A stretch of DNA of 64,000 nt from Aciduliprofundum sp. MAR08-339. GTDB lineage: Archaea > Thermoplasmatota > Thermoplasmata > Thermoplasmatales > Aciduliprofundaceae. Positions 1 to 64,000 of the stretch are shown one piece after another. Position numbers and translations under genes: made by a program. Below the pieces are notes generated by a model that searched no databases, was not told the origin of the DNA, and saw only the letters and a list, made by a program, of their open reading frames with translations. The stretch spans positions 372,001 through 436,000 of the forward strand of contig NC_019942.1 of the NCBI RefSeq assembly GCF_000327505.1, read 5' to 3'. Each line of letters begins with the position of its first letter. The first letter of the stretch is position 1.

Positions 1-513
1 GTCGGTCCGGGAACATGGGATTTCATAAAGAGAGAGTATGAAAATTACGGAGAATTGATAGATCTGGCAAAGAACCTTCTTGATAGATTTCCGGAAAAGA
101 TAAAAATTCCCGTGGATGTTGTTGTGAACAAAAACGGAAAGAGAAAGGGCATGCCCATAAGCATGCTTCCCAGTGAGTACCCCATATTTGACATAGGACT
201 GGACACCGCCACAGAGTACGAGAGCATAATAAGGGAGGCGAAAGGAACAGTGCTCAACGGTCCCATGGGGGTATTCGAATTATCCGAGTTCTTTGTGGGC
301 ACAGTCATGGTAATGAGGGGTGTGGCGGAAAGTAAGGGATTCAAGGTTGCTGGGGGAGGACACACCATTGCAGCCCTGGAAAAATACGGACTGAAAAATT
401 ACTTTGACCACGTGAGCACTGGGGGCGGCTCACTCATAAGTTTCCTATCCGGGGAAAGGATGCCTGTCATAGAGGCCCTGAAGGAGTCCTACTCAAAATT
501 CAAATCAAAGTAA
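1..513 (+). CDS. pgk: Phosphoglycerate kinase, C-terminal part (5' truncated by window)
   Basis: This is the C-terminal 170 residues of archaeal phosphoglycerate kinase, the glycolytic and gluconeogenic enzyme that exchanges phosphate between 1,3-bisphosphoglycerate and ADP. The frame is open from base 1 (VGPGTWDF), so the start lies outside the window; the whole protein is usually about 400 residues. The nucleotide-binding lobe is recognisable from NGPMGVFE, the glycine-rich AGGGHTIAAL loop and STGGGS near the end. The gene stops at TAA 511-513 and its tail overlaps the end of the convergent CorA-like gene by 9 bp. The family call is secure; the promoter cannot be seen. Confidence 0.95.
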   Translation, partial: VGPGTWDFIKREYENYGELIDLAKNLLDRFPEKIKIPVDVVVNKNGKRKGMPISMLPSEYPIFDIGLDTATEYESIIREAKGTVLNGPMGVFELSEFFVGTVMVMRGVAESKGFKVAGGGHTIAALEKYGLKNYFDHVSTGGGSLISFLSGERMPVIEALKESYSKFKSK

Positions 514-1248
514 TCCCCTCTTTTTAAAATAATAAAGCATGAAAATTGCAACGAGAAACATCAAGACGAGGGAATAAAAATAGCCATACTCCCATTGGAT
601 CTCCGGCATATTTCTGAAATTCATTCCATAAATCCCAGTGATCAGGGTGAGGGGCATCATTATGGTGGCTATTATGGTGAGAATCTTCATAACATCATTC
701 ATCTTCATGGTCACAGTGTTCTGCATAAGTTGTATGGCCACAGTGGCACCGTCAACCAGGTATTCTATGCCATCTATGAGTTCATTCACGTCCCTCAAAA
801 TCTGTGATGCATCTTCATTTCCATTTTCGACAGCCCACTCAAGTACATTTCTCATACGAATGTAATCTTTATGAATGGCAAAAAGGGTTTTCTTCACCTT
901 TAAAATCTCCTGGAGCGTGGATGATGAATACTCATGCAGGGATTTGTTCTGCAACGCTTCAACCTTGTTTTCCAGACGCTCCATGGTCCTGTATTCATAC
1001 TGTATCAGACTCCACACCACGTCCATAGGAGAGTCCCTCTTCACAAGATAACCTTTTATTTCCTCAAGGGTATCCCTACTGGTCTTCAAAATTAACCGAT
1101 CTCCACCATTTTCCCAGCTTAAATACACAATATGTGGCATGTATTCATTTTCAAATCCATGAAGTCTCAGAACAAGAACATATTTGCCGGCATCTTCCCT
1201 GAACTTTGGTCTCTGTTGAACCCGCTCCTCCACAATGTCTATCCTCAT
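505..1248 (-). CDS. CorA-like divalent metal transporter
   Basis: A 247-residue member of the CorA Mg2+/Co2+ channel superfamily. The C-terminus has two membrane helices, and the first ends in the YGMNF signature of the family's outer-pore loop. Before it lies a long, charged helical region (residues about 80-190) typical of the funnel stalk. The protein is shorter than the usual 300-plus residues, with a reduced N-terminal cytoplasmic domain. A TTG at 1251 precedes the ATG at 1248; the ATG is preferred because a TATA-like box lies about 25 bases upstream, suggesting a leaderless mRNA. The transported metal cannot be read from the sequence. Confidence 0.88.
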   Translation of the reverse strand: MRIDIVEERVQQRPKFREDAGKYVLVLRLHGFENEYMPHIVYLSWENGGDRLILKTSRDTLEEIKGYLVKRDSPMDVVWSLIQYEYRTMERLENKVEALQNKSLHEYSSSTLQEILKVKKTLFAIHKDYIRMRNVLEWAVENGNEDASQILRDVNELIDGIEYLVDGATVAIQLMQNTVTMKMNDVMKILTIIATIMMPLTLITGIYGMNFRNMPEIQWEYGYFYSLVLMFLVAIFMLYYFKKRGLL

Positions 1249-1269
1249 CAAAAAAAGAAGGTTTTAGAT

Positions 1270-1280
1270 GTATTTAACTT
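1270..1280 (-). promoter_or_regulatory. TATA-like box for CorA-like gene
   Basis: On the minus strand this reads AAGTTAAATACA, centred about 27 bases upstream of the ATG at 1248. It supports a leaderless start and overlaps the stop of guaAA. Confidence 0.5.
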
Positions 1281-1846
1281 TATCTCCTAATGAGATTTAG
1301 GAAATTTTTGAAGATCTCCTCTCCGTACTGGGTATGCTGGACCTCTGGATGAAACTGCACCCCGTATATGGGTTTCGTTCTATGCTTTATGGCTTGATAC
1401 TTGCAGTTCTTTGAATGGGCAAGCCCCACAAGGTATGGACCCAGTTCCTTTATTTCGTCGTTATGACTCTCCCATGCAATGAAACTCTGAGGGATGTTCT
1501 GAAACAGATCATCTGGCTCGTCCACTATGATTTCCGTCTTACCGTATTCAGGATACTTAGCTGTTGAACTTTTCCCTCCAAAATGTTCCGCTATTAGCTG
1601 AGCACCCACACATATTCCAAGAATTGGAACGTCAAGGTGATCGAGATAGAGGCCCTGATTTCCAAGTTTTTGTTTTTCATAGGCTATGCTCGGAGCACCC
1701 CCGGAAAGGACCAGCGCATCTGCGTCCTGCAATTCCTCTAAAGATGTTGTGTTTGGGACTATTACCGCATCAACATCCATATACTTCAGCACTCTCCATT
1801 CCCTATGGGTCCACTGACCACCGTTGTCAATGACGTATACCCTCAT
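1280..1846 (-). CDS. guaAA: GMP synthase, glutamine amidotransferase subunit
   Basis: Class I glutamine amidotransferase subunit of the two-part archaeal GMP synthase; it releases ammonia from glutamine for amination of XMP by the separate GuaAB subunit, which is not in this window. The nucleophile cysteine is in GICVGAQ (about residue 80) and the His-Glu pair in QFHPEVQHT near residue 165. At 188 residues it has the normal size. A GTG at 1855 overlaps the tfb stop (GTGA), but the ATG at 1846 gives the family-typical MRVYVIDNGG start and has GTGAG just upstream as a ribosome site, so I prefer it. Probably co-transcribed with tfb. Confidence 0.93.
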   Translation of the reverse strand: MRVYVIDNGGQWTHREWRVLKYMDVDAVIVPNTTSLEELQDADALVLSGGAPSIAYEKQKLGNQGLYLDHLDVPILGICVGAQLIAEHFGGKSSTAKYPEYGKTEIIVDEPDDLFQNIPQSFIAWESHNDEIKELGPYLVGLAHSKNCKYQAIKHRTKPIYGVQFHPEVQHTQYGEEIFKNFLNLIRR

Positions 1847-1851
1847 AAGAC

Positions 1852-2793
1852 TCACTTTGAAATTTCCATATGTAAGGCAGTTGAAATCTCTTTGTAGCGA
1901 TTCCTTATGGTCACTTCAGTTACACCAGCAACTTCTGCAATTTCCTTCTGTGTCCTGGGCTCGTTGAGCATATTGGCCGCTATGTAGATGGCTGCTGCCG
2001 CCACTCCCGTGGGTCCCTTTCCTGAAGTTATACCAACATCCGTGGCCTTCTGCACTATCTCCTCAGCCTTGTTTACTACGTTCTTATCCAAACGCAATTT
2101 ACTGCAGAATTGCGTGATGTAAGAATTCGCCGTTGTGGGCTTGAGATTCAAATTCAACTCCTTAGTGAGGTGCCTGTACGCTCTGCCAATTTTCTTTTTG
2201 TTGAGCTCGCTGGCCTTGGCCACCTCATCAAGGGTGCGAGGCATACCCACCTTCCGACAGGCCGCATATATACTAGCTGCCACTATACTCTCTATACTCC
2301 TTCCCCTAATGAGATTCTTTTCAACGGCCTTGCGGTATATTATGGCTGCCGTCTCGCGCACGTCCTTGGGGAGGCCCATTTTGCTTGATACATTATTCAA
2401 TTCCTGCAATGCCACAGATAGATTCCTCTCGGCTGCATTGCTCACGCGTATTCTCTGGTGCCACTTTCGAACCCTGTAAATTTGGGCCCTGTTTTTGTGA
2501 GGTATGCGCTTTCCATAAGAATCCTTGTTGCTCCAAGATATCTCCGTGGCCAAACCCTTGTCATGGGATAAAAATGTAAGTGGAGCACCCGTTCTGGCTC
2601 TTTTCTCATCCTGCTCTGCATCAAAAGCCCTCCATTCAGGGCCCTGGTCAATAAAGGAATCCTCAATAACAGCCCCACAGTCACCACAAACAAGTTCACC
2701 ACGCTCATAATCCCATATCAAATGGGTGGAACCGCACTCTGGACATTGTTTTATATATTCCTCCTTAGGTCTCCTTGCCATCATATCACCCAT
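1852..2793 (-). CDS. tfb: Transcription initiation factor IIB (TFB)
   Basis: Archaeal TFB, which recognises the BRE next to the TATA box and recruits RNA polymerase. Residues about 17-42 form the N-terminal zinc ribbon (CPECG and CGDCG); a B-reader/linker region with RTGAP follows, then two cyclin-like repeats (about 110-200 and 210-300) and the recognition helix [12 protein letters not shown] near the end. Length, 313 residues, is normal. The start is ambiguous: ATG 2793 gives MGDMMARRP, but GGTGAT immediately precedes ATG 2784 and 2781, so the true N-terminus may be MMARRP or MARRP. It heads a two-gene unit with guaAA. Confidence 0.96.
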
Positions 2794-2828
2794 ATAAATA
2801 CTCTGTGCCTTATGCGTAGCGAGCGTCC

Positions 2829-2838
2829 TATATAAAAC
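2829..2838 (-). promoter_or_regulatory. BRE/TATA promoter of tfb
   Basis: The minus strand reads CGAAAG-TTTTATATAGG, a purine-rich BRE followed by a strong TATA box. Transcription would start near 2806, leaving a leader of about 13-25 bases depending on the start codon used. The rest of 2794-3014 shows no gene I can support. Confidence 0.65.
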
Positions 2839-3014
2839 TTTCGAAAGAAATTTTTATCTCTTTTCACATTTTCAACACTTACCTAATTCACACAAATGAA
2901 GACTTGTAGTTGAATCCCTCATCTTCTCTCTTAGCCACAATATATTCTGCAATATAGATACGAATATTTTTCCCTCTCTAACTGAAAAACTCATATGATC
3001 CACAGCCACGAACA

Positions 3015-4400
3015 CTAAGATCCTGAAAGTAATCCCTGTCTTGCCACTTTTATGGCATTCGGTATTGCCCTCTTGAAGATGAAGCCTTTTTGCAGAATTA
3101 TGTCCTTAAGCAGATAGACAGGTCTGAGATAAAAGGATATGTAAGCCCACTGAAGCATTCTACTTATCTGTTCTGTGGTAAAGTGTTTCAGTTTCATGAT
3201 CGGATCAAGGGTTGTGTACTTGCGCCAGTTGAAGGTGAGTATCCATTTGTTAGCCAGCCCAAGGTTCCACAGCTTTGTGCCAGGATATGGTGTTGCAACA
3301 GTGAATTGGGCATAGTCCACACCGACCTTTTTTGAGAATTTTATGGTTTTTTTCACATCCTCTTTGGTTTCATAGGGAAATCCTATTATGAAGGCACCCA
3401 GGGCATGAAGCTTGTGTTTCTTGGCTTTTTTAACAGCTGATATGGACTGCTCTGGAGTTATTCTCTTTCCTATGAAGTCAAGCGTGCGCTGAGATCCAGA
3501 CTCTATACCGAAATACACCGTATGGCAGCCCCCACGTTTAAGTGACTCAGCGACTTCATCTGTGAATAAATCAACTCTAGAGGAAGCTGTCCATGATATA
3601 TCAATACCCTCTTCAACTATTCTCCTGCTTATTCTTATGGCCCTAGGTCTGTTCAGAGTGAAAGTGTCATCCAGAAACTCTATTTCCCTTATTCCGTAAT
3701 CATCTCTCAAAATTCTTAGTTCTTCTATAACCCTAGTATCACTATGACCACGCCACCTCTTCCCAAACTGCAAGGACGAAGAGCAGAATGCACAGTTGAA
3801 TGGACAACCTCTGCTTGTCATAACGGTGCCAAATCTCACACCATCAGCTTGGTATTTGTCCATGGGAAGGAGATCATAGGATGGAATTGGTATAGTATCA
3901 ACATCCTTTATCAGCGGTCTGGGAAGATTGTTTTTTATTTTCCCATTCAAATTCAAACTCAACCCAGTTATATTGGAGACATCCCTTTCCTTTGAAAGGG
4001 CATCAACAAGTTCTTTGAATGTGATCTCTCCCTCACCACGCACAATGTAATCTATGCAGGGACACTCTTTAATTGTTCTTTCAGGCACAAAGGTCACATG
4101 GGGGCCACCCATAACAACCTTAACATTTTCATTGTACTCCTTCGCCATCTTTGCAGCAATGTAGGCATCTGGAATCATGGAAGTTGTGGCAGTTATCCCT
4201 ACCACATCTGGATCATAATTCTTCAAAATCCTTTTCACATCATCGTAGCTGTAATCCTCGGCCAGAGAATCAACTATTTTGACATCATGCTCATAGCGCA
4301 CCATTGAAGCCAAGTACGCCAGTCCAAGTGGGGGACCTGTGGTACCAACGATGGCCTTGATTGCACTGATAGTTGGCGGTGAGATCAGAAGGATCCTCAT
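3015..4400 (-). CDS. B12-binding radical SAM protein
   Basis: A 461-residue cobalamin-dependent radical SAM enzyme. Residues 1-150 form a B12-binding-type Rossmann domain (LLISPP start, GITATT, VVMGGPHVTF); the radical SAM TIM barrel follows, with the [4Fe-4S] motif CPFNCAFC near residue 200 and FLDDTF and GIESGSQ strands. The C-terminal 60 residues are basic and hydrophobic, as in BchE-like enzymes acting on lipids or porphyrins. It lies 10 bases downstream of a radical SAM/SPASM gene in one operon. Because this genome also carries a Tes-like gene, a role in tetraether lipid modification such as GDGT ring formation is possible, but that is inference; the substrate is unknown. Confidence 0.85.
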   Translation of the reverse strand: MRILLISPPTISAIKAIVGTTGPPLGLAYLASMVRYEHDVKIVDSLAEDYSYDDVKRILKNYDPDVVGITATTSMIPDAYIAAKMAKEYNENVKVVMGGPHVTFVPERTIKECPCIDYIVRGEGEITFKELVDALSKERDVSNITGLSLNLNGKIKNNLPRPLIKDVDTIPIPSYDLLPMDKYQADGVRFGTVMTSRGCPFNCAFCSSSLQFGKRWRGHSDTRVIEELRILRDDYGIREIEFLDDTFTLNRPRAIRISRRIVEEGIDISWTASSRVDLFTDEVAESLKRGGCHTVYFGIESGSQRTLDFIGKRITPEQSISAVKKAKKHKLHALGAFIIGFPYETKEDVKKTIKFSKKVGVDYAQFTVATPYPGTKLWNLGLANKWILTFNWRKYTTLDPIMKLKHFTTEQISRMLQWAYISFYLRPVYLLKDIILQKGFIFKRAIPNAIKVARQGLLSGS

Positions 4401-4410
4401 AAACTTCGCC

Positions 4411-5910
4411 TCACTTTGCCAGTTCCATGGTTCTCTCTTTATACTCCATTTTTAGATTATCCACCTTCAACTCATACTTTTGGGCAAGTTTATCCCATTC
4501 GTCCCTAACCAAGATACAGCCGGGATCCACAGCCTTCAAATCTCCATAGTATGCGTATGCCCTAGCCCTGCATCCACCACACACATATCTGAATGGACAC
4601 TCATGACATGCGTAATCCGTGGCATCTCGATCCCTAAGAGCATTGAATATTGGGCTATTTTTCCATACATTAACAAAACCGTCCTTCAGAACATTTCCAA
4701 CCTTAACAGGGATAAACACACAAGGCTGGATGTCACCATTGTGCTCTATTGAGCAGTAAATACGTCCCGCCCCGCATCCTCCTATGAATTCGGTTAGGGC
4801 TTTGGTGGCACCTCCGAATTCCTCAGGCAGTTCCATCTCAGCAAAGTGGGTGGGTGAGACCTTTCCACCATGCTCCCCCATTCTAACAATTGAGATCCTA
4901 GAATAGGCGGGACATGTTGAGAATATCTGAATATCTCCCTTCTGCCATTCCTCGTAAAGGTAGTTCATCAGATTTTCCCTTTCTTCAGGAGTTAAATCCT
5001 CTCTCATTATGTTTTTACCACGCCCAGTGGGTATGAAGTTAAACACTATGAAACGATCCACCTTCAATTCCCTAGCAAGAGCAAGAATTTCAGGTATGGA
5101 ATCAATATTTTCATGGGTTGCCGTGGTGGCTATGCCCACCTCCAAACCTGCAGCCTTGGCGTTTTTTATCCCTCTGATCGTTGCATTAAAAGCACCCTTG
5201 ACCCCGCGGAACTCGTCATGTATCTCAGCATTTGGACCATCAAGGCTTATTTCAACATATCTTATTCCAACCTCCTTCAGTCTTTTAGCAACCTTTTCCG
5301 TAATGAGGGTGCCGTTGGTAGCTATTGTGAGATAGAATCCCTTTGATTTTGCATATTCAGCAACCTTCCAGAAATACCTGTTTACCAGAGGTTCCCCACC
5401 CGAGAAGGATATGGCTGCAACTCCCGCCTCATCAAGCTGATCCACAACGGCAAATCTCTCTTCTAGGGTGAGTTCATCCTTTGCAGGATATGGTGTGGCA
5501 TTGGCATAGCAGTGCTTGCATTTCAAATTGCACTGCTTTGTGAAATTCCATACAACCATAAAAGGTGCCACCAATCTCTGGGGCCTAGTTATACCGTACT
5601 CGGCAATACTTCTTATTATGACAGCAAACCCCTTACGCATATATGGATCCTTTAAAACTTTTTTTATGGCTTCAGGCTCAGCACCAAATCTCTCAGCACC
5701 CTTCTCTATAGCCTCGCCAACGACCTTGGCATACATTCTCTCCTTTATACCACTGGGTTTTTCCACACCTGCATATACGGCAAAGGCCCTTTCAAGTTTC
5801 TTAACTTCGCTCATCTCTTTAAGTATGAACCTGACAAATTTCTTGTCCATAACCCTGTGGAGATACTCAATTATATCTCCCTCTTCCATATTTTTCATAT
5901 CCTTTTCCAT
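4411..5910 (-). CDS. Radical SAM/SPASM domain protein
   Basis: About 499 residues. A helical N-terminal region of about 115 residues precedes the radical SAM core, whose cluster motif is CNLKCKHCY, followed by SFSGGEPL and the SLDGP strand. The C-terminus is a SPASM domain with cysteines for auxiliary Fe-S clusters (GGCGAGRIYC, QPCVF, CHECPFRYVCGGCRARA). This layout resembles AhbD/NirJ haem-pathway enzymes and peptide-modifying SPASM proteins, so the substrate stays open. GTG 5916 overlaps the upstream regulator gene, but ATG 5910 has AGGAGGTG at the better distance. It lies between a GbsR-like regulator and the B12 radical SAM gene, so the two radical enzymes are probably made together. Confidence 0.87.
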   Translation of the reverse strand: MEKDMKNMEEGDIIEYLHRVMDKKFVRFILKEMSEVKKLERAFAVYAGVEKPSGIKERMYAKVVGEAIEKGAERFGAEPEAIKKVLKDPYMRKGFAVIIRSIAEYGITRPQRLVAPFMVVWNFTKQCNLKCKHCYANATPYPAKDELTLEERFAVVDQLDEAGVAAISFSGGEPLVNRYFWKVAEYAKSKGFYLTIATNGTLITEKVAKRLKEVGIRYVEISLDGPNAEIHDEFRGVKGAFNATIRGIKNAKAAGLEVGIATTATHENIDSIPEILALARELKVDRFIVFNFIPTGRGKNIMREDLTPEERENLMNYLYEEWQKGDIQIFSTCPAYSRISIVRMGEHGGKVSPTHFAEMELPEEFGGATKALTEFIGGCGAGRIYCSIEHNGDIQPCVFIPVKVGNVLKDGFVNVWKNSPIFNALRDRDATDYACHECPFRYVCGGCRARAYAYYGDLKAVDPGCILVRDEWDKLAQKYELKVDNLKMEYKERTMELAK

Positions 5911-5912
5911 TT

Positions 5913-6326
5913 TCACACCTCCTTTTCCAATCTACCCAAATAATCAAGCGCCTCCTCCAGATGATTTATAAGCTCACGATGCACATTTCCATCGATCTCC
6001 TTGAGACATTTGCTGATCTCCGAAAGCATGCTGATAAGCCTCTTTCTCTCCATCCTTATTATGCCTATCAAGTCCAGAACTGCTGAATATTCGTAGCATC
6101 GTTCGCCTTTGGTGCGCTCCACTAGTCCAGCCCTTATGAGTTTGTTCAGTTCATTTACCACCGAAGAGTATGCTCTGCTTATCATCTCTGCTATCTTCTT
6201 AGCTCCAAGCGGTTTCTCAGATAGGGCAAGAAGTGCATATATGGATGCTTCTGTGTTTGAGAATCCCCATTGAAGCATAATGTTGCGAAGATTTTTATAT
6301 GCCTTTGTTTTCATCAAATCTTTCAT
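5913..6326 (-). CDS. GbsR/MarR-like winged-helix regulator
   Basis: A DNA-binding regulator of about 137 residues. The winged helix spans about residues 15-80 (FSNTEASIYALLALSEKPL, then the recognition helix region SYSSVVNELNKL-like and the wing VERTKGERCYEY), followed by a C-terminal coiled coil of the kind used for dimerisation. The frame is open up to a TTG at 6401, but that extension would translate the promoter into a hydrophobic peptide; the ATG at 6326 (or 6314) lies at leaderless distance from a TATA box and is preferred. It is the first gene of the radical SAM operon and probably autoregulates it; the ligand is unknown. Confidence 0.8.
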   Translation of the reverse strand: MKDLMKTKAYKNLRNIMLQWGFSNTEASIYALLALSEKPLGAKKIAEMISRAYSSVVNELNKLIRAGLVERTKGERCYEYSAVLDLIGIIRMERKRLISMLSEISKCLKEIDGNVHRELINHLEEALDYLGRLEKEV

Positions 6327-6348
6327 AAATATCGTAATTATCATAACA

Positions 6349-6358
6349 AATATAAACA
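6349..6358 (-). promoter_or_regulatory. TATA-like box of the regulator/radical SAM operon
   Basis: The minus strand reads TGTTTATA, centred about 27 bases upstream of the ATG at 6326. Its position supports the short version of the regulator and a leaderless operon mRNA. Confidence 0.5.
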
Positions 6359-6402
6359 TTTCCGTTAGAAGCAGAAAATTTCTGGATTTGCTCATGAACA
6401 AA

Positions 6403-6412
6403 GTTTAAATAC
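6403..6412 (+). promoter_or_regulatory. TATA-like box of the stress protein gene
   Basis: GTTTAAATAC, with transcription expected near 6435, followed by a ribosome site GGTGAG at 6445-6450 and the ATG at 6456. This message therefore has a short leader, unlike many neighbours. Confidence 0.5.
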
Positions 6413-6455
6413 AATCCTGCCATGCTTCAAAAAAAATTGAATTAGGTGAGCCGAA

Positions 6456-6908
6456 ATGTTCCGGAGAATACTCTATCCAACGGATTTCAGCAACGTATCA
6501 AAAAAGGCGTTTGAGTACGTGAAAAAGCTGAAAGAGGCGGGAACCGAGGAGGTGATCATCCTGCATGTGATTCCAGAGGAAGTTGTTGAAACGATGACCG
6601 AGGGATGCCTGATGCGTGACGAGTCAATGGAGCAGTGCGAGAAGGAAGCGCTGGAGAAAGTGAGGAGCAATGCCATTTTCAAAATCAAGCGCATGGAGGA
6701 AGAACTCAGAGATGAGGGCATCGTGGTAAAGATTCTAACTCCTGTGGGCAAGCCTGCAAAGGTCATTGCAGAGATTGCCAGAGAGGAGAAGGTCTCGCTC
6801 ATCGTCATGGGCACACATGGACACAGTCTGCTAAGAGAGGCTTTCGTGGGAAGCGTTGCAGAGACTGTGGTACACTACGCGCATGTGCCAGTGCTTCTAG
6901 TAAGGTGA
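6456..6908 (+). CDS. Universal stress protein (UspA family)
   Basis: A 150-residue cytoplasmic Usp domain, one alpha/beta fold that dimerises and often binds ATP. It begins with the typical ILYPTDFS strand and ends with the nucleotide-binding signature GTHGHS, nine residues later GSVAETV, then VPVLLVR, which fits ATP-binding members. A clear GGTGAG ribosome site precedes the start. The next gene, a BASS-type transporter, begins 4 bases after its stop, so the protein is probably co-expressed with the two transporters; many Usp domains regulate neighbouring transporters, but no direct evidence exists here. Confidence 0.93.
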   Translation: MFRRILYPTDFSNVSKKAFEYVKKLKEAGTEEVIILHVIPEEVVETMTEGCLMRDESMEQCEKEALEKVRSNAIFKIKRMEEELRDEGIVVKILTPVGKPAKVIAEIAREEKVSLIVMGTHGHSLLREAFVGSVAETVVHYAHVPVLLVR

Positions 6909-6912
6909 TACC

Positions 6913-7924
6913 ATGGCGTTTCTGGAGCGGTTCATACGGATAACCAGATGGATGGTTAGTCACATCGCCATTCCTGTGGGCATCGCCATGATTTTGGGCA
7001 TATTAGTGGGCTACTTCACACCCCCCAGCATTGCAAGGAAACTGGAATTCACCATTATAATCGGACTCTTCTGGATGCTCTATCCAATGATGATAGACCT
7101 CAAACTTGGAGAGTTGAAGGAGATATTCAAGAGGCCAAAAAGAATGGGTACCTCTCTGCTTCTGAACTTTATAATATCTCCTCTTATCATAGGCGCTCTC
7201 GTCCTATCCTTCCTTGGCAACAACCCCCGCGTGGGTGCAGGACTGCTGCTGGTGGGAATAAGCCCCTGCTCCGCAATGAACACCGCTGCAACCGCCTTTG
7301 TTGGAGGAAACATTGAGCTCACTCTGGGTATAGTCGCCGTTAGCTATCTTCTAACCATAATTGCGGTGCCTGTATGGGCCACGGCCTTCATGGGAAAAAG
7401 CGTGCCGGTGCCCTTTGCATTCATGATGCGTCAGATAGCACTGGTGATTCTGGTGCCCATGTTTCTGGGCTGGATAACCCGCGTGGCGCTGAAGAGAAAG
7501 ATAGGTGAAGAGAGATATGTGAAAATAGTGCCGTCCTTTGAGGGCTTCTCATTTCTGGGAGTGCTGTTCATGATTTTTTTTCCTCTTCGTGATAAACGGC
7601 AGAAACATAGTGATTTACTGGAACGTGCTTGCATTTGTTGTCCTTCTCTCCATAGTGTTCTTTGCGGTTATGCTTCTCATCGCCATCCTGGTGCCCAGAG
7701 CGTTCAGGTTCAACTATTCGGATAGTGCATCCATAACCGTAACATCTGTGGCTAAAAATGAATCCATTGCGATGGCACTGGCTTTCATGCTCTACGGCCC
7801 CACCGCGGCTATGAGTGTTGCCATTGGTGGGGTTCTGGTGCAGGTACCTTTCATGGTCTCGTACATACAGTTCATCTCAAAGCGCCTGCATGGGTTTTAC
7901 TCAAATAGGGAGATGGTTGCATGA
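6913..7924 (+). pseudogene. BASS/ACR3-like transporter, frameshifted at an 8-T tract
   Basis: A polytopic permease of the bile acid:sodium symporter/ACR3 superfamily, split by one frameshift. The first frame runs from ATG 6913 through about eight membrane segments, including GISPCSAMNTAATAF and the following GGNIELT, up to LFMIFF near 7580. There lies a run of eight Ts (7574-7581). Reading one T fewer continues in the second frame (INGRNIVIYW to the stop at 7924), restoring a protein of about 336 residues, equal in length to the intact paralogue next door. The downstream frame still has the conserved SVAKNESIAMAL block. It may be a sequencing error, a real mutation, or slippage-controlled expression. 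Substrate unknown; arsenite or an organic anion are options. Confidence 0.8.
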
Positions 7925-8925
7925 ATTATCTCAAACTGAAAAACCATCTGGATAAGTTTCTACCTATTTACGTTACTGTCTCTATGATTCTCGGCTTCCT
8001 GCTGGGCATACACATGAATATAGAAAAATACAAGGGCGTACTGCACTGGCTCAACATAGCAGTGGTAATCTCCATGATTTACCCCATGATGATCAACCTG
8101 CGTATTGGAGAGTTGAAGAACTCAATGAAGCAGGGAAAACAACTGACAATCGGGCTGATCATGGGTCTCGTGATTGCCCCACTTCTCATGTGGATTTTTA
8201 TCTACATAATAAACATTTTTTACCCACTGAACCCTCAGCTGCAGCTGGGATTGATGCTTGCAATGGTCGTGCCCTGCTCCTCCATGAGCATTGCATACAC
8301 GGGATTTTCGGAGGGAAACATTGAGTTGGCGACAATAATAGTGGCTTTTAGTTTCATACTTGCGATAATAACCGTGCCTGGCTGGCTCGCTGTTTATGCA
8401 GCCTCCTCCCATGTTTCTGTTCCAACAATGCTACTCATAATCACAATAATAGAGGTTGTTTTTGTGCCCATGTTCTTTGGCATACTAACCCGCAGTTATC
8501 TTATTAAAAAAGAGGGTGCTGAGGGTTTTCTTCGCCTCAAACCCCTGTTTCCAGCCATATCGCTCATTGGAATGTACGCAATTGTGTTTCTCATATTTAT
8601 GGAGAAGGCAAAGCTAATAGCGAAGAAGCCTGAGATGGTTCTCATAGCTCTCGTTCCTCTCATTCTCTACTATGCATTCTCGTTGGGACTTCTGACCTAT
8701 ATGAACCGTGCGCTGGGAATAAACTACAAAGACCACATGGCAATAACTTTTCCCTCGGTGGGCAAGAACGAGGGAACGGCAATGGCAATTGCAATGAGCG
8801 CTGGAATGGGGCTCATGGCCATACCTCCCGCTGTGACGCCATTGATTCAGATTCCGTTTCTAATAGGGTACGTAAAGATGTGGAGGAAAATAGAGAAAAT
8901 GTGGAAAAGAAAAAATGGGTACTGA
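7921..8925 (+). CDS. BASS/ACR3-like transporter, intact paralogue
   Basis: A 334-residue permease with about ten membrane segments, a clear paralogue of the preceding gene: it shares YPMMINLRIGELK, the discontinuous-helix motif VVPCSSMSIAYTGF followed by GNIEL, and the second crossing motif SVGKNEGTAMAIA. In this superfamily the two crossing helices form the substrate and sodium site. The ATG at 7921 overlaps the stop of the upstream paralogue (ATGA), so translation is probably coupled, which makes the upstream frameshift notable. The superfamily includes arsenite exporters and bile-acid or organic-anion importers; the PCS motif is nearer ACR3 proteins, but the substrate cannot be fixed. Confidence 0.86.
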   Translation: MNYLKLKNHLDKFLPIYVTVSMILGFLLGIHMNIEKYKGVLHWLNIAVVISMIYPMMINLRIGELKNSMKQGKQLTIGLIMGLVIAPLLMWIFIYIINIFYPLNPQLQLGLMLAMVVPCSSMSIAYTGFSEGNIELATIIVAFSFILAIITVPGWLAVYAASSHVSVPTMLLIITIIEVVFVPMFFGILTRSYLIKKEGAEGFLRLKPLFPAISLIGMYAIVFLIFMEKAKLIAKKPEMVLIALVPLILYYAFSLGLLTYMNRALGINYKDHMAITFPSVGKNEGTAMAIAMSAGMGLMAIPPAVTPLIQIPFLIGYVKMWRKIEKMWKRKNGY

Positions 8926-9107
8926 GAAGAATATGGCATCGCAAAATCAAGCCAGAGAGAAATATAACCTCACTGGACATAAGTATTATTACAAAATAAA
9001 ATAATGCCTCCGCAATACCGTGCACCATATCCTTTATACGAATCATAATCTTTTATTAAATCAAGCCCGTTACTCTTATCTCTCCATCCCTTGGCTTCAA
9101 CATTCAG

Positions 9108-9131
9108 AGTATTTCAAATTATTTAAAAATA
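9108..9131. promoter_or_regulatory. Operator-like site AGTATTTCAAAT upstream of NifX-like gene
   Basis: AGTATTTCAAAT is followed after one base by an imperfect inverted copy (ATTTAAAAATA). The same AGTATTTCAAA core occurs at 11391 and in a perfect palindrome at 12265-12286, all in front of genes around an ArsR-type regulator. The remaining 8926-9194 gap shows no coding potential. Confidence 0.45.
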
Positions 9132-9194
9132 TTTCATCCCACAGCCAAATAGAAATTCAAAAAAACTTAAAATATACGCCAAGCATGCTCAAAT

Positions 9195-9558
9195 ATGAAA
9201 ATCGCAGTACCCAGCACAGGTCCAGATGGTCTGGAAAGCGAGATCAGTATGCACTTCGGCCGCGCGCCTTACTACACCTTCGTGAAGATTGAAAACGGAG
9301 AGATAAAGAATGTGGAAACCATAGCGGTTCCATTTGCGGAGCATGGTCCTGGAGATCTTCCAAATTTCATAAGAGAGCATGGTGGTGATTGCGTACGGCA
9401 TGGGGCATCGTGCCGTGGAGTTCTTCCAGAATATGGGAATATCAGTGATAACAGGCGCATATGGGAAGGTGGGTGATGTGGTCCGTGCATTCATCCAGCA
9501 ATCCCTTGAGACGGATTCCAGATGGAAAGAGAGAATTGAGGGAGATGATAAATCATAA
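9195..9558 (+). pseudogene. NifX/NifB-type iron-molybdenum cofactor-binding protein, frameshifted
   Basis: A single-domain protein of the dinitrogenase iron-molybdenum cofactor-binding family, disrupted by a frameshift. The N-terminal half (MKIAVPST, HFGRAPYYTFVKIENGE, GPGDLPNFIREHGG) reads from ATG 9195. From about 9381 the rest of the domain is in the +1 frame (VVIAYGMGHRAVEFF, GISVITGAYGKVGDVV), ending at TAA 9556-9558. Comparing the two halves with the family suggests that about 8 bases, or 2 modulo 3, are missing at the junction. The start fits a leaderless mRNA from a TATA-like box near 9166-9176. Such small proteins carry or sense metal clusters; nitrogen fixation is not implied. Confidence 0.75.
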
Positions 9559-9567
9559 ACAAGATAA

Positions 9568-11382
9568 TCATATCCCAATCCCCGCCTCAAAGCCCTCGCT
9601 AACCGCCGAGTAGATATTGCGCACGCTCTTTGCATCTCCAATAACCATGGTGGGTATATCCTCCAGAGTGAACGGCACAAACGGGCGAGAGCCAAAGGCT
9701 GCGATCATCGCGTCCGCTTCAATTAAGATTTGCTCACCATCTTTTTCCACCACGATCTCTCCACGAGACACATCCACAATTCTTGTTGATGTCATTATCT
9801 TCACATTCTTATTCTCTAATTCTTTGAGGAGATGCTTTCTTGAGAGAGTTTCCATGCCCTGCGCAATCTGCGGTAGCATCTCAACTATTACCACTTTATT
9901 TTTCTCTGCAAGCATGTTAGCGGTTTCGCAGCCCACGAGTCCTCCGCCGCCCACAACTATTACCTTATCTTCAAACTTAACCTCGCACCGGAGAACATCA
10001 TCGTAGAGATAAACGAAATTGCGAATGGGCGGGCATGGGAGAAACGGCTTTCCGCCAGTGGCCATGATCACCGCATCAGGTTCCAGAGATATAACATCGC
10101 CTTTCAATGCCTTTTTGTTATGCATTTGCACATTCAATTTCTCCATCTGCACTTGATAATATTGAATGAGCCATCTTATCTTCTCCTTGCCCGGTGGAAG
10201 TGCAGCGAGGTTTAGCGCACCTCCGAATTCATCGTAAAATAGATGCACCTCATGCCCGCGCATCGCAGCGATGCGTGCTGCCTCAAGGCCAGCAGGACCT
10301 CCGCCAACAATAACCACCCTCTTCCTATCCTCTGCCTCTTTTATTTCTATTTCCCTTCCAACAAGCGGATTGGCACCGCACCTTATTCTAGTATCTTCAT
10401 CGTGCCTAGCTTTTATGCACTCTGAGCAGCCGATGCATTTTCGTATCTCATTCACTCTTCCCTCTTTAACTTTTATGAGCCACTCTGGATCCGCAATCAG
10501 CGTTCTGCCCAGAACTATCATATCCGCCTGATTTTTCAGTATTTTCACTGCAATCTCCGGCTCGCGAATCATGCCCACAGCCGCCACAGGCACCTTCAGC
10601 GGGCGAATTTTCTCCGCAAGATAAGCTCTCCAGCCCTGCTCAAAGGGCATGGGCTCCAGACGGAGTTCTTTGGGTCCCAATCCAATGTCCGCCTGAATCA
10701 TGTCGTAGTGCTCCTGCAAAATCCCAGCGATTTTCTTTCCATCCTCCAATGTTATCCCGCCATCTTTGAAATCATTCACTGCGAGGCGAATGCTCACGGG
10801 AAAATCCCAGCCACATCTCTCCGCAATTCTCCTGCGAATCTCCACGGCAAATTTTATCCCATCTCCCCATTTATCTTCCCGATGATTCGTAAGCGGCGAG
10901 AGAAATTGATTCACAAGCAATCCATGAGCTCCCTGAACCTCAACCATGTGGAAGCCCGCCTTGCACGCAATCTCCGCGGCGGTGGCGTAAGAGTCAATTA
11001 TCTCCTCTATTTTCTCCTCGGTGAGAAAATCCACGCCTCGCTTTTTCCAGCCCTCATGAGTAAGTTCCACCGAAATTTTAGAGTCGTATTTTTTCAGGCG
11101 AGATGCGATTTTGTGCCAGTCATCATAAAACTCCCACGAATCAATGCGCGGCTCGTAAGCGCCATGCTTTCCCCCAGGATAGGAGATGCATGAGTTCTCC
11201 ACTATGAGCAAACCCACTCCCCCCTTTGCGCGGGTCTCGTAGTGCTTTATGAACAACTCTGAGAGATGCCCGTCGCTCTTTCCGAAATTGGTGGAGATTG
11301 GGGGAAATATGGCTCGGTTTTCAACTCTTATTTTTCCTATTTCTATCGGCTCAAATATCTCATCGTACATGCGTTTCGGCAT
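9568..11382 (-). CDS. NADH:flavin oxidoreductase / 2,4-dienoyl-CoA reductase-like iron-sulfur flavoprotein
   Basis: A fusion of about 604 residues in the 2,4-dienoyl-CoA reductase/NADH oxidase family. The N-terminal 330 residues are an Old Yellow Enzyme barrel that binds FMN (IFEPIEIGKIRVENR, EVQGAHGLLVNQFLSP, VLGRTLIADPEW). A cysteine cluster CIGCSECI...RCGANP binds [4Fe-4S], and the C-terminal half has FAD and NAD(P) Rossmann motifs (VVIVGGGPAGLEAAR and VIVVGGGGLVGCE). Electrons pass NAD(P)H to FAD to Fe-S to FMN to an enoyl or other substrate. The frame extends to TTG 11400, but ATG 11382 or 11370 fits the promoter better. An ArsR-like site overlaps the transcription start region. Confidence 0.9.
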   Translation of the reverse strand: MPKRMYDEIFEPIEIGKIRVENRAIFPPISTNFGKSDGHLSELFIKHYETRAKGGVGLLIVENSCISYPGGKHGAYEPRIDSWEFYDDWHKIASRLKKYDSKISVELTHEGWKKRGVDFLTEEKIEEIIDSYATAAEIACKAGFHMVEVQGAHGLLVNQFLSPLTNHREDKWGDGIKFAVEIRRRIAERCGWDFPVSIRLAVNDFKDGGITLEDGKKIAGILQEHYDMIQADIGLGPKELRLEPMPFEQGWRAYLAEKIRPLKVPVAAVGMIREPEIAVKILKNQADMIVLGRTLIADPEWLIKVKEGRVNEIRKCIGCSECIKARHDEDTRIRCGANPLVGREIEIKEAEDRKRVVIVGGGPAGLEAARIAAMRGHEVHLFYDEFGGALNLAALPPGKEKIRWLIQYYQVQMEKLNVQMHNKKALKGDVISLEPDAVIMATGGKPFLPCPPIRNFVYLYDDVLRCEVKFEDKVIVVGGGGLVGCETANMLAEKNKVVIVEMLPQIAQGMETLSRKHLLKELENKNVKIMTSTRIVDVSRGEIVVEKDGEQILIEADAMIAAFGSRPFVPFTLEDIPTMVIGDAKSVRNIYSAVSEGFEAGIGI

Positions 11383-11390
11383 GCCTAAAG

Positions 11391-11403
11391 AGTATTTCAA
11401 AAT
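11391..11403. promoter_or_regulatory. Operator-like half-site AGTATTTCAAAAT
   Basis: This copy of the AGTATTTCAAA core lies between the likely TATA box (about 11403-11415, minus strand) and the start of the flavoprotein gene, where a repressor would block initiation. Confidence 0.4.
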
Positions 11404-11429
11404 TTCTTAAAATTTTGTTGAGAGATAAG

Positions 11430-11446
11430 AATATTTGGAAAATATT
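11430..11446. promoter_or_regulatory. Inverted repeat AATATTT-gga-AAATATT
   Basis: Perfect 7-base arms around a 3-base centre, midway between the divergent flavoprotein and ArsR genes and just upstream of the ArsR TATA box (about 11450-11462). It is a good candidate for autoregulation. Confidence 0.45.
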
Positions 11447-11486
11447 GAAGATAAATTTAAAATAAATCCAAACATTTACTTTATCA

Positions 11487-11837
11487 ATGCCAAAAAACAT
11501 ACCACCTTGGCTGGAGAGGGAACTGGATAGGAAAGGAGGTATTGAGACCATAATAAAGGATCTTCCTCCAAATAAGATCCTTACCAAGGAAGCAAAATTG
11601 CATTCTGCCCTGGGGGATCCTGTGAGATTGAAAATTCTTTGCTTTCTCGGAAAACAGAGTTCATGCGTGTGCCTTATAAAGGATGTTGTTAAACTCACAT
11701 ATTCAAAACTATCCTATCATCTTTCGGTTCTCAAAAAGGCAAAATTGATACAGGGCAAAAAGGACGGAAATTACATAATATACTCCCTCACAAACCTCGG
11801 AAAAAAATATTATAGAGAAATATGTAAAAAATCATGA
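11487..11837 (+). CDS. ArsR/SmtB family winged-helix repressor
   Basis: A 116-residue regulator. The winged helix occupies about residues 35-105 (ALGDPVRLKILCFL, recognition helix YSKLSYHLSVLKKAKLI, wing GKKDGNYIIYSL). In helix 3 the sequence SSCVCLIKDV matches the position of the ELCVCDL metal-binding motif of ArsR and CadC-type sensors, so a thiol-liganded metal or metalloid inducer is plausible. The 35-residue N-terminal extension is rich in proline and lysine. It is probably leaderless. The same operator-like sequence occurs before the flavoprotein, ferredoxin and NifX-like genes around it, suggesting a small local regulon; the upstream BASS/ACR3-like transporters may be functionally linked. 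Confidence 0.9.
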   Translation: MPKNIPPWLERELDRKGGIETIIKDLPPNKILTKEAKLHSALGDPVRLKILCFLGKQSSCVCLIKDVVKLTYSKLSYHLSVLKKAKLIQGKKDGNYIIYSLTNLGKKYYREICKKS

Positions 11838-12233
11838 CCCCTCAACCCTATTTATCCCCATCTGCTGTTTAACCTCCTCCCTCTGATACTGCAGGGCTGT
11901 ATCTATAAGTTCCTTTAAAAACTTCTCCTCAAGCATCTTTTTAACCTTTATGAACACCTTGTATTCCCTAGCCGCCTCCCGAGCTACCTCTGGGGATGGA
12001 AATTCTATGGCCCCAACAGGACACAGGTTAGCGCAGATCTGACATCCAACAAGACAATTAAATGGTTTGACAATTATGGGTTTCTTTGTCACAAGATCGT
12101 AAGAGTAAACACCCCTACCACATATCACCGCACATAGACCGCATCCTATGCAAACCGCAGGATCCACACGGGGATACCATTTTATTTTCTTTCTGGGCAC
12201 TCCAAACCAGTAATCGAATTTTTTATCGGCCAT
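11832..12233 (-). CDS. Ferredoxin-like 4Fe-4S protein
   Basis: A soluble iron-sulfur protein of 133 residues with two cluster motifs, CIGCGLCAVIC and CLVGCQICANLCP, predicted to hold two [4Fe-4S] clusters, and a C-terminal charged helical tail of about 50 residues ending in VEGS. The frame continues upstream to 12272, but the ATG at 12233 is directly preceded by GGTGGTGAT, so the shorter form is preferred. The last 6 bases overlap the end of the convergent arsR gene. Its promoter contains a perfect 22-base palindrome sharing a core with sites near the flavoprotein gene, so it may supply electrons to that enzyme. Confidence 0.88.
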   Translation of the reverse strand: MADKKFDYWFGVPRKKIKWYPRVDPAVCIGCGLCAVICGRGVYSYDLVTKKPIIVKPFNCLVGCQICANLCPVGAIEFPSPEVAREAAREYKVFIKVKKMLEEKFLKELIDTALQYQREEVKQQMGINRVEGS

Positions 12234-12264
12234 ATCACCACCGGGTAGGATAATGTCAACATAG

Positions 12265-12286
12265 TATTTCAAATTTATTTGAAATA
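12265..12286. promoter_or_regulatory. Perfect palindrome in ferredoxin promoter
   Basis: The arms TATTTCAAAT and ATTTGAAATA are perfect inverted copies separated by TT. The site lies 32-53 bases upstream of the ferredoxin start, overlapping its expected TATA region, and is the best match to the putative ArsR operator. Confidence 0.6.
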
Positions 12287-12337
12287 TTACACCATATTTT
12301 TAAGCAGAAAATACATTATGTATCTGTGATAAAGAAT

Positions 12338-13489
12338 ATGGATTCCCTGACATCACACGGAAATATCTTAATCAGAAATACATTAATTCCCATGGTGGAC
12401 TCTCTACTGAGGGAAACAAGAGCCGATAAAATATTGAAAGAAAAGATAAAAATTGAAGATAACATACTTAAGATAAAAGGTAATGATATCCAATTGAATT
12501 TTGAGAGGATCTTTGTGGTGGGATTTGGAAAGGCTTCGATACCCATGGCCCGGGCCCTTGAAGAGATCATGGGTAGGAGAATAAATGGAGGAATAATAAG
12601 CAGTCCATACAAAGGCTCTCTGAAAAGAATCAAGGTAATGGTTGCTTCACATCCCTTTCCCGATGAGAGAACCCTGGAAGCATCGGAAGAAATAGTAGAA
12701 CTTGTTAAGATGGCAGAGGAAGATGATCTCGTAATTGTCCTTGTTTCCGGTGGAGCATCATCCCTCTTTGAAATTCCCGTGGATGGAATGAGCATTGAAG
12801 AGGAGGCTAGAATGGTAAGGGAGAGAATGTTGAAAGGGGATGATATAATAACCCTGAATAAACTCCGCATAAAATTATCCAAGGTGAAAGGAGGAAAATT
12901 TGTAGATTATATCAGACCTGCAAAATGCATATCCCTTATACTCTCCGATGTAATTGGCCCTCCAGAATTTGTGGGCTCAGGCCCAACCTATGGCAAGGGA
13001 TGCATGAACATCTTAATTGCTGATAATAGATATGCCCTTAAAAAGGCTCAAAAACTGGCACGTGAGAGAGGATTTACCGCCAGAATATCCCCCACCATAC
13101 TATCAGGAGAGCCAAAAACCATGGCAAAAAAGATAATCGAGAGTTTTCAGGGTCGCATGACGATCTGGGGTGGAGAGACAACGGTACGCGTGGAAAAAGG
13201 GGGCATCGGTGGAAGAAACCAAGAACTCTCACTGTACCTTGCCGAGAAATTGGACAGAAATGCGGGTTTCATATGCATTGGTACCGATGGAATAGACGGT
13301 CCTACCAACGCCGCAGGTGGTGTGGTGGATGATAGAACGATAATTCGAGCCAGAAATCTCGGAATGGATATAAAAAGCATTTTAAAAGAGCACAACTCAT
13401 ACATAGCATTGAAAAAATTAGAAGATCTGATAATTACGGGATACACTGGAACAAATCTGGCCGATGTGTGCATAGGATTGAGGCTATGA
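12338..13489 (+). CDS. gckA: Glycerate 2-kinase (MOFRL family)
   Basis: A kinase of about 383 residues that makes 2-phosphoglycerate from glycerate, the entry of the non-phosphorylative Entner-Doudoroff route to the lower glycolytic trunk. The N-terminal DUF4147-type domain has the VGFGKAS and LVSGGASSLFE nucleotide loops and KLSKVKGGKF; the C-terminal MOFRL domain has GGRNQEL and GTDGIDGPTNAAGG. A GTG at 12326 is in frame, but its GTGAT is better read as the ribosome site for ATG 12338. Size and motifs are normal. It lies opposite a small coupled gene pair and downstream of a TATA-like box near 12293-12303. Confidence 0.92.
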   Translation: MDSLTSHGNILIRNTLIPMVDSLLRETRADKILKEKIKIEDNILKIKGNDIQLNFERIFVVGFGKASIPMARALEEIMGRRINGGIISSPYKGSLKRIKVMVASHPFPDERTLEASEEIVELVKMAEEDDLVIVLVSGGASSLFEIPVDGMSIEEEARMVRERMLKGDDIITLNKLRIKLSKVKGGKFVDYIRPAKCISLILSDVIGPPEFVGSGPTYGKGCMNILIADNRYALKKAQKLARERGFTARISPTILSGEPKTMAKKIIESFQGRMTIWGGETTVRVEKGGIGGRNQELSLYLAEKLDRNAGFICIGTDGIDGPTNAAGGVVDDRTIIRARNLGMDIKSILKEHNSYIALKKLEDLIITGYTGTNLADVCIGLRL

Positions 13490-13606
13490 TCACCTGTCCT
13501 TTATTTTCTCCCAGATTCTCTTTGCTCTTTCATCCAGTATCTCGTTCAACAGAAGTGAGAAGAGTTTCTCTTCGTCAGGTTCTTTTTTCCTTTTGAACGG
13601 GTTCAT
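13490..13606 (-). CDS. Small charged protein (38 aa), coupled to cupin
   Basis: A 38-residue reading frame, MNPFKRKKEPDEEK then a leucine-rich helix and RIWEKIKDR. Its ATG overlaps the TGA of the upstream cupin gene (ATGA), the usual sign of translational coupling here, and it fills the space up to the glycerate kinase stop. It is strongly charged and probably one or two amphipathic helices. I recognise no family. Support is positional and compositional only; it could be noise, but the neat fit argues for a real gene. Confidence 0.45.
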   Translation of the reverse strand: MNPFKRKKEPDEEKLFSLLLNEILDERAKRIWEKIKDR

Positions 13607-13959
13607 TTTCTTATTGGTATTATGCAGAGAAATTTAAATTCTTCCTCACTCTCGTTTCTGTACCAGTGGGGCACATCGGGCTCTATGTACAGAAAATTCC
13701 CAGGATGCACCTTCACCTCTCTCTCTCCTGCACCTATTATGCCTTCCCCCTCAAGAACAAATATTTCGTGCTCCCAAGGATGCTGATGCTTTGGGATGAT
13801 TCCCCCCGGACCCATGGTAAATAATCTCAACGCGTAATTCTCGGCCCCCTGTTCCTCTCTTATGAGCCACTGGATCCACACATCCTTTGTTTCTGTACCG
13901 TCCATTCCAACCATGTGCACTTTCTCCTTTTTCACATCATCTATATGGGAGATGTACAT
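13603..13959 (-). CDS. Cupin-domain protein
   Basis: A single-domain cupin of 118 residues. The metal-binding motif is visible as HQHPWEHEIFVLEGEG, and the second half as PGNFLYIEPDVPHWYRNE, giving the usual three-His/one-Glu pocket. It could be a dioxygenase, isomerase or small-molecule sensor; nothing narrower is supported. The frame extends to 14010, but ATG 13959 has GTGGTGA just upstream and a TATA box (GTTTATAATATA) at about 13985-13998. It is followed by the 38-residue gene in coupled arrangement and is divergent from a TDT transporter. Confidence 0.88.
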   Translation of the reverse strand: MYISHIDDVKKEKVHMVGMDGTETKDVWIQWLIREEQGAENYALRLFTMGPGGIIPKHQHPWEHEIFVLEGEGIIGAGEREVKVHPGNFLYIEPDVPHWYRNESEEEFKFLCIIPIRK

Positions 13960-14041
13960 ATTCACCACGCAATTGTAAATGCCAGATATATTATAAACAT
14001 TTTGAGACAATAATCTAAATAATTTATTCGTATTACCCCTC

Positions 14042-15076
14042 GTGATAGAGGAAAATAGTAAACTCAGATGCTTCTCACCGGCCTGGTTTTCGGCGGTTAT
14101 GGGAACCGGCGTGTTCGCAACTTCAACCTATTTTCTGGCAGATGGAAACGAAGCAATGGTGCTTCTATCAAAGGTTATAGTAAGCATAAACGTACTTATG
14201 TTCATAGCGATACTCATTCCCTGGGTGGCCAGATGGATCGTATATCCCAGGGATGCCCTTGCGGATTTTCAACATCCACTTAGGTCAAATTTCTATGTGA
14301 CATTTGGGGTAGGAATGCTTGTTCTCTCCACAAATTTCTTCATCGTTGAAAAAATGCCAGAGATAGGACTTGCATTCTGGATTGCGGGAACCATTGAGGT
14401 TATTCTGGACAATTTCCTATACATGTTCTTTGTGTTTTTCAACAGGAGCATAAAACTTGAGCACATAAATCCTTCAATATTCATAAAGACAACTGGCCTA
14501 TTTCTCGTTTTGGGTGCGGGAAGGGCGGCAATACCCTACCTCTCTGATTTGAGTTTGCAGTCCATAAACATAATCTTTGATTTCACATTTGGAGTTGCAT
14601 TCTTCATGTACATAGGGCTCCAGACAATATGGCTATTAAGATACATAATCTCAGCACCGCTCCAGTCATCCACAATGCCTATGTTCTGGATCAACCTTGG
14701 GCCCATTGGGGCGGCCATAACCGCACTTCTATCTCCTCCAATATCAACGGAATTTCAGAGCATAGGTGTTTTCTTTGCCTCCCTGTTCTGGGGTTACGGG
14801 GTTTGGTGGTTCGTGCTCTCATTGGTAACTACAATATATTATGTGAAGAGAATTTCACTACCTTATAAGAGCGCGTGGTGGGCCTTCACATTCCCCCTAG
14901 GCGCCTTCATAGTGGCATCCTACTACTATCAGCAGTACAAAAATTACTCTCTGCTAATATACTTCAACTGGTTCATGTACATAATACTAGCAGTATTCTG
15001 GGTGCTAACATTCATATTCACACTACATCGCATAATCACAGGAAGGATGGATGACTGCGAATCCCTTAAAGTTTAG
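14042..15076 (+). CDS. TDT family transporter (TehA/SLAC1/Mae1-like)
   Basis: A 344-residue membrane protein with about ten hydrophobic segments, beginning with the family-typical FSPAWFSAVMGTGVFA and containing FQHPLRSNFYVTFGVG, the HP loop of TehA/SLAC1-type channels and dicarboxylate transporters. Members move C4-dicarboxylates, sulfite, tellurite-related ions or inorganic anions. The start is GTG 14042, close to leaderless distance from an AT-rich TATA-like stretch (about 14012-14024) shared with the divergent cupin promoter. Substrate unknown; the malate dehydrogenase 0.5 kb downstream makes a C4-dicarboxylate worth considering, but that is only proximity. Confidence 0.85.
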   Translation: MIEENSKLRCFSPAWFSAVMGTGVFATSTYFLADGNEAMVLLSKVIVSINVLMFIAILIPWVARWIVYPRDALADFQHPLRSNFYVTFGVGMLVLSTNFFIVEKMPEIGLAFWIAGTIEVILDNFLYMFFVFFNRSIKLEHINPSIFIKTTGLFLVLGAGRAAIPYLSDLSLQSINIIFDFTFGVAFFMYIGLQTIWLLRYIISAPLQSSTMPMFWINLGPIGAAITALLSPPISTEFQSIGVFFASLFWGYGVWWFVLSLVTTIYYVKRISLPYKSAWWAFTFPLGAFIVASYYYQQYKNYSLLIYFNWFMYIILAVFWVLTFIFTLHRIITGRMDDCESLKV

Positions 15077-15110
15077 AAAAACTTAAAATGTAAAAGCCAT
15101 AACCTCAGCC

Positions 15111-15518
15111 ATGGAGTTCCCCAAAATTGAAACTGCAGAATACGAGTATCCGAATACACGGGAAGCGGTGGAATACGTTTATCCGGAGTTAAGTGCTGTT
15201 TGCCCTCAAACGGGATTACCCGATTACTACATTCTTCGCATAGTTTACGAACCGGATAAGAAACTGCCTGAGTTGAAATCCTTGAAAATGTATCTCCTGG
15301 CCTACCGTAACTACGGAATATGGCACGAGCATCTTGCAAACAAAATTCTTGAAGATTTCAAAAAAGCTGTGGAACCGAGATGGGTTTATGTGGAACTCTA
15401 CGTGAACAACCGCGGTGGAATATACACCACAGTGCGAAGATTCTGGACCAGGGAAAATGGGGACGATATATTAGAGGCACTCAAGAGAGGAAAAGAACAT
15501 CCACATCTGAGATTTTAA
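15111..15518 (+). CDS. QueF-like tunnelling-fold protein (candidate archaeosine synthase, QueF-L)
   Basis: A 135-residue T-fold protein of the QueF family. The catalytic cysteine that forms a thioimide with the nitrile of preQ0 is Cys31 in SAVCPQTGLPD, with Asp38 nearby, and the substrate-binding region is ELKSLKMYLLAYRN followed by HEH. In bacteria QueF reduces free preQ0; in archaea that make archaeosine, the QueF-like branch amidates preQ0 already in tRNA. Since TgtA, which inserts preQ0, is in this window (45187-47007), the archaeosine role is more likely. Start fits a leaderless mRNA. Short size (one domain) agrees with QueF-L. The NADPH-site residues cannot be judged by eye. Confidence 0.85.
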   Translation: MEFPKIETAEYEYPNTREAVEYVYPELSAVCPQTGLPDYYILRIVYEPDKKLPELKSLKMYLLAYRNYGIWHEHLANKILEDFKKAVEPRWVYVELYVNNRGGIYTTVRRFWTRENGDDILEALKRGKEHPHLRF

Positions 15519-15529
15519 AAAATAAAAAT

Positions 15530-16624
15530 TCAGGGAAGTTTGGGAACTCCCAATTCTTCCGCAATTGCGTTCATCTCATCAAGTACCTTCTTGTATATTG
15601 GAACACCTATCTTCAACCTCGTTTCGTAGGTCAAGAATCCCTTCTCGCCATGCACCCATATGCGCTCGAATTTTGGATGCTTCTTTGCGTTGCGAAGTTC
15701 ATCAAGATACTTCTTCATGCTCTTCTTGAACTCATCAGCATCCCCAAAGGCACCAGGATCTATGGCCATAAAGAAGTGCCCCACATCGCTGTGTTTATCA
15801 CTGGTACCTCCAACATGTTTGCTCCAGGTTGCACCATTGAGAATCCCCGCAAATATATCAACTATGGCTCCCAATCCGTAGCCCTTATGTCCTCCGCTCA
15901 ACTCACCGAGCCCTCCAAGGGGCAAGATGGTGCCACGGGGACTCAGAATCTCATTTGGATCGTGTATTATCTCCCCCGTCTCGGTGCTTATGGCCCACTC
16001 TCCGGGAACGGGCTTGTTCTTCCTGCGATACACCTCAACCTTACCACTTGGCACAACACTGGTGGCCATATCAAGCAGGAAAGGATTTTCACCCTCCACA
16101 GGTGCAGCGACGGCTATTGGGCTCGTACCCATAAACTTCTCCATTGCACCCGTGTGCGCCACCAACGGGCGAGAGGTGGTCATGCTTACACCAATGAGTC
16201 CCTCTCTTGCTGCCATGAGAGGATAGTATCCCGCTATTCCATAGTGGTTGCTGTTCTTGACACCCACAATGCCCACACCAACCTTCTTGGCCTTCTCAAT
16301 GGCGAGTTTCATAGCCCTATGGGCCACCACCTGACCAAGGCATTCATCACCGTCAAGCACGGCAAATACGGGGCTCTCCTTCACGATCTTTATATTTGGA
16401 TGCACGTTCACCGCTCCAACCTTTATACCATCAACGTATCTCTTCAACCTCTGAACACCATGGCTCTCAATGCCACGCATGTCGGCCATTATGAGATTAT
16501 CCGCCACAATCTTTGCGTCCTCCTCAGGCACATCAAGGCGCTTGAAAATCTCCACAACAAAGTCAAAGAGTTTCTCCCTTGGAACCCTCACATAGTTTTC
16601 ATCAACAACTGTTTTTTCGAACAT
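15530..16624 (-). CDS. Malate/L-lactate dehydrogenase family protein (Ldh2)
   Basis: A 364-residue NAD(P)-dependent dehydrogenase of the Ldh2/MDG family, distinct from Rossmann-type malate dehydrogenases. Recognisable blocks are ADMRGIESHGVQRL near the start, VKNSNHYGIAGYY with the active-site histidine, GTSPIAVAAPVE and GGHKGYGL. It oxidises malate or a related 2-hydroxy acid; exact substrate and coenzyme are not readable. Promoter: CGTATATAGG on the minus strand around 16648-16656 places the transcription start at the ATG. A long frame on the opposite strand is only its shadow. Confidence 0.92.
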   Translation of the reverse strand: MFEKTVVDENYVRVPREKLFDFVVEIFKRLDVPEEDAKIVADNLIMADMRGIESHGVQRLKRYVDGIKVGAVNVHPNIKIVKESPVFAVLDGDECLGQVVAHRAMKLAIEKAKKVGVGIVGVKNSNHYGIAGYYPLMAAREGLIGVSMTTSRPLVAHTGAMEKFMGTSPIAVAAPVEGENPFLLDMATSVVPSGKVEVYRRKNKPVPGEWAISTETGEIIHDPNEILSPRGTILPLGGLGELSGGHKGYGLGAIVDIFAGILNGATWSKHVGGTSDKHSDVGHFFMAIDPGAFGDADEFKKSMKKYLDELRNAKKHPKFERIWVHGEKGFLTYETRLKIGVPIYKKVLDEMNAIAEELGVPKLP

Positions 16625-16664
16625 AGTGGAGGAATATTAAAACCCCTATATACGGATTTCCATA

Positions 16665-17117
16665 TCAAAGGGAAGCAGAGAGACCCAGCGAGGCGATCAA
16701 AACCACAAAACCAGCAATTAGAACTCCCACAAAAATAGCCAGCATTGATTTCTTCACATCAAACTTGAAAAGGTACGCTATGAGGCTTCCTGTCCACGCC
16801 CCCGTGCCCGGTAGTGGTATGGCCACAAAAAATATGAGGGCAAGATACTCCCAGCGGCGGACCTTTCTATCCGCTTTTCTGTAAGTTCTCTCAAAGATCC
16901 AGTCCAATCCACGGGATATCGTTTCACTCTTTCTCAAATACCTTTCAATTCCCTCCAAAAATAGAAGAATAAATGGCACGGGTATCATATTCCCTATTAT
17001 GGAAATTGTGAAAACGGAGAGGGGAGAGAGACCCCAGTAAATTCCAAGGGGTATGGCTCCACGAAGTTCCGCAAAGGGTAACATGGATATCAAAAAGATG
17101 TACAGGTATGGGCTCAT
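16665..17117 (-). CDS. Small multidrug-export-like membrane protein (COG2426 type)
   Basis: A 150-residue integral membrane protein with about four hydrophobic segments and the family hallmarks LPFAELRGAIPLGIYWG near the N-terminus and FFVAIPLPGTGAWTGSLIA in the second half. The family is annotated as putative small multidrug export proteins, but its biochemical role is not established. The ATG overlaps the stop of the uridine phosphorylase gene (ATGA), so the two are co-translated; a link to nucleoside metabolism is possible but unproven. Confidence 0.8.
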   Translation of the reverse strand: MSPYLYIFLISMLPFAELRGAIPLGIYWGLSPLSVFTISIIGNMIPVPFILLFLEGIERYLRKSETISRGLDWIFERTYRKADRKVRRWEYLALIFFVAIPLPGTGAWTGSLIAYLFKFDVKKSMLAIFVGVLIAGFVVLIASLGLSASL

Positions 17118-17944
17118 CTACCCACCAGTGATGGATAAAAGTGCTTCTTTCCTCTGCGCTCCTTCAGTTGGTCCCATTCATAGAGTATCCTCACCGCCTC
17201 ATTTGCCACCTTTGCCACAGGCTCTTGGGGTACAACTTCAAATTCATCGGTTATGCGATTTGCAAATACGATGGCAACGCTTCCTGCTCTAAGGCCATAT
17301 ATGTTTGCCACGGTGAATATGGCGGATGATTCCATCTCAAAGTTCAGAACATTTGCCCTGCGTAGATCATCAATTATGCTCCTTGAGAAAGATTGCTCAT
17401 ATCCATTAAATCCGGGCCTGCTCTGCCCGAGATAAAATGAATCGGTGCTCGCGGTTATTCCCACGTGGTACCTGAAACCAAGGCTCTCTGCCGCCTCTAT
17501 GAGAGCGAGGAGAACCTCGTAATCTGCACTGGCAGGATACTCCGTACGCACATATTCCTTACTTGTGCCCTCAAGACGTACAGCAGCGGAGGAGATTATT
17601 ATATCTCCAATACCTATGTGTGGTTGAATTGCCCCCGTGGAGCCAACTCGTATGAATGTATCCGCTCCTATTCTTGCAAGTTCTTCTAGGGCTATGATGG
17701 CTGAGGGGGAGCCTATTCCAGTAGAAGTTACCGATATCTCCACCCCCATATACCTTCCCGTGTGGGTTTTGAACTCCCTGTGGTATGCCACTTCCCTCCT
17801 CTCATCCCATAGGGAAGAGATTACATCCACGCGCTCTGGATCTCCCGGAAGAAGTACGTACCTTGCAACATCTCCGGGTCTGCATTGAATGTGGTACTGC
17901 ATACCCCTGCCATCCTGGGGATTGTTGGATGAGGAAAGACGCAT
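17114..17944 (-). CDS. Uridine phosphorylase-type nucleoside phosphorylase
   Basis: A 276-residue PNP/UDP family enzyme that splits a nucleoside with phosphate into base and ribose 1-phosphate. Motifs: LLPGDPERVDVI (phosphate loop), RVGSTGAIQPHIGIGD, and NFEMESSAIFTVA, whose Glu-Met-Glu binds ribose as in uridine phosphorylases. The frame runs on to 18262 but the extra part lies under the divergent osmC gene; ATG 17944 is at leaderless distance from a TATA-like sequence near 17971-17985, while ATG 17902 is another option. It is the first gene of a pair with the small membrane protein. Uridine is the likeliest substrate, other nucleosides cannot be excluded. Confidence 0.9.
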   Translation of the reverse strand: MRLSSSNNPQDGRGMQYHIQCRPGDVARYVLLPGDPERVDVISSLWDERREVAYHREFKTHTGRYMGVEISVTSTGIGSPSAIIALEELARIGADTFIRVGSTGAIQPHIGIGDIIISSAAVRLEGTSKEYVRTEYPASADYEVLLALIEAAESLGFRYHVGITASTDSFYLGQSRPGFNGYEQSFSRSIIDDLRRANVLNFEMESSAIFTVANIYGLRAGSVAIVFANRITDEFEVVPQEPVAKVANEAVRILYEWDQLKERRGKKHFYPSLVGR

Positions 17945-18017
17945 AGTAAACCATAAGTTCTGCCAATACAAATATTTTTCAACAAAATTTTTTAGCACGT
18001 GCAGCATACGGAATGCC

Positions 18018-18422
18018 ATGGCAAAGATAGTGATGAGACATGTTGAGGGAATGAGATTCGTGGGAGAGACAGATACACACAGCATAGTCCTGGAATCCGG
18101 ATATCTCGGTAAGCAGAAGGGCCCAGCACCCATGGAGGCATTTCTGATGAGCCTTGGAGGCTGCACGGGCATGGACGTTGTGGCGATTTTGAGAAAGATG
18201 AGAAACGAGCCAAGGAGATTTGAGATAGAGATTGAGAGTGAGAGGGCACAGGAGCACCCCAAGGTTTACACGAAGGTGCACATAAAGTACATATTCTGGG
18301 GCGTGGAGTACGAGAAGGCTAAGAAGGCTGTGGAGTTATCTCAAAACCGCTACTGCCCCGTGAGCGCGATGCTGAAAAGAAGCGGTTGTGAGGTTACCTA
18401 CGAAATAATCCTGAAGGATTGA
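18018..18422 (+). CDS. OsmC/Ohr family peroxide-reducing protein
   Basis: A 134-residue OsmC-type thiol peroxidase. The two redox cysteines are in SLGGCTGMDVV (about residue 53) and RYCPVSAML (about residue 112), the usual spacing for OsmC/Ohr dimers that reduce organic peroxides. The N-terminus is taken at ATG 18018 (MAKIVMRHVEG); the frame is open further upstream but that would overlap the divergent phosphorylase start. A TATA-like AAATTTTTTA at about 17985-17994 supports a leaderless start. No cognate regulator is adjacent. Confidence 0.92.
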   Translation: MAKIVMRHVEGMRFVGETDTHSIVLESGYLGKQKGPAPMEAFLMSLGGCTGMDVVAILRKMRNEPRRFEIEIESERAQEHPKVYTKVHIKYIFWGVEYEKAKKAVELSQNRYCPVSAMLKRSGCEVTYEIILKD

Positions 18423-18562
18423 TTCATAAAAACCAGCAGAGCACGGGCCAAGGCCACTTTGGTAAATCCACCACTACAGAGGAATGCCCTGCCGAGGAGT
18501 GGCACCATATACCCATCCCTCCCATCTTCCTGAATTTCAATGTACGTAGCCTTGGCTATCAT
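18398..18562 (-). CDS. Possible small protein (54 aa)
   Basis: An open frame of 54 residues beginning MIAKATYIEIQEDG and rich in small and hydrophobic residues. A TATA-like sequence (CTTTTTAATG on the minus strand, about 18586-18595) lies at leaderless distance from its ATG. Its end overlaps the osmC 3' end by 25 bp. I recognise no family. The promoter-like spacing is the only positive support, so this is tentative. Confidence 0.25.
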   Translation of the reverse strand: MIAKATYIEIQEDGRDGYMVPLLGRAFLCSGGFTKVALARALLVFMNQSFRIIS

Positions 18563-18639
18563 ACTTCATTCTAATCCACATACATTAAAAAGAATCGCAC
18601 ATAAAAATCCATTTAGATTTTAATTTTTGAAAATGATAC

Positions 18640-18712
18640 CCCTCAGCCCGCCCGTCTTTCATCATCCTCAGCTAAGGCTGAACTCATCATCGGGGCATGG
18701 GGGATATGCATC
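18640..18712. other. GC-rich structured intergenic patch
   Basis: In an AT-rich gap, bases 18640-18712 are GC-rich and contain a small hairpin (TCAGC-taag-GCTGA at 18668-18681), a direct echo TCATCATC at 18658-18665 and near 18684-18690, and a C-run/G-run pair at the edges. It may be a small RNA, a terminator of the osmC side, or the palindromic end of a lost IS200/IS605-type element. No transposase frame is present. Confidence 0.25.
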
Positions 18713-18777
18713 TCAGGATTTATTTAATTTGCCCCCGGTGTGAAATTTTTTATACTTCCCAAGCGATATCATTGTGG

Positions 18778-19122
18778 ATGGAGCAGGATATCAAATTGTC
18801 AAGAGAGCTGAAAAAGGGCGTTATTGAACTTGCGATTCTGGGCATTTTGTCCAAGGGCAAGAAATACGGGTGGCAGATAATAAGGGAAATGGACCATCTT
18901 TCCAATGGTTTTTTAAAGGTTAAGGAGGGAACGCTATACCCGGCACTTCACCGAATGGAAACAAGGGGGCTTATTGAGAGTGAGTGGATAATTGAGAAAA
19001 ATGCTCCCCGTAAATACTACAAACTCACCGATGATGGTCTCAAGGCTTTTGAGGAGGGAAAAATCCTTTGGAAAAAGCTTGAAAACTGTATGTCCCGCAT
19101 AATGGGTGAGGGTGATGAATAA
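18778..19122 (+). CDS. PadR family winged-helix regulator
   Basis: A 114-residue PadR-type repressor. The N-terminal domain has ELKKGVIELAILGIL, KYGWQIIREM and the wing LKVKEGTLYPALHRME-GLIESEW, all hallmarks of the family; the C-terminus ends in a short dimerisation helix (FEEGKILWKKLENCM). The frame is open from 18697, but ATG 18778 (MEQDIKLSREL) sits at leaderless distance from TTTTTATACT (about 18747-18756). The next gene encodes a HAAS-domain membrane protein and overlaps it, the typical PadR-HAAS pair. A target might be the palindromic promoter at 20900-20922. Confidence 0.93.
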   Translation: MEQDIKLSRELKKGVIELAILGILSKGKKYGWQIIREMDHLSNGFLKVKEGTLYPALHRMETRGLIESEWIIEKNAPRKYYKLTDDGLKAFEEGKILWKKLENCMSRIMGEGDE

Positions 19123-19633
19123 AGAAGAGTATCTAAAAAGTGTTAGAAGAGCACTCTGGAAAATAAACAAAAAGAAGAGAGAGGAAATATTGTTGGAGCT
19201 TAGGGGTGAGATTGAAGACAGGCTGGAAAACGGGGAAAAAATTGAATATATATTGAGAGATATGCCCGATCCCAAGAAATTGGGAAGGGAGTACCTGAAC
19301 ATATACGGGGCCTCAATAACATTGAAGATGACACTCGTGCTGATCTCCGCCATCATTTCAGTATTCACATTATCAGTAATACCCCTCACCCAAATTCTAT
19401 TCTACGAAGCCCCGGGAATCCTCATGATTCTCGCTCTCCTCCTATTTTACATTTCTCAAAATTTCGGATGGAGAACAGGGTTGATTGCAGGAATGGTTGC
19501 GGCTATATTGAGATTCACACTTATTTATATTACATCCCTGCAGGTCGCACTTCAGAGTGGTACTCTGCTATCCGAGGGGGTGAATTCCCTAATACTCCTT
19601 ATAATTCCCCTGCTTGTAAAAAGGAAAAAATAA
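19115..19633 (+). CDS. HAAS/DUF1700-type membrane protein
   Basis: A 172-residue protein with an N-terminal cytosolic helical domain (about residues 1-65: KEEYLKSVRRALWKI, REEILLELRGEIEDRL, PKKLGREYLNIYG), which is the HAAS-like fold found next to PadR regulators, then three or four membrane segments and a basic tail KRKK. In known pairs the membrane protein relays an envelope signal to PadR; that role here is inferred from context. ATG 19115 is preferred over GTG 19106 because GGTGAG lies just upstream. It overlaps the padR end by 8 bp. Confidence 0.8.
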   Translation: MNKEEYLKSVRRALWKINKKKREEILLELRGEIEDRLENGEKIEYILRDMPDPKKLGREYLNIYGASITLKMTLVLISAIISVFTLSVIPLTQILFYEAPGILMILALLLFYISQNFGWRTGLIAGMVAAILRFTLIYITSLQVALQSGTLLSEGVNSLILLIIPLLVKRKK

Positions 19634-19636
19634 AAT

Positions 19637-20875
19637 TTATTTTTTGATACGATAAATTACCAGTGCCAGAACAAACACTCCAAGAACCATGACGCTTATG
19701 AATGATATCGCTGCAGTGGGCAATGTCAATGGACCAAAATTCAGGTAGTACTGGCTCAGCTCAATGGATGGATCTTGAAATATTCTCTCTCCTGCGGGGT
19801 ATATCAACGCCCCGTTCAGCACGGTGAGTGCAAATGCTCTATGCTTGTACCAACGCACTATTCTCTCTCCACCCACTATCTGATAATAGGCCTGCCTAGT
19901 TTGGTTATCCACGGTGACATTGGATTCCCACCTAAAGCGCCCAATTCTGTCCCACTGACCCAGTTCTGTAAACTCTATAGCGCCTCTATGCTTGAATAAC
20001 AACCTGTGCCTTGGAAGTGTCTCATTTCCATAGGTGTGATTTCCAATCCTCGCTCTGCAACCACCGTATCTCTTCATAAGTAAGTGGAGTACCTTTTCGT
20101 TGCCTGATATTCCCCAGAATATGTTGTTTTGCACTATTATCTTTGAAGAGTCCACATAATCCCAGCCATCAATCTCCTTATCATACTTTATCTGAAAACG
20201 CACCACTTCCCCGGTGTAATTCCTTCTACCTATCAGATGTATGCCCTTTCCCGGCTGGTAGGCATACCATGGAAATCCATGCAAGGTTCTCTTCTCCAGA
20301 CTTGCAGTAATGTGAAAATGAAGGGCAATATAATTCACCACACCATCTCCCACCTCCGAATTATTAAACACTTCCGTGTAGGGAAGATTTTTAACATAAA
20401 TGGTGAAATCAACGCGAGTTTCATTTGCGGATAGGTTTGTAATCTTGAAACCAGACATCTTCCACTGGGTGCGAAGGGCCACATACTTAACCATTTGCCT
20501 AGAATCGTTTAAATTCCTGACCTCCCCAATGTAGTTGAAACTCTGTCCCAGGAAAAACCTGTATCTCAGAATCTTCTGGGTCACAAGAGTACCGTTCCTG
20601 CTGTAAATTTTCACACCCCCCGCATACCTTTGCATCTCAGAAACTATCTTTACGGTGTTGTTTTTGCCATCTCCTCCATAAATTATGGATATAGAGGAGT
20701 TGTTGGTCTTTATGGCTATGTAATTTCCACCACCAAGCGCATTCGTGGTACCACGCTCAATTGAGATTCTATCCCAGATATTTCCCGTTCCCTCATTGGC
20801 AGCAGACATGGGCAGCAAGGTCGCGGAGAACATTACTGCAACGATCAAAACCATACTTACTCTTCCGAATTTCAC
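19637..20875 (-). CDS. Surface-anchored protein of unknown function
   Basis: A 412-residue extracytoplasmic protein: signal peptide (about residues 1-27, ending MSAA), a large beta-rich, N-glycosylation-sequon-rich domain, and one C-terminal membrane helix followed by RIKK. GTG 20875 is the likely start, since GAGGTGAT lies 5 bases upstream, rather than GTG 20884. I recognise no domain. The C-terminal region carries FQDPSIEL before the anchor, and a similar VQDPYITL occurs at the same place in the 29465-30406 protein, so the two may be distant relatives. The promoter has a perfect palindrome between TATA and start, implying tight control. Confidence 0.75.
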   Translation of the reverse strand: MKFGRVSMVLIVAVMFSATLLPMSAANEGTGNIWDRISIERGTTNALGGGNYIAIKTNNSSISIIYGGDGKNNTVKIVSEMQRYAGGVKIYSRNGTLVTQKILRYRFFLGQSFNYIGEVRNLNDSRQMVKYVALRTQWKMSGFKITNLSANETRVDFTIYVKNLPYTEVFNNSEVGDGVVNYIALHFHITASLEKRTLHGFPWYAYQPGKGIHLIGRRNYTGEVVRFQIKYDKEIDGWDYVDSSKIIVQNNIFWGISGNEKVLHLLMKRYGGCRARIGNHTYGNETLPRHRLLFKHRGAIEFTELGQWDRIGRFRWESNVTVDNQTRQAYYQIVGGERIVRWYKHRAFALTVLNGALIYPAGERIFQDPSIELSQYYLNFGPLTLPTAAISFISVMVLGVFVLALVIYRIKK

Positions 20876-20899
20876 ATATATCACCTCTTAGTTGTGCAC

Positions 20900-20922
20900 A
20901 ATACATAGTAATACTATGTATT
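20900..20922. promoter_or_regulatory. Perfect 11-bp inverted repeat in surface-protein promoter
   Basis: Arms AATACATAGTA and TACTATGTATT are exact inverted copies around a single A. On the minus strand the TATA-like TTTTAAATAA lies directly upstream (about 20921-20930), so the palindrome fills the space from TATA to the expected transcription start. This is a classic repressor position; the PadR protein encoded 1.8 kb away is a candidate. Confidence 0.65.
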
Positions 20923-21036
20923 ATTTAAAACTTCCGCTTGAGGATTTTCAAGGTGCAAAAGAGGATGAGACGTTAAAACAACCATGCGGTATGAAAAGAA
21001 CGAACATTTTAAATATGAAGGGAGAATTTTATTAGT

Positions 21037-21321
21037 ATGAAGGGTGGGGAATTGAAGGATCGCGTGGAGTATTTAACATCCCTCAGAATTCTCACAAGCG
21101 ATAAATACGGGATATGGGGCTTGGACCCTCTTCTATTTATCCCGGGGCTCTTCCTTATGGCATTGGGCATTGGCAACCCCTATTTCCCGACACCCTGGCG
21201 CCTCGGAATTATAATCCTTGGTGCCGTTATGCTCATCGCATCTTCCATAAGGATTGAGAAAAGGTTCTCCCCATTCAAAAGGAAAATCCTTGAAGAAATA
21301 GAAAAATGTGAGAATATTTAA
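21037..21321 (+). CDS. Small two-helix membrane protein
   Basis: A 94-residue protein with a charged N-terminus (about 25 residues), two hydrophobic helices (about residues 30-47 and 55-73) and a charged C-terminal helix RIEKRFSPFKRKILEEIEK. I recognise no family. The start is well supported by a TATA-like ATTTTAAATAT about 27 bases upstream. Its last bases contain the TATA box of dphB, so the two genes have separate promoters despite their closeness. Confidence 0.65.
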   Translation: MKGGELKDRVEYLTSLRILTSDKYGIWGLDPLLFIPGLFLMALGIGNPYFPTPWRLGIIILGAVMLIASSIRIEKRFSPFKRKILEEIEKCENI

Positions 21322-21343
21322 AATATGGATGCCATATGCTCCC

Positions 21344-22117
21344 ATGCTCACTTTCGTAGGTCTCGGACTCGGCGGTTTGGAGGACATAACACTTCGGGGA
21401 AAGGGGGCAATTGAAAATGCCGATGTGGTATTTGCAGAGTTCTACACTTCAAAACTCATAAATGCAGATATTGAGGACCTTGAAAGGTTCTATGGAAAGA
21501 GAATAATTCTCCTGGGCAGGGATGATGTTGAGGATGGAAAAATAATTATGAATGAGGCCCAAAACAAGAACGTGGTTCTTCTCGTTGCAGGAGATCCCAT
21601 GATTGCCACCACCCACGTTGCTCTGCGAATAATGGCCCAAGAATTTGGCATAGAGACGAGAGTGATACACAACGCATCCATAATATCTGTCGCTCCCGGG
21701 CTTTTAGGATTGCAGAATTACAAGTTCGGGCGCACGGTATCCATTCCATTTCCCCAAGAAAATTTCTTTCCAACGAGTGCGTATGATCACATAATGGAAA
21801 ACCTCAGAATGGGGCTCCATACCCTGATCCTTCTTGACATAAATCCGAGGCCAATGAGCGCAAATGAGGCAATGCAAATCCTCCTTGAAATGGAAAAAGT
21901 GAGGGGAAAGGGAATAATCTCAGAGGACACCATTATTGCGGTTGTGGCCCGTGCAGGTTCAGAGGATGCATTGGTTAGAGCGGGGAAAATCAAGCATCTC
22001 ATTAAGGAGGATTTTGGCCCTCCACTGCACACCCTTGTACTCCCGGGAAAACTTCACTTTGCAGAGGCAGAGGCTTTAGTAAAACTGGCTGGAGCGCCGG
22101 AGGAAATACTCGATTAG
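21344..22117 (+). CDS. dphB: Diphthine synthase
   Basis: SAM-dependent methyltransferase of 257 residues that trimethylates the modified histidine of elongation factor 2 in diphthamide synthesis. It starts MLTFVGLGLGG, shows VVFAEFYTSK, VAGDPMIATTH (the tetrapyrrole-methylase-type SAM loop), and PPHTLVLPGKLH-like PPLHTLVLPGKLHFAEAEAL at the end, all typical. The frame opens at 21308, but ATG 21344 has a TATA box (TATTTAAAATA, 21314-21324) at leaderless distance. Other diphthamide genes are not nearby. Confidence 0.95.
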   Translation: MLTFVGLGLGGLEDITLRGKGAIENADVVFAEFYTSKLINADIEDLERFYGKRIILLGRDDVEDGKIIMNEAQNKNVVLLVAGDPMIATTHVALRIMAQEFGIETRVIHNASIISVAPGLLGLQNYKFGRTVSIPFPQENFFPTSAYDHIMENLRMGLHTLILLDINPRPMSANEAMQILLEMEKVRGKGIISEDTIIAVVARAGSEDALVRAGKIKHLIKEDFGPPLHTLVLPGKLHFAEAEALVKLAGAPEEILD

Positions 22118-22154
22118 GGGCAAATTTATATCCTTTCTCCACATTCGTATTTCC

Positions 22155-22703
22155 ATGCTTAAGAACAGAATTGACTTTGACCTTGCAAAACTGGAGAGGT
22201 ATGAGAACATTGTGGTTCGCAGGGCCAGCAATATGCGGGGATTCTATCAGGATTCAGAGGCCCTTGAGGACATAATAAAGAGGGAAAACCCGGTGATTTA
22301 CGAAGTATACGCCGTTCCCAAAGAGAAGGAGGGAGAGTTGAGTTACGCCATAACAGTGCTTCATCCTGGAAGGGTTGGAAGAGAGTACTTTATGACCAAG
22401 GGCCATTATCACAGCAAGCGAGACAGGGCAGAACTTTACATTTCCCTGAAGGGCAGGGGCTTGCTTCTCATGCAGAAAGATGGAGAGGTGCAGTGGTTTG
22501 AAATGGAGAAGGGTGATGTCGTATACGTGCCCCCTTTCTACGCCCACAGAAGCATAAATACAGGCAAAGAAGATTTTGTTTTCTTGGCCATATATCCAAG
22601 TGATGCGGGGCACGATTACGGAAGCATTGCCGAAAGGGGATTTGCCAAGATGGTGGTGGAGGGTAAAAACGGCTACGAGGTATTGGATAATCCACGCTGG
22701 TAA
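22155..22703 (+). CDS. pgiA: Cupin-type glucose-6-phosphate isomerase
   Basis: Archaeal metal-dependent phosphoglucose isomerase (cPGI), 182 residues, unrelated in fold to the bacterial enzyme. The metal site is evident from MTKGHYHSKRDRAELY (two His and one Glu) and the second histidine strand VPPFYAHRSINTG; the substrate-contact region LKGRGLLLMQ lies between. It converts fructose 6-phosphate and glucose 6-phosphate. A strong TATA box (AAATTTATATCC, 22122-22133) gives a leaderless start. Together with pgk, rpiA and glycerate kinase it marks central sugar metabolism in the window. Confidence 0.95.
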   Translation: MLKNRIDFDLAKLERYENIVVRRASNMRGFYQDSEALEDIIKRENPVIYEVYAVPKEKEGELSYAITVLHPGRVGREYFMTKGHYHSKRDRAELYISLKGRGLLLMQKDGEVQWFEMEKGDVVYVPPFYAHRSINTGKEDFVFLAIYPSDAGHDYGSIAERGFAKMVVEGKNGYEVLDNPRW

Positions 22704-22763
22704 CCGGAAATTCTTTTATATTATGTAGACTTTACTTTATAAAAGGACCGGGATGGGATAAGC

Positions 22764-23879
22764 ATGAAATTATTGAAGGAGTTTAATACAAATCCCCAGA
22801 GTGGTATGGGCACAGTGGATTACACGGCGCCGGAGGATGAGTACCTGAGGCAACTTGTGGAGAAACTGAGGGTAAACATAAAGATCATTGGCTGTGGAGG
22901 TGGAGGAAGCAACACGATCAATAGGATGATGGAAGAGGGCATCTATGGAGCAGAGCTCATAGCGGCAAACACGGATGCCCAGCACCTTCTGCACATTCGC
23001 GCCAACAGAAAGATCCTCCTTGGAAGGAGAAGAACCCGTGGCCTGGGGGCAGGATCAAATCCTCTTGTTGGAGAGGATGCTGCCAGAGAGGCAAATGAAG
23101 AACTTGAAAAAATACTTCAGGGTGCGGACATGGTTTTTGTAACCGCAGGCCTCGGCGGGGGGACCGGTACGGGAAGTGCCCCATACGTGGCAAAACTGGC
23201 CAAGGAGTCAGGAGCACTTGTGCTTTCTGTGGTTACCCTTCCATTCAAGGCCGAGGGAAAACTGAGAATGGAGAATGCGATGTGGGGTCTTGAGAGGCTC
23301 CGCAGGTACTCGGATACCACCATAGTGATACCAAACGATAAACTTCTGGAACTTGTGCCAAGATTGCCGCTCAACGAGGCCTTCAAGGTTGCAGACACCG
23401 TGCTTATGATCACCATAAAGGGGATAACTGAAATTCTCACAAAGCCCGGGCTGGTGAACGTGGATTACGCCGATCTCAGAACAGTCCTTGGATCTGGAGG
23501 CGTGGCCATGGTTGGCATAGGCGAGAGTGATAGCACCCAGGATCGTGTGAAGGAGGCTGTGGAAGAGGCCATAAACTCTCCACTCATTGATGCAGACATA
23601 AGCAATGCCACGGGTGCGCTTGTGCGCATAGTCGGAGACGAGCATATGAGCGTAAGCGAGGCACAGATGGCAGTGGATCTTGTGCAGAAGAAGATAAATC
23701 CGATGGCCAAGATCATATGGGGCGCCAGCGTGGATCCAGAGATGGACAACATGGTACAGGTTTTAGTTGTGCTATCTGGCGTGAAATCCCCATACTTCAT
23801 TGAAAAGGGAGGCTCTCTAAAGGCGGCAAAAAGCCTTGCTGGAGAGACCTTGGATGCAGATATTGATGTGATCGATTAG
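22764..23879 (+). CDS. ftsZ: Cell division GTPase FtsZ
   Basis: A 371-residue FtsZ, the tubulin-like GTPase that forms the division ring. After an N-terminal extension of about 35 residues come KIIGCGGGGSNTINRM, the tubulin signature GGGTGTGSAPYVA, the T5/T7 regions (NDKLLELVPRLPLNEAF, NVDYADLRTVL) and the C-terminal domain ending MDNMVQVLVVLSGV. The tail after residue 345 is short and acidic and lacks a bacterial-type FtsA/ZipA-binding peptide. A TATA-like TTCTTTTATATTATG is at 22711-22725. The stop TAG is followed within 9 bases by a coiled-coil gene, very probably its partner. Confidence 0.97.
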   Translation: MKLLKEFNTNPQSGMGTVDYTAPEDEYLRQLVEKLRVNIKIIGCGGGGSNTINRMMEEGIYGAELIAANTDAQHLLHIRANRKILLGRRRTRGLGAGSNPLVGEDAAREANEELEKILQGADMVFVTAGLGGGTGTGSAPYVAKLAKESGALVLSVVTLPFKAEGKLRMENAMWGLERLRRYSDTTIVIPNDKLLELVPRLPLNEAFKVADTVLMITIKGITEILTKPGLVNVDYADLRTVLGSGGVAMVGIGESDSTQDRVKEAVEEAINSPLIDADISNATGALVRIVGDEHMSVSEAQMAVDLVQKKINPMAKIIWGASVDPEMDNMVQVLVVLSGVKSPYFIEKGGSLKAAKSLAGETLDADIDVID

Positions 23880-23887
23880 TGAGAGCG

Positions 23888-24736
23888 ATGAAGAAAACAG
23901 ACCTGCAAAACGCTGAGGAAAAGTTCCAGCTCTACAAGACCAGAAGGGATGAGTTCAACATACTTGCACGTGAGGTCAGGGAGGAACGGGACCTCATAAA
24001 CGAGGAGAGAAAGAAAATCAAAGAAGAGCTCCAGAAGGAGAGGGATGCGAGAGACTCCATAGTGGCACTTATGAAGGAGCACAAAGCAAAGAAGAACGAG
24101 TACAGGGAGAAGATTTTAGCACTCAAAAAATACATGCGTGAACTTCGCAGAAGTTCCGGGGATACCGTTGAGGCAGAGTACGTACGCATTGAGGAGGAGA
24201 TTGCAAGGATTGAGAAAAATCTTCAAATCAAACCCCACACAGTTCAGGAGGAGAACAAATTAATTGAAAAACTAAGAGAACTCACCAAGAGAAGGGAAGA
24301 ACTGAGAAGGGAAATTGAGGAAAAGAACAGGGTTCTGGGCGAGGTAAAGGACCTTGAAGGGGAACTTGCCAATCTGCAGATTCTGGAAGATGAAGAGAGA
24401 AACACACTCTCAAAATTGTATGAGGAGCAGCAAGAGCACCACCGTAGGGTAATCGAATTGAAGGAGAAGTTGAAATACCTCACCGAGAAAATGAACAAAA
24501 AGCACGAGGAGTATCTGAAATACAGGGAAAAGGCAGATACATACCATAAGAAGGCCCAGGAGATGCTTCAAAAAATCATTGAGATAAAGGGAGAGTACAG
24601 AAAAAAGAGGGGTGAGGAGAAGGCAATTTTAAACCAGCTGAGTGAGGAGGCAAAGAGCAAGACTGAGATGAAGGATGAGGATGTTGACAAGTTCATCGAA
24701 GCATTGAAGAAAAAGAAGAGAATATCCTATCCTTAG
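23888..24736 (+). CDS. Archaeal coiled-coil protein, downstream of ftsZ
   Basis: A 282-residue protein that is almost wholly charged, heptad-patterned helix (residues about 5-255), without cysteines, signal peptide or membrane segment; it ends KKKKRISYP. This matches the archaeal coiled-coil family often grouped under COG1340, of unknown function. GTG 23879 overlaps the ftsZ stop, but ATG 23888 has GTGAG upstream. Tight linkage to ftsZ suggests co-transcription and possibly a structural role in division or chromosome partition; this is inference. It converges with the next gene, overlapping by 4 bp. Confidence 0.82.
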   Translation: MKKTDLQNAEEKFQLYKTRRDEFNILAREVREERDLINEERKKIKEELQKERDARDSIVALMKEHKAKKNEYREKILALKKYMRELRRSSGDTVEAEYVRIEEEIARIEKNLQIKPHTVQEENKLIEKLRELTKRREELRREIEEKNRVLGEVKDLEGELANLQILEDEERNTLSKLYEEQQEHHRRVIELKEKLKYLTEKMNKKHEEYLKYREKADTYHKKAQEMLQKIIEIKGEYRKKRGEEKAILNQLSEEAKSKTEMKDEDVDKFIEALKKKKRISYP

Positions 24737-25131
24737 AGGAAGAGAACATAAAAAATCACAAGAAGAGAAAGAATGAGGAGTCCGATGAAGATGGAGAGCC
24801 TGAGCATGTTCCTGTCAGATCCAAACACTATGGGTATTGGCCCTATGAGAATAACCCCTCCAAACTTTGTTTTTTCTTTATTTTCCACATACTCATTTTC
24901 TGATTCTTCGGGATAGACCATAGCCTCTCTCTCCAAGGATTCAAGGGGTGATAGAAACAGGAGAAAGATCCCGAGCATTATGAGGAGAATCCCCACAAGT
25001 GAGTAAAATCCAGAACCATAGACAACGGGAAAAATCAATAGCAGGGCGACATGGGCCTCTCCTGAAAAGATTGCATATAGGAGAATCCCCGCCCCCATAA
25101 GAATTGAAAGCAGTGCAGCCCTCCGAAGCAT
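24733..25131 (-). CDS. DUF131 family membrane protein
   Basis: A 132-residue protein with about four membrane segments: two in the first 60 residues, a cytosolic acidic loop (YPEESENEYVENKE), the family signature FGGVILIGPIPIVFGSD, and a last hydrophobic hairpin. This architecture is the archaeal DUF131 family, function unknown. GGTGAG precedes the ATG, and the gene begins 6 bases after the end of the zinc-ribbon gene, so the two form an operon. Confidence 0.85.
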   Translation of the reverse strand: MLRRAALLSILMGAGILLYAIFSGEAHVALLLIFPVVYGSGFYSLVGILLIMLGIFLLFLSPLESLEREAMVYPEESENEYVENKEKTKFGGVILIGPIPIVFGSDRNMLRLSIFIGLLILSLLVIFYVLFL

Positions 25132-25137
25132 CGTTAC

Positions 25138-26040
25138 TCACCTCAACCTATAACCGCATTGCCTGCAGAATTTATCCTCACTGCTGACCTCCGCACCGCA
25201 GTTGGGGCAGGTGTATATGAATACGAGTTTTGCACCGCAGTTCCAGCAATACCTATCCTCTGGCTGAACTATTGCCCCACAGTTGGGACAGTGCAGTTCC
25301 TCACTTTTTTTCGGCTCTTCTTTAATAAGCGGCTCAACCTTGAGATCAACCTTTTGGGCTCTTTCAACCTGCGGCTTTTCCAAACCGGGCTCTATTTCTC
25401 CAGTATCTATTATCCTGTTTCCCTTCACGGCCAAGCGAAGTGCCTCATTATAATCCCCAAGGTCAAAGGCCCTTTTGGCCCTTTGCACGTAGAGCTTTGC
25501 GTATTCCTTCAACTGCCCATCTTCCATCCCGAGAATTTTCTCCTCAACAACGCCTATTTCAAACTTGGATTGCAGGTAATTGGGAGGAAGTTTTTTAACA
25601 AAATCCTTGACCTGGGGAGGCATCTCATCCTGCTTTGGCTCCCTCTCAATTTTCTTTATTATCTCCAGTTCCCTCTCAACCTGAGGACTCGTGCCATCCT
25701 CCAACAGGTTTTCTTCCTTCATTCTAAGAAGGATTCTCTTGGCATTGTTTGCAATCTCAAGGGACTCAAGATACCTCTGAGATTCGTAGGCCCTTTCCGC
25801 CTTTGAAAGCATGCTCTCCACCGGTTCCACCTTGTAACCACGATCCTTCATAACCCGGGCCATGGACCTTACAATGTGTATCTGGTTGTACGCATTATCC
25901 TCCACATTGCTCTCGTTCATTCTCATTATTTTCTCGTTGGCCCTCTTCTTCAAGAGCATGAGGGCATACGCTATACCCACGATGAAAAAAACTATGAACA
26001 GTACGAAGAATATCAACGATGATGTCACCTCAAGGGCCAT
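25138..26040 (-). CDS. Membrane-anchored double zinc-ribbon protein
   Basis: A 300-residue protein: one N-terminal membrane helix (about residues 8-30), a helical repeat-like central region (about 50-210; SKAERAYESQRYLESLEIA and AKRAFDLGDYNEALRLA look like TPR-type hairpins), a linker, and two C-terminal zinc ribbons (CPNCGAIVQPEDRYCWNCG and CPNCGAEVSSEDKFCRQCG). The ribbons should face the cytoplasm and bind protein or nucleic acid. Function unknown. A TATA-like CTTTTTATAC (about 26064-26073) supports ATG 26040. Paired with DUF131. Confidence 0.8.
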   Translation of the reverse strand: MALEVTSSLIFFVLFIVFFIVGIAYALMLLKKRANEKIMRMNESNVEDNAYNQIHIVRSMARVMKDRGYKVEPVESMLSKAERAYESQRYLESLEIANNAKRILLRMKEENLLEDGTSPQVERELEIIKKIEREPKQDEMPPQVKDFVKKLPPNYLQSKFEIGVVEEKILGMEDGQLKEYAKLYVQRAKRAFDLGDYNEALRLAVKGNRIIDTGEIEPGLEKPQVERAQKVDLKVEPLIKEEPKKSEELHCPNCGAIVQPEDRYCWNCGAKLVFIYTCPNCGAEVSSEDKFCRQCGYRLR

Positions 26041-26138
26041 TGGTTTCTTATCCCCCTACTTGTATAAAAAGATTTTGAGGTATGCACCAAAAAACTCATG
26101 GAAAGTGCTTTATATACGTAGTTTATAAAGGTGGCCAT

Positions 26139-27293
26139 ATGATCTTCTCTAAACGCATACAGAAAATGGCCCCCTCAAGCACTCTGTCTCTGGTGGAACT
26201 GGCAAACAAGTTCAGAGAGAAGGGTTATAACATAATTTCCATGGCCGTGGGAGAACCTGATTTTACAACCCCTTCATCAGTTATTGAGGCAGCCTACGAG
26301 GCAATGAAAAACGGAAAAACCCATTACACTCCTCCAACAGGAATCTCAGAACTGAGGGAGGCCATTGCAGAGAAGTACCGCGTGGAAAATGGTGTGAATG
26401 TTGATGCAAACAATGTCATTGTTACCCCTGCAAAACTCGGGATTTTCATGGCGGTGTCCACCTTCATAGACCCTGGAGATGAGGTTCTCATTCCGGATCC
26501 TGGTTGGGTCTCCTACCGAGAAATGGTTAATTTTGCCCGCGGAAAGCCCGTGGGCATTAGGCTTGTGGAAGAAAAGCATTTCACAATGGATATTGATGAT
26601 CTTGTGAGCAAGATAAATTTCAAAACAAAGGTGCTCATAATAAACTCGCCCTCAAATCCCACCGGCTCAATTTTGACCTATGAGGATCTGAAGGCCATAA
26701 GAGACGTTGTTGTGGATTTTGATCTGATTCTCATAAGCGACGAAATATACGAGAAAATAATCTACGAAGGAGAGCACATCTCCCCCGGTGTGTTTGAAGA
26801 TCTGCTCAATTACACAGTAATCATCAACGGATTCTCCAAGAGTCACGCAATGACCGGGTGGAGAATAGGATACCTCATCGCCCCACACAGTTTCATTCCG
26901 CAACTGGAGAAGATGCAGCAGCATACGATATCCTGTGCACCGAGTATGGCCCAGTACGCTGCTTTGCAGGCGTTGAAGGAGAAGGAGGCCGTACACAAAA
27001 TGGTTGAAGAGTTCAGAATGAGAAGGAATTTCGTCTACGAAGAACTCTCAAAAATTGAGGGTTTGCATGTAAAGAGACCCAAGGGAACATTCTACATATT
27101 TCCAAGATACGATTTTGATTTGCCCTCCAAGGTATTTGCCGAGGAGTTGATGATTAAAAAACAAGTGGCAATTACCCCTGGTTCTGCATTTGGTCCCCAC
27201 GGTGAAGGGTATTTCCGTCTCTCATTTGCCACCTCAATGGAGAATCTCAAAGAGGGTATCAAAAGATTGAGAGAGTTCATAGAGGAACTGTGA
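26139..27293 (+). CDS. Class I/II aminotransferase (aspartate aminotransferase-like)
   Basis: A 384-residue fold-type I PLP enzyme. Motifs: MAVGEPDFTTP at the N-terminus, NSPSNPTGS (PLP-contact asparagine), the strand SDEIYE, the Schiff-base lysine in NGFSKSHAMTGWRIGYL, and the C-terminal FRLSFA with the carboxylate-binding arginine. Likely substrates are aspartate, aromatic or branched amino acids; the sequence does not decide. The frame is open from 26082, but ATG 26139 fits: TATA box CTTTATATACG at 26107-26116 and AGGTGG just before. Divergent from the zinc-ribbon gene. Confidence 0.92.
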   Translation: MIFSKRIQKMAPSSTLSLVELANKFREKGYNIISMAVGEPDFTTPSSVIEAAYEAMKNGKTHYTPPTGISELREAIAEKYRVENGVNVDANNVIVTPAKLGIFMAVSTFIDPGDEVLIPDPGWVSYREMVNFARGKPVGIRLVEEKHFTMDIDDLVSKINFKTKVLIINSPSNPTGSILTYEDLKAIRDVVVDFDLILISDEIYEKIIYEGEHISPGVFEDLLNYTVIINGFSKSHAMTGWRIGYLIAPHSFIPQLEKMQQHTISCAPSMAQYAALQALKEKEAVHKMVEEFRMRRNFVYEELSKIEGLHVKRPKGTFYIFPRYDFDLPSKVFAEELMIKKQVAITPGSAFGPHGEGYFRLSFATSMENLKEGIKRLREFIEEL

Positions 27294-27330
27294 GGAAAAG
27301 TATTAATTTTTATTTCCCTATGCTTGCACC

Positions 27331-27597
27331 ATGACGATATTCCCATCGGACATACTTGCAGGTATACTAATCCTCGTGTCCCTCATACTTCTCTTAGTGG
27401 CCTTTATGGCTTACAGGAGGTACAGGCTGAAAGCAGCAATTATATCCACGGTGATATTCACAATATTCCTTCTAAAGGGTATAATTTACGAGGCAAACAT
27501 ATACTATTCCATGAACCTGAACGTACCTGAAATTTTCATGGGTCTTGATGTGATAATCCTCATATCCCTCTACTTTGCCCTTGCTCTCAGGGGCTGA
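27331..27597 (+). CDS. Small membrane protein upstream of a regulator
   Basis: An 88-residue protein with three predicted membrane helices (about residues 7-27, 35-50 and 68-86) separated by the basic turn RRYRLK and a short extracellular loop. I recognise no family. The start fits a leaderless mRNA from TTAATTTTTATTT (about 27302-27315). Its stop is only 4 bases before the start of a double winged-helix regulator, so it may act as the membrane sensor for that regulator. Confidence 0.65.
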   Translation: MTIFPSDILAGILILVSLILLLVAFMAYRRYRLKAAIISTVIFTIFLLKGIIYEANIYYSMNLNVPEIFMGLDVIILISLYFALALRG

Positions 27598-27601
27598 AGT
27601 T

Positions 27602-28123
27602 ATGGAGGATCTAAGCACGAGGAGGAGGATATACGAGGAAATTCTGCTTAATCCTGGACTGCATTTCAGGGAATTGCAGAGAAGACTGGATATGCCAGTG
27701 GGAATGCTGGAATACCATCTCAACGTGCTCCTGAAAGATGAACTCATAGTATCCAGAGAGGACGGTAGATACATAAGGTTCTTCGCAAACACGTACATGA
27801 GCCACCAGGAGAGAAAAATAATGGGATTTCTGAGAAATGAAATAGTAAGAAAAATCATCATCTTTTTACTTGAAAATGGAAGGGTAAAGCAAAGGGATAT
27901 CGCCAATTTCGTGGGAATAAGCCCTTCCACCTTGTCATATCACCTTAACAAACTTGTTAAAGGAGGAATCCTGCAAAGGGAGATTGAGGGAAGAGAGCGG
28001 TACTACTCTTTAAAGGACCCCAAAATAATGGCGAGAACCATAATAAAGTACAGAAAATCCTTCCTTGATTCCCTTGTGGACAATTTTGTAAAACTTTGGG
28101 AAAAAAGGGAGAGAAATATTTAG
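27602..28123 (+). CDS. Double winged-helix transcriptional regulator
   Basis: A 173-residue regulator with two consecutive winged-helix domains. The first (about residues 5-65) has HFRELQRRLDMPVGMLEYH and the wing SREDGRYIRFF; the second (about 75-145) has KQRDIANFVGISPSTLSYH and the wing REIEGRERYYSL. This tandem ArsR-like layout is common in Thermoplasmata and methanogens, usually with membrane partners. ATG 27602 follows the membrane gene by 4 bases. It ends opposite the surface-protein gene (4-bp overlap) whose promoter carries three copies of a repeated operator, making this protein the closest candidate to bind there. Confidence 0.87.
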   Translation: MEDLSTRRRIYEEILLNPGLHFRELQRRLDMPVGMLEYHLNVLLKDELIVSREDGRYIRFFANTYMSHQERKIMGFLRNEIVRKIIIFLLENGRVKQRDIANFVGISPSTLSYHLNKLVKGGILQREIEGRERYYSLKDPKIMARTIIKYRKSFLDSLVDNFVKLWEKRERNI

Positions 28124-29331
28124 CGACTCTTCACTCTCCACGCAGCCACCACAATTATTGCAATTATCACAATTCCAACACCTATCCACAGCATAGGATT
28201 GCTGACACCCTGAGGAGTTGTTGCATTGGTTGAAACTTCTTCAGAAACTGGTTCACTTTCCACATCAAGGGTGTGCTCCGAAAAATGGGGTACGTAGAGC
28301 AGCAAGGTCATAGTACCGTTGTCTTCCACCACGGAGTATTTTGCCTCATATCCTCCATTGAAGAGTTCCTGGGGTGTTGTTTCATTTATTACCTTTCCAT
28401 CAAATTTAACCACTAGTTTGTGATGCGCCGTGAGATTCAAAGTACCATTTTCAATGTTTATCATTATAACTCTGCTTCCATTTACACCCTCCGCAGATAT
28501 GTCTATGCGTATATGGTTTCTCTCCCTCATTGCCAATTTTGCTTCAAGTCCAGAGGTGTAGTTCACAAATTCTGCAGAATGGGCGTTTATGTACATCTCA
28601 CCACCAATCTTTCCTCTCTCAAACTCCCTCATAAGCATCTTCTTCATTTCACCTGGAATGTTCAAATTCCTAGGCTCCATGAAGAGCACGCTTGTTGTGC
28701 TGTGCCTCCTTCCATGGGAATCCATGTAACTTCCTGTGGTTACAGTAATTCTATTTTCTCCCACGCTCACATTTCCATTGGATACAAAAATATACGCCGA
28801 TACTTTTCCACTTAGAACCACCGTTGAATTCTCCAAGGTTGCATTTATACCAGGGGCCAGGGTATAAGTTATGACATCACTTCCATGGGTGAGTATGTGC
28901 AAAATACCAACAGGAGTATCCAGTGCCTGAATCAATCTCCACCCGCCATTCAAATTCTTCTCACTCCAGTTCAAATGCTCCCATGCTCCAAGGTAAAAGA
29001 ACTTTGCCCCCGAAACCCTTATTTTCCCCATTCCACCATTCTTATAATCTATGGAGGTGAACACGGTAACATTATTCACCGAATAGTCACTTATTTCTCC
29101 CGTTCTGGGATTCACCGTGAAATTGACGTACTTTCCAACCACCATGCCGTTGTTGTACTGAAACTCGCCAATCAATCCATGGTGCATTCTCTGCCTATAC
29201 ATGTCTGCACTGCCTCCATTATGGCCATTATGGTCTGCACCGCTTCCACTGTGACCGGCCGCAGCCGCCACACCTGCCATTGCGGGTACCACCATAAGGG
29301 CTGCAATTATCAATATCCACATCCTCTTCAT
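28120..29331 (-). CDS. Secreted, membrane-anchored His-rich surface protein
   Basis: About 403 residues. A signal peptide (MKRMWILIIAALMVVPAMA) leads to a glycine/histidine-rich stretch (HSGSG, DHNGHNGG, MHHG) that could bind metal ions; a long beta-rich extracytoplasmic domain with many N-glycosylation sequons follows, then a Ser/Thr linker, one C-terminal membrane helix and the basic tail RVKSR. I recognise no enzymatic domain. The frame opens at 29373, but GGTGAT lies 4 bases before ATG 29331. TATA (GGTTTATATCC, minus strand) is at 29361-29371, with repeated operator-like sites directly upstream shared with the divergent gene. Confidence 0.78.
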   Translation of the reverse strand: MKRMWILIIAALMVVPAMAGVAAAAGHSGSGADHNGHNGGSADMYRQRMHHGLIGEFQYNNGMVVGKYVNFTVNPRTGEISDYSVNNVTVFTSIDYKNGGMGKIRVSGAKFFYLGAWEHLNWSEKNLNGGWRLIQALDTPVGILHILTHGSDVITYTLAPGINATLENSTVVLSGKVSAYIFVSNGNVSVGENRITVTTGSYMDSHGRRHSTTSVLFMEPRNLNIPGEMKKMLMREFERGKIGGEMYINAHSAEFVNYTSGLEAKLAMRERNHIRIDISAEGVNGSRVIMINIENGTLNLTAHHKLVVKFDGKVINETTPQELFNGGYEAKYSVVEDNGTMTLLLYVPHFSEHTLDVESEPVSEEVSTNATTPQGVSNPMLWIGVGIVIIAIIVVAAWRVKSR

Positions 29332-29377
29332 TTTCATCACCTGATTGAAGATTTGGGCATGGATATAAACCATTTAT

Positions 29378-29428
29378 GGTACAATCTTCGAAGAGTGGTA
29401 CAAAATTCGAACATTCGATATTTGTACC
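29378..29428. promoter_or_regulatory. Three GGTACAA-TTCGAA operator repeats between divergent surface genes
   Basis: Three 15-base copies: GGTACAATCTTCGAA (29378-29392, plus), GGTACAAAATTCGAA (29397-29411, plus) and the inverse complement TTCGATATTTGTACC (29414-29428). The first two are spaced by 19 bases, the second and third face each other with 2 bases between. All lie between the two divergent TATA boxes (29361-29371 minus; about 29433-29443 plus), an arrangement suited to shared activation or joint repression. Confidence 0.7.
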
Positions 29429-29464
29429 AAAATTCATTTAAATGGGGCCTGCATTTCATTAAAC

Positions 29465-30406
29465 GTGAAAAAAATCATTGCAATTGTTCTGGGATTGCTC
29501 CTACTTTCCGTAACTCTCCTGACCTTAGATGTCAGTGGATCCCAGAATAGCCCAGATACGAGAATAATTTTCGATAATAAAAATGCAACCCTTTCCATAT
29601 CCATTAACAAAACCCAGCACTTTTATCTGAAATTCACCAGAATATTCATATCAACCACTCCCTCCTTCTCACCCCATTTCATGGACTTTGAAAGGATTGA
29701 AAATATGAACATTGAGAGGATGAGTTCCCACAACTCAGTAATGGGGAACTACACGAGGATAACCATGTGGAAGGAATTTGAAATTAAGGGCAGATCCCAC
29801 CACCACGGCAATCCAATAAGGGTGAACCTGACTCTGAACTTCTACCTTGCAGAAAAAACTTACAGGAAGAATGACGTGAACATAACGAGAAATATGATAA
29901 GATATAGTACCATAATAAAAACCAACACGAAGAACGCCTATGTTTTTCTGGAAGAGCATATGAACTATGGTGAAAACCACAAAAACGGCTCCACATCAAG
30001 GGTTTTTGAGTGCAATAAAACCGCAAGGCACTGGAAAATGATGAGCCCGACCAAGCACGTTATGAAGCATCGCTTTGGTTCTGACCACCTAGGTATGATA
30101 GGATTCGGAAGAAATAATGTGACCTTCAGGTACATGTGGGAGTATAGAGACAACATAAATACGCTGTACTCCTACGATGGTTCAAACTTCATTCTGTACT
30201 TCATATTCCAGGATAAAAACGGAACCATCGTGCAGGACCCTTACATCACCCTCCCAGAACCCATATCCCTCAACACCACAAGCATAGTAAACGGCATCAG
30301 GCACACCGTAAATTACATAATGGACCATGCCCTCTCTCTGGGCATAGGAATAACCCTCGCCGTGGTTATAGTCCTTTCCGCTCCCCTGTTGAAACGTCGT
30401 TTGTAG
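29465..30406 (+). CDS. Secreted, membrane-anchored surface protein
   Basis: A 313-residue protein with signal peptide (about residues 1-25, ending DVSGSQ), a beta-rich domain with many Asn-x-Thr/Ser sequons and a His cluster (GRSHHHGN), the motif VQDPYITLPEP, and a C-terminal membrane helix ending KRRL. Start is GTG 29465, at leaderless distance from TTCATTTAAATG. It is divergent from the His-rich protein and shares its operator cluster. Layout and the QDP-x-I-x-L motif resemble the 19637-20875 protein, so these may be members of one lineage-specific surface family; no function is recognisable. Confidence 0.75.
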   Translation: MKKIIAIVLGLLLLSVTLLTLDVSGSQNSPDTRIIFDNKNATLSISINKTQHFYLKFTRIFISTTPSFSPHFMDFERIENMNIERMSSHNSVMGNYTRITMWKEFEIKGRSHHHGNPIRVNLTLNFYLAEKTYRKNDVNITRNMIRYSTIIKTNTKNAYVFLEEHMNYGENHKNGSTSRVFECNKTARHWKMMSPTKHVMKHRFGSDHLGMIGFGRNNVTFRYMWEYRDNINTLYSYDGSNFILYFIFQDKNGTIVQDPYITLPEPISLNTTSIVNGIRHTVNYIMDHALSLGIGITLAVVIVLSAPLLKRRL

Positions 30407-30422
30407 TTTTAAAAACTACAAA
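30400..30422. promoter_or_regulatory. Perfect 11-bp inverted repeat before the tes operon
   Basis: Arms TTTGTAGTTTT and AAAACTACAAA are exact inverted copies around one A. The repeat covers the stop codon of the upstream gene and lies immediately before the TATA-like ATTTTTAAAA (about 30423-30432) of the lipid operon. It could be an operator or, as RNA, a stem ending the upstream message. Confidence 0.55.
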
Positions 30423-30464
30423 ATTTTTAAAATGTATGCATTATCTATCGATTTGGGGATTACT

Positions 30465-32006
30465 ATGTATGTAATACAACCATCAAATCTCAAAAAGGGA
30501 CTTCCTAAGGAAACAAAGAGCATATGTCCCGTATGCGGAAAGGTGATACCCGCAACCATATACGAGGAGGACGGAAAGATATGGTACAAGAAGACCTGCC
30601 CAGAGCACGGTGAGTTCAAGGACATTTATTACGGAGACGCCGAGGTATGGCACTGGATGGAGAAATGGGGAACCATTCTGGATGGAGTTGGCCCCAAGAA
30701 TGTGAAGATCATAAATGGATACTCTGATCATCATTATTCATTCACCGCCCTGGCAAATCTGGATTTGACCAACAGGTGCAACCTTCGCTGTCCCATATGC
30801 TTTGCAAATGCCAACGCTGCTGGCTACGTTTACGAACCAGATTTTGATACAGTAGTGCGAATGATGAAGTATCTGAGGCAGGAGAGACCCGTGCCGACCC
30901 CTGCAATTCAATTTGCCGGGGGGGAGCCAACCATTTACCCGAGATTCTTTGATGTTATCCGTAAGGCCAAGGAGTTGGGATTCGCCCAGATTCAGGTGGC
31001 CACAAATGGAATCCTCATAGCCAACGATCCCACCTTTGCCCAGAAGATGGCCGATGCGGGAATGCACACGGTGTACCTGCAATTTGACGGTTTCAAGGAG
31101 AGTACGTACATAACAGCCAGAGGCCTGAATCTGCTACCCACAAAAATGAAGGCCATTGAGAATCTCCGTAAGGTCAAGCCAAAACCACTGGCAACGGTGC
31201 TAGTGCCTACCGTGGTAAAGGGAGTTAACGATGACGAGGTTGGAAAAATAGTGGAATTCGGATTGCAGAATCTTGATGTTATTCGCGCCGTGAATTTCCA
31301 ACCCGTATCCCTCTCGGGAAGAATTCCTCAGGGTGAGTTACTCAAGATGCGTTATACCACAGGAGATCTCATAAGGGATCTGCACGAGCAGACAGACTTC
31401 ATAGAAAAGACCGATTTCTTCCCAATACCCGTGGCAGCACTCTTCGCGGAGATCGCCTCTCAGATATTCAAGGATCCAAAACCGTCCTTCACGACGCACC
31501 CCGCCTGCGGTGCCGCAACCTATGTGTTCCACGACTACGAGAAGAAAAAGAACATTCCGATCGCCAGGTTCATTGATGTGGCCGGCCTTATTGAGGAAAT
31601 AACCCCACTCGTGTTCAACAAAACCTTTGAGAAGAAGAGCAAACTTGGAAGCATACTCACGCTTTACAAGATTCTCAAGAAGCACTACGACAAAGAGTAC
31701 GCCCCCAGCGGCTTCAAACTCAAGGAGATTGTGGGTGTGTTTGAGCAGGGAACCAAGGATTCCCTCGGCAAATTGCACTGGGACTCCATGTTCATAGGTG
31801 CCATGCACTTCCAGGATGCTTATAATTACGATATCCACCGCACTATAAGGTGCGTTATCCACTACGTGACCCCAGAGCCTAGCATAATACCATTCTGCTC
31901 CTACAACACGGGCCCCGTGTTCAGAGAGAAAATAGAAAAGAAGTACTCCATAAGCCTTGAAGAGTACAGAAAGAGACACGGCAACGTGGTGGGTGTTGAG
32001 GGATAA
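30465..32006 (+). CDS. tes: Radical SAM tetraether lipid synthase-like protein (Tes family)
   Basis: A 513-residue radical SAM enzyme of the COG1964 group that includes Tes (MJ0619), which joins the phytanyl chains of two archaeols into tetraether lipids. An N-terminal rubredoxin-like site has Cys21, Cys24, Cys45 and His48; the radical SAM cluster cysteines are 105, 109 and 112 in CNLRCPICFANANAAGYVY; IQFAGGEPT, YLQFDG and a C-terminal PFCSYNTGPVFREKIEKKY follow. The Cys-rich block that family members usually carry just before residue 95 is missing here (NGYSDHHYSF). ATG 30465 is preferred over 30432, which is too near the TATA box. It leads an operon with ferredoxin and geranylgeranyl reductase, supporting a lipid role. 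Confidence 0.85.
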   Translation: MYVIQPSNLKKGLPKETKSICPVCGKVIPATIYEEDGKIWYKKTCPEHGEFKDIYYGDAEVWHWMEKWGTILDGVGPKNVKIINGYSDHHYSFTALANLDLTNRCNLRCPICFANANAAGYVYEPDFDTVVRMMKYLRQERPVPTPAIQFAGGEPTIYPRFFDVIRKAKELGFAQIQVATNGILIANDPTFAQKMADAGMHTVYLQFDGFKESTYITARGLNLLPTKMKAIENLRKVKPKPLATVLVPTVVKGVNDDEVGKIVEFGLQNLDVIRAVNFQPVSLSGRIPQGELLKMRYTTGDLIRDLHEQTDFIEKTDFFPIPVAALFAEIASQIFKDPKPSFTTHPACGAATYVFHDYEKKKNIPIARFIDVAGLIEEITPLVFNKTFEKKSKLGSILTLYKILKKHYDKEYAPSGFKLKEIVGVFEQGTKDSLGKLHWDSMFIGAMHFQDAYNYDIHRTIRCVIHYVTPEPSIIPFCSYNTGPVFREKIEKKYSISLEEYRKRHGNVVGVEG

Positions 32007-32008
32007 GT

Positions 32009-32191
32009 ATGATGAAGGTTGACCCTTCCGTGTGCAATTACTGCGGTGCATGCGTGGGTTCATGCCCAGTAAACTGCATGTTTCTTGATGAGACGATAGT
32101 GAGGATAGATGAGGATAAGTGCATAAAGTGTGGGTTCTGCATACGCGCATGCCCCGTGGGTGCAATTGATGCAGAGTGGTGGTCAGAATGA
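32009..32191 (+). CDS. 2[4Fe-4S] ferredoxin
   Basis: A 60-residue ferredoxin with two clusters: CNYCGACVGSCPVNC and CIKCGFCIRACPVGA. It starts 2 bases after the tes stop and its own stop overlaps the start of the geranylgeranyl reductase (ATGA), so all three are translated together. It probably supplies low-potential electrons for the radical SAM step or for double-bond reduction. ATG 32009 and 32012 are both possible starts. Confidence 0.93.
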   Translation: MMKVDPSVCNYCGACVGSCPVNCMFLDETIVRIDEDKCIKCGFCIRACPVGAIDAEWWSE

Positions 32192-33375
32192 AAAGGTACG
32201 AGTACGATGTTCTTGTCATAGGCGCAGGTCCGGGGGGCTCAATGGCCGCAAGGTACGCTGCACGCCATGGACTAAGGGTTCTACTTGTGGAGAAGAGACC
32301 AGAAATAGGGGTGCCCGTGCGCTGTGCGGAGGGTATCTCCCGTGCATGGATGGACGAAGTGGAAATAGAACCTCAGGATAGGTGGATAGATGCTTACATG
32401 GATGGTGCAAAGATATACTCGCCAGATGAGAAGAGTGTTGTGGAGCTCACCGCAGAGCAGGCAGGCAACGAGGTTGGATTTGTGCTCAATCGCGAGTACT
32501 TTGACAAGTATCTTGCATCCCTGGCAGCAAAGGAGGGTGCAGAGATATGGATGAAGAGCCCGGCCATAGAGATAATCAAGGAAGATGGCTACATTAAGGG
32601 TGCAATAATACGTAAATTTGGAGAAAAGGTTGAAGTGCGAGCCAAGATAGTCATAGCAGCCGATGGTTTTGAATCCCAAGTGGCCCGGTGGGCAGGACTC
32701 AACACAGTGCTTCGCGAAAGGGATATTGTATCCTGCATACAGTACAGGATGACAAACATAGATATAGAGGAAAACTTCACCCACTTCTTCATAGGCTCCT
32801 GCGCTCCTGGAGGATACGTATGGATCTTCCCCAAGGGTAAGAAGGAGGCAAATGTTGGCATAGGCGTGGCGCTAAACAAGTTGAAGCACAGGGGAGAAGT
32901 TAAAAAGTACATGGACGAGTTTATTGAAAAACACGATTATCTCAAAAAGGGAAGCGTAATACAGATTGTCACCGGAGCCGTATCAACATGCCCTGTGCCA
33001 AAGAAGATAGTTGACAACGGAATAATGCTCGTGGGCGATGCCGCTCGCCTCATAGACCCAATAACCGGTGGTGGCATAGCAAATGCCTGCATCTCTGGAA
33101 AGTACGCTGGAGAGATAGCAGCAAAGTGCATAGATAATCCCAGCAGAGAATGCCTTGAGGAGTACCAGAACATGGTACAGGAGAAGTGGGGAAGAAAGCA
33201 CCTGCGCAACTGGTTCGTCAAGGAGAAACTCGCCGCTCTGAGTGATGACACACTGAACAAACTTATGGATGTGATTTCAAAGGAGAAAATAACAAAAATT
33301 TCAGTGAGAGGGATCCTTGAGGCAGTGCAGAAAAAGTACCCCGAACTCATTGAAGAGTTCGAAGACCTTCTCTAA
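32188..33375 (+). CDS. Geranylgeranyl reductase family flavoprotein
   Basis: A 395-residue FAD enzyme of the archaeal geranylgeranyl reductase family, which saturates the isoprenoid chains of membrane lipids. FAD motifs: VLVIGAGPGGSMAARYAA at the N-terminus, VEKRPEIGVPVRCAEG (the conserved PxxCxEG-like segment), IVIAADGFES, and MLVGDAARLIDPITGGGI. Length is normal. ATG 32188 overlaps the ferredoxin stop. With tes and ferredoxin it forms a compact lipid-maturation operon: saturation of chains and their coupling into tetraethers. Ferredoxin as electron donor is inferred from the operon. Confidence 0.92.
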   Translation: MKRYEYDVLVIGAGPGGSMAARYAARHGLRVLLVEKRPEIGVPVRCAEGISRAWMDEVEIEPQDRWIDAYMDGAKIYSPDEKSVVELTAEQAGNEVGFVLNREYFDKYLASLAAKEGAEIWMKSPAIEIIKEDGYIKGAIIRKFGEKVEVRAKIVIAADGFESQVARWAGLNTVLRERDIVSCIQYRMTNIDIEENFTHFFIGSCAPGGYVWIFPKGKKEANVGIGVALNKLKHRGEVKKYMDEFIEKHDYLKKGSVIQIVTGAVSTCPVPKKIVDNGIMLVGDAARLIDPITGGGIANACISGKYAGEIAAKCIDNPSRECLEEYQNMVQEKWGRKHLRNWFVKEKLAALSDDTLNKLMDVISKEKITKISVRGILEAVQKKYPELIEEFEDLL

Positions 33376-33380
33376 ATTTT

Positions 33381-34514
33381 TTATACATTTGCACCTCCCA
33401 ATTCTTCCAGTTGCTCCGCACTTCTTGCCTCCTTTTCGCTTAGTTCCCTCACACCGTGCCTCTTTCTGATCCATGCCACCAGCACATAGGATACCAGAAT
33501 AGGAGGAAGTATGTAGTAAACTATGTAATTCATAAGCCCGACAACGTACCACTCCAAGTATCCAAGATGGCCCCCAAGCATGGATAACCACTGCATCCTG
33601 AGATAATCCTTGCCGGATAGGGCGTAATTTAGGGCATTCACATTGAATATTATTAGCAGTATGTCCAGATAATTGGTGTATACGTTGGCAAGTGTGCTCA
33701 TACTTCTAGTAACTTTAAAGCCTGGAATGCGCCTGGTTGTGAAGGGAGGAAACATGTTACTTCCCATGAGTCCAAAGTGATCTGTGAGAATATGTGACCA
33801 GAAACCGAGCATTATGAGCCAGAAGGCGGTCCAGCCCATGGGAGTGAATCCGTAGAGCATAAAACCTATGGGCGCAAACATTACACCCAGGGTTATGCTG
33901 TGGGCCCATCTCCTGTGCCAGGGAATGAAATCTGCACGTACCCTGTTCTTGCCCTCTGGGAAGAATGAGAAATCAGGTCCAGAGAGAATATCCACGTGGG
34001 TCACCGCATCGTAATTGTAATCCAGATCTGCCTTGAATTCCGCCTCAGCATGGGCCTTCTCAGGAGGTAAGTAAGATGTGATGTAGGGCCTCTTCTCAAA
34101 TCCGGAGATTATTGGTCCTATATCACATATAACCTTCTTGTTTTCCGTATCAAAATGCACGGTATACTGTCTCCACTGATCCGATGAGATTTTTATGGTG
34201 TGGAGCATGACATTTACTTCCCTCTGCTCTTCTGCCGCCTGATCTATGGCCTTTGCAAGGGTCGTAGCCACCAAATTGGGATCAAGATTCCATTCATCCA
34301 TATCCACCTCATAATCATGCCTCTGCAGGTACTTGGCAAATCGAAAATCAATAGTATCGGGCAATATTCCGAAAATTCCTCCGAGAATTAGCACCAGTGC
34401 CTTGTGCACAACAATCTCGTTGGCGATAACATTGTTTCCATAGAACATATTTGCAATTACCACCACGAAGGTCGCCGTGGTTAATCCTGCCAGAAAATGG
34501 GCAAATCCCTTCAT
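33381..34514 (-). CDS. Membrane-bound hydrolase-like protein (YdjM/DUF457 type)
   Basis: A 377-residue membrane protein. MKGFAHFLAGL at the start, GGIFGILPDTIDF near residue 55, WHRRWAHSITLG in the middle and FWSHILTDHFGLMGSNMFPPF after it match the conserved His/Asp positions of the YdjM-like LexA-regulated membrane proteins, predicted metal-dependent hydrolases. A hydrophilic insertion of about 130 residues separates the first and second motif groups. ATG 34514 begins one base after the stop of the TctA-like gene with GTGGT upstream. It ends the five-gene OB-fold operon; a hydrolytic step on a lipid or nucleic acid at the membrane is conceivable but unproven. Confidence 0.8.
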   Translation of the reverse strand: MKGFAHFLAGLTTATFVVVIANMFYGNNVIANEIVVHKALVLILGGIFGILPDTIDFRFAKYLQRHDYEVDMDEWNLDPNLVATTLAKAIDQAAEEQREVNVMLHTIKISSDQWRQYTVHFDTENKKVICDIGPIISGFEKRPYITSYLPPEKAHAEAEFKADLDYNYDAVTHVDILSGPDFSFFPEGKNRVRADFIPWHRRWAHSITLGVMFAPIGFMLYGFTPMGWTAFWLIMLGFWSHILTDHFGLMGSNMFPPFTTRRIPGFKVTRSMSTLANVYTNYLDILLIIFNVNALNYALSGKDYLRMQWLSMLGGHLGYLEWYVVGLMNYIVYYILPPILVSYVLVAWIRKRHGVRELSEKEARSAEQLEELGGANV

Positions 34515-34515
34515 T

Positions 34516-35838
34516 TTACCACAACCCGAACAAGCCACCGAGGGCTATTCCGCTCATATTCAACCATATCGGCACGAGTATCACAGCAAGACAGTGGGAA
34601 CGGCGAGAATTGAAAAGCACGGGAATCAAACCAATGGCCGTTGCAACGGACATTATCAGCAATCCCTGCCAGGATGTCATAAAGAACACTATGGATACCA
34701 CTATACCAAGAACAACCAGATTGAGAACCTTGGGATTTATCTTGTATATCCTCTTAGCCAGAAACCTCGAAGCGAATATCACCACAAAGAAGGCATAAAG
34801 TCCGGCAATTGCAATTCCCATATCCACAAGATAGAACTGCTGCACGCTCTCAGGGGTGAAGAACAGATTTATTCCCATAGCAAGAGCACCGCGACGAATG
34901 TGAAGAACGGGAAGGAAGAAAAGAGATATTGCCCCCACATAATACACAACGCGGGATGCGCCCATGGATACGAGAAAACTCTTGTCTCCCTTCTGGGCAA
35001 AGCCATGGCTCGCCATGTAACCTCCAACACCAGCAGTCACAGCAGGCAGAAACGCTGCAAATAAACCTCCGGATGAGCCTGCCACCGCACCGTGCAAAAG
35101 TTCAACTGGTTTGGCGTCCACACTCTTTGGTATGTTCTGTTCTGGAATATCATATTTTGATATCAAATTCAAGATAATGGAGGACGTGGCAAACAATCCT
35201 ATGAGGGGCGCCATCAGACTCTGAAACGCATGATTTGCAGGTACTATTGTTTTATTGAAAGAGATTATACCAAGAATGGATGAGAGGAAAAAGGTGAGAT
35301 AGCCTGCCATTATGGTTTTCCATCCCTCCTTCAGACCATGAAGAGGATTCTTGTGTCTTCCGAAATCCTTGGGAAATTCTGAGAGGAGCATGTAGGCAAT
35401 TACTGCCCCTATTATCCAGTGAAGGTGGTTTGAAACTATATTCCACACTATTGAGAGAGGACCCATCAAAAGGGGCACAAAGAACACTATTGCAAGAAGT
35501 CCTGTAAGGGCACCGGTGGCTATCAAAACCACCGCCTCATGTCCACGGCCCTCCTTCAGATACCTCAGAGAGGGCATCAACACGAACATGGTGGAATCAT
35601 CTGGAGCACTGAAATATATTGAGGGTATGGTGAAGACAAAGGCATAGGTCACAAGCATACCTATGAGCATCAGAACCATGAGCATAGAGTTGAGGACAAA
35701 GGATGCACTGAAATAGAACAGAAGGAAGAAGCCAATCACATTGTAAACATGCAGTCCAGGCAGCATGGATAGTGCAGAGCCTATGAGCGCTCCCAAGAGC
35801 ACGAATGCAATGCACAAGAGCAAGAAGGTTATGCTCAA
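34516..35838 (-). CDS. TctA-like polytopic membrane protein (COG1784 type)
   Basis: A 440-residue protein with about eleven membrane segments, related to the TctA subunit of tripartite tricarboxylate transporters but of the archaeal stand-alone type. The glycine-rich repeat motifs are GSALSMLPGLHVYNVIG near residue 20 and GSSGGLFAAFLPAVTAGVGG near residue 255, the two pseudo-symmetric halves. No TctB or binding protein is adjacent; instead it is embedded in an operon of OB-fold proteins, with its start overlapping the upstream OB gene (4 bp). A paralogue is at 54620-55879. Substrate unknown. Confidence 0.82.
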   Translation of the reverse strand: MSITFLLLCIAFVLLGALIGSALSMLPGLHVYNVIGFFLLFYFSASFVLNSMLMVLMLIGMLVTYAFVFTIPSIYFSAPDDSTMFVLMPSLRYLKEGRGHEAVVLIATGALTGLLAIVFFVPLLMGPLSIVWNIVSNHLHWIIGAVIAYMLLSEFPKDFGRHKNPLHGLKEGWKTIMAGYLTFFLSSILGIISFNKTIVPANHAFQSLMAPLIGLFATSSIILNLISKYDIPEQNIPKSVDAKPVELLHGAVAGSSGGLFAAFLPAVTAGVGGYMASHGFAQKGDKSFLVSMGASRVVYYVGAISLFFLPVLHIRRGALAMGINLFFTPESVQQFYLVDMGIAIAGLYAFFVVIFASRFLAKRIYKINPKVLNLVVLGIVVSIVFFMTSWQGLLIMSVATAIGLIPVLFNSRRSHCLAVILVPIWLNMSGIALGGLFGLW

Positions 35839-37166
35839 CTTATCACCTCCACTACATCGTTTGTAAAGGGTCTAACCTTTATTTCGGGCTGACCGTTATA
35901 GTAAGTCACTATCCCCCTAACGAGAAGATGCTGGCCGTAATCTATATTTCTGAGCATTGCCCTGTTTTCCACGTAAATTACATAACTCCCATTCTCGCTC
36001 CACAGGGTTATACTCATAGAGTATGAAAATGCACGGTAATCCACAACCACTCCCTCAAGTTCTCTGAAGGAGAATTTGTTCATGGGACCATTTTTCTCGT
36101 AACTCTTCTTCTCTATGATCTTGTACTGGGGCTCCGCAATGAGTTCCCATTTTGGCTCACTCACAAAATCGCTTTTCCTTGAAACTGAAATTTCCCATAT
36201 ACCACGATAATTCACAAATCTACCCTGAATCTCCACATGATCTCCGGGAGCATAGTACTTGATACCGTAGCGAACATAAACTCTCACAATGGATCCGTTT
36301 GACTCAACGTAAATAGTGCTGTTTTCCAAGTTTCTGGATACAACGGTGGCCCATGGGATATGAACGTAGGTACCATTGTATTTCTCTGGAGAACCAACAA
36401 GCTGAGATATGCTCAATGTTCTGTAGGTATCTGTTGGTGCCTTTGGCTGGTACCACTGAAGGGCCCCATATATGCGCACGTATCCAGATGCAAGCGCACT
36501 TAAATTCAGCACGTTAAGAGAGTAATAGGCCCTTGGGATGACCACATCAAATTCATCATCAAGGGAGCATATGAATCCAAAACTGAATTCTCTAACACTT
36601 GTTATGTTTCCAGCCACATTCACCCTCTCTCCTGTACTGTACTCCCACGGTGAAGCAGATGTTATGTTTCTAATTGAGATTGCCGTGGATTTAGGTTTCT
36701 CGATGATTAGATAGTCCACATCGTTGAGGATCAGAGAATTTGAGGTGTACATGTAGGTACCCTTTATATCAACCACATCACCCATGGCTGGAATTTTTCC
36801 TTCCTCAACCATTCTTTTTATCACATTTCCATAAAGTTTCACGGTTATTGTTCCGGTACCATCATCCACCTTGAATCTGAAGGATGTTACCTTGTAATCG
36901 TTCTCATAAACCCAGGGATAGCCAACGATCTTACCGTGTATCCTTATGAAATTGTAATTATCGGTGAGCCCCAAATCCTTAATCTTGGTAACAGGAATCT
37001 CCCCTCCAAAATATGCCAGAACCCCGTAGGCAGATGCCAGTATCATAAGGGAGAGAGCAATTACATAAATTGTCTTGATTTTAACCCTGTGCTTTACATT
37101 GGCGGTGCAGTGAGGGCAAATTTCGGAATCATCAGGTATCTCCCTACCACAACTCGGACACTTCAT
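35835..37166 (-). CDS. Zinc-ribbon, membrane-anchored protein with tandem OB-like domains
   Basis: A 443-residue protein: N-terminal zinc ribbon (Cys3, Cys6, Cys17, Cys20), a membrane helix (about residues 33-53), and an extracytoplasmic part with about four OB-fold-like units. Their signature is a strand with V-x-G or VHIPWA, a loop, then GDxVxIxGxFxxYxGxWEI (for example DHVEIQGRFVNYRGIWEI). The DDGTGTITVKLYG segment is typical of nucleic-acid-type OB folds. The zinc ribbon should lie in the cytoplasm. Start ATG 37166 overlaps the upstream stop (ATGA). Third gene of the operon; no catalytic residues seen. Confidence 0.78.
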   Translation of the reverse strand: MKCPSCGREIPDDSEICPHCTANVKHRVKIKTIYVIALSLMILASAYGVLAYFGGEIPVTKIKDLGLTDNYNFIRIHGKIVGYPWVYENDYKVTSFRFKVDDGTGTITVKLYGNVIKRMVEEGKIPAMGDVVDIKGTYMYTSNSLILNDVDYLIIEKPKSTAISIRNITSASPWEYSTGERVNVAGNITSVREFSFGFICSLDDEFDVVIPRAYYSLNVLNLSALASGYVRIYGALQWYQPKAPTDTYRTLSISQLVGSPEKYNGTYVHIPWATVVSRNLENSTIYVESNGSIVRVYVRYGIKYYAPGDHVEIQGRFVNYRGIWEISVSRKSDFVSEPKWELIAEPQYKIIEKKSYEKNGPMNKFSFRELEGVVVDYRAFSYSMSITLWSENGSYVIYVENRAMLRNIDYGQHLLVRGIVTYYNGQPEIKVRPFTNDVVEVIS

Positions 37167-37969
37167 CCAATCACCCTTATATCCTTGATGCTTCCCGGTA
37201 TGAGCTCCCACGAGCCGCTCATAAAACTCCCGTACCACTCCAGAGAGCCCACAACCTCTATTCTTTTACCAGCCAGTTCCTTGATGTCCATGGAGGAGAA
37301 TTTAGCCACAGAGTAAGGGATGTACAGGTCCATATACCCTGTTCCATCAGTTATATTGAGAATGTAACTCTTTGCAGAGGTTTCAAACACCTTTTCCACA
37401 CTCACGTTTAATTTGACCCTTACAAACCTTCCATCGGGATACTGTATTGAATTGATATCCTCTATACTCATACTCACCGGCTTGGGCTTTGTTATTGTTA
37501 TTTCCTGAGGCGAGTTTAGTATCATATACACGTTGCTTCCCCTTATGTAAACCTCTCCAATTATATTCACATAATCCCCATACCCAGGAATCTTTCCTGC
37601 CCTTGCAAGTTTTTCCACCGTGGGACTGTAGACATGTACACTCATCATCCCCGTGCCATCATCCACGTCTATGTAGAGTGTGGAGGATCCTTCCTTATAG
37701 GTTATCAGCGAGGGAGGTGATGAAACTATGCCCCTAATCTCCACCGTACCGTAATTGTATGTCTGGGTTATGTCCTTTATTTGAACGTATTGTACAGGCA
37801 TGTTCTGTGCAAATATGAGCAGAAAAATTATACCAATCACTGCAAAGGCGAGAGAGCCATACTTTGCATAATAATACCCAGTGTGCTTGGGAATTTTGGT
37901 TCCGCAGTATGGGCACACCTCTAATGATCCAACGTATCTGCCGCAATTAGGACAGTATCTATCCTCCAT
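37163..37969 (-). CDS. Zinc-ribbon, membrane-anchored protein with two OB-like domains
   Basis: A 268-residue paralogue of the next gene in the operon: zinc ribbon (Cys6, Cys9, Cys19, Cys22), membrane helix (about residues 36-54), then two OB-like domains (about 70-155 with VDDGTGMMSVHVYS and GDYVNIIGEVYI; about 165-260 with ITDGTGYMDLYIPY and RIEVVGSLEWYG). GAGGTG lies before ATG 37969. Its start overlaps the end of the large PKD/OB gene by 49 bp, an unusually long overlap that implies translational coupling or a recent change in the upstream reading frame's end. Confidence 0.78.
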   Translation of the reverse strand: MEDRYCPNCGRYVGSLEVCPYCGTKIPKHTGYYYAKYGSLAFAVIGIIFLLIFAQNMPVQYVQIKDITQTYNYGTVEIRGIVSSPPSLITYKEGSSTLYIDVDDGTGMMSVHVYSPTVEKLARAGKIPGYGDYVNIIGEVYIRGSNVYMILNSPQEITITKPKPVSMSIEDINSIQYPDGRFVRVKLNVSVEKVFETSAKSYILNITDGTGYMDLYIPYSVAKFSSMDIKELAGKRIEVVGSLEWYGSFMSGSWELIPGSIKDIRVIG

Positions 37970-40830
37970 ACAAGCACCTCTTCAAATTTTGATTTCAGGG
38001 GCATGTTTCCGACCTTACCCGTATTGCTTTCCTTCACAATATCAGAAGAAAACCTAGGAAGAATCTCGTAATAGGACGTATAGGGTGAGGTTTTATCGTA
38101 CTGAGCAACCACCCCAATTACTGTGAGATTCTCGCCCACCGATATATTTGATATATCAATCCCAGCTGCCTTGGCATATATTTCTATGCTTCCATTTCCA
38201 TCATCAAGATAGAAATAACCTGATGCGGAATTCACGCTTGTCACGGTACCATGGACCTCAACGAGCATTCCCTCTATTTTCTCAGCATTTGTCCAGTTTT
38301 TGAAGTATCCCGTGGATACATTCAAAGGAGCGGGGACTTGGCCCTTGCCCATATACCTTATGTAGTTGAGGGATGTGATCTTTATTTCCGCCTCTCCATT
38401 GTACTGGGCTATGGTTCCACGAACCTGCACCTTGGAACCCTCAGTCAAATTGAGTTTGGTGTAATTCAGACCATATCCGAATACAAGAACTCCTCCTGTG
38501 AGGTCCTCAACATACATCTTCAATATAGGCTTCCCGCTGCTTGAAGACACGTAGGAGAAGATATCCGGCGCCGCAATCACGGTGGCATTGACTATTACCT
38601 GCTCTCCGAGATGTACAAGAACTCCATCGGAATCAACCTCGTGCACGTAGGAAAGATTAACATACCTTGCAGATGAGTGCAAAACAACAACCCTATCCTG
38701 AGTTCCCGCCCTGAGGAGTATCTCATAGGTACCATTGTGCTCTGTAACCTTACCGTATATCTTTATGGTGTCTCCCACACCCACATAGGGAACATTCACA
38801 CCCTTCTGGGCGTACACCGCAATATCCTGAGAGTTGGATGTGGAATTGCTGACCCAGAAGAGGTAGGAGTACTTCACATTTACAACAGTGGCATTGGGAA
38901 TCTCAACCAATGTTCCGTTGTAAGCGCTTGAATTTTCCAGAATGCTTCCTATATTCACCACCTTGTATGAAACGGTGTTTTTAACAATAACCGTGTCATT
39001 TGTATTGTTTCTGATTTTGAACTCCCAGGTATGGTTGTATTGGCTCACCATCCCCCAGATTTCCACCGTGGCGTTGATGTAGGGAGTACCATTTACCACC
39101 CCACCCCTCTCAACGTACACACTCATATCCACAGAATTTGATGTGGAGTTGCTCACCCAGAACAGCCAGTTGGCAACCACGCTCTTAACCTTTGCGTATG
39201 GCACATGCACCAATGTGTTGTTGTAATCCTCCGGATTTTTAAGTATCTGGGTTATATTGACCTCCCTGTAAGTCTGGGGTCTTGTAGACACGTAGTCGTA
39301 CGATTTGGGCCTTATTTTTATCTCCCACTCTCCCCTGTAGGATGTGAACTGCCCATAAACATCAGCGTAATAGCCCTCCTTAACATTACCCATATTAGAG
39401 CCGTTAAATCCAACCACCTTTACCTCCGAGCCGTTCCAGAATAGCCCGAAGAGGGTAAAGTGAGAAGTTGAATTTTCATAGAGCCAGGAAATTACACCCC
39501 AGGAGTGTACATTGGTTCCATTGTAGGCGATGGGATCCGCAAGGAGGTCTTCCACGGATATGTCCCTATAAGTTGGTTTGCTGAGTACCACAACCCGATC
39601 AGTGGTTGCATTTCTTATCTTTATTTCCCAAGAACCGCGATAAACAACCAGGTTTCCCCATATCTCTACCTTGGCACCGTTGAAAATCATACCATTCACA
39701 ACACCGCCACGCTGAACATACACATGGAGGGTGGAACTGGCGTTTGTTGTGTTACCTATATCAAAACTCCAGGATGCAAAGGAGGATGTGACGTATGCAT
39801 AGGGTATGTGTATTGCTGAGTTATTGTACTTCTCAGGATTTTGAATTAGGGCGCCAACGCTCACATCCTGGTATGAAGACCTTACATAACGGGAGAAGTC
39901 AGATGTTGAGTTTCTCACGTATATTTCCATATAACTAACGTTGAGCCTGTAGGAATGATAGTATGTGAGAAAACCCTGCACCTCAAAAACATCCCCCACC
40001 GCGGGAGATCCCGTGGAATTGGCATTAAAGGATACGTACACGGTCAAATTGCCTATGGAATAACGATACGATGCATAAACTGCACTGACCCTTCCAACAA
40101 TGTGCACAAAGGAGTTGTTGTACCCCTCCCATTCATCGGGGCTTATTGTGGCATAGGTGTTATGCCCCCCATGGGAGAGAATCTTCACATAATCCCTTCC
40201 ATTATTTTCAACTTTCAACTCCAACTGGTTGCGATAAACGGTGAATCTCGCCCTTATCTCAAGATAATCACCGTATCGCATACTCTGGGGCTTGGGAGCA
40301 CCCGGCTCCACATAAACCCTTATTCCCCTGTAGCCGGAGGAGTTAACCAGGAAGAAACTGTAATTTCTACCGTAGGCAAATATTCCGTACACATTCACCT
40401 CTCTACCTATATACTCAGAAACGTTTCCAAGCAGTTTATTCACAGAGGTCTTTATCACCCTGGTGGGCATCTTAACTATGGAGATATTTTTGCGTGCATA
40501 GGAGTATGCTCCATCGTTGTCATACACGATGAGGGTCACAGTGTAATTACCCGGAGCGGTATATGTGTGCTGCACAATCTTACCTGCAGATTTTGAGCCA
40601 TCCCCAAAATCCCAGATATAGGACATTATGAAGCCATCGTCCACAGAATTTGCAGCAGAAAACTGCACAGGAAATCCCACATATCCCTTGGAAGGAGCAG
40701 TTATTATGGCCACAGGAGGATTGTTGATCATACCTCTTTCAGTGGAGGCGTAGTATATTGCAGGTACACCTATGGCAATTACAAGCAGAGAGAGGATCAC
40801 CATTGCCTTTATTTTGACAGTATCCACCAT
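37921..40830 (-). CDS. Giant surface protein: PKD domain plus about eight tandem OB-like repeats
   Basis: A 969-residue extracytoplasmic protein. A single N-terminal hydrophobic segment (about residues 7-29) anchors or exports it; a PKD domain follows (about 37-115, with YIWDFGDGS and GNYTVTLIVYD). From residue about 130 to 935 I count roughly eight OB-fold-like repeats of about 95 residues, each with a Y-N-x-T/S-x-V-H entry strand and a V-E-I-x-G-x(5)-Y-x-G-x-W-E-[IF] strand (for example GSWEIKIRNATTDRVVV). The last repeat has YLDDGNGSIEIYA. OB folds of this kind bind single-stranded nucleic acid or oligosaccharide. It heads the operon with its own TATA box (GGTTTTAATATG) and GAGGTGA before ATG. 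Confidence 0.78.
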   Translation of the reverse strand: MVDTVKIKAMVILSLLVIAIGVPAIYYASTERGMINNPPVAIITAPSKGYVGFPVQFSAANSVDDGFIMSYIWDFGDGSKSAGKIVQHTYTAPGNYTVTLIVYDNDGAYSYARKNISIVKMPTRVIKTSVNKLLGNVSEYIGREVNVYGIFAYGRNYSFFLVNSSGYRGIRVYVEPGAPKPQSMRYGDYLEIRARFTVYRNQLELKVENNGRDYVKILSHGGHNTYATISPDEWEGYNNSFVHIVGRVSAVYASYRYSIGNLTVYVSFNANSTGSPAVGDVFEVQGFLTYYHSYRLNVSYMEIYVRNSTSDFSRYVRSSYQDVSVGALIQNPEKYNNSAIHIPYAYVTSSFASWSFDIGNTTNASSTLHVYVQRGGVVNGMIFNGAKVEIWGNLVVYRGSWEIKIRNATTDRVVVLSKPTYRDISVEDLLADPIAYNGTNVHSWGVISWLYENSTSHFTLFGLFWNGSEVKVVGFNGSNMGNVKEGYYADVYGQFTSYRGEWEIKIRPKSYDYVSTRPQTYREVNITQILKNPEDYNNTLVHVPYAKVKSVVANWLFWVSNSTSNSVDMSVYVERGGVVNGTPYINATVEIWGMVSQYNHTWEFKIRNNTNDTVIVKNTVSYKVVNIGSILENSSAYNGTLVEIPNATVVNVKYSYLFWVSNSTSNSQDIAVYAQKGVNVPYVGVGDTIKIYGKVTEHNGTYEILLRAGTQDRVVVLHSSARYVNLSYVHEVDSDGVLVHLGEQVIVNATVIAAPDIFSYVSSSSGKPILKMYVEDLTGGVLVFGYGLNYTKLNLTEGSKVQVRGTIAQYNGEAEIKITSLNYIRYMGKGQVPAPLNVSTGYFKNWTNAEKIEGMLVEVHGTVTSVNSASGYFYLDDGNGSIEIYAKAAGIDISNISVGENLTVIGVVAQYDKTSPYTSYYEILPRFSSDIVKESNTGKVGNMPLKSKFEEVLVWRIDTVLIAADTLDH

Positions 40831-40863
40831 TCTTCACCTCATGCATTTTTACATATTAAAACC

Positions 40864-41733
40864 TTAAGGCCGAACCCAGGAAACTTTGAAATAAACGATC
40901 TTATCCTCTTTCAGATAAGATAGAAGCAGGATTTTCCTTACTCCGTGAGCAACTCTCACGGCCCGACTTATTTTTTGTATCTCCTCACTCCGGGATATAA
41001 CATGAACAAGGTAGTTTGAATGCTCCTCCATGCTCTTCTCGTATGCCCTGAAATGTGTGCCATACTTGAAACCCGATTTAACTATCAGGCCATTTTCTCT
41101 TAGATCCCTATAGACCCGGTAAATGCGGGTTTTTACCTGTGGCTTTTTATCGCACAAACCCTTTTCCCACAGGTACATGGCCTCAAGAACGCTGAGATGG
41201 CCCCATTCACCCTCGCTCCTCCCAAAGGTGGTTGAGTCAATAAGCTCAGGAGAGTAAAGAACGGTTCTCTTGCCAAGAATCTCAACACTCAGAGCCTCCT
41301 TGGGAAGGTTGAAATATTCTCCACGGGGCTCAGCGAGATCCACGAGATAGTATGTAACCTCACCATCTGTATCAACCACTGCAAGCATAAGTGGGAATTC
41401 TTTGGATAAGAAATCCTCCGGGCGAAAATAGTCCATATCAGACATTGGATAAAAATTCATCGAGTAATTTTTCCTTCCCCTGAAATGGGTATCCCTAACT
41501 TCCAGCACATAGCCCCTATCCCGAAGGTCCCTGTACACGAGGTAAAAAATATCAAAATTACTCAACTTGTGTGATACTTCCCTCAATGCGGAGGAAAAAT
41601 CGCATTTGATTATATCTCTCTCACAAAGATATGCAAATTCAACCCATGAAAGGAGAAGGCATTTTCCATTTCTTCTTCCAAAACCTCGAGATTGGAGTTT
41701 GTCTGCAATCTTACCGCAAACTTCCGGGTTCAT
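40864..41733 (-). CDS. endA: tRNA-splicing endonuclease
   Basis: A 289-residue homodimer-type (two-repeat) archaeal EndA, which cuts bulge-helix-bulge motifs in intron-containing RNA. The C-terminal repeat is catalytic: GFKYGTHFRAYEKS...HSNYLVHV and RVAHGVRKILLL supply the Tyr/His/Lys triad (about Tyr231, His238, Lys267). The N-terminal half is a degenerate copy (YRDLRDRGYVLEV, THFRGRKNYSM) lacking the triad, as in alpha2-type enzymes. A substrate is in this window: tRNA-Arg with a 49-base intron at 49631. The start overlaps the stop of the GTPase gene (ATGA). Confidence 0.95.
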   Translation of the reverse strand: MNPEVCGKIADKLQSRGFGRRNGKCLLLSWVEFAYLCERDIIKCDFSSALREVSHKLSNFDIFYLVYRDLRDRGYVLEVRDTHFRGRKNYSMNFYPMSDMDYFRPEDFLSKEFPLMLAVVDTDGEVTYYLVDLAEPRGEYFNLPKEALSVEILGKRTVLYSPELIDSTTFGRSEGEWGHLSVLEAMYLWEKGLCDKKPQVKTRIYRVYRDLRENGLIVKSGFKYGTHFRAYEKSMEEHSNYLVHVISRSEEIQKISRAVRVAHGVRKILLLSYLKEDKIVYFKVSWVRP

Positions 41734-42206
41734 AATGTCCCTTCCACTATGCTGGAAAATACAGTTTCCACGTTCTCACCCGTCTTGGCGCTCGTGAGAA
41801 AATAGGGATAGCCAAATGCATCCGATATATCCTCAAGTTCGTCCTTCCAAAACTCTGCGCGGTACTTCAAATCGTTTTTATTGGCCACAAATATCTTCTG
41901 GGCCTTGTGACCATCAAGAAACTCCGCAATCTGACCCATGGTTTCAAGGGTTTCCCTGCGGGTAAGATCTCCCACAATTATTATGGCCTTTGCTCCGGAT
42001 AGAATGGGCTTTATGTTCTGCTCGTAAACACTAACATCCCAGATGAGAAGCGTTACTTCCCCAACCTTCCTGCGACATGTTTTTGATTGAAGGGTCTCAT
42101 CAATCTCGCTCTCAAATGCATCATATACAAATCTCCTTATGAGCGAGGTTTTACCCACTGACTTATCACCGAGTACACAGACCTTCCAGATTTTTGGTGC
42201 TCTCAT
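41730..42206 (-). CDS. Small Ras-like GTPase with altered switch II
   Basis: A 158-residue stand-alone small GTPase. G1 is GDKSVGKTSLIRRF, G4 is ANKNDLK and G5 is TSAKTGEN; all are intact. The G3 motif, normally WDxAGQE, is WDVSVYEQ, so the invariant glycine and the catalytic glutamine are missing, and hydrolysis may be slow or need a partner. Prokaryotic relatives often act in motility, polarity or membrane traffic. TATA (TTTTAAATACC, minus strand, about 42228-42238) and AGGTGG precede the ATG. It overlaps endA by 4 bp and so is made with it; the reason for that pairing is unknown. Confidence 0.88.
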   Translation of the reverse strand: MRAPKIWKVCVLGDKSVGKTSLIRRFVYDAFESEIDETLQSKTCRRKVGEVTLLIWDVSVYEQNIKPILSGAKAIIIVGDLTRRETLETMGQIAEFLDGHKAQKIFVANKNDLKYRAEFWKDELEDISDAFGYPYFLTSAKTGENVETVFSSIVEGTL

Positions 42207-42293
42207 CCACCTTTCAATGGCATTAGGTATTTAAAATTTTTGAGTGCTGTATCAATATTGGGAGTGGGTTGACCCCTTCAAAAATTTCAGCCA

Positions 42294-42485
42294 TTATTCA
42301 TTTTCCTCATCTCTCATAACCCACCACACTTCATCCGGCAGGAAAATCAGGATTCCGTGGTAATCTCCACCTCCGTGCTTCTCCTGAAGCACAGCCAATT
42401 GAATTGCATTCATCAAATTCTCTGCCGCTCTGCCCACTTCGGAATTTGACCCAAAGTGATTTTTCGACCTTAAATCTTCATGCAT
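42294..42485 (-). CDS. Small protein of unknown function
   Basis: About 63 residues from ATG 42485 (MHEDLRSKNHFGSNSEVG), which lies one base after the stop of the propeller gene; upstream ATGs at 42500 and 42533 are in frame and would overlap it. The sequence is soluble, with GRAAENLMNAIQLAVLQEK as a helix and LIFLPDEVWWVMRDEE at the end. I recognise no family. Coupling to the upstream gene is the main support. Confidence 0.5.
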   Translation of the reverse strand: MHEDLRSKNHFGSNSEVGRAAENLMNAIQLAVLQEKHGGGDYHGILIFLPDEVWWVMRDEENE

Positions 42486-42486
42486 T

Positions 42487-43716
42487 TTATCCCATAACAT
42501 ATAAGGAATTCCCCCCATAAACATATAGTCCATAGGATCCTATAACAGGAGCACCTATGGATGATGCTAGTTCTAAATTCCAAAGTATTTTACCATTTTG
42601 ATTGATAGCGTAGATTTTACAATGCTCATCATTCATCTCTGAGTATCTAGAAAAAGTTGCATATAGGAATCCATCTCTGCTGAGAGCTATACCATTAATA
42701 ACAAGATAAAATCCCTTTTTCCAGAGGAGGTCCCCCTGCTTATCAAATTTCATTATAAAACTGTGGTTTTGTGTCTTGTTTTTCTCCTCTCCAGAAGGCA
42801 ATGCAGAGGGTTTTATACCCACATATACCCCGTCTTCATCCACCCCCAGAGCAGCAGGAATTCCCCATTTGGCCCCAACATCATTCAAATTAATCTTCCA
42901 CTTCAATTTTCCATTATAACCTATTGCAAAAAGGTATGAGGTAATATTTTTCACCACTGGATAGGGAGATGCCTCTGTGTATACTGTGGTTACATATAAT
43001 TCATCTTCATAAAGGGCCATACGAATAATCTCACCTTTCAACTCTATTTTTCTCATCACATTTCCCTTAGTTGTGAGTACATACACCCAATTATTAAATC
43101 CAACATACACTTCCCCACTAGGAGATACAGCTGGAGGGAGAGATGTTTTGATCCCTAAATTAACCTTCGTGATTAAATTTCCCCCATAACTTATCATATA
43201 AAGATTTCCCATATTAGTGAGAATATATACTGTACCATTCCATACGATAATAGGTGCACTTGCCTCCTCTTTGAACCCCTGAAAATGAAAGATCCATCTA
43301 ATCTTGCCATTTTCGTTTAGTGATAAAATCTGACCCTCCATAGTGGTAGCATAAATGTTTCCATATTCATCAATAGCCGGGATATTGGAAGAAAAATTCA
43401 TAGAAGATTTCCATAGAACATTTCCTCCATTTAAGGCTATAATTTTTCTTCCGCTCAACAGATAAATTCTTCCATTACCACTTACTAACGCCCCAATAAT
43501 ACTGTTTTCAGCATTTTTACTCCATATAATCTTTCCAGTTAAACCGGAGGTATTGTAGCCACTTAAACAGTTATTCTGAGAATTTCCATAAATCATTCTC
43601 CAACCCATAGGTGAGGTCTCTTTTTCCTCTACAGGATAAAAATAAATTACTGTAAGAATTATAACAATACCTAATACAAACAGGACACTTACCAGAGATC
43701 CACGACTAATGCCCAA
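42487..43716 (-). CDS. Membrane-anchored PQQ-type beta-propeller protein
   Basis: A 409-residue protein with an N-terminal membrane helix (about residues 9-29) and an extracytoplasmic beta-propeller of the PQQ/YWTD-like type: repeated blades of the form G-x-[IV]-Y, L-x(3)-G, W (for example YGNIYATTMEGQILSLNENGKIRW and RDGFLYATFS-AINQNGKILW). No PQQ or metal site is obvious, so a binding or scaffolding role is likelier than catalysis. It overlaps the upstream calcium-repeat gene by 28 bp, and that gene's last codons are read in another frame within its start. Low-GC stretches set it slightly apart from its neighbours. Confidence 0.75.
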   Translation of the reverse strand: MGISRGSLVSVLFVLGIVIILTVIYFYPVEEKETSPMGWRMIYGNSQNNCLSGYNTSGLTGKIIWSKNAENSIIGALVSGNGRIYLLSGRKIIALNGGNVLWKSSMNFSSNIPAIDEYGNIYATTMEGQILSLNENGKIRWIFHFQGFKEEASAPIIVWNGTVYILTNMGNLYMISYGGNLITKVNLGIKTSLPPAVSPSGEVYVGFNNWVYVLTTKGNVMRKIELKGEIIRMALYEDELYVTTVYTEASPYPVVKNITSYLFAIGYNGKLKWKINLNDVGAKWGIPAALGVDEDGVYVGIKPSALPSGEEKNKTQNHSFIMKFDKQGDLLWKKGFYLVINGIALSRDGFLYATFSRYSEMNDEHCKIYAINQNGKILWNLELASSIGAPVIGSYGLYVYGGNSLYVMG

Positions 43717-45123
43717 TTGCCATCACCTCCATTTGGAAGTACATATTTTTCATCATCTAACTTACAGCAATACCTGTGCGATGCATTATTAATGAATTCT
43801 TCCAGCCAGGTGCCAACAGCATACTGAATATTCTGGATAGTTGTAGTTCCATCAAATTTATTATGGTGTTCATAGTATCCAGGATCTGTTAGATAATAAA
43901 TGTCCGAATCACTATAACCATGCTTTAAAATAACCGCGCGAAGATAATCTGAAGTAAATCTAAAAGATCTTTGAGGTGGATCATCAATATTTGTATATCC
44001 CGTTATTATTATTGTCCATAAATGTCCTATATCAGATTTGTCCCCTATTCCATCCCCATCCGAGTCCCATGCATACGCATAGGTCCCATAGTAGTCAATT
44101 TCCTGCTTATCTGTTAGGCCATCATTGTCTGTATCCTCATCCCTCGGATTCGTGCCATGATTATACTCGTCACTATCCCAAACACCGTCAGAATCTGTAT
44201 CATAATTGTAGGGATCTGATGTGACGAGAATGTGATGCCATGTGGTGCCCGAGGTGCATACCCATATGTACCATCCTGCCTCTTCCAGGGAATCTGATAA
44301 TCCATCTCCATCTGTATCGTCATTGCTTCCTCCACCGCCACCATGGTCTATCACAGGCGGGTTGTAATCCATAACCTGTGCATCTCCATAATCCTTCTCA
44401 TCTCCCACTATATCCATATTCACATCTTCATACACGCTTATCTTCAATTCTCTGAACCTGAACTTGCTCCGCTCCCAGTTCAGCCCGAATAAAATATCTC
44501 CATCTCTCCACACCTTCACCATATCCTGCCCATCCTCAAATTTTCTCTCTCCTCGCACAGTGCCATTATAAATCCCCGTTCTACCGTGCCCCTCCCTGTA
44601 AGGCACCCTCGTATAGCCCGTTCCATTATCTATGACCTCAAACCAGTTGCTCCCTATGCCCTCGTATCTCCACACTACCCTGTACTCAACACTCCTGTTG
44701 AAATGCAGGGTGAAAAGTGGATATAAAGGTGCACCTTCCTTAACCACGCTTCTCTGATAATACTCCAGAGTACCGCGAACTTCTATTTTTCCTCTATGCA
44801 CAAATCCTATAGAAAGCACATGCCACCCGTTGTGGATGCTGCTCTCCATAAATCTCTTCTCAAATCCCATCTCTCTCCATCCTTTCCCGCTCTTTATCTC
44901 CACCACGGGATAGACCCTCTCTACCAATGTTCTGTGCGTATGGATCTCTTTTATTACAGCATAATTTCTCTTTATCTTAACCATTATGTCCCCGTTGCTA
45001 AACACCTTGCCCACAAAATACCCATGCATGTCCTCTGAATTCCTTGAGTCTTTACCCATTACCCCCCACTCCGCTCAGAAGGATGAGCATTACTACACCT
45101 GCTATTATTAATCCTTTAAACAT
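43689..45123 (-). pseudogene. Calcium-repeat surface protein with partial caspase-like fold; signal peptide split off by frameshift
   Basis: The main frame (45059 to 43689, 456 residues) has a beta-rich N-terminal part, four thrombospondin type 3-like calcium motifs (DDTDGDGLSD, DTDSDGVWD, DTDNDGLTD, DSDGDGIGD), and a C-terminal segment resembling the first half of a caspase/C13 fold (WTIIITGYTN, HGYSDSDIYYLTD, IQYAVGTWLEEFI), ending before any catalytic His or Cys. It lacks a signal peptide, but ATG 45123 opens one in another frame (MFKGLIIAGVVMLILLSG) that stops just after a run of six G (45062-45067). Deleting one G fuses the two frames exactly. Slippage, mutation or sequencing error are all possible. 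Confidence 0.65.
45062..45067 (-). repeat. G6 tract at the signal-peptide frameshift
   Basis: Six consecutive Gs on the coding (minus) strand. With five, the signal peptide frame from 45123 continues directly into the calcium-repeat protein; with six, it ends at TAA a few codons later. Confidence 0.6.
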
Positions 45124-45186
45124 ATTTATCCCCTCAACCACATGCACCTTATTTGTGGTATTTAAATGTTACCCGGAAAATTACAA

Positions 45187-47007
45187 TTATTTTACCAGCC
45201 CTGACTTTGGCCTATCAATTCCCTCACGAACCTTCACGCACATACCCTTTGTAAAATGCCTCATCTCCCAGCAGTTCATTATCGCCCTTCCCACTGCAAG
45301 AAGCGTGTCGCTTCCATCCACTATTAAAACCTCATCCCCTGGCCTTATATTGGGATCACATCTCAACACAAATTTCGCGAATACATTTCTACCCTGCCTG
45401 TTGAACTCCGCGGAATCTGGATCAACAACGATCCTCATCCTTGGAAATTCAAAGACTCTGTGAAGTCTAATTGCACCATGGATTTTGAGCGTGAAGAGTC
45501 CATCCTCCGCGCGAAGGGATACCACATGCTCCCCATCAACAATCACGTTTCTTATTTTCCCCGTGTTTTTTGACTTCATAATTTTGATCTTGCCCGAAAA
45601 AAGCGCATCTGCCGCGCCTTTCCCAAACTGAAAATCCGCAATGGCCCTTATCTTCGCCACATCAAATTCCTCATAACTCACACTTTCATAATTTTCCGGC
45701 ACGTTCATTTTTTCGTCCCACGGGAACTCGCTCTGAGCAAAGGGATAGGTGTCCTCAAGTTCTAGAGGCACCTCTCCAAATGGAGTTTTAACGGCTGCAT
45801 CTTTGGGAATGGTACCTAAATTTGCGCTCCATGGGCGCGGAAGTTCAACAACCATTCTGCGGGATGGAAAATTTCTGAGTCTTCTCTTAACTCCAAGAAC
45901 AAAGGGTCTCTGCATGCTCTCCCTTCCCATGTAAAAAAATGCACCCTTTCTCGATTTTGGTTCGAATTTTTCCAAAAACCTTCTGTATCTCAGAATTTTT
46001 CTGTATGCCTTTAGGAGCATGGGGTGCTCCCTTGCTCTGCTTTCTGCATACTCCCAGATGCGTTCCTCGTGTATGGCCTGCTTTATACGTTTTATTTCCT
46101 CAACACTTATGTAAAGGTTGTGCTCCGACAGAACACGGGTTCTTTCCTTCTTTGGCATGCTCTTTACCTCTCCCAAATCGTACCTCTCAAGCACAGGTGA
46201 GAAGTAAGGAGGATACTTCAGATCCCTGAGGTGCACAGTGCCATGGGGGAATAGAAGCCTGTCATCCCTGGCATATTTGATGTAGGCGGCGGAATCGAAA
46301 AAATCCACTCCAAGAAGGGCGGCAAGGGGAAAGAACATTGGATGTCCTGCTCCGAATAGATGGATGGGCTTTGATGGGTTCAAATATTTCTTCGCTATAA
46401 CGATGGCCTCGGCCACCTCACTGTATCTGTACTCCTCCATCAGGGGCACAACACCACCTATGGGGTAATAATCAAAATTCAATCTGTTCATCAATTTTGC
46501 AGCGTATCTGCGCAAATTCGGGTAGATAGAGCCCTGAATAGGGCCGGCCAGGAGCATGTCTCCCTTGTACCTCAACGCCTCCTCTCCACGCCTTGCGGTC
46601 TCATCTATTGCCCTCTTAACCTCCTCCTCACTGAAATGGGGCTCTGTGAACACATCAAGCATGGTGCCTATATCCGAGCCAATATCCCTTTGAAATTCCA
46701 CAATCTCTTTATTTTTTACCTCCACATCCCCGTAAACATGCTGCTGAAATGTGCCGCTATCCGTCATAATCAATCCTGGAAAATCAAGCATCCTGTGCAG
46801 GCCCTCCTCCATTGCCCTCTCCCTTAGACGAGGGGTCTTCCAGATTATGTAAGAATTTGTTATTATGGCCTGAATGCCAAACCTATCCATCATTTCCCTT
46901 GGAGAAATCACAATTTTGTTTGGATTCACGACGGGCATGAGCGCAGGTGTCTCCACGTTGCGAAACCTACATATCCTCGCAAGGCCATCCCTGTCTCTGA
47001 GTTCCAT
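45187..47007 (-). CDS. tgtA: Archaeal tRNA-guanine transglycosylase (preQ0-inserting), zinc cysteines absent
   Basis: A 606-residue archaeosine TGT that exchanges G15 of tRNA for preQ0. The catalytic barrel has TDSGTFQQHVYG and the nucleophile region DFFDSAAY; C-terminal domains end in a PUA domain (GRNVFAKFVLRCDPNIRPGDEVLIVD). In known archaeal enzymes zinc is held by C-x-C-x2-C-x22-H. Here the aligned positions are Tyr268, Ser270, Leu273 and His296 (KYPPYFSPVLERYDL ... SEHNLY): the three cysteines are gone and only the histidine stays, with spacing preserved and the frame intact on both sides. Start is supported by a TATA-like TTTAAATACC upstream. Works with the QueF-like protein at 15111. 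Confidence 0.93.
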   Translation of the reverse strand: MELRDRDGLARICRFRNVETPALMPVVNPNKIVISPREMMDRFGIQAIITNSYIIWKTPRLRERAMEEGLHRMLDFPGLIMTDSGTFQQHVYGDVEVKNKEIVEFQRDIGSDIGTMLDVFTEPHFSEEEVKRAIDETARRGEEALRYKGDMLLAGPIQGSIYPNLRRYAAKLMNRLNFDYYPIGGVVPLMEEYRYSEVAEAIVIAKKYLNPSKPIHLFGAGHPMFFPLAALLGVDFFDSAAYIKYARDDRLLFPHGTVHLRDLKYPPYFSPVLERYDLGEVKSMPKKERTRVLSEHNLYISVEEIKRIKQAIHEERIWEYAESRAREHPMLLKAYRKILRYRRFLEKFEPKSRKGAFFYMGRESMQRPFVLGVKRRLRNFPSRRMVVELPRPWSANLGTIPKDAAVKTPFGEVPLELEDTYPFAQSEFPWDEKMNVPENYESVSYEEFDVAKIRAIADFQFGKGAADALFSGKIKIMKSKNTGKIRNVIVDGEHVVSLRAEDGLFTLKIHGAIRLHRVFEFPRMRIVVDPDSAEFNRQGRNVFAKFVLRCDPNIRPGDEVLIVDGSDTLLAVGRAIMNCWEMRHFTKGMCVKVREGIDRPKSGLVK

Positions 47008-47031
47008 AAATGGGTAAAAGGATTGAGGTAT

Positions 47032-47673
47032 TTAAAGGAGGTCTCTGATGATCTCCGGTAACTCTTTCACACTTTCAATAACAACATCCGCTCCGTTTTC
47101 CTTCAATTTTTTCTCATCCTCAAGTCCAGTGAGTACGCCAATGGTGAATATTCCCACCTCCCGCCCCGATTGCATATCGGGCCAGTAATCTGCCACGAGC
47201 ACCGTTTCCTCCTTTCCTGCATTGAATTTTTTCATGGCCTCCCTTATGAGTTCAGTCCTGCGGCGACCATCCCCGTAGTTGTTTAAACGGGTTAAAATGA
47301 GATCCACATAATCCGCCATTCCGAACCTGTGAAGTTCGGCCCACACCTCCTCCGAAGGCACCATTCTACCCGTGGTGATAACAACCTTAAGGCCCATATC
47401 CTTCAGAGTTTTAAGCACATCCAAGGCTCCATCAATAGGCTCATCCTTCTCGCAAACCATGTCGTTGTAATGTGAGAGAAAATAATCCCAGAACTCCTTG
47501 GGCTCAACTGGCACATGCCTGTTCAGCGTGTCCTTGGCGTAATCCTCTATGAAGGTATCCCAGTCAATTGTTCTTGCGTGGAAGTGCTCCAGGGCCATGT
47601 TGAATATCCTGTAAAACCTGGGCAAAGTGTTGAGCAGGGTCTGGTCAAGGTCGAATATCACGAGTTTGAGCAT
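47032..47673 (-). CDS. HAD superfamily phosphatase
   Basis: A 213-residue HAD hydrolase of the phosphoglycolate phosphatase-like (Cof-type cap C1) group. Motif I is FDLDQTLLNT with the nucleophile and general acid aspartates, motif II is VITTGR, and motif IV is VADYWPDM with the metal-binding acids. The helical cap lies between about residues 15 and 90. Motif II has Thr-Thr-Gly rather than the usual T/S-N. Substrate unknown. TATA (AATTATAAAATCG, minus strand, about 47695-47705) fits a leaderless start. tgtA lies 24 bases downstream with its own TATA-like box. Confidence 0.88.
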   Translation of the reverse strand: MLKLVIFDLDQTLLNTLPRFYRIFNMALEHFHARTIDWDTFIEDYAKDTLNRHVPVEPKEFWDYFLSHYNDMVCEKDEPIDGALDVLKTLKDMGLKVVITTGRMVPSEEVWAELHRFGMADYVDLILTRLNNYGDGRRRTELIREAMKKFNAGKEETVLVADYWPDMQSGREVGIFTIGVLTGLEDEKKLKENGADVVIESVKELPEIIRDLL

Positions 47674-47882
47674 AGGGGAGTAATCAAATGTTCGATTTTA
47701 TAATTTGCCTTTCAAGGGGGAAATGAATGAAGAGATGGTTCCAATCACTCCGTAGATTGAGTAGGATTAACCCCAACCAACACCCATCACTGTGGCCCCG
47801 GTACAGGTACTAACAACACCATAAACTCAAATAATCACCTGTTGAAAGGTGCGAAAATATACACAAATACTTTCCCATGCGA

Positions 47883-47892
47883 AAATTTATAA
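47883..47892 (+). promoter_or_regulatory. TATA box of the rpo7-ribosomal protein-tRNA operon
   Basis: AATTTATAAA, about 27 bases before ATG 47916, gives a leaderless start for rpo7 and probably drives all genes to tRNA-Arg. The gap 47674-47915 otherwise shows only a small hairpin (CACCT-gttgaa-AGGTG) and no reading frame of note. Confidence 0.65.
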
Positions 47893-47915
47893 ACCCCTTA
47901 AACTTTCGCCCAAGC

Positions 47916-48506
47916 ATGTATTTAATCGTTGAGCAGGAAGATGTTATACGCATTCCTCCACCCATGCTGGGAGAGGACCTCGATAGGGTGGTGGAGGATC
48001 TGGCAAGGGAGAAGATAGAGGGCAATGTTTACTCATTTCCACGTGAAGAGGTATCCGATCCTGCGGAGAGAAAGTACATCATAGTGCTAATTTTATCACT
48101 TGAAAAGGTGGGCGAGGGCATAATAGTTCCCGGAGATGGGGCCGTGTATCAGAAGGTGAGATTCAAAGCCCTGGCATTCCATCCCGAGTTGCAGGAGGTC
48201 GTGATTGGAGATGTTGTGGATGTACTCAAATTCGGGGCATTCGTAAGATTTGGCCCGATTGATGGGCTCCTGCACATAAGTCAGATCATGGACGATGTTA
48301 TTGACGTTGATCTTGACAATAAAAGGTTTGTGGGCAAGGAGAGCAAGAGAAACTTGAAGGTTAAAGATAAGGTCCTCGCAAGGGTTGTGGCACTTAGCAT
48401 AAACGATGCAAATCCAAGGCAGAGCAAGATTGGACTCACTATGCGCCAGCCTGGACTTGGCAAACTTGAATGGATTGAAGAGCAGGTGAGGGAGGGTAAA
48501 AAATGA
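47916..48506 (+). CDS. rpo7: DNA-directed RNA polymerase subunit Rpo7 (RpoE')
   Basis: A 196-residue stalk subunit of archaeal RNA polymerase, which with Rpo4 binds emerging RNA. The N-terminal RNP-like tip domain begins MYLIVEQEDVIRIPP, and the C-terminal S1/OB domain has VGDVVDVLKFGAFVRFGPIDGLLHISQI and SKIGLTMRQPGLG. The frame is open from 47877; ATG 47916 is chosen from the TATA spacing and family N-terminus. It overlaps spt4 by 4 bp and heads the operon rpo7-spt4-DPCK-rps24e-rps27ae-tRNA-Arg, an order well known in archaea. Confidence 0.97.
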   Translation: MYLIVEQEDVIRIPPPMLGEDLDRVVEDLAREKIEGNVYSFPREEVSDPAERKYIIVLILSLEKVGEGIIVPGDGAVYQKVRFKALAFHPELQEVVIGDVVDVLKFGAFVRFGPIDGLLHISQIMDDVIDVDLDNKRFVGKESKRNLKVKDKVLARVVALSINDANPRQSKIGLTMRQPGLGKLEWIEEQVREGKK

Positions 48507-48688
48507 AGGTGGAGCTGAAGGCATGCAGGAACTGCCGCACCATAACCACCGAGGATGTGTGTCCAAAATGTGGTGGAGAGACCACAACAGAATGGCACGG
48601 ATACGTGTTCATACTTGACAAAAATAAATCACAGATTGCCCGGGCAATGGGTGCGGATAATGGAGAGTATGCCCTACGAGTTAGATAA
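48503..48688 (+). CDS. spt4: Transcription elongation factor Spt4 (RpoE'')
   Basis: A 61-residue zinc-ribbon protein, the partner of Spt5 at the polymerase clamp. Four zinc cysteines are in ACRNCRTITTEDVCPKCGG; the conserved TTEWHGYVFILD and YALRVR follow. The ATG overlaps the rpo7 stop, and its end overlaps the next gene by 20 bp, so expression is tightly coupled. Confidence 0.96.
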   Translation: MKVELKACRNCRTITTEDVCPKCGGETTTEWHGYVFILDKNKSQIARAMGADNGEYALRVR

Positions 48689-49172
48689 GCCCTTGATTCT
48701 ACCAGAACATCTCAGGGGCGAACTTCAGAGGGTTCACGGCATTCTTCTTGAGGAAGATGAGATTAAAAATATAGAGGGAATGATCATCTGCGTGGGTGAT
48801 GTTGTTACTCATACCCTCCTCAAAATGGGAATAAAACCAAAAATGGCCGTTGTGGATTACAAGACAAAGAGGGGAGAAATGGTATTTGAGGATGTGAGGA
48901 GTTTCGGGGAAAGAGTTTTTCGCGTTGAGAATCCTGCAGGCACAATAACCCCTGGACTGTGGGATGCAGTGAAGAAAGCCTTGATTTCAGAGAAAAATGT
49001 GAAGATAGTGGTTGATGGGGAGGAGGATCTTGCGGTCATCCCCGTGGTATTTTTTGCACCTCTCGGCGCTAATGTTATATATGGAATGCCCAATACGGGT
49101 TTAGTCCTGCTAAAGATAACACCTGAGGAAAGGGATAAAGTTAAGGATCTGATAAAGAAAATGGAGGTATGA
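48669..49172 (+). CDS. GTP-dependent dephospho-CoA kinase (DUF359)
   Basis: A 167-residue enzyme of the archaeal DUF359 family, shown in Thermococcus to phosphorylate dephospho-CoA with GTP in the last step of coenzyme A synthesis. Typical blocks: ICVGDVVTHTLLKMGIKPKMAVVDYKTKRG, RVENPAGTIT, VVDGEEDLAVIPVVFFAPLGANVIYGMPNTGLV. Start ATG 48669 (ATG 48660 is an alternative) lies inside the end of spt4. Its stop overlaps rps24e (ATGA). Function transferred from the family. Confidence 0.92.
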   Translation: MPYELDKPLILPEHLRGELQRVHGILLEEDEIKNIEGMIICVGDVVTHTLLKMGIKPKMAVVDYKTKRGEMVFEDVRSFGERVFRVENPAGTITPGLWDAVKKALISEKNVKIVVDGEEDLAVIPVVFFAPLGANVIYGMPNTGLVLLKITPEERDKVKDLIKKMEV

Positions 49173-49474
49173 GTATGGAACTGAAAATACTGGAAAAGAG
49201 GGAGAATCCCCTGCTTCACAGAATAGAGATAAAATTCGAGGTATCTCACCCAAAGAGTAAAACACCCACAAGAGATGAGGTTAGAAACCTTCTGGCTGCA
49301 AATCTCAACGCCGATAAGAGCAGGGTGATTCTCAACGATATGCACACTCCATTTGGCTCACCTGTGACAAGGGGCTTTGCGAAGATATACGACTCTGTTG
49401 AAAATGCGAAGAAAATTGAGCCCGATTACATTCTGATCAGAAACAAATTGATTGAGAAGAAAGAGGAGGAATGA
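49169..49474 (+). CDS. rps24e: Ribosomal protein S24e (eS24)
   Basis: A 101-residue small-subunit protein. It starts [18 protein letters not shown] and has the family core [20 protein letters not shown] and [13 protein letters not shown] 49169 overlaps the upstream stop; ATG 49175 is a possible alternative. Its own stop overlaps or abuts the S27ae start region. Confidence 0.97.
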
Positions 49475-49476
49475 AT

Positions 49477-49629
49477 ATGCAGAAAAGAGAATTGTATGAA
49501 ATCAAGGATGGAAAACTTGTGAGAAAGCGACGTTACTGCCCAAAATGCGGTCCCGGAGTTTTTATGGCTGACCATGGGGATCGCTATTCATGCGGGAAGT
49601 GCGGTTACACAGAGTTTAAAAAGAAGTGA
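49477..49629 (+). CDS. rps27ae: Ribosomal protein S27ae (eS31)
   Basis: A 50-residue zinc protein of the small subunit: [19 protein letters not shown], then [27 protein letters not shown] with four zinc cysteines. ATG 49477 has GGAGG about 8 bases upstream; ATG 49471, which overlaps the rps24e stop, is the alternative (52 residues). The stop at 49627-49629 lies a single base before the tRNA-Arg gene. Confidence 0.96.
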
Positions 49630-49630
49630 G

Positions 49631-49753
49631 GGGCCCGTGGGGTAGCTTGGATATCCTAGGGGCCTCCGGAAAAGCCCCTTTTAAAAAGGTGCTTTACCCT
49701 CAAACGGGCTTTGCAGATAGCCCCGGACCCGGGTTCGAATCCCGGCGGGCCCG
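49631..49753 (+). tRNA. tRNA-Arg (anticodon CCG) with intron
   Basis: Acceptor arms GGGCCCG (49631-49637) and CGGGCCC (49746-49752) pair perfectly, discriminator G 49753, CCA not encoded. The D arm is 49640-49657 with GG at 18-19, the anticodon stem is GGGGC (49659-49663)/GCCCC (49720-49724), and the T arm is CCGGG-TTCGAAT-CCCGG. The loop reads CU-CCG-GA, giving anticodon CCG for codon CGG; A20 and C35, arginine identity elements, are present. The intron sits between positions 37 and 38. Mature length is 74. It follows rps27ae by one base and is followed by argS 100 bases on, so it must be processed from the ribosomal-protein message. Confidence 0.93.
49670..49718 (+). other. Canonical-position tRNA intron (49 nt) with relaxed bulge-helix-bulge
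   Basis: The inner helix AAAGCCC/GGGCTTT is perfect. Between it and the anticodon stem, CUCC faces GCAG (three of four pairs) with 3-base bulges GGA and AUA on opposite strands, and cutting after the second bulge base gives exon ends at positions 37 and 38. The EndA encoded at 40864-41733 would remove it. Confidence 0.85.
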
Positions 49754-49853
49754 CTGGAAGCTTCCTCAATCTACGGAGTTTTTCTTCAAGAGTCATCTAG
49801 ACTTGACACTGATCTCATGAAAACTTATTTTTAGGGAATGGATATAAAGGCCT

Positions 49854-51509
49854 ATGAATATTCTTCAAATGTTCAGAGACGAGGCAAACAGGCTGCTGAA
49901 AGATACGGGTATCGAACTTAAGGTTGAGGAGGCAAAGGAAGATTTCGGAGATTTCACACTTCCATGCTTCGCCTTGGCAAAGAAATTTCACAAAAATCCA
50001 GCCCAGATAGCCAGAGAAATTGTGGAAAAAATGGATAAGAGTGAATATTTTGAGAGGGTAGAGGCGGTGGGTCCCTACATCAATTTCTGGATTTCCCCAA
50101 AAAAATTATCGGAGATAACCTTAAAATCCATAATTGATGGGGATATCTTCAAGTTTGAGCCCAGGGGAAAAATAATCGTTGAGCATACGAGTGCCAATCC
50201 AACAGGACCCCTGCATGTGGGCCGTACAAGAAATTCCATAATTGGAGACACCATGGCAAGGATCCTGGGCAGATACGGATACGATGTTGAGGTACAGTAC
50301 TTTGTGAATGATGTGGGTAAGCAGGTTGCCACGCTTCTATGGGGAATCAGAAACCTTAGATTAGAGACATCTGGAGAGAGAGGCGATTACAAATACGTGC
50401 CCTATTATCAGGAAGCCTACAGGCAACTGGAAAGGGAAGAAGGCATAGAGAGGGAAATTCAGGAAATAATTTGGAAATATGAAAGGGGAGATGAGGAATT
50501 AAGAATTTTGGCAAGAGAGTATGTGGGCTCCATTCTATCGGGCATCGAAGAAAGTCTGAACAGGATAAATGTGCATTTTGACAGATTTGTGTGGGAATCC
50601 TCCCTAATTGAAAGGGCTAGGGAGATAGCAGAAAGATTAAAGGAAAGGATAAAGGAGGAAAACGGAGCCTTTTATGTGGACCTGAAGGAGCTGGGTATTG
50701 AAGGCAAAGAGAGACTTTTTCTTTTCAGAAGTGATGGCACAACCCTTTATCCCCTCAGGGATATCGCATATCACCTCTACAAAGCCCAAATCTCCAGAGA
50801 GAACATTGATGTGCTGGGGGAGGATCACAAACTACATTTTGAAGCCATAAAGAAAATAGTTGAAATGCTCAACAAGGAAATATCGTTGAGGGCACTCTTC
50901 TATTCATTTGTAAAACTTCCAGAGGGCAAAATGAGCACCCGCAAAGGAAGGGTAATATATTTAGATGACCTCGTTGACGAGGCTGAGAGAAGGGTTTTGG
51001 AACTCTTGAAAAATAGAGAGTACGGAGAGATGGAGAGAGAGAACATAGCTAAAAGCATAGCAGTTGGAGCCATAAGGTTCCACATTCTCAACGTTCAGGA
51101 AGAAAAACCAATGACCTTCAAATGGGAGGATGCACTAAACTTCGAGGGGGAAAGTGGTCCCTTTATACAGTACACCCACGCCAGGGCTGCAAGCATACTT
51201 AGAAAGGTGGAGTGGGGAGGCAAGTACGATCCTTCCCTCGTATCTCACACACAGGAAATAAAACTCCTGAAACTAATGGCAAGGTACAGCGATGTATTAA
51301 GGAGGGCTGCCGAGAATCTTAGCCCCTACATTGTGGCAAAATACGCCTATGCTCTCGCATCCCAGTTCAATCAGTTCTACAGGGATTGTCCAGTTCTAAA
51401 AGAATCGGAGGATGTGAGAAATTACAGGCTCGCCCTTGTGACCGGTTTCAAAAAATTAATAAAAGAGGTGCTTGGGCTTCTTGGAATTGAAGCCCCTGAA
51501 AAAATGTAA
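49854..51509 (+). CDS. argS: Arginyl-tRNA synthetase
   Basis: A 551-residue class I synthetase. The N-terminal Add-1 domain (about 1-80) recognises the tRNA D loop; the Rossmann core has the HIGH-like PTGPLHVGRTRNS and the KMSKS-like GKMSTRKG; the C-terminal alpha-helical DALR domain (FIQYTHARAASILRKVEW onward) contacts the anticodon. Start is at leaderless distance from ACTTATTTTTAGG (about 49820-49832). It lies directly downstream of a tRNA-Arg gene, its own substrate, which is rare enough to be noteworthy. Confidence 0.97.
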   Translation: MNILQMFRDEANRLLKDTGIELKVEEAKEDFGDFTLPCFALAKKFHKNPAQIAREIVEKMDKSEYFERVEAVGPYINFWISPKKLSEITLKSIIDGDIFKFEPRGKIIVEHTSANPTGPLHVGRTRNSIIGDTMARILGRYGYDVEVQYFVNDVGKQVATLLWGIRNLRLETSGERGDYKYVPYYQEAYRQLEREEGIEREIQEIIWKYERGDEELRILAREYVGSILSGIEESLNRINVHFDRFVWESSLIERAREIAERLKERIKEENGAFYVDLKELGIEGKERLFLFRSDGTTLYPLRDIAYHLYKAQISRENIDVLGEDHKLHFEAIKKIVEMLNKEISLRALFYSFVKLPEGKMSTRKGRVIYLDDLVDEAERRVLELLKNREYGEMERENIAKSIAVGAIRFHILNVQEEKPMTFKWEDALNFEGESGPFIQYTHARAASILRKVEWGGKYDPSLVSHTQEIKLLKLMARYSDVLRRAAENLSPYIVAKYAYALASQFNQFYRDCPVLKESEDVRNYRLALVTGFKKLIKEVLGLLGIEAPEKM

Positions 51510-51515
51510 AAGATT

Positions 51516-54500
51516 TTATTTCTTTGCTTTCTCTTTCTTTGTTCTCTTTGTGAATTTGCCCTTGCCAGCCTTCTTCTTCTGCGCGATCCAGCCAATGTAT
51601 CCGAGCACTATGATGATCACTATTATTCCTATTATTATGGCTGGGGTCTTCCAGGGGGCCTGGGCAATATCCACATTTATGACCTTCTTGTTGTCACTTG
51701 TGTAACTTGCCGGTTCATCGGGGCAGTAGACCTTCACGGTAACAGAGTAGTTGTTGGCTCCTGAGAATGTATAGGTTATGTTGTCTATTGCATAACTCCC
51801 AGCGCTGAGATTGTAGAACGTCTTGTTTGCAACTTCCTTACCATTTACTATGAGGGCAATGTAATACACCTTTGCAACCTTGTTTCCATTGTTTGTGACA
51901 TTCACAACAAAGGTTAGCTGGCTTCCCTCAACCCTGTCTCCCTTAACCTGAACATCGGTCACAGAAAGATCAGGTCTAACCGGTGCAACCCTGAAGGTCT
52001 TGTTGTAAACCTTGTAATTTCCTGCAGCATCGGTTATATTGAGTATTATGTAATAGGTTCCAAACTGCTTGAACTGAATGGTCAATTTGGGAGAGTTGAG
52101 CGTACCGTTTATTATCTTGTAAACACCAGCAGTGGCATTAACAACCTTGAAATTCTTATCCTTTATGGTCCACTGATATGACACGATTGTCCCATTGTCC
52201 GGGTCATAGCTGCCTGAGGCATCAAATGTGACGTTCTCTCCTTCCTTTATCTCAGTAACCTCATTACCGTTGGATGTGATGTTCACCTTGGGAACCGGTG
52301 GGGTTATATCCTTCACTATCACATGGAACTTTATCGTTAAGGTGTGATTCACGGCATCTGTGAAACTCACGGTTATTGTATATGGGCCATTTCTGGTTGG
52401 TTTCAGGAAGGCATAGGTCTTGTTGAGACCACTGCTCTTAACCCCATTGAAATTCCAGAGAACATCTATTGGTAGAGCAACCTTATTCTTTCCATCATAT
52501 GTATCGTAACTCTTTGTAGCGTCGTATATTATTTCCTGAGTTTGATTGAATGTCAGAGTAACTGGGATCGTGGCTGTGTCATTTACTATATTAACCGTAC
52601 CATTATTGCCGTAAACACTGTACTTTATTGTATTCATCGTGGGCATACTTAGTTTTGCAACCATCTTACCGGATGGATACTCTATGACCATGTTCACGGT
52701 TGGATAGTAATTATCCGCCAGTATTGTAATATTGGTCTCATTGGTGTTCTGACCAATATCTTCAACCATCAGTTTGAGTGTGTGCTTGCCCGTGGTAAGA
52801 CTCTTGGATACATTGTAAACCCCCACGCCTGATTTATACACCATTCCATCAAATACCCAAGTATAAGTTGTGTTCTCTGGATTGAACATATTCCACACCC
52901 TATCATACACCACGCGGGAGGCATTGAACCATACTGATTTACCTGCAGGCACCACTATTGTGTAGTTATCTGCACTCTGATTGACCACATAGTTGGAGTT
53001 CTTCATCCCATCCCATCCAAACTTGAAACTGAGTGGGCTTATACGCATTGCAGGACTCTTTCTCTCCTTCAGATCCATCTTCACAGGAGTGTTCTTCACA
53101 TCACTGATTGTTATTGTGCCCACATAACCAGTCACGTTTGCACCAGTAACCTTGGTGCTCCTCTCCAGATAGTTGGGAAGATTTATATTGTAGGTGTACA
53201 CCAACTTTGCACCAAGGTAAGTGGTTTTCTTTGCAAAGAGTGTGAGTTCAATCATTCCATTCTTCAGGAGGGTTTTCTTAGAAACGTCGTTGTTCACATA
53301 ATTTGCATTTATTGTGAGCTCATTTCCATTCCAGGATGCCGTGTATGTTGAAAGCTGATATATGTTGCCATTTAGGGTTATTAGATTCGTTGTGTACTTG
53401 GCCACATTATTTTCAAAGTAATTCCTTGCAAAATTCATGTCCTTACCCAGGAACTTCATCTGGTAGTAGAGCACACCCGTATTGTTGAATGGAAGTGAAG
53501 GGATTATCGTTTCATTGGTTACCATCATGCTGTACTGCACATTTATCGTTGTGAGATCATCAGATAGGGCTATTGTGTAATTCACATCATCCTCAACAGG
53601 CTGAAGGGATATTTTCTTTGGCTGGCTCAAAGCGAGTTGATTGGCCATGTAGGTATTTATTCCATATCCATCGGCTGTTATTACAACCTTGTAGTTGGAT
53701 GGAGAGACGAGATAGAAGCTGAAGGGCCCTCCAGGGAACTGAAGTATTGTGTACTCTCCAGAGGTCTCGTTTATTATCGTAACGTGTACCGTTGTTGTTA
53801 CGGGCATTCCGGTGCTGGCATCCTCAACAATACCCCATATTTTCTGGGCATTGCCCACGTTTATCGTCATATTCATATTTCCATTCACATTGAGTTCCCT
53901 GTAATACGCCTTGCTCACTCCACCATCAAGATAGGATATCTTCAAAGTTACCTTGCCAGTCGGCAGGTTGAACAGTCCATACTCCCCTATGTATTTCTCC
54001 ACTATCTCGGAACCATGGAAGTACACAGATACTGTTGCGGGTATGACCTCTCCATTCTTCACCACGGTTAGGTTGAGAACATTGGAAAGTGCATATCTGT
54101 CAACCGTTAAACTTCCAAAACTATTACCATCAAGGGTGGTCAACCCACTGGCTCCAAATTTGACAACTGCAAATGCACTGTCGTAGAAATACCCGCCCTT
54201 TACCTGTCCGTGTGTTTTCAAGGCATAATTTCCGTAGGGCACATTCTCAAACTTCACTATACCATTTGAAGAGGATTCCGTTGAAGATACGTACTTACCA
54301 TTAATATCAAACAGTGAAACGGTCACTCCAGAAAGAAAATCACTACCTCCAGTATTAACATCCTTATATATCAGTACAAAACTCAATTCACCGGTTTGTG
54401 GCTCAAGAGCGTTCACTGTCCCTGCAAATACCAGGGCGCTAAACAGCAATAAAGCAATCGCTGCGATCACTTCTCCTTTTTTCCAATTTTTGGTGTTCAT
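51516..54500 (-). CDS. Giant surface protein with PKD and CARDB-like domains (S-layer candidate)
   Basis: A 994-residue surface protein. Signal peptide about residues 1-32 (ending VNALEP), then beta-sandwich domains of carboxypeptidase-regulatory/CNA-B type (DFLSGVTVSLFDINGKYV, DASTGMPVTTTVHVTI), PKD-like domains around residues 590-870 (SYDPDNGTIVSYQW), a CARDB-like domain (RPDLSVTDVQVKGD...NNGNKVAKVYYIAL), one membrane helix (about 953-975) and a lysine-rich cytoplasmic tail. Dozens of N-glycosylation sequons occur. The promoter has one of the best TATA boxes in the window and a GGAGGG ribosome site, suggesting abundant expression, so it may be an S-layer or major envelope protein. No enzyme motif seen. 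Confidence 0.8.
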   Translation of the reverse strand: MNTKNWKKGEVIAAIALLLFSALVFAGTVNALEPQTGELSFVLIYKDVNTGGSDFLSGVTVSLFDINGKYVSSTESSSNGIVKFENVPYGNYALKTHGQVKGGYFYDSAFAVVKFGASGLTTLDGNSFGSLTVDRYALSNVLNLTVVKNGEVIPATVSVYFHGSEIVEKYIGEYGLFNLPTGKVTLKISYLDGGVSKAYYRELNVNGNMNMTINVGNAQKIWGIVEDASTGMPVTTTVHVTIINETSGEYTILQFPGGPFSFYLVSPSNYKVVITADGYGINTYMANQLALSQPKKISLQPVEDDVNYTIALSDDLTTINVQYSMMVTNETIIPSLPFNNTGVLYYQMKFLGKDMNFARNYFENNVAKYTTNLITLNGNIYQLSTYTASWNGNELTINANYVNNDVSKKTLLKNGMIELTLFAKKTTYLGAKLVYTYNINLPNYLERSTKVTGANVTGYVGTITISDVKNTPVKMDLKERKSPAMRISPLSFKFGWDGMKNSNYVVNQSADNYTIVVPAGKSVWFNASRVVYDRVWNMFNPENTTYTWVFDGMVYKSGVGVYNVSKSLTTGKHTLKLMVEDIGQNTNETNITILADNYYPTVNMVIEYPSGKMVAKLSMPTMNTIKYSVYGNNGTVNIVNDTATIPVTLTFNQTQEIIYDATKSYDTYDGKNKVALPIDVLWNFNGVKSSGLNKTYAFLKPTRNGPYTITVSFTDAVNHTLTIKFHVIVKDITPPVPKVNITSNGNEVTEIKEGENVTFDASGSYDPDNGTIVSYQWTIKDKNFKVVNATAGVYKIINGTLNSPKLTIQFKQFGTYYIILNITDAAGNYKVYNKTFRVAPVRPDLSVTDVQVKGDRVEGSQLTFVVNVTNNGNKVAKVYYIALIVNGKEVANKTFYNLSAGSYAIDNITYTFSGANNYSVTVKVYCPDEPASYTSDNKKVINVDIAQAPWKTPAIIIGIIVIIIVLGYIGWIAQKKKAGKGKFTKRTKKEKAKK

Positions 54501-54547
54501 AGGGTTTTCCCTCCATCTTTCTTTTTGGTGTGGGGTAAAATCACTTT

Positions 54548-54560
54548 CTATTTATATACT
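54548..54560 (-). promoter_or_regulatory. Strong TATA box of giant surface protein
   Basis: The minus strand reads AGTATATAAATAG. Transcription should begin near 54527, leaving a leader of about 27 bases with GGAGGG before ATG 54500. Confidence 0.7.
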
Positions 54561-54619
54561 TTTCTGAGAAATCAAAAATCTCCCGAGAAAAATTAAATAA
54601 ATGAAAAAAATCCTCAAAC

Positions 54620-55879
54620 ATGGATGTTTTGCTCTACATCCTCTTCGTTTTCCTGGGAATTGCCTTCGGCATATTAACGGGCCTCACCCCCGGATTTCAC
54701 GTGAATAACGTCGCGATTATAGCACTTTCCATATATGCGGCAACAAAGATAGATGCATTTCTTCTGGCAAATATGATAGTTGCAAATATGATAACCCACA
54801 CCTTTTTGGATTTCATACCCTCCACATTTTTAGGTGCTCCCAGTGAGGACACCTCGCTCTCCGTGCTACCAATGCACAGGTTACTTCTTCATGGTCAGGG
54901 GTATCGCGCAGTGTACATATCCACGTTCGGCTCTCTACTGGCCACGCTGTTTGCAATGCCACTGATCCCCCTTTTCAAGATAGCACTAATTGACCTCAAT
55001 CTCTCAAATTACCTCACATACTACACCCCCGTAATACTTGTGGCAATAATCCTCGGGATTCTGTATATGGAGAGTAAAAAAGGATTGAAATATATCGCTC
55101 TTGCCTCACTCATCTTCATTCTATCAGGAATATTCGGATACCTTGCTCTGAACATACCTCTAAACAACAACTATATGCCATTAAGATTAACACCAAACAC
55201 ACTATTTCCCGTTTTCACAGGATTATTTGGCATACCCGTACTGATACTCTCACAGCACACAGAGGTGCCAGAGCAGAAGATTGAGAAGGTGCATGTTCTG
55301 AAGAAACATTATTTCTCATCCATGATAGGTACGCTCACAGGTTCCCTGGTTGGTTTTTTACCGGGAGTAACCTCTGGGGTGGCCGCCGTTCTATCAAGAT
55401 TATTTGTGAAGAATGATGACACCGAGGATTTCATCTTCGCACTGGGAAGTGTGAACACATCAAATTACATATTTAATTTACTGGCACTTTTTCTCATCCT
55501 GAAACCCAGAAGCGGGGCTGTGAACGCAATCTCCCAGATGATCACAGTTAATCTCTGGAACTTCAGCACCCTTCCACCAGGAGATTTTGTGATTATACTT
55601 CTAACCGTGGTTATAGCTTCAATTGCTTCCTTCTTCATAACTCTGAAAATAGGAAAATTCGTTGCTCTCAAAATTGGAAATATTGGATCAAGGTACGGGC
55701 TTATATCCAGAGCCATGATCCTCACACTGGGCGTGCTTATTTTCATATTTTCGGGCACTATTGGGTTGTTCCTAGCAGTGGTGGCAACACTAATTGGGCT
55801 GCTCCCTCCAAAACTGGGCACAATGCGTGTTCATCTCATGGGAGTAATCATTCTACCCGCACTCCTGGCATACCTGTGA
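54620..55879 (+). CDS. TctA-like polytopic membrane protein (COG1784 type), second copy
   Basis: A 419-residue paralogue of the 34516-35838 protein, with about eleven membrane segments and the same two glycine-rich motifs: GILTGLTPGFHVNNVAI near residue 15 and GSLVGFLPGVTSGVAAVL near residue 240, plus the shared D-x-T/S-x(4)-P-x(2)-R-L block after FLGAPSEDTSLSVLPM. Overall size and order agree. It has no TctB or solute-binding partner nearby; its neighbours are the giant surface protein (divergent) and a soluble hypothetical protein. The start fits a leaderless mRNA. Substrate unknown. Confidence 0.82.
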   Translation: MDVLLYILFVFLGIAFGILTGLTPGFHVNNVAIIALSIYAATKIDAFLLANMIVANMITHTFLDFIPSTFLGAPSEDTSLSVLPMHRLLLHGQGYRAVYISTFGSLLATLFAMPLIPLFKIALIDLNLSNYLTYYTPVILVAIILGILYMESKKGLKYIALASLIFILSGIFGYLALNIPLNNNYMPLRLTPNTLFPVFTGLFGIPVLILSQHTEVPEQKIEKVHVLKKHYFSSMIGTLTGSLVGFLPGVTSGVAAVLSRLFVKNDDTEDFIFALGSVNTSNYIFNLLALFLILKPRSGAVNAISQMITVNLWNFSTLPPGDFVIILLTVVIASIASFFITLKIGKFVALKIGNIGSRYGLISRAMILTLGVLIFIFSGTIGLFLAVVATLIGLLPPKLGTMRVHLMGVIILPALLAYL

Positions 55880-55933
55880 GATCCGGGCGATAATTTTATA
55901 TCCCACCAATAACATTACTGTGGAGGGATTAAA

Positions 55934-56539
55934 ATGGCAAAGAAAGAAGAGGTCAACTGGTATGAGAAACTTGAAAGCGAACTAGAGAAGAAGAGAGATG
56001 AGGTTATAAAAACAATTTCCACCGAAAAGGAGACGAAGAAAGAACTGAATATGAACCTCATTGAAGATTTCTGGAGGATCTGGCTTCAGTTTAACAAGAT
56101 AAATGTTCATTTCAGAATGGATCCCCCACACTCAGAATGGGGTCAGTTTATAGTTTTCCCCGATAAATGGAACCTTCGCGAGGATTTTGATTTTTCCTCA
56201 GTTACGGAGATAAGCCTGGTGGATTTAACAAGGGATCAGAACAGGACCGGGGATTCTCTGAAAATAGTGTATTACGGCACAGAGGAGGGCGAGAGGCTCA
56301 AGATGATCTTCGAATTCTTTGAAGGAGAGGAGTATTACAAGTACTCGGGCCTAAAAAGGATTTACAGCCAGTACATACTCTACGATGAGAAAGTCAGCAA
56401 AGCAAGCCTGGATAAGATAAGGGAGATCCTTTTAAAGGTAATACCCAAATGGTACGAGTCCCATCTCAAGGGAGATAGAAGCATAATAATAGATTTCATA
56501 AAGAAGGAGTACACAAAGGGAGAGACCTTCGCCGTCTAA
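55934..56539 (+). CDS. Uncharacterised soluble protein
   Basis: A 201-residue protein with a charged helical N-terminus (about 40 residues, coiled-coil-like), a compact central domain rich in aromatic residues (FWRIWLQFNKINVHFRMDPP, SEWGQFIVFPDKW) and a helical C-terminus. No signal peptide, membrane segment or cysteine. I do not recognise a family. Promoter TAATTTTATATCCC (about 55888-55900) and GGAGGG before the ATG are good, so it is a real, separately transcribed gene. It converges with the KaiC cluster, overlapping the last gene there by 4 bp. Confidence 0.7.
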   Translation: MAKKEEVNWYEKLESELEKKRDEVIKTISTEKETKKELNMNLIEDFWRIWLQFNKINVHFRMDPPHSEWGQFIVFPDKWNLREDFDFSSVTEISLVDLTRDQNRTGDSLKIVYYGTEEGERLKMIFEFFEGEEYYKYSGLKRIYSQYILYDEKVSKASLDKIREILLKVIPKWYESHLKGDRSIIIDFIKKEYTKGETFAV

Positions 56540-56814
56540 TCTCCACCAAATTCTTTTTCAATCTGTTTTTTGATCTCTTGACGCAGGGTTATTTCCTGCT
56601 CCCACTCTTCCAGGGAATCCAGTGCCTCCTTGAGTTCTCTCAGGCAATCTATGCATATCCACTTATTGCCTATCTTTTTCATGGGCAAATTCTTGTAGCC
56701 TATTCTTCCACACAAAAAGCACACGTGCATCTCAGAAATCTTGCTCTCCACATAAAGGTCAAGTTTCATGCTCTCAATAACATTTTTCAAAATATCCTCC
56801 TTGATTTCACTCAC
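56536..56814 (-). CDS. Small zinc-finger protein
   Basis: About 92 residues from GTG 56814, which overlaps the stop of the preceding gene (GTGA). A treble-clef or ribbon-like zinc site is visible as CFLCGRIGYKNLP...KWICIDCLREL (C-x2-C, about 20 residues, C-x2-C), flanked by charged helices that could mediate protein contacts. The longer open frame up to 57012 overlaps the upstream gene and is rejected. No family recognised. It ends the KaiC-like operon. Confidence 0.6.
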   Translation of the reverse strand: MSEIKEDILKNVIESMKLDLYVESKISEMHVCFLCGRIGYKNLPMKKIGNKWICIDCLRELKEALDSLEEWEQEITLRQEIKKQIEKEFGGD

Positions 56815-57152
56815 CTCCTGTGCTCTGGGTTTACAAGCAAATACCTGTCCCCCACCCTTACAAGGGGCAGATTGTGCATCTTTGCAATTCCCTTTAAAAT
56901 ATCCACCGCTCTCCTGTAGTTTTCCCCTGTGTTTTTCATACCCAAATAGTACATGATGTCCATGGGACTCAAACGGGCCACCCCGGTCTCTGCACCCATA
57001 TGATTTTCCCACCGAATTTTCAATTTTCTTGCACCCTCAGTATCTCCTTCAAAATCTCTGAGCACTTCAAAATCCACATTTTTTGGTATTTTTGGCGTGG
57101 GAGTGAGCCCGAAATAAAGGGCGGCTATCCTTTTCAACTCCCTCTCGTCCAT
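56811..57152 (-). CDS. Uncharacterised protein in KaiC operon
   Basis: A 113-residue soluble protein (MDERELKRIAALYFGL ... DRYLLVNPEHRR) with predicted alpha/beta content, including MDIMYYLGMKNTGENYRRAVDILKGIA, which looks like a helix-turn-helix-type stretch, and a terminal beta pair. I recognise no family. GAGGTGAG precedes ATG 57152, 9 bases after the stop of the KaiC-like ATPase, and its stop overlaps the zinc-finger gene, so all are co-translated. Confidence 0.6.
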   Translation of the reverse strand: MDERELKRIAALYFGLTPTPKIPKNVDFEVLRDFEGDTEGARKLKIRWENHMGAETGVARLSPMDIMYYLGMKNTGENYRRAVDILKGIAKMHNLPLVRVGDRYLLVNPEHRR

Positions 57153-57161
57153 ATGCTCACC

Positions 57162-57851
57162 TCAGAACACATCGGCCTCCGAGAGAACCGTTATTCCATT
57201 ATCTCCTATCTCATACTCCTTAACCTCGCGGGAATGCTGGGTTCTGCGCATCTTCAAAATCCTTATGGTGAGTTTTAAACGATGAGATTCTTCAAGGAAG
57301 GAAAGAAGGATTACCCCATCAACAACGTATTCCACAATACCATCCCTGCTGACTAGGGGATTTGTTGGATCCACCTCCGTTGTGAAGAGCGCAGTTGCTC
57401 CGCTTTCCTTTATGCTCTTGCTCAACTTAAATACTATTTTCCTCTTTTCATCCATACTTTCGTACATCATGGTGATCAAACTTATTGAATCCACTACAAT
57501 TCGCGAGGCCCTGCGGGTTCTTATCAGTTCAGGTATATCCCCCTCAAGACGCTCCACACTGCTCTTCGCATCCTCGGGTTCTAGTTTTATTATGAGCAAG
57601 TTGCCATTTTCAACGTGGGTTGAAAAATCCCATCCAAAGCTTCCTGCACTTTCTAGTATGCTCTCTTCATCCTCCTCCAAACTGAGAAATATGCACCTCT
57701 CTCCGTTTTTCAGACCTTCCCATATGAACTGCATAGCCAAGGTGCTTTTTCCCGTTCCAAAGGCCCCTATGACCGCTATGCTGTGCCCCTTTGGGATACC
57801 CCCGTTGAGCATGTCGTCCAGACCATCAACTCCAGTTTTCACCCTCTCCAT
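57162..57851 (-). CDS. KaiC-like RecA-superfamily ATPase
   Basis: A 229-residue single-domain KaiC-type ATPase. It begins MERVKTGVDGLDDMLNGGIPKG, Walker A is GAFGTGKST (Lys35, Ser36), the catalytic glutamates follow LSLEEDEES, and Walker B is RIVVDSISLI. Such archaeal proteins act in signalling, often with kinases or DNA-binding partners, rather than in a clock. GTG 57860 overlaps the upstream gene, but GGTGAT lies 4 bases before ATG 57851. It is second in an operon whose first gene is a relative with a dead Walker A, suggesting a heteromeric complex. Confidence 0.88.
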   Translation of the reverse strand: MERVKTGVDGLDDMLNGGIPKGHSIAVIGAFGTGKSTLAMQFIWEGLKNGERCIFLSLEEDEESILESAGSFGWDFSTHVENGNLLIIKLEPEDAKSSVERLEGDIPELIRTRRASRIVVDSISLITMMYESMDEKRKIVFKLSKSIKESGATALFTTEVDPTNPLVSRDGIVEYVVDGVILLSFLEESHRLKLTIRILKMRRTQHSREVKEYEIGDNGITVLSEADVF

Positions 57852-57856
57852 TTTTA

Positions 57857-58672
57857 TCACCCAATTTTCTCGGTGTTAACAACAACAAATCCATTCCTCC
57901 TATTTAAAGTGGTGTTGAACCGAGCAATTCTCTCCTCCTCAAGATGCGCCATCAAACCCTCAAATTTAAGAACGTACATATAACGGTACCTCTTGGAGTA
58001 CTTTCCGGAACCGTGCCATTCAAACACAAACACACCGTCCACGGCATCAAAAAGCAGATTCTCCTTCATCTTATCAATAACTCCTAGGGTGAGAAGGAGG
58101 TAAATAACAGTGTTCCACCTCTTTGCAACCCGGCGAATTCCCCTTATTATGTCAACAAGATTGTTGAAATCTATGCGGGGTGTGGTAACCAGATCCGTGA
58201 GAGAGTCAACAATGACAATATTCCCATCGGACTCCTCCATGCATCTCACAAATTCCCTGAGCAATTCGCCCTTTCTCCTTAAGAACTCCTCAGTGTTCTC
58301 GGATATCCACTTTCTGGGCACGACGCTGTTACGAAAGTACTCTACAGAGAGATCCCTGAATTTGAGTTTATCTCTGAACGCCTCGTGGAGATCCTCATCA
58401 AATGTTATCTCCACCGAGCGAAGAATCTCCTCTGAACTCTTTGAGAAAGATATGTAAAGCGTCCCCTGGGGCACGTATATGTCGGGAGCCTCAATTATGA
58501 AGAATTTTCTGCGTTCCTCATACTTCCTAGCCATCGAGAGTTTTGCAGCCGAAGTGTACGCAAATTCAACATTCCCCGAACCGGGTTCTCCTGCAAGAAT
58601 TACCACAGAACCGACAGGCACCCCACCCTTCACGATTTCATCAAAGGCCGCCACAGATGTAGGAATTCTCAT
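57857..58672 (-). CDS. KaiC-like protein with degenerate Walker A
   Basis: A 271-residue relative of the next ATPase. It keeps the entry motif VAAFDEIVKGGVPVGSVV and a Walker B-like NIVIVDSLTDLV, but the P-loop reads GEPGSGNVE: the invariant lysine and Ser/Thr are replaced by Asn34 and Val35, so ATP binding is doubtful. An insertion of about 50 residues follows the first strand. This pattern is typical of regulatory or pseudo-enzyme partners. It opens the minus-strand operon and is divergent from the third KaiC-like gene 85 bases away. Confidence 0.8.
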   Translation of the reverse strand: MRIPTSVAAFDEIVKGGVPVGSVVILAGEPGSGNVEFAYTSAAKLSMARKYEERRKFFIIEAPDIYVPQGTLYISFSKSSEEILRSVEITFDEDLHEAFRDKLKFRDLSVEYFRNSVVPRKWISENTEEFLRRKGELLREFVRCMEESDGNIVIVDSLTDLVTTPRIDFNNLVDIIRGIRRVAKRWNTVIYLLLTLGVIDKMKENLLFDAVDGVFVFEWHGSGKYSKRYRYMYVLKFEGLMAHLEEERIARFNTTLNRRNGFVVVNTEKIG

Positions 58673-58757
58673 CTGTCAAATCATAGCAATTTTAAATTTA
58701 AAACTTTGCACGGTTTTTCAAGAAATTCTTAAATATCAATTTTCAATGCTTAAAATT

Positions 58758-59624
58758 ATGGAAAGAATAAAAACGGGAATTCTTGGCTTGGACCCGCTCC
58801 TGGATGGGGGGCTTATGAACAGGTCTTCAACCGTGGTCATAGGTTCAACAGGTGCTGGAAAGACCACATTTGCAACTCAATTCATACTTCGCGGGCTGAT
58901 GGGGGGGCAGGACTGCATATTCATAAGTTTGGATGAAAACAAGGAGCAGATAATCAGGGACGCCCTGAACATGGGGTGGGAAGATATAAAGTACTTCATA
59001 GAGGAGGAAAAACTGATATTTGTGGACGCCTCTGGCAAAGAGTTCAAGGCATTCATCAGAAAGGAACTTCCAGATTTTGTATCCACCTGGCTCGGGGCAA
59101 ACACCCGAATTGCCATAGACCCGCTCACCCCCGTGGTCTGGGCCACACCCTCCCGCTATGAGCAAAGGGAGCTTTTGGGATTCATGCTCAAGGAGATGAG
59201 GAAGATAGGTACAATAGTTGCCACTCTGGAGGAGCATGGACCTTCAAATCTCTCGGCACCAGAAACCGCAATACCCATGTACCTTGCAGATTCAATAATA
59301 CACCTTAGGTACAGGTACATTGAGAACAACACACGAAGAGATCTGAAAATAATAAAACTTAGGGGTAGCAGGCACAGCGAAGAGATATTTCCCTACAAAA
59401 TCGTGCGTGGACTTGGACTGGTGGTGATGAGGGGAACCTACAAGATAAAGAGCACACGCATAACTGTGGAGGAGCTGGAAAAGAGAGTTATGGAAAAATT
59501 GAAAAATGCTTCACCCATAGTAAAAAACAGAATCAAAAAGGTTCTGAATAATATCGAGGACGGAGATCTTGAGGATGTAAACATAGATGAACTTGCAGAC
59601 ATAATTGTGGAGGAATACTCTTGA
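58758..59624 (+). CDS. KaiC-like RecA-superfamily ATPase with C-terminal extension
   Basis: A 288-residue KaiC-type ATPase: MERIKTGILGLDPLLDGG, Walker A GSTGAGKTT, FISLDENKEQ with the catalytic acid region, Walker B-like TRIAIDPLTPV, and a helical C-terminal extension of about 55 residues (VEELEKRVMEKLKN...ADIIVEEYS). ATG 58746 is in frame, but ATG 58758 is at leaderless distance from TTCTTAAATATC (58726-58736) and matches the paralogue's start. Its stop overlaps the TTG start of a double winged-helix gene, a likely output partner. Confidence 0.87.
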   Translation: MERIKTGILGLDPLLDGGLMNRSSTVVIGSTGAGKTTFATQFILRGLMGGQDCIFISLDENKEQIIRDALNMGWEDIKYFIEEEKLIFVDASGKEFKAFIRKELPDFVSTWLGANTRIAIDPLTPVVWATPSRYEQRELLGFMLKEMRKIGTIVATLEEHGPSNLSAPETAIPMYLADSIIHLRYRYIENNTRRDLKIIKLRGSRHSEEIFPYKIVRGLGLVVMRGTYKIKSTRITVEELEKRVMEKLKNASPIVKNRIKKVLNNIEDGDLEDVNIDELADIIVEEYS

Positions 59625-60292
59625 AGATTTCCTCTCAGCTTCAAAAACTCATCAAGGAGGAGGAGATTGAACGTGGATACCACATATTCTCAAACAGGCA
59701 CAGAAGGGAGATTTTCAGAGAACTGACCCGCGCCCCGTGCCAGACCTCCTCTTCACTTATGAGAAAATTGGGATACGACGTGCAGAATGTTGAATGGCAT
59801 CTTAAAAGGCTTATGCGCGAGGGATTTGTAGATTTGAAAATTTACAAGAAGAAATTATTTTGCCCATCGGAACTGATATTTGAGGAGGACCTTCCTCTAT
59901 TTCATCTTCTCAACACGAGGAGCGGCTGGATCATAGTACGCTCCCTGGTGGATAGGTGCAGAGATATGCCCTACCTTTCAAAGCATGCCAGCCGTGCCAC
60001 TGCTTACAGGGTGGTGGATACCCTGAAATCCCTAAACCTTGTGGATGTGAGTAAGGGCACGAGAAAAATGATATGCCTCAACGAGGGATTCTACGAAAAG
60101 ATGGACATGTACTCCGTGCAGGGTTCCGAATTCAAGAAGAACTTCATAAAGAGAATTGAAAAAAGGGGCTACAGCGCCGAAATAGTGGGCAGTTACGATT
60201 TCGAGATCATAATAAGGCTATCTGGGATGGAAAACTTCACATTGGGAATTTTCATATCACCCTTGAAAACAATTCTGGGGGTAAAGAAATGA
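59621..60292 (+). CDS. Double winged-helix regulator linked to KaiC-like ATPase
   Basis: A 223-residue protein with two winged-helix-like domains. The first (about residues 20-80) reads SNRHRREIFRELTRAP, SLMRKLGYDVQNVEWHLKRL, with wing VDLKIYKKKLF; the second (about 95-155) has RSLVDRC...HASRATAYRVVDTLKSL and wing VDVSKGTRKMI. A mixed domain of about 60 residues follows. Start is TTG 59621, overlapping the ATPase stop (TTGA). DNA target unknown. Its stop overlaps the rpiA start, so regulator, ATPase and rpiA share a message. Confidence 0.75.
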   Translation: MKISSQLQKLIKEEEIERGYHIFSNRHRREIFRELTRAPCQTSSSLMRKLGYDVQNVEWHLKRLMREGFVDLKIYKKKLFCPSELIFEEDLPLFHLLNTRSGWIIVRSLVDRCRDMPYLSKHASRATAYRVVDTLKSLNLVDVSKGTRKMICLNEGFYEKMDMYSVQGSEFKKNFIKRIEKRGYSAEIVGSYDFEIIIRLSGMENFTLGIFISPLKTILGVKK

Positions 60293-60963
60293 GAGAAGAG
60301 ATGAAGAAGAGAGCGGGAGAGTACGCTGCGAAATACATCAAAGACGGTCAAGTTGTTGGACTGGGCACCGGCAGTACGGTGAAATACACCATTTTGGAAC
60401 TTGGAAGAATGGTGAAAGAAGGGATAGATATAATCGGCATACCCACTTCAAAGGCAACGGGGCAACTCGCAGAAAGCGTTGGAATAAAACTAGGAAGTAT
60501 TGATGAGTATCCGGAAATAGATATCACTGTGGATGGAGCTGATGAGGTTGATCCAAATTTAAACCTCATAAAGGGCGGTGGGGGAGCGCTCCTGCGCGAG
60601 AAGATCGTTGCACATGCATCAAAATACGAGGTTATTGTTGTGGACGAGAGCAAGGTGAAAAAAGTGCTTGGTGAATTTCCACTTCCAATTGAAATCGTCA
60701 GATTCGGATACAGAAGGACGATGAACGTGCTCTCCTCACTTGGTTGCGGGCCATCCCTGAGAATGCAGGACAAAACACCATTCATCACAGACAACGGAAA
60801 TTACATTGTTGACTGCAAATTTAATAGGATAGAAAATCCGAAAATTCTGGAAGAAAAAATAGACAAAATTCCCGGAGTTGTGGAGATAGGACTGTTTATA
60901 GATATGGCCAACGAGGTTGTTGTGGGAAAAAAAGAGGAAGTTGAAATTATGAGAAGGCCCTGA
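60289..60963 (+). CDS. rpiA: Ribose-5-phosphate isomerase A
   Basis: A 224-residue RpiA that interconverts ribose 5-phosphate and ribulose 5-phosphate. Signatures: GLGTGSTVKYTI (phosphate loop), DGADEVDPNLNLIKGGGGALLREK with catalytic Asp and Glu and the lysine, and DNGNYIVDCKF. Normal length. ATG 60289 overlaps the upstream regulator stop. Its end overlaps the convergent regulator gene by 17 bp. Confidence 0.97.
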   Translation: MREEMKKRAGEYAAKYIKDGQVVGLGTGSTVKYTILELGRMVKEGIDIIGIPTSKATGQLAESVGIKLGSIDEYPEIDITVDGADEVDPNLNLIKGGGGALLREKIVAHASKYEVIVVDESKVKKVLGEFPLPIEIVRFGYRRTMNVLSSLGCGPSLRMQDKTPFITDNGNYIVDCKFNRIENPKILEEKIDKIPGVVEIGLFIDMANEVVVGKKEEVEIMRRP

Positions 60964-61309
60964 GATCCTTTATCAATTTTTCTATTTCATTTATCCTCGC
61001 CCTGAGGTCCTTTTCAATCTCCTCCAGGATCATGGGAAACGGTTTTGCAAGCCTGTAACCATGTACAGGCCTGCCCTTGCCCTCTTTCTTTATATCCCTC
61101 TTTGTGACCCAGCCCCTCTTTGTTAGCCATTGCATTGCAATACTAACCTCTGGCTGCCTTAGACCTGTATTTTTCTCAATCTGCACAGAGGTGACCTCAT
61201 CCCTCCGGTACATATATGCGAGGGTTCTTGCCACATTTCGGGATAATCCAGCCTTCTGCAACAATGATGCAAGTTTTTCGTCGTTTTGCGTCATCTCCTC
61301 CCGAACCAT
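60947..61309 (-). CDS. MarR/TrmB-like winged-helix regulator
   Basis: A regulator of about 120 residues with a winged helix in the middle (SRNVARTLAYMYRRDEVTSVQIE, recognition helix LRQPEVSIAMQWLTKRGW, wing TKRDIKKEGKGRPVHGYRL) and a C-terminal coiled-coil helix (LEEIEKDLRARINEIEKLIKDL). The frame extends to GTG 61318, but GGTGAT lies 4 bases before ATG 61309. This is a common archaeal single-domain family; target unknown. It is convergent with rpiA and divergent from the QueH-like gene. Confidence 0.82.
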   Translation of the reverse strand: MVREEMTQNDEKLASLLQKAGLSRNVARTLAYMYRRDEVTSVQIEKNTGLRQPEVSIAMQWLTKRGWVTKRDIKKEGKGRPVHGYRLAKPFPMILEEIEKDLRARINEIEKLIKDLRAFS

Positions 61310-61424
61310 ATCTATCACCTAACCATATATTAAAGTGTTCCTATATAAGGTTTTCTATGTTCCATCAGATATTTATAATTTTCGGAATCCAAAATAATTA
61401 ATTGGGGCATGCATTATTGAAAAT

Positions 61425-61970
61425 ATGCAACTGCTGATGCACGCATGCTGTGCCCCGTGCCTGGCCGCCCCATACAAACATTTGAAGAATGAGCATGAAA
61501 TCACCGTATTCTGGTACAATCCAAACATCCAGCCCTACAGGGAGTACCTGCGCAGATTGAAAGCATTCCAAGAATACACACGAAGAATAGGAGCAAAAGT
61601 GATTTACGATTACTCATATCCCCTGGAGGAGTGGCTTTACAGGGCAAGCATACTCAGCAAAAGGAGCAACGTGCTCAGGTGCAAGTACTGCTACGCCGAG
61701 CGCCTCTACAAAACCGCAGTTAAGGCAAAGGAAATTGGTTTTGATGCCTTCACAACGACCCTACTCCTTGCCCCCTATCAAAAGCACGAATTGATCAGGG
61801 AAATAGGGAAGAGCATAGAAAAAAGCACGGGAATTAGATTTCTCTACATTGATATGCGTCCTTGGTTTGAGGAGGGAGAGGAACTTGCAAAGAAGGCGGG
61901 AATATACCGCCAGGGTTACTGCGGTTGCATATTCAGCGAGGCTGACAGGTACTGGAGGGATGATCCTTGA
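61425..61970 (+). CDS. queH: QueH-like (DUF208) epoxyqueuosine reductase family protein
   Basis: A 181-residue protein of the DUF208/QueH family. Cysteines and signature blocks are all present: MHACCAPC near residue 8, YNPNIQPYREYLRRL, RCKYCYAERL near residue 88, TTTLLLAPYQKHELI, and RQGYCGCIFSE near residue 167, which together hold an Fe-S/metal centre. In bacteria QueH performs the last step of queuosine synthesis. Archaea make archaeosine, not queuosine, so the role here must differ or involve salvage; I cannot say which. It is coupled to a ribbon-HTH gene by a 4-bp overlap. Confidence 0.9.
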   Translation: MQLLMHACCAPCLAAPYKHLKNEHEITVFWYNPNIQPYREYLRRLKAFQEYTRRIGAKVIYDYSYPLEEWLYRASILSKRSNVLRCKYCYAERLYKTAVKAKEIGFDAFTTTLLLAPYQKHELIREIGKSIEKSTGIRFLYIDMRPWFEEGEELAKKAGIYRQGYCGCIFSEADRYWRDDP

Positions 61971-62239
61971 GAACGAGAAGAGAGAGAATTGCAGAACTCC
62001 TGCAGGAGGGGGATTTGAGCCCCTCTGAAATCGCAAAATCTATGGATATACCTGTAAACCTGGTGATTGAGGACCTGAGGCACATTGCAAAATCTCCAAA
62101 ATACGGCAGAATGCTTATCCTACCTGCAAGGTGCAATAAATGCGGTTACATTTTCAGGGCAGAGATAAAGATGCCCAAGAAATGCCCAAAATGCAGGAGC
62201 ACCTGGATTGAGGAGCCAAGATTTTTACTAAAAGTTTAA
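61967..62239 (+). CDS. Ribbon-HTH predicted transcriptional regulator
   Basis: A 90-residue protein with an N-terminal helix-turn-helix (RRERIAELLQEGDLSPSEIAKSMDIPVNLVIEDL shortened form of a winged helix) and a C-terminal zinc ribbon (CNKCGYIF...CPKCRSTW). This matches the archaeal COG3357-type regulators. The TTG start overlaps the QueH-like stop, so both are made together. It may control that gene or act in RNA metabolism; no target is evident. Confidence 0.82.
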   Translation: MRTRRERIAELLQEGDLSPSEIAKSMDIPVNLVIEDLRHIAKSPKYGRMLILPARCNKCGYIFRAEIKMPKKCPKCRSTWIEEPRFLLKV

Positions 62240-62278
62240 ATAATTTAATTGCTTATTTATTAAGGGGGGGCGACTGAA

Positions 62279-64000
62279 ATGAAAATCATGTCCGTGCTGG
62301 TTGGTGTAGTTATAGGCCTTTTGGTGCTATCCATTGTTCCGGGCACGGTGTACGGTGTACATGGCAATTTTTCGCCTCAGCAACTTTGGGTATACAAACC
62401 CAAAATTGATACAACCTACGATACTACCATGGGTATTCAGAAAACAACTATTGGCTCTTCCATACACTACGATGTGAACGGTGACGGTGTACCGGAAGTC
62501 CTTGTGGAAATTCACAACTACACTGCAAAAACATACTCAGTGGTGCTTTTAAGCGGCGCAGATGGTACCGTGCTGTACAGGAATAAATTCACAGATATTG
62601 CTTCAACACACTATGGAAATAAAATAGGTATTGAGGCAAGTTATTACGGAATAACCCATGTGGATTCCTCTGGAAATGTTGTCTCAGCATACCAATATAT
62701 GATTTTCACCAACTACAGCGATACACACAGAATATCAATTTACAGGTTAAACGAGGACCTGAGCAATTCCTCCTACGGGTACATAGAAATTCCATCAACA
62801 ATATCCACACCATACGGTTCTGCAACGGTAAGCATGTACAGCGCCCAGATAAGCATTATGAATTACAACTATACAAACAAGGAGGGGCTTCTGTTCATGG
62901 GATTCTACACGGGCAATTTATTTGGATACTTCGCAATGGAAGTGCAGACCATCATGCTGGATTACAACCTAAACGTTGTATGGGAGAGAAAGGAGGTGGC
63001 ACTCTCAAGATACAGTGCATTTTACCCAGTGGGTATTGAACCCACCGATCTCAACGGCTGGGGCTTCAATGATGGGAAGACCGCGTATCAGGGTGCTGAT
63101 GTTATAATGGTTAACGAGTCCTCGGGCAACACGGTTATCAGTGGAATAGAAGCCACAGATGGTCAAATTCTGTGGAACGTTACCCTGCCCGGATTTGTTA
63201 TTCTTGGATCTCCCGTTGGAGAACTTGGACCATACATAAATTTCATAGATTATGATGCAGACCACAATGTGGATATGCAGGTAATAACCTACGACTACAA
63301 CGCAAATACAACCTATATGTATTTCATAAACTCAAGCGGAAAGGTGGTGGCCAGATACAATGCAGGTATGGGATTCAGGCAGATAATGGAATCTCTGCCA
63401 TCCTATGTAAATCTAACATTCATGAGGAGAACGCAGGATCTCAATAATGATACGTATGGGGATGCAATTTTTGTGAACAGCAATAAAATTCTTGTGGCAT
63501 TTGACATAGAACACAACACCACAATTTATCAGAAAACGCTCTCATCGGGATACATGTACGTGCCATCCCTATCGGAGAGTGATATAAATGGAGACTCTGT
63601 TTACGACATATACCTGTACGGATCAAATCACACAACCAACTCATACTGGGAGAGGGTTAACTTGACCGCAATGGACGGGGCAAGCGGGAGCACGCTCTGG
63701 AACCACACCTACAACAGGGTCGTTGGTCTTGCTGCGGCTGCATTCTACCCAACCGATGTGAGCGATCTGAACGGTGATGGATTTGGCAACGAGGTGATAA
63801 TGCAGGGTTATTACAGCGATGGAAATGGAGTGTACCTGAACGCAACGGTAATATCCCTGAAGAATGGAAGTGCCCTATACACGATAAAGGTCAACAGCAC
63901 CATAAACAACGTGGATTATTCCAACTGGACTGCTCTTTGCGTGCTACCCGGGGATGTGAACGGAGATGGGACAAATGACATGGAAATTATGATGTACTAC
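62279..64000 (+). CDS. Secreted FG-GAP/VCBS-like repeat protein (3' truncated by window)
   Basis: A reading frame open to the end of the window (574 codons so far). Signal peptide about residues 1-27 (MKIMSVLVGVVIGLLVLS ... VYG), then a beta-propeller-like array whose blades carry calcium-type loops: DVNGDGVPEVLV, DYDADHNVDMQV, DINGDSVYDIYL, DLNGDGFGNEVI, DVNGDGTNDMEI. This is the FG-GAP/VCBS pattern of extracellular binding proteins. TATA (GTTTAAATAATTTA, about 62234-62247) and a run of seven G (62264-62270) before the ATG supply the expression signals. Function and anchor unknown because the C-terminus is missing. Confidence 0.8.
   Translation, partial: MKIMSVLVGVVIGLLVLSIVPGTVYGVHGNFSPQQLWVYKPKIDTTYDTTMGIQKTTIGSSIHYDVNGDGVPEVLVEIHNYTAKTYSVVLLSGADGTVLYRNKFTDIASTHYGNKIGIEASYYGITHVDSSGNVVSAYQYMIFTNYSDTHRISIYRLNEDLSNSSYGYIEIPSTISTPYGSATVSMYSAQISIMNYNYTNKEGLLFMGFYTGNLFGYFAMEVQTIMLDYNLNVVWERKEVALSRYSAFYPVGIEPTDLNGWGFNDGKTAYQGADVIMVNESSGNTVISGIEATDGQILWNVTLPGFVILGSPVGELGPYINFIDYDADHNVDMQVITYDYNANTTYMYFINSSGKVVARYNAGMGFRQIMESLPSYVNLTFMRRTQDLNNDTYGDAIFVNSNKILVAFDIEHNTTIYQKTLSSGYMYVPSLSESDINGDSVYDIYLYGSNHTTNSYWERVNLTAMDGASGSTLWNHTYNRVVGLAAAAFYPTDVSDLNGDGFGNEVIMQGYYSDGNGVYLNATVISLKNGSALYTIKVNSTINNVDYSNWTALCVLPGDVNGDGTNDMEIMMYY

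Follow-up and report, generated by a model that had tools for sequence, protein, structure and literature searches.

Archaea take up DNA, yet in those known to be competent a DNA transporter resembling ComEC has not been recognised (PMC10133366). In Methanococcus maripaludis, a transposon screen identified MMJJ_13020, an OB-fold protein with one transmembrane (TM) helix, and MMJJ_13030, a TctA-like protein with 11 TM helices, as essential for natural transformation, and both were complemented. A TctA homologue is also essential in Methanoculleus thermophilus, and the authors put TctA forward as the DNA transporter that had been missing in archaea. Other transformation genes of M. maripaludis encode type IV-like pili and a thermonuclease that is secreted and likewise required (PMC10133366). 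For bacterial ComEC, an OB fold that binds DNA has been predicted within the DUF4131 domain (PMC5031224).

Here we describe an operon of Aciduliprofundum sp. MAR08-339 that joins a TctA-family protein to three OB-fold proteins and a YdjM-family protein. The window, that is, the whole stretch of DNA that was analysed, is 64,000 nucleotides long, and the host genome is a single contig of 1.44 Mb. The features of the operon are the following:

33381-40830, minus strand: the five-gene operon (a TM-PKD-8xOB protein, two zinc-ribbon/TM/OB proteins, a TctA-family and a YdjM-family protein).
37921-40830, minus strand: PKD/OB protein of 969 aa, with a TM helix at residues 7-25, PKD at 36-110 and eight OB domains at residues 123-934 (window 38029-40464), from Pfam, AlphaFold, Foldseek and a repeat profile.
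37163-37969, minus strand: zinc-ribbon/TM/OB protein of 268 aa, with an N-terminal zinc ribbon, one TM helix at 39-57 and two OB domains predicted outside, from Pfam, alignment A5 and hhalign.
35835-37166, minus strand: zinc-ribbon/TM/OB protein of 443 aa, with an N-terminal zinc ribbon, one TM helix at 33-51 and about four OB domains predicted outside, from Pfam, the repeat profile and hhalign.
34516-35838, minus strand: TctA-family polytopic membrane protein of 440 aa, from a divergent subfamily that we call opB, with a TTG start, from Pfam and a tree.
33381-34514, minus strand: YdjM-family membrane protein, with an ATG at 34514; an upstream GTG at 34538 is the alternative start in the ORF list.

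The preliminary description of this DNA had reported five co-directional, tightly joined genes, and both the reading frames and the junctions were as described: one 49-bp overlap, two 4-bp overlaps and one 1-bp gap. The overlap between the PKD/OB gene and the adjacent zinc-ribbon/OB gene measures 40-79 bp in ten related loci and 4 bp in an eleventh; since it recurs in this way, it is not a sequencing error. The gene content given there (PKD, OB, TctA, YdjM) was also borne out by Pfam matches above the gathering score. Genes for a tRNA-splicing endonuclease and a Ras-like GTPase (40864-42206, minus strand) lie immediately upstream on the same strand, and the endonuclease gene still adjoins the PKD/OB gene in several family relatives. 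On the other side, genes for the tetraether lipid synthase Tes and a geranylgeranyl reductase, GGR (30432-33375, plus strand), are convergent with the operon, a neighbourhood confined to the genus. A PADLOC search with the five operon proteins gave no match, and the idea of a defence system was dropped.

All three proteins upstream of TctA carry OB domains. Pfam matched PKD_4 (5e-22) and OB (PF01336, 1e-13) in the PKD/OB protein, and OB in the 268-aa (1.2e-7) and 443-aa (3.3e-7) proteins, all above the gathering score; the zinc ribbons of the latter two fell slightly under the Pfam cut-offs, with their cysteines invariant across the aligned orthologues. In the structure that AlphaFold predicts for the 969-aa protein (mean pLDDT 80.6), a TM helix and a PKD domain are followed by eight OB-like beta units. 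In support of this, a profile built from repeats 1-6 detected eight domains in the same protein, so the "about eight" repeats of the preliminary description are exactly eight. The same profile matched the OB domains of the 443-aa protein, in four stretches of which two were strong, as well as small OB proteins of other genomes (see below). When the PKD/OB model was compared with the PDB, Foldseek returned PKD domains and the OB folds of HIN (HIN-200; p204/IFI16), RPA70, Teb1, BRCA2 and LEF-3, with probability 1.00 for HIN, RPA, Teb1 and BRCA2. The model and its matches thus confirm that the repeats are five-stranded OB barrels. Note that the PDB is rich in nucleic-acid-binding OB proteins, and because of this the matches confirm the fold and not the ligand.

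Each zinc-ribbon protein has one TM helix, with the higher positive charge on the zinc-ribbon side. Moreover, the PKD/OB protein contains 40 N-X-S/T sequons, compared with 11.6 +/- 3.1 in shuffled versions. From the charge near the TM helices and the excess of sequons, the OB domains likely lie outside and the zinc ribbons inside, as had been suggested, and the PKD/OB protein is probably a glycosylated surface protein. The OB regions are not basic: the window repeats are near neutral and some orthologues are strongly acidic (pI 4.05 in G352). Electrostatics thus gives DNA binding no support and counts against the import of nucleic acid.

How does this locus compare with the known pairs? As in M. 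maripaludis, judged by the published description of that pair, a single-TM OB protein is encoded next to a TctA-family protein. The operon differs in its number of OB proteins, which is three, in the OB domains they carry, up to eight in one protein, and in its zinc ribbons, PKD domain, YdjM-like protein and divergent TctA. The earlier statement that no characterised system has this set is therefore true of the five genes together and untrue of their OB-TctA core.

Simpler OB-TctA pairs are common closer to home. In many Thermoplasmatota families, a protein of about 211 aa with a TM helix and two OB domains (mini-OB) is encoded directly upstream of a canonical TctA, and in the mini-OB clade the OB protein adjoins TctA in 21 of 22 rows. 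The arrangement of these pairs (L087-L099, L111-L117, L125, L127), with a TM+OB gene immediately before TctA, is that of the operon; unlike the operon, they lack the zinc ribbon, the PKD/OB protein and the YdjM-like partner, and their TctA is canonical. Comparison of the mini-OB family by hhalign gave a probability of 96.5% with the 268-aa protein and 96.8% with the 443-aa protein, and the former looks like a mini-OB protein of the kind that partners canonical TctA, with a cytosolic zinc ribbon added. Both plasmid-borne TctA homologues that we found are cyanobacterial (L130, Cylindrospermopsis; L131, Pseudanabaena), and each has an OB protein directly upstream. No TctA relatives were found on viral contigs or phages.

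A more distant resemblance is to bacterial ComEC. The two are analogous in that a TM-anchored OB domain faces outward and is combined with a polytopic membrane protein and associated nucleases, and 16 of the 19 mini-OB proteins weakly matched DUF4131 (best E 1.2e-5). The operon is nevertheless not a member: ComEC unites a DUF4131 OB domain, a channel and a nuclease domain, whereas the operon has separate proteins and a TctA-type candidate channel in place of PF03772. In the Aciduliprofundum genome the PF03772 competence domain had no match, and it was found in 10 control genomes. The genome also carries three strong matches to T2SSE, the pilus/archaellum-type ATPases.

The window TctA matched PF01970 over almost the full profile (4.1e-46, 157.9 bits against a cut-off of 28.9, profile positions 1-422 of 423). 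It is 79-92% identical to its counterparts inside the family and 91% identical to its nearest named relatives, which are Aciduliprofundum MAGs. In a tree built by a quick method, opB formed a separate deep clade with a very long stem, outside the canonical clade. A PDB sequence search with the TctA and YdjM profiles returned nothing significant, and for a kinship of TctA with DUF368-type polyprenyl-phosphate transporters no paper among those listed joined both terms. The same genome encodes a canonical TctA and its candidate partners:

54620-55879, plus strand: second TctA paralogue, canonical, conserved across the family including the sister genus without the operon.
L143:6397-7227 and 5748-6365: the mini-OB gene of the same genome and the adjoining gene, whose PLD-family product is secreted and has an HKD motif, an adjacency also seen in G003, G012 and G021.

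The mini-OB gene lies outside the window, at about 450.4-451.2 kb (G000:C1), unlinked to the canonical TctA gene; it and its PLD neighbour are likely partners of the canonical TctA. A gene at 55934-56539, for a protein of 201 aa with no confident Pfam match, neighbours the canonical TctA gene and is conserved together with it. Since the genome has a canonical TctA and a mini-OB gene, and the window TctA belongs to a separate clade, the operon is a second OB-TctA system. Being a divergent paralogue, its TctA does not simply inherit the known function, and a role in transformation, if Aciduliprofundum has one, may lie with the canonical TctA/OB pair rather than with the operon.

We then compared the operon across relatives. 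The gene set is kept in five families. Gene order is kept in the home family and in another family of its order (G018), and it is largely the same in three more, f13 (G286, G289), f16 (G352) and f45 (G101); in G101 a different large secreted protein replaces the PKD/OB gene. An OB protein adjoins TctA in all 12 opB loci. The conserved core consists of TctA and the YdjM-like protein (77-92% within the family); the OB proteins have changed more quickly, and the number of repeats detected in them ranges from 8 to 12. The sister genus g4 lacks opB and retains the canonical TctA, and one of its members (G006) also retains the mini-OB. Linkage of the set is thus conserved, except that the YdjM-like gene sits on another contig in G286 and G289.

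That gene is present in these two genomes nonetheless, and its distribution follows that of opB: all 18 genomes that have opB TctA contain it and none of the 12 that lack opB do, the latter including four of the sister genus, counts that come from related genomes and represent fewer independent events. This co-inheritance is the best argument for a functional tie of the fifth gene to the set. The protein matched YdjM (PF04307) at 5e-9 and 36.3 bits against a cut-off of 29. Numbered from the GTG at 34538, its His/Asp motifs (H14, D61, D64, H208, H213, H249, D253) are invariant in 14 orthologues. They follow the order seen in E. coli YdjM, namely H, PDxxD/PDxD, HRxxxHS and HxxxD; the window protein differs by an insertion of about 130 residues that separates the first motif pair from the second. 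Profile A1 did not pick up E. coli YdjM, and the window type always accompanies opB TctA. It is a putative metal-dependent hydrolase, an activity predicted for the YdjM family as a whole. The model of the protein was of moderate quality (pLDDT 70) and had no PDB match below E 0.3, a result that speaks neither for nor against a known nuclease or phospholipase fold. In two further families, genes for small YdjM-family-like proteins, below the cut-off, come immediately behind a canonical TctA gene (L123:6193-6645, L129:6451-6870). In genus g2 (L036:12856-14907 and equivalents), the YdjM-like gene is followed co-directionally by genes for an HD-domain protein and a 246-253-aa protein without a Pfam match.

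Putative nucleases recur beside these modules. One of them is in G352:

L086:17982-18866: TM-anchored SNase+LTD nuclease, directly upstream of the PKD/OB gene.

SNase was present in only 3 of the 32 genomes searched, among them G352, where it adjoins the operon, and G018, where it lies at another place. No SNase, and with it no counterpart of the secreted thermonuclease of M. maripaludis, was found in the Aciduliprofundum genome itself. In G101 a secreted protein with two PLD domains is encoded directly after YdjM; a secreted PLD protein also adjoins the mini-OB gene in Aciduliprofundum and relatives, a PLD+LTD protein follows the canonical TctA in G383, and on the Cylindrospermopsis plasmid the gene behind TctA is of the NERD (nuclease-related) type. 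PLD domains may have lipids, besides DNA, as their substrates.

Taken together, we consider it somewhat probable that the operon encodes a cell-surface apparatus for the capture and import of nucleic acid, a second, elaborated OB-TctA module akin to the transformation module of Methanococcus. The preliminary description had offered uptake or processing of nucleic acid as a speculative reading, which is now the best supported one because the M. maripaludis pair is essential for natural transformation (PMC10133366), within the limit set by the divergence of the window TctA. For the signalling also suggested there, no evidence was found. In the proposed mechanism, the anchored and probably glycosylated PKD-8xOB protein and the two zinc-ribbon proteins would hold nucleic acid, presumably DNA, at the outer face of the membrane, and the TctA-type permease would serve as the channel for its inward passage. 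The YdjM-family protein, as a hydrolase, and, in some relatives, the nucleases of the neighbouring genes may process the DNA or a membrane-linked intermediate, and the cytosolic zinc ribbons could take over the strand as it enters or make contact with partners in the cytosol.

The same hardware might instead capture and degrade extracellular nucleic acid as food, as a source of phosphate, nitrogen or nucleosides. This fits the SNase and PLD proteins, which are extracellular and encoded next to the modules; moreover, the separate canonical TctA and mini-OB could already serve transformation, and the sister genus without opB has kept the canonical TctA, with the mini-OB kept in its member G006. 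However, the conserved set contains no nucleotidase or nucleoside transporter, and the tested homologues serve transformation, so we regard a nutritional role as unlikely.

A small-molecule transporter, in which TctA retains its TTT-family role on a carboxylate or other anion and the OB proteins replace the TctC binding protein, is quite unlikely. The TctA domain is full length, as in the TctABC tripartite tricarboxylate transporter, and archaeal TctA (arCOG04469) has been predicted to transport carboxylates (Makarova et al.; PMC5898192). Against this, TctB is absent from the genome, TctC had no match above the cut-off (a single sub-cut-off stretch lies elsewhere in the genome), and OB proteins stand in their stead. 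Eight tandem OB domains and nuclease neighbours would also be unusual for a binder of small solutes, and the genetics of M. maripaludis speaks for another function.

Finally, the handling of surface glycans or lipid-linked oligosaccharides, with OB domains binding oligosaccharide, TctA moving a lipid or sugar carrier and YdjM acting on membrane lipids, also seems quite unlikely: OB folds are able to bind oligosaccharides, the OB regions here are not basic, and Tes and GGR lie next door within the genus, but the conserved set includes no glycosyltransferase or carrier-synthesis gene, the lipid-gene neighbourhood is lost outside the genus, and the nuclease and ComEC-domain links point elsewhere.

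Returning to nucleic-acid import, a bolder and tentative proposal, which we hold to be less likely than not, is that TctA and OB proteins form the archaeal DNA translocon in place of ComEC. The operon would then be a second machine dedicated to nucleic-acid import, in which a multi-OB protein is the surface receptor, the zinc-ribbon proteins are adaptors and a YdjM-family membrane hydrolase is the processing enzyme. The perfect co-inheritance of the YdjM-like gene with opB offers a way into the YdjM family, which is widespread and has no known function, and, if the translocon proposal is right, a YdjM-family protein would gain a concrete role. If OB-TctA modules are the archaeal DNA transporter, the OB receptor, the channel and the hydrolase become testable parts, and competence could become predictable from gene content across the euryarchaea and perhaps in cyanobacteria whose plasmids carry the pair.
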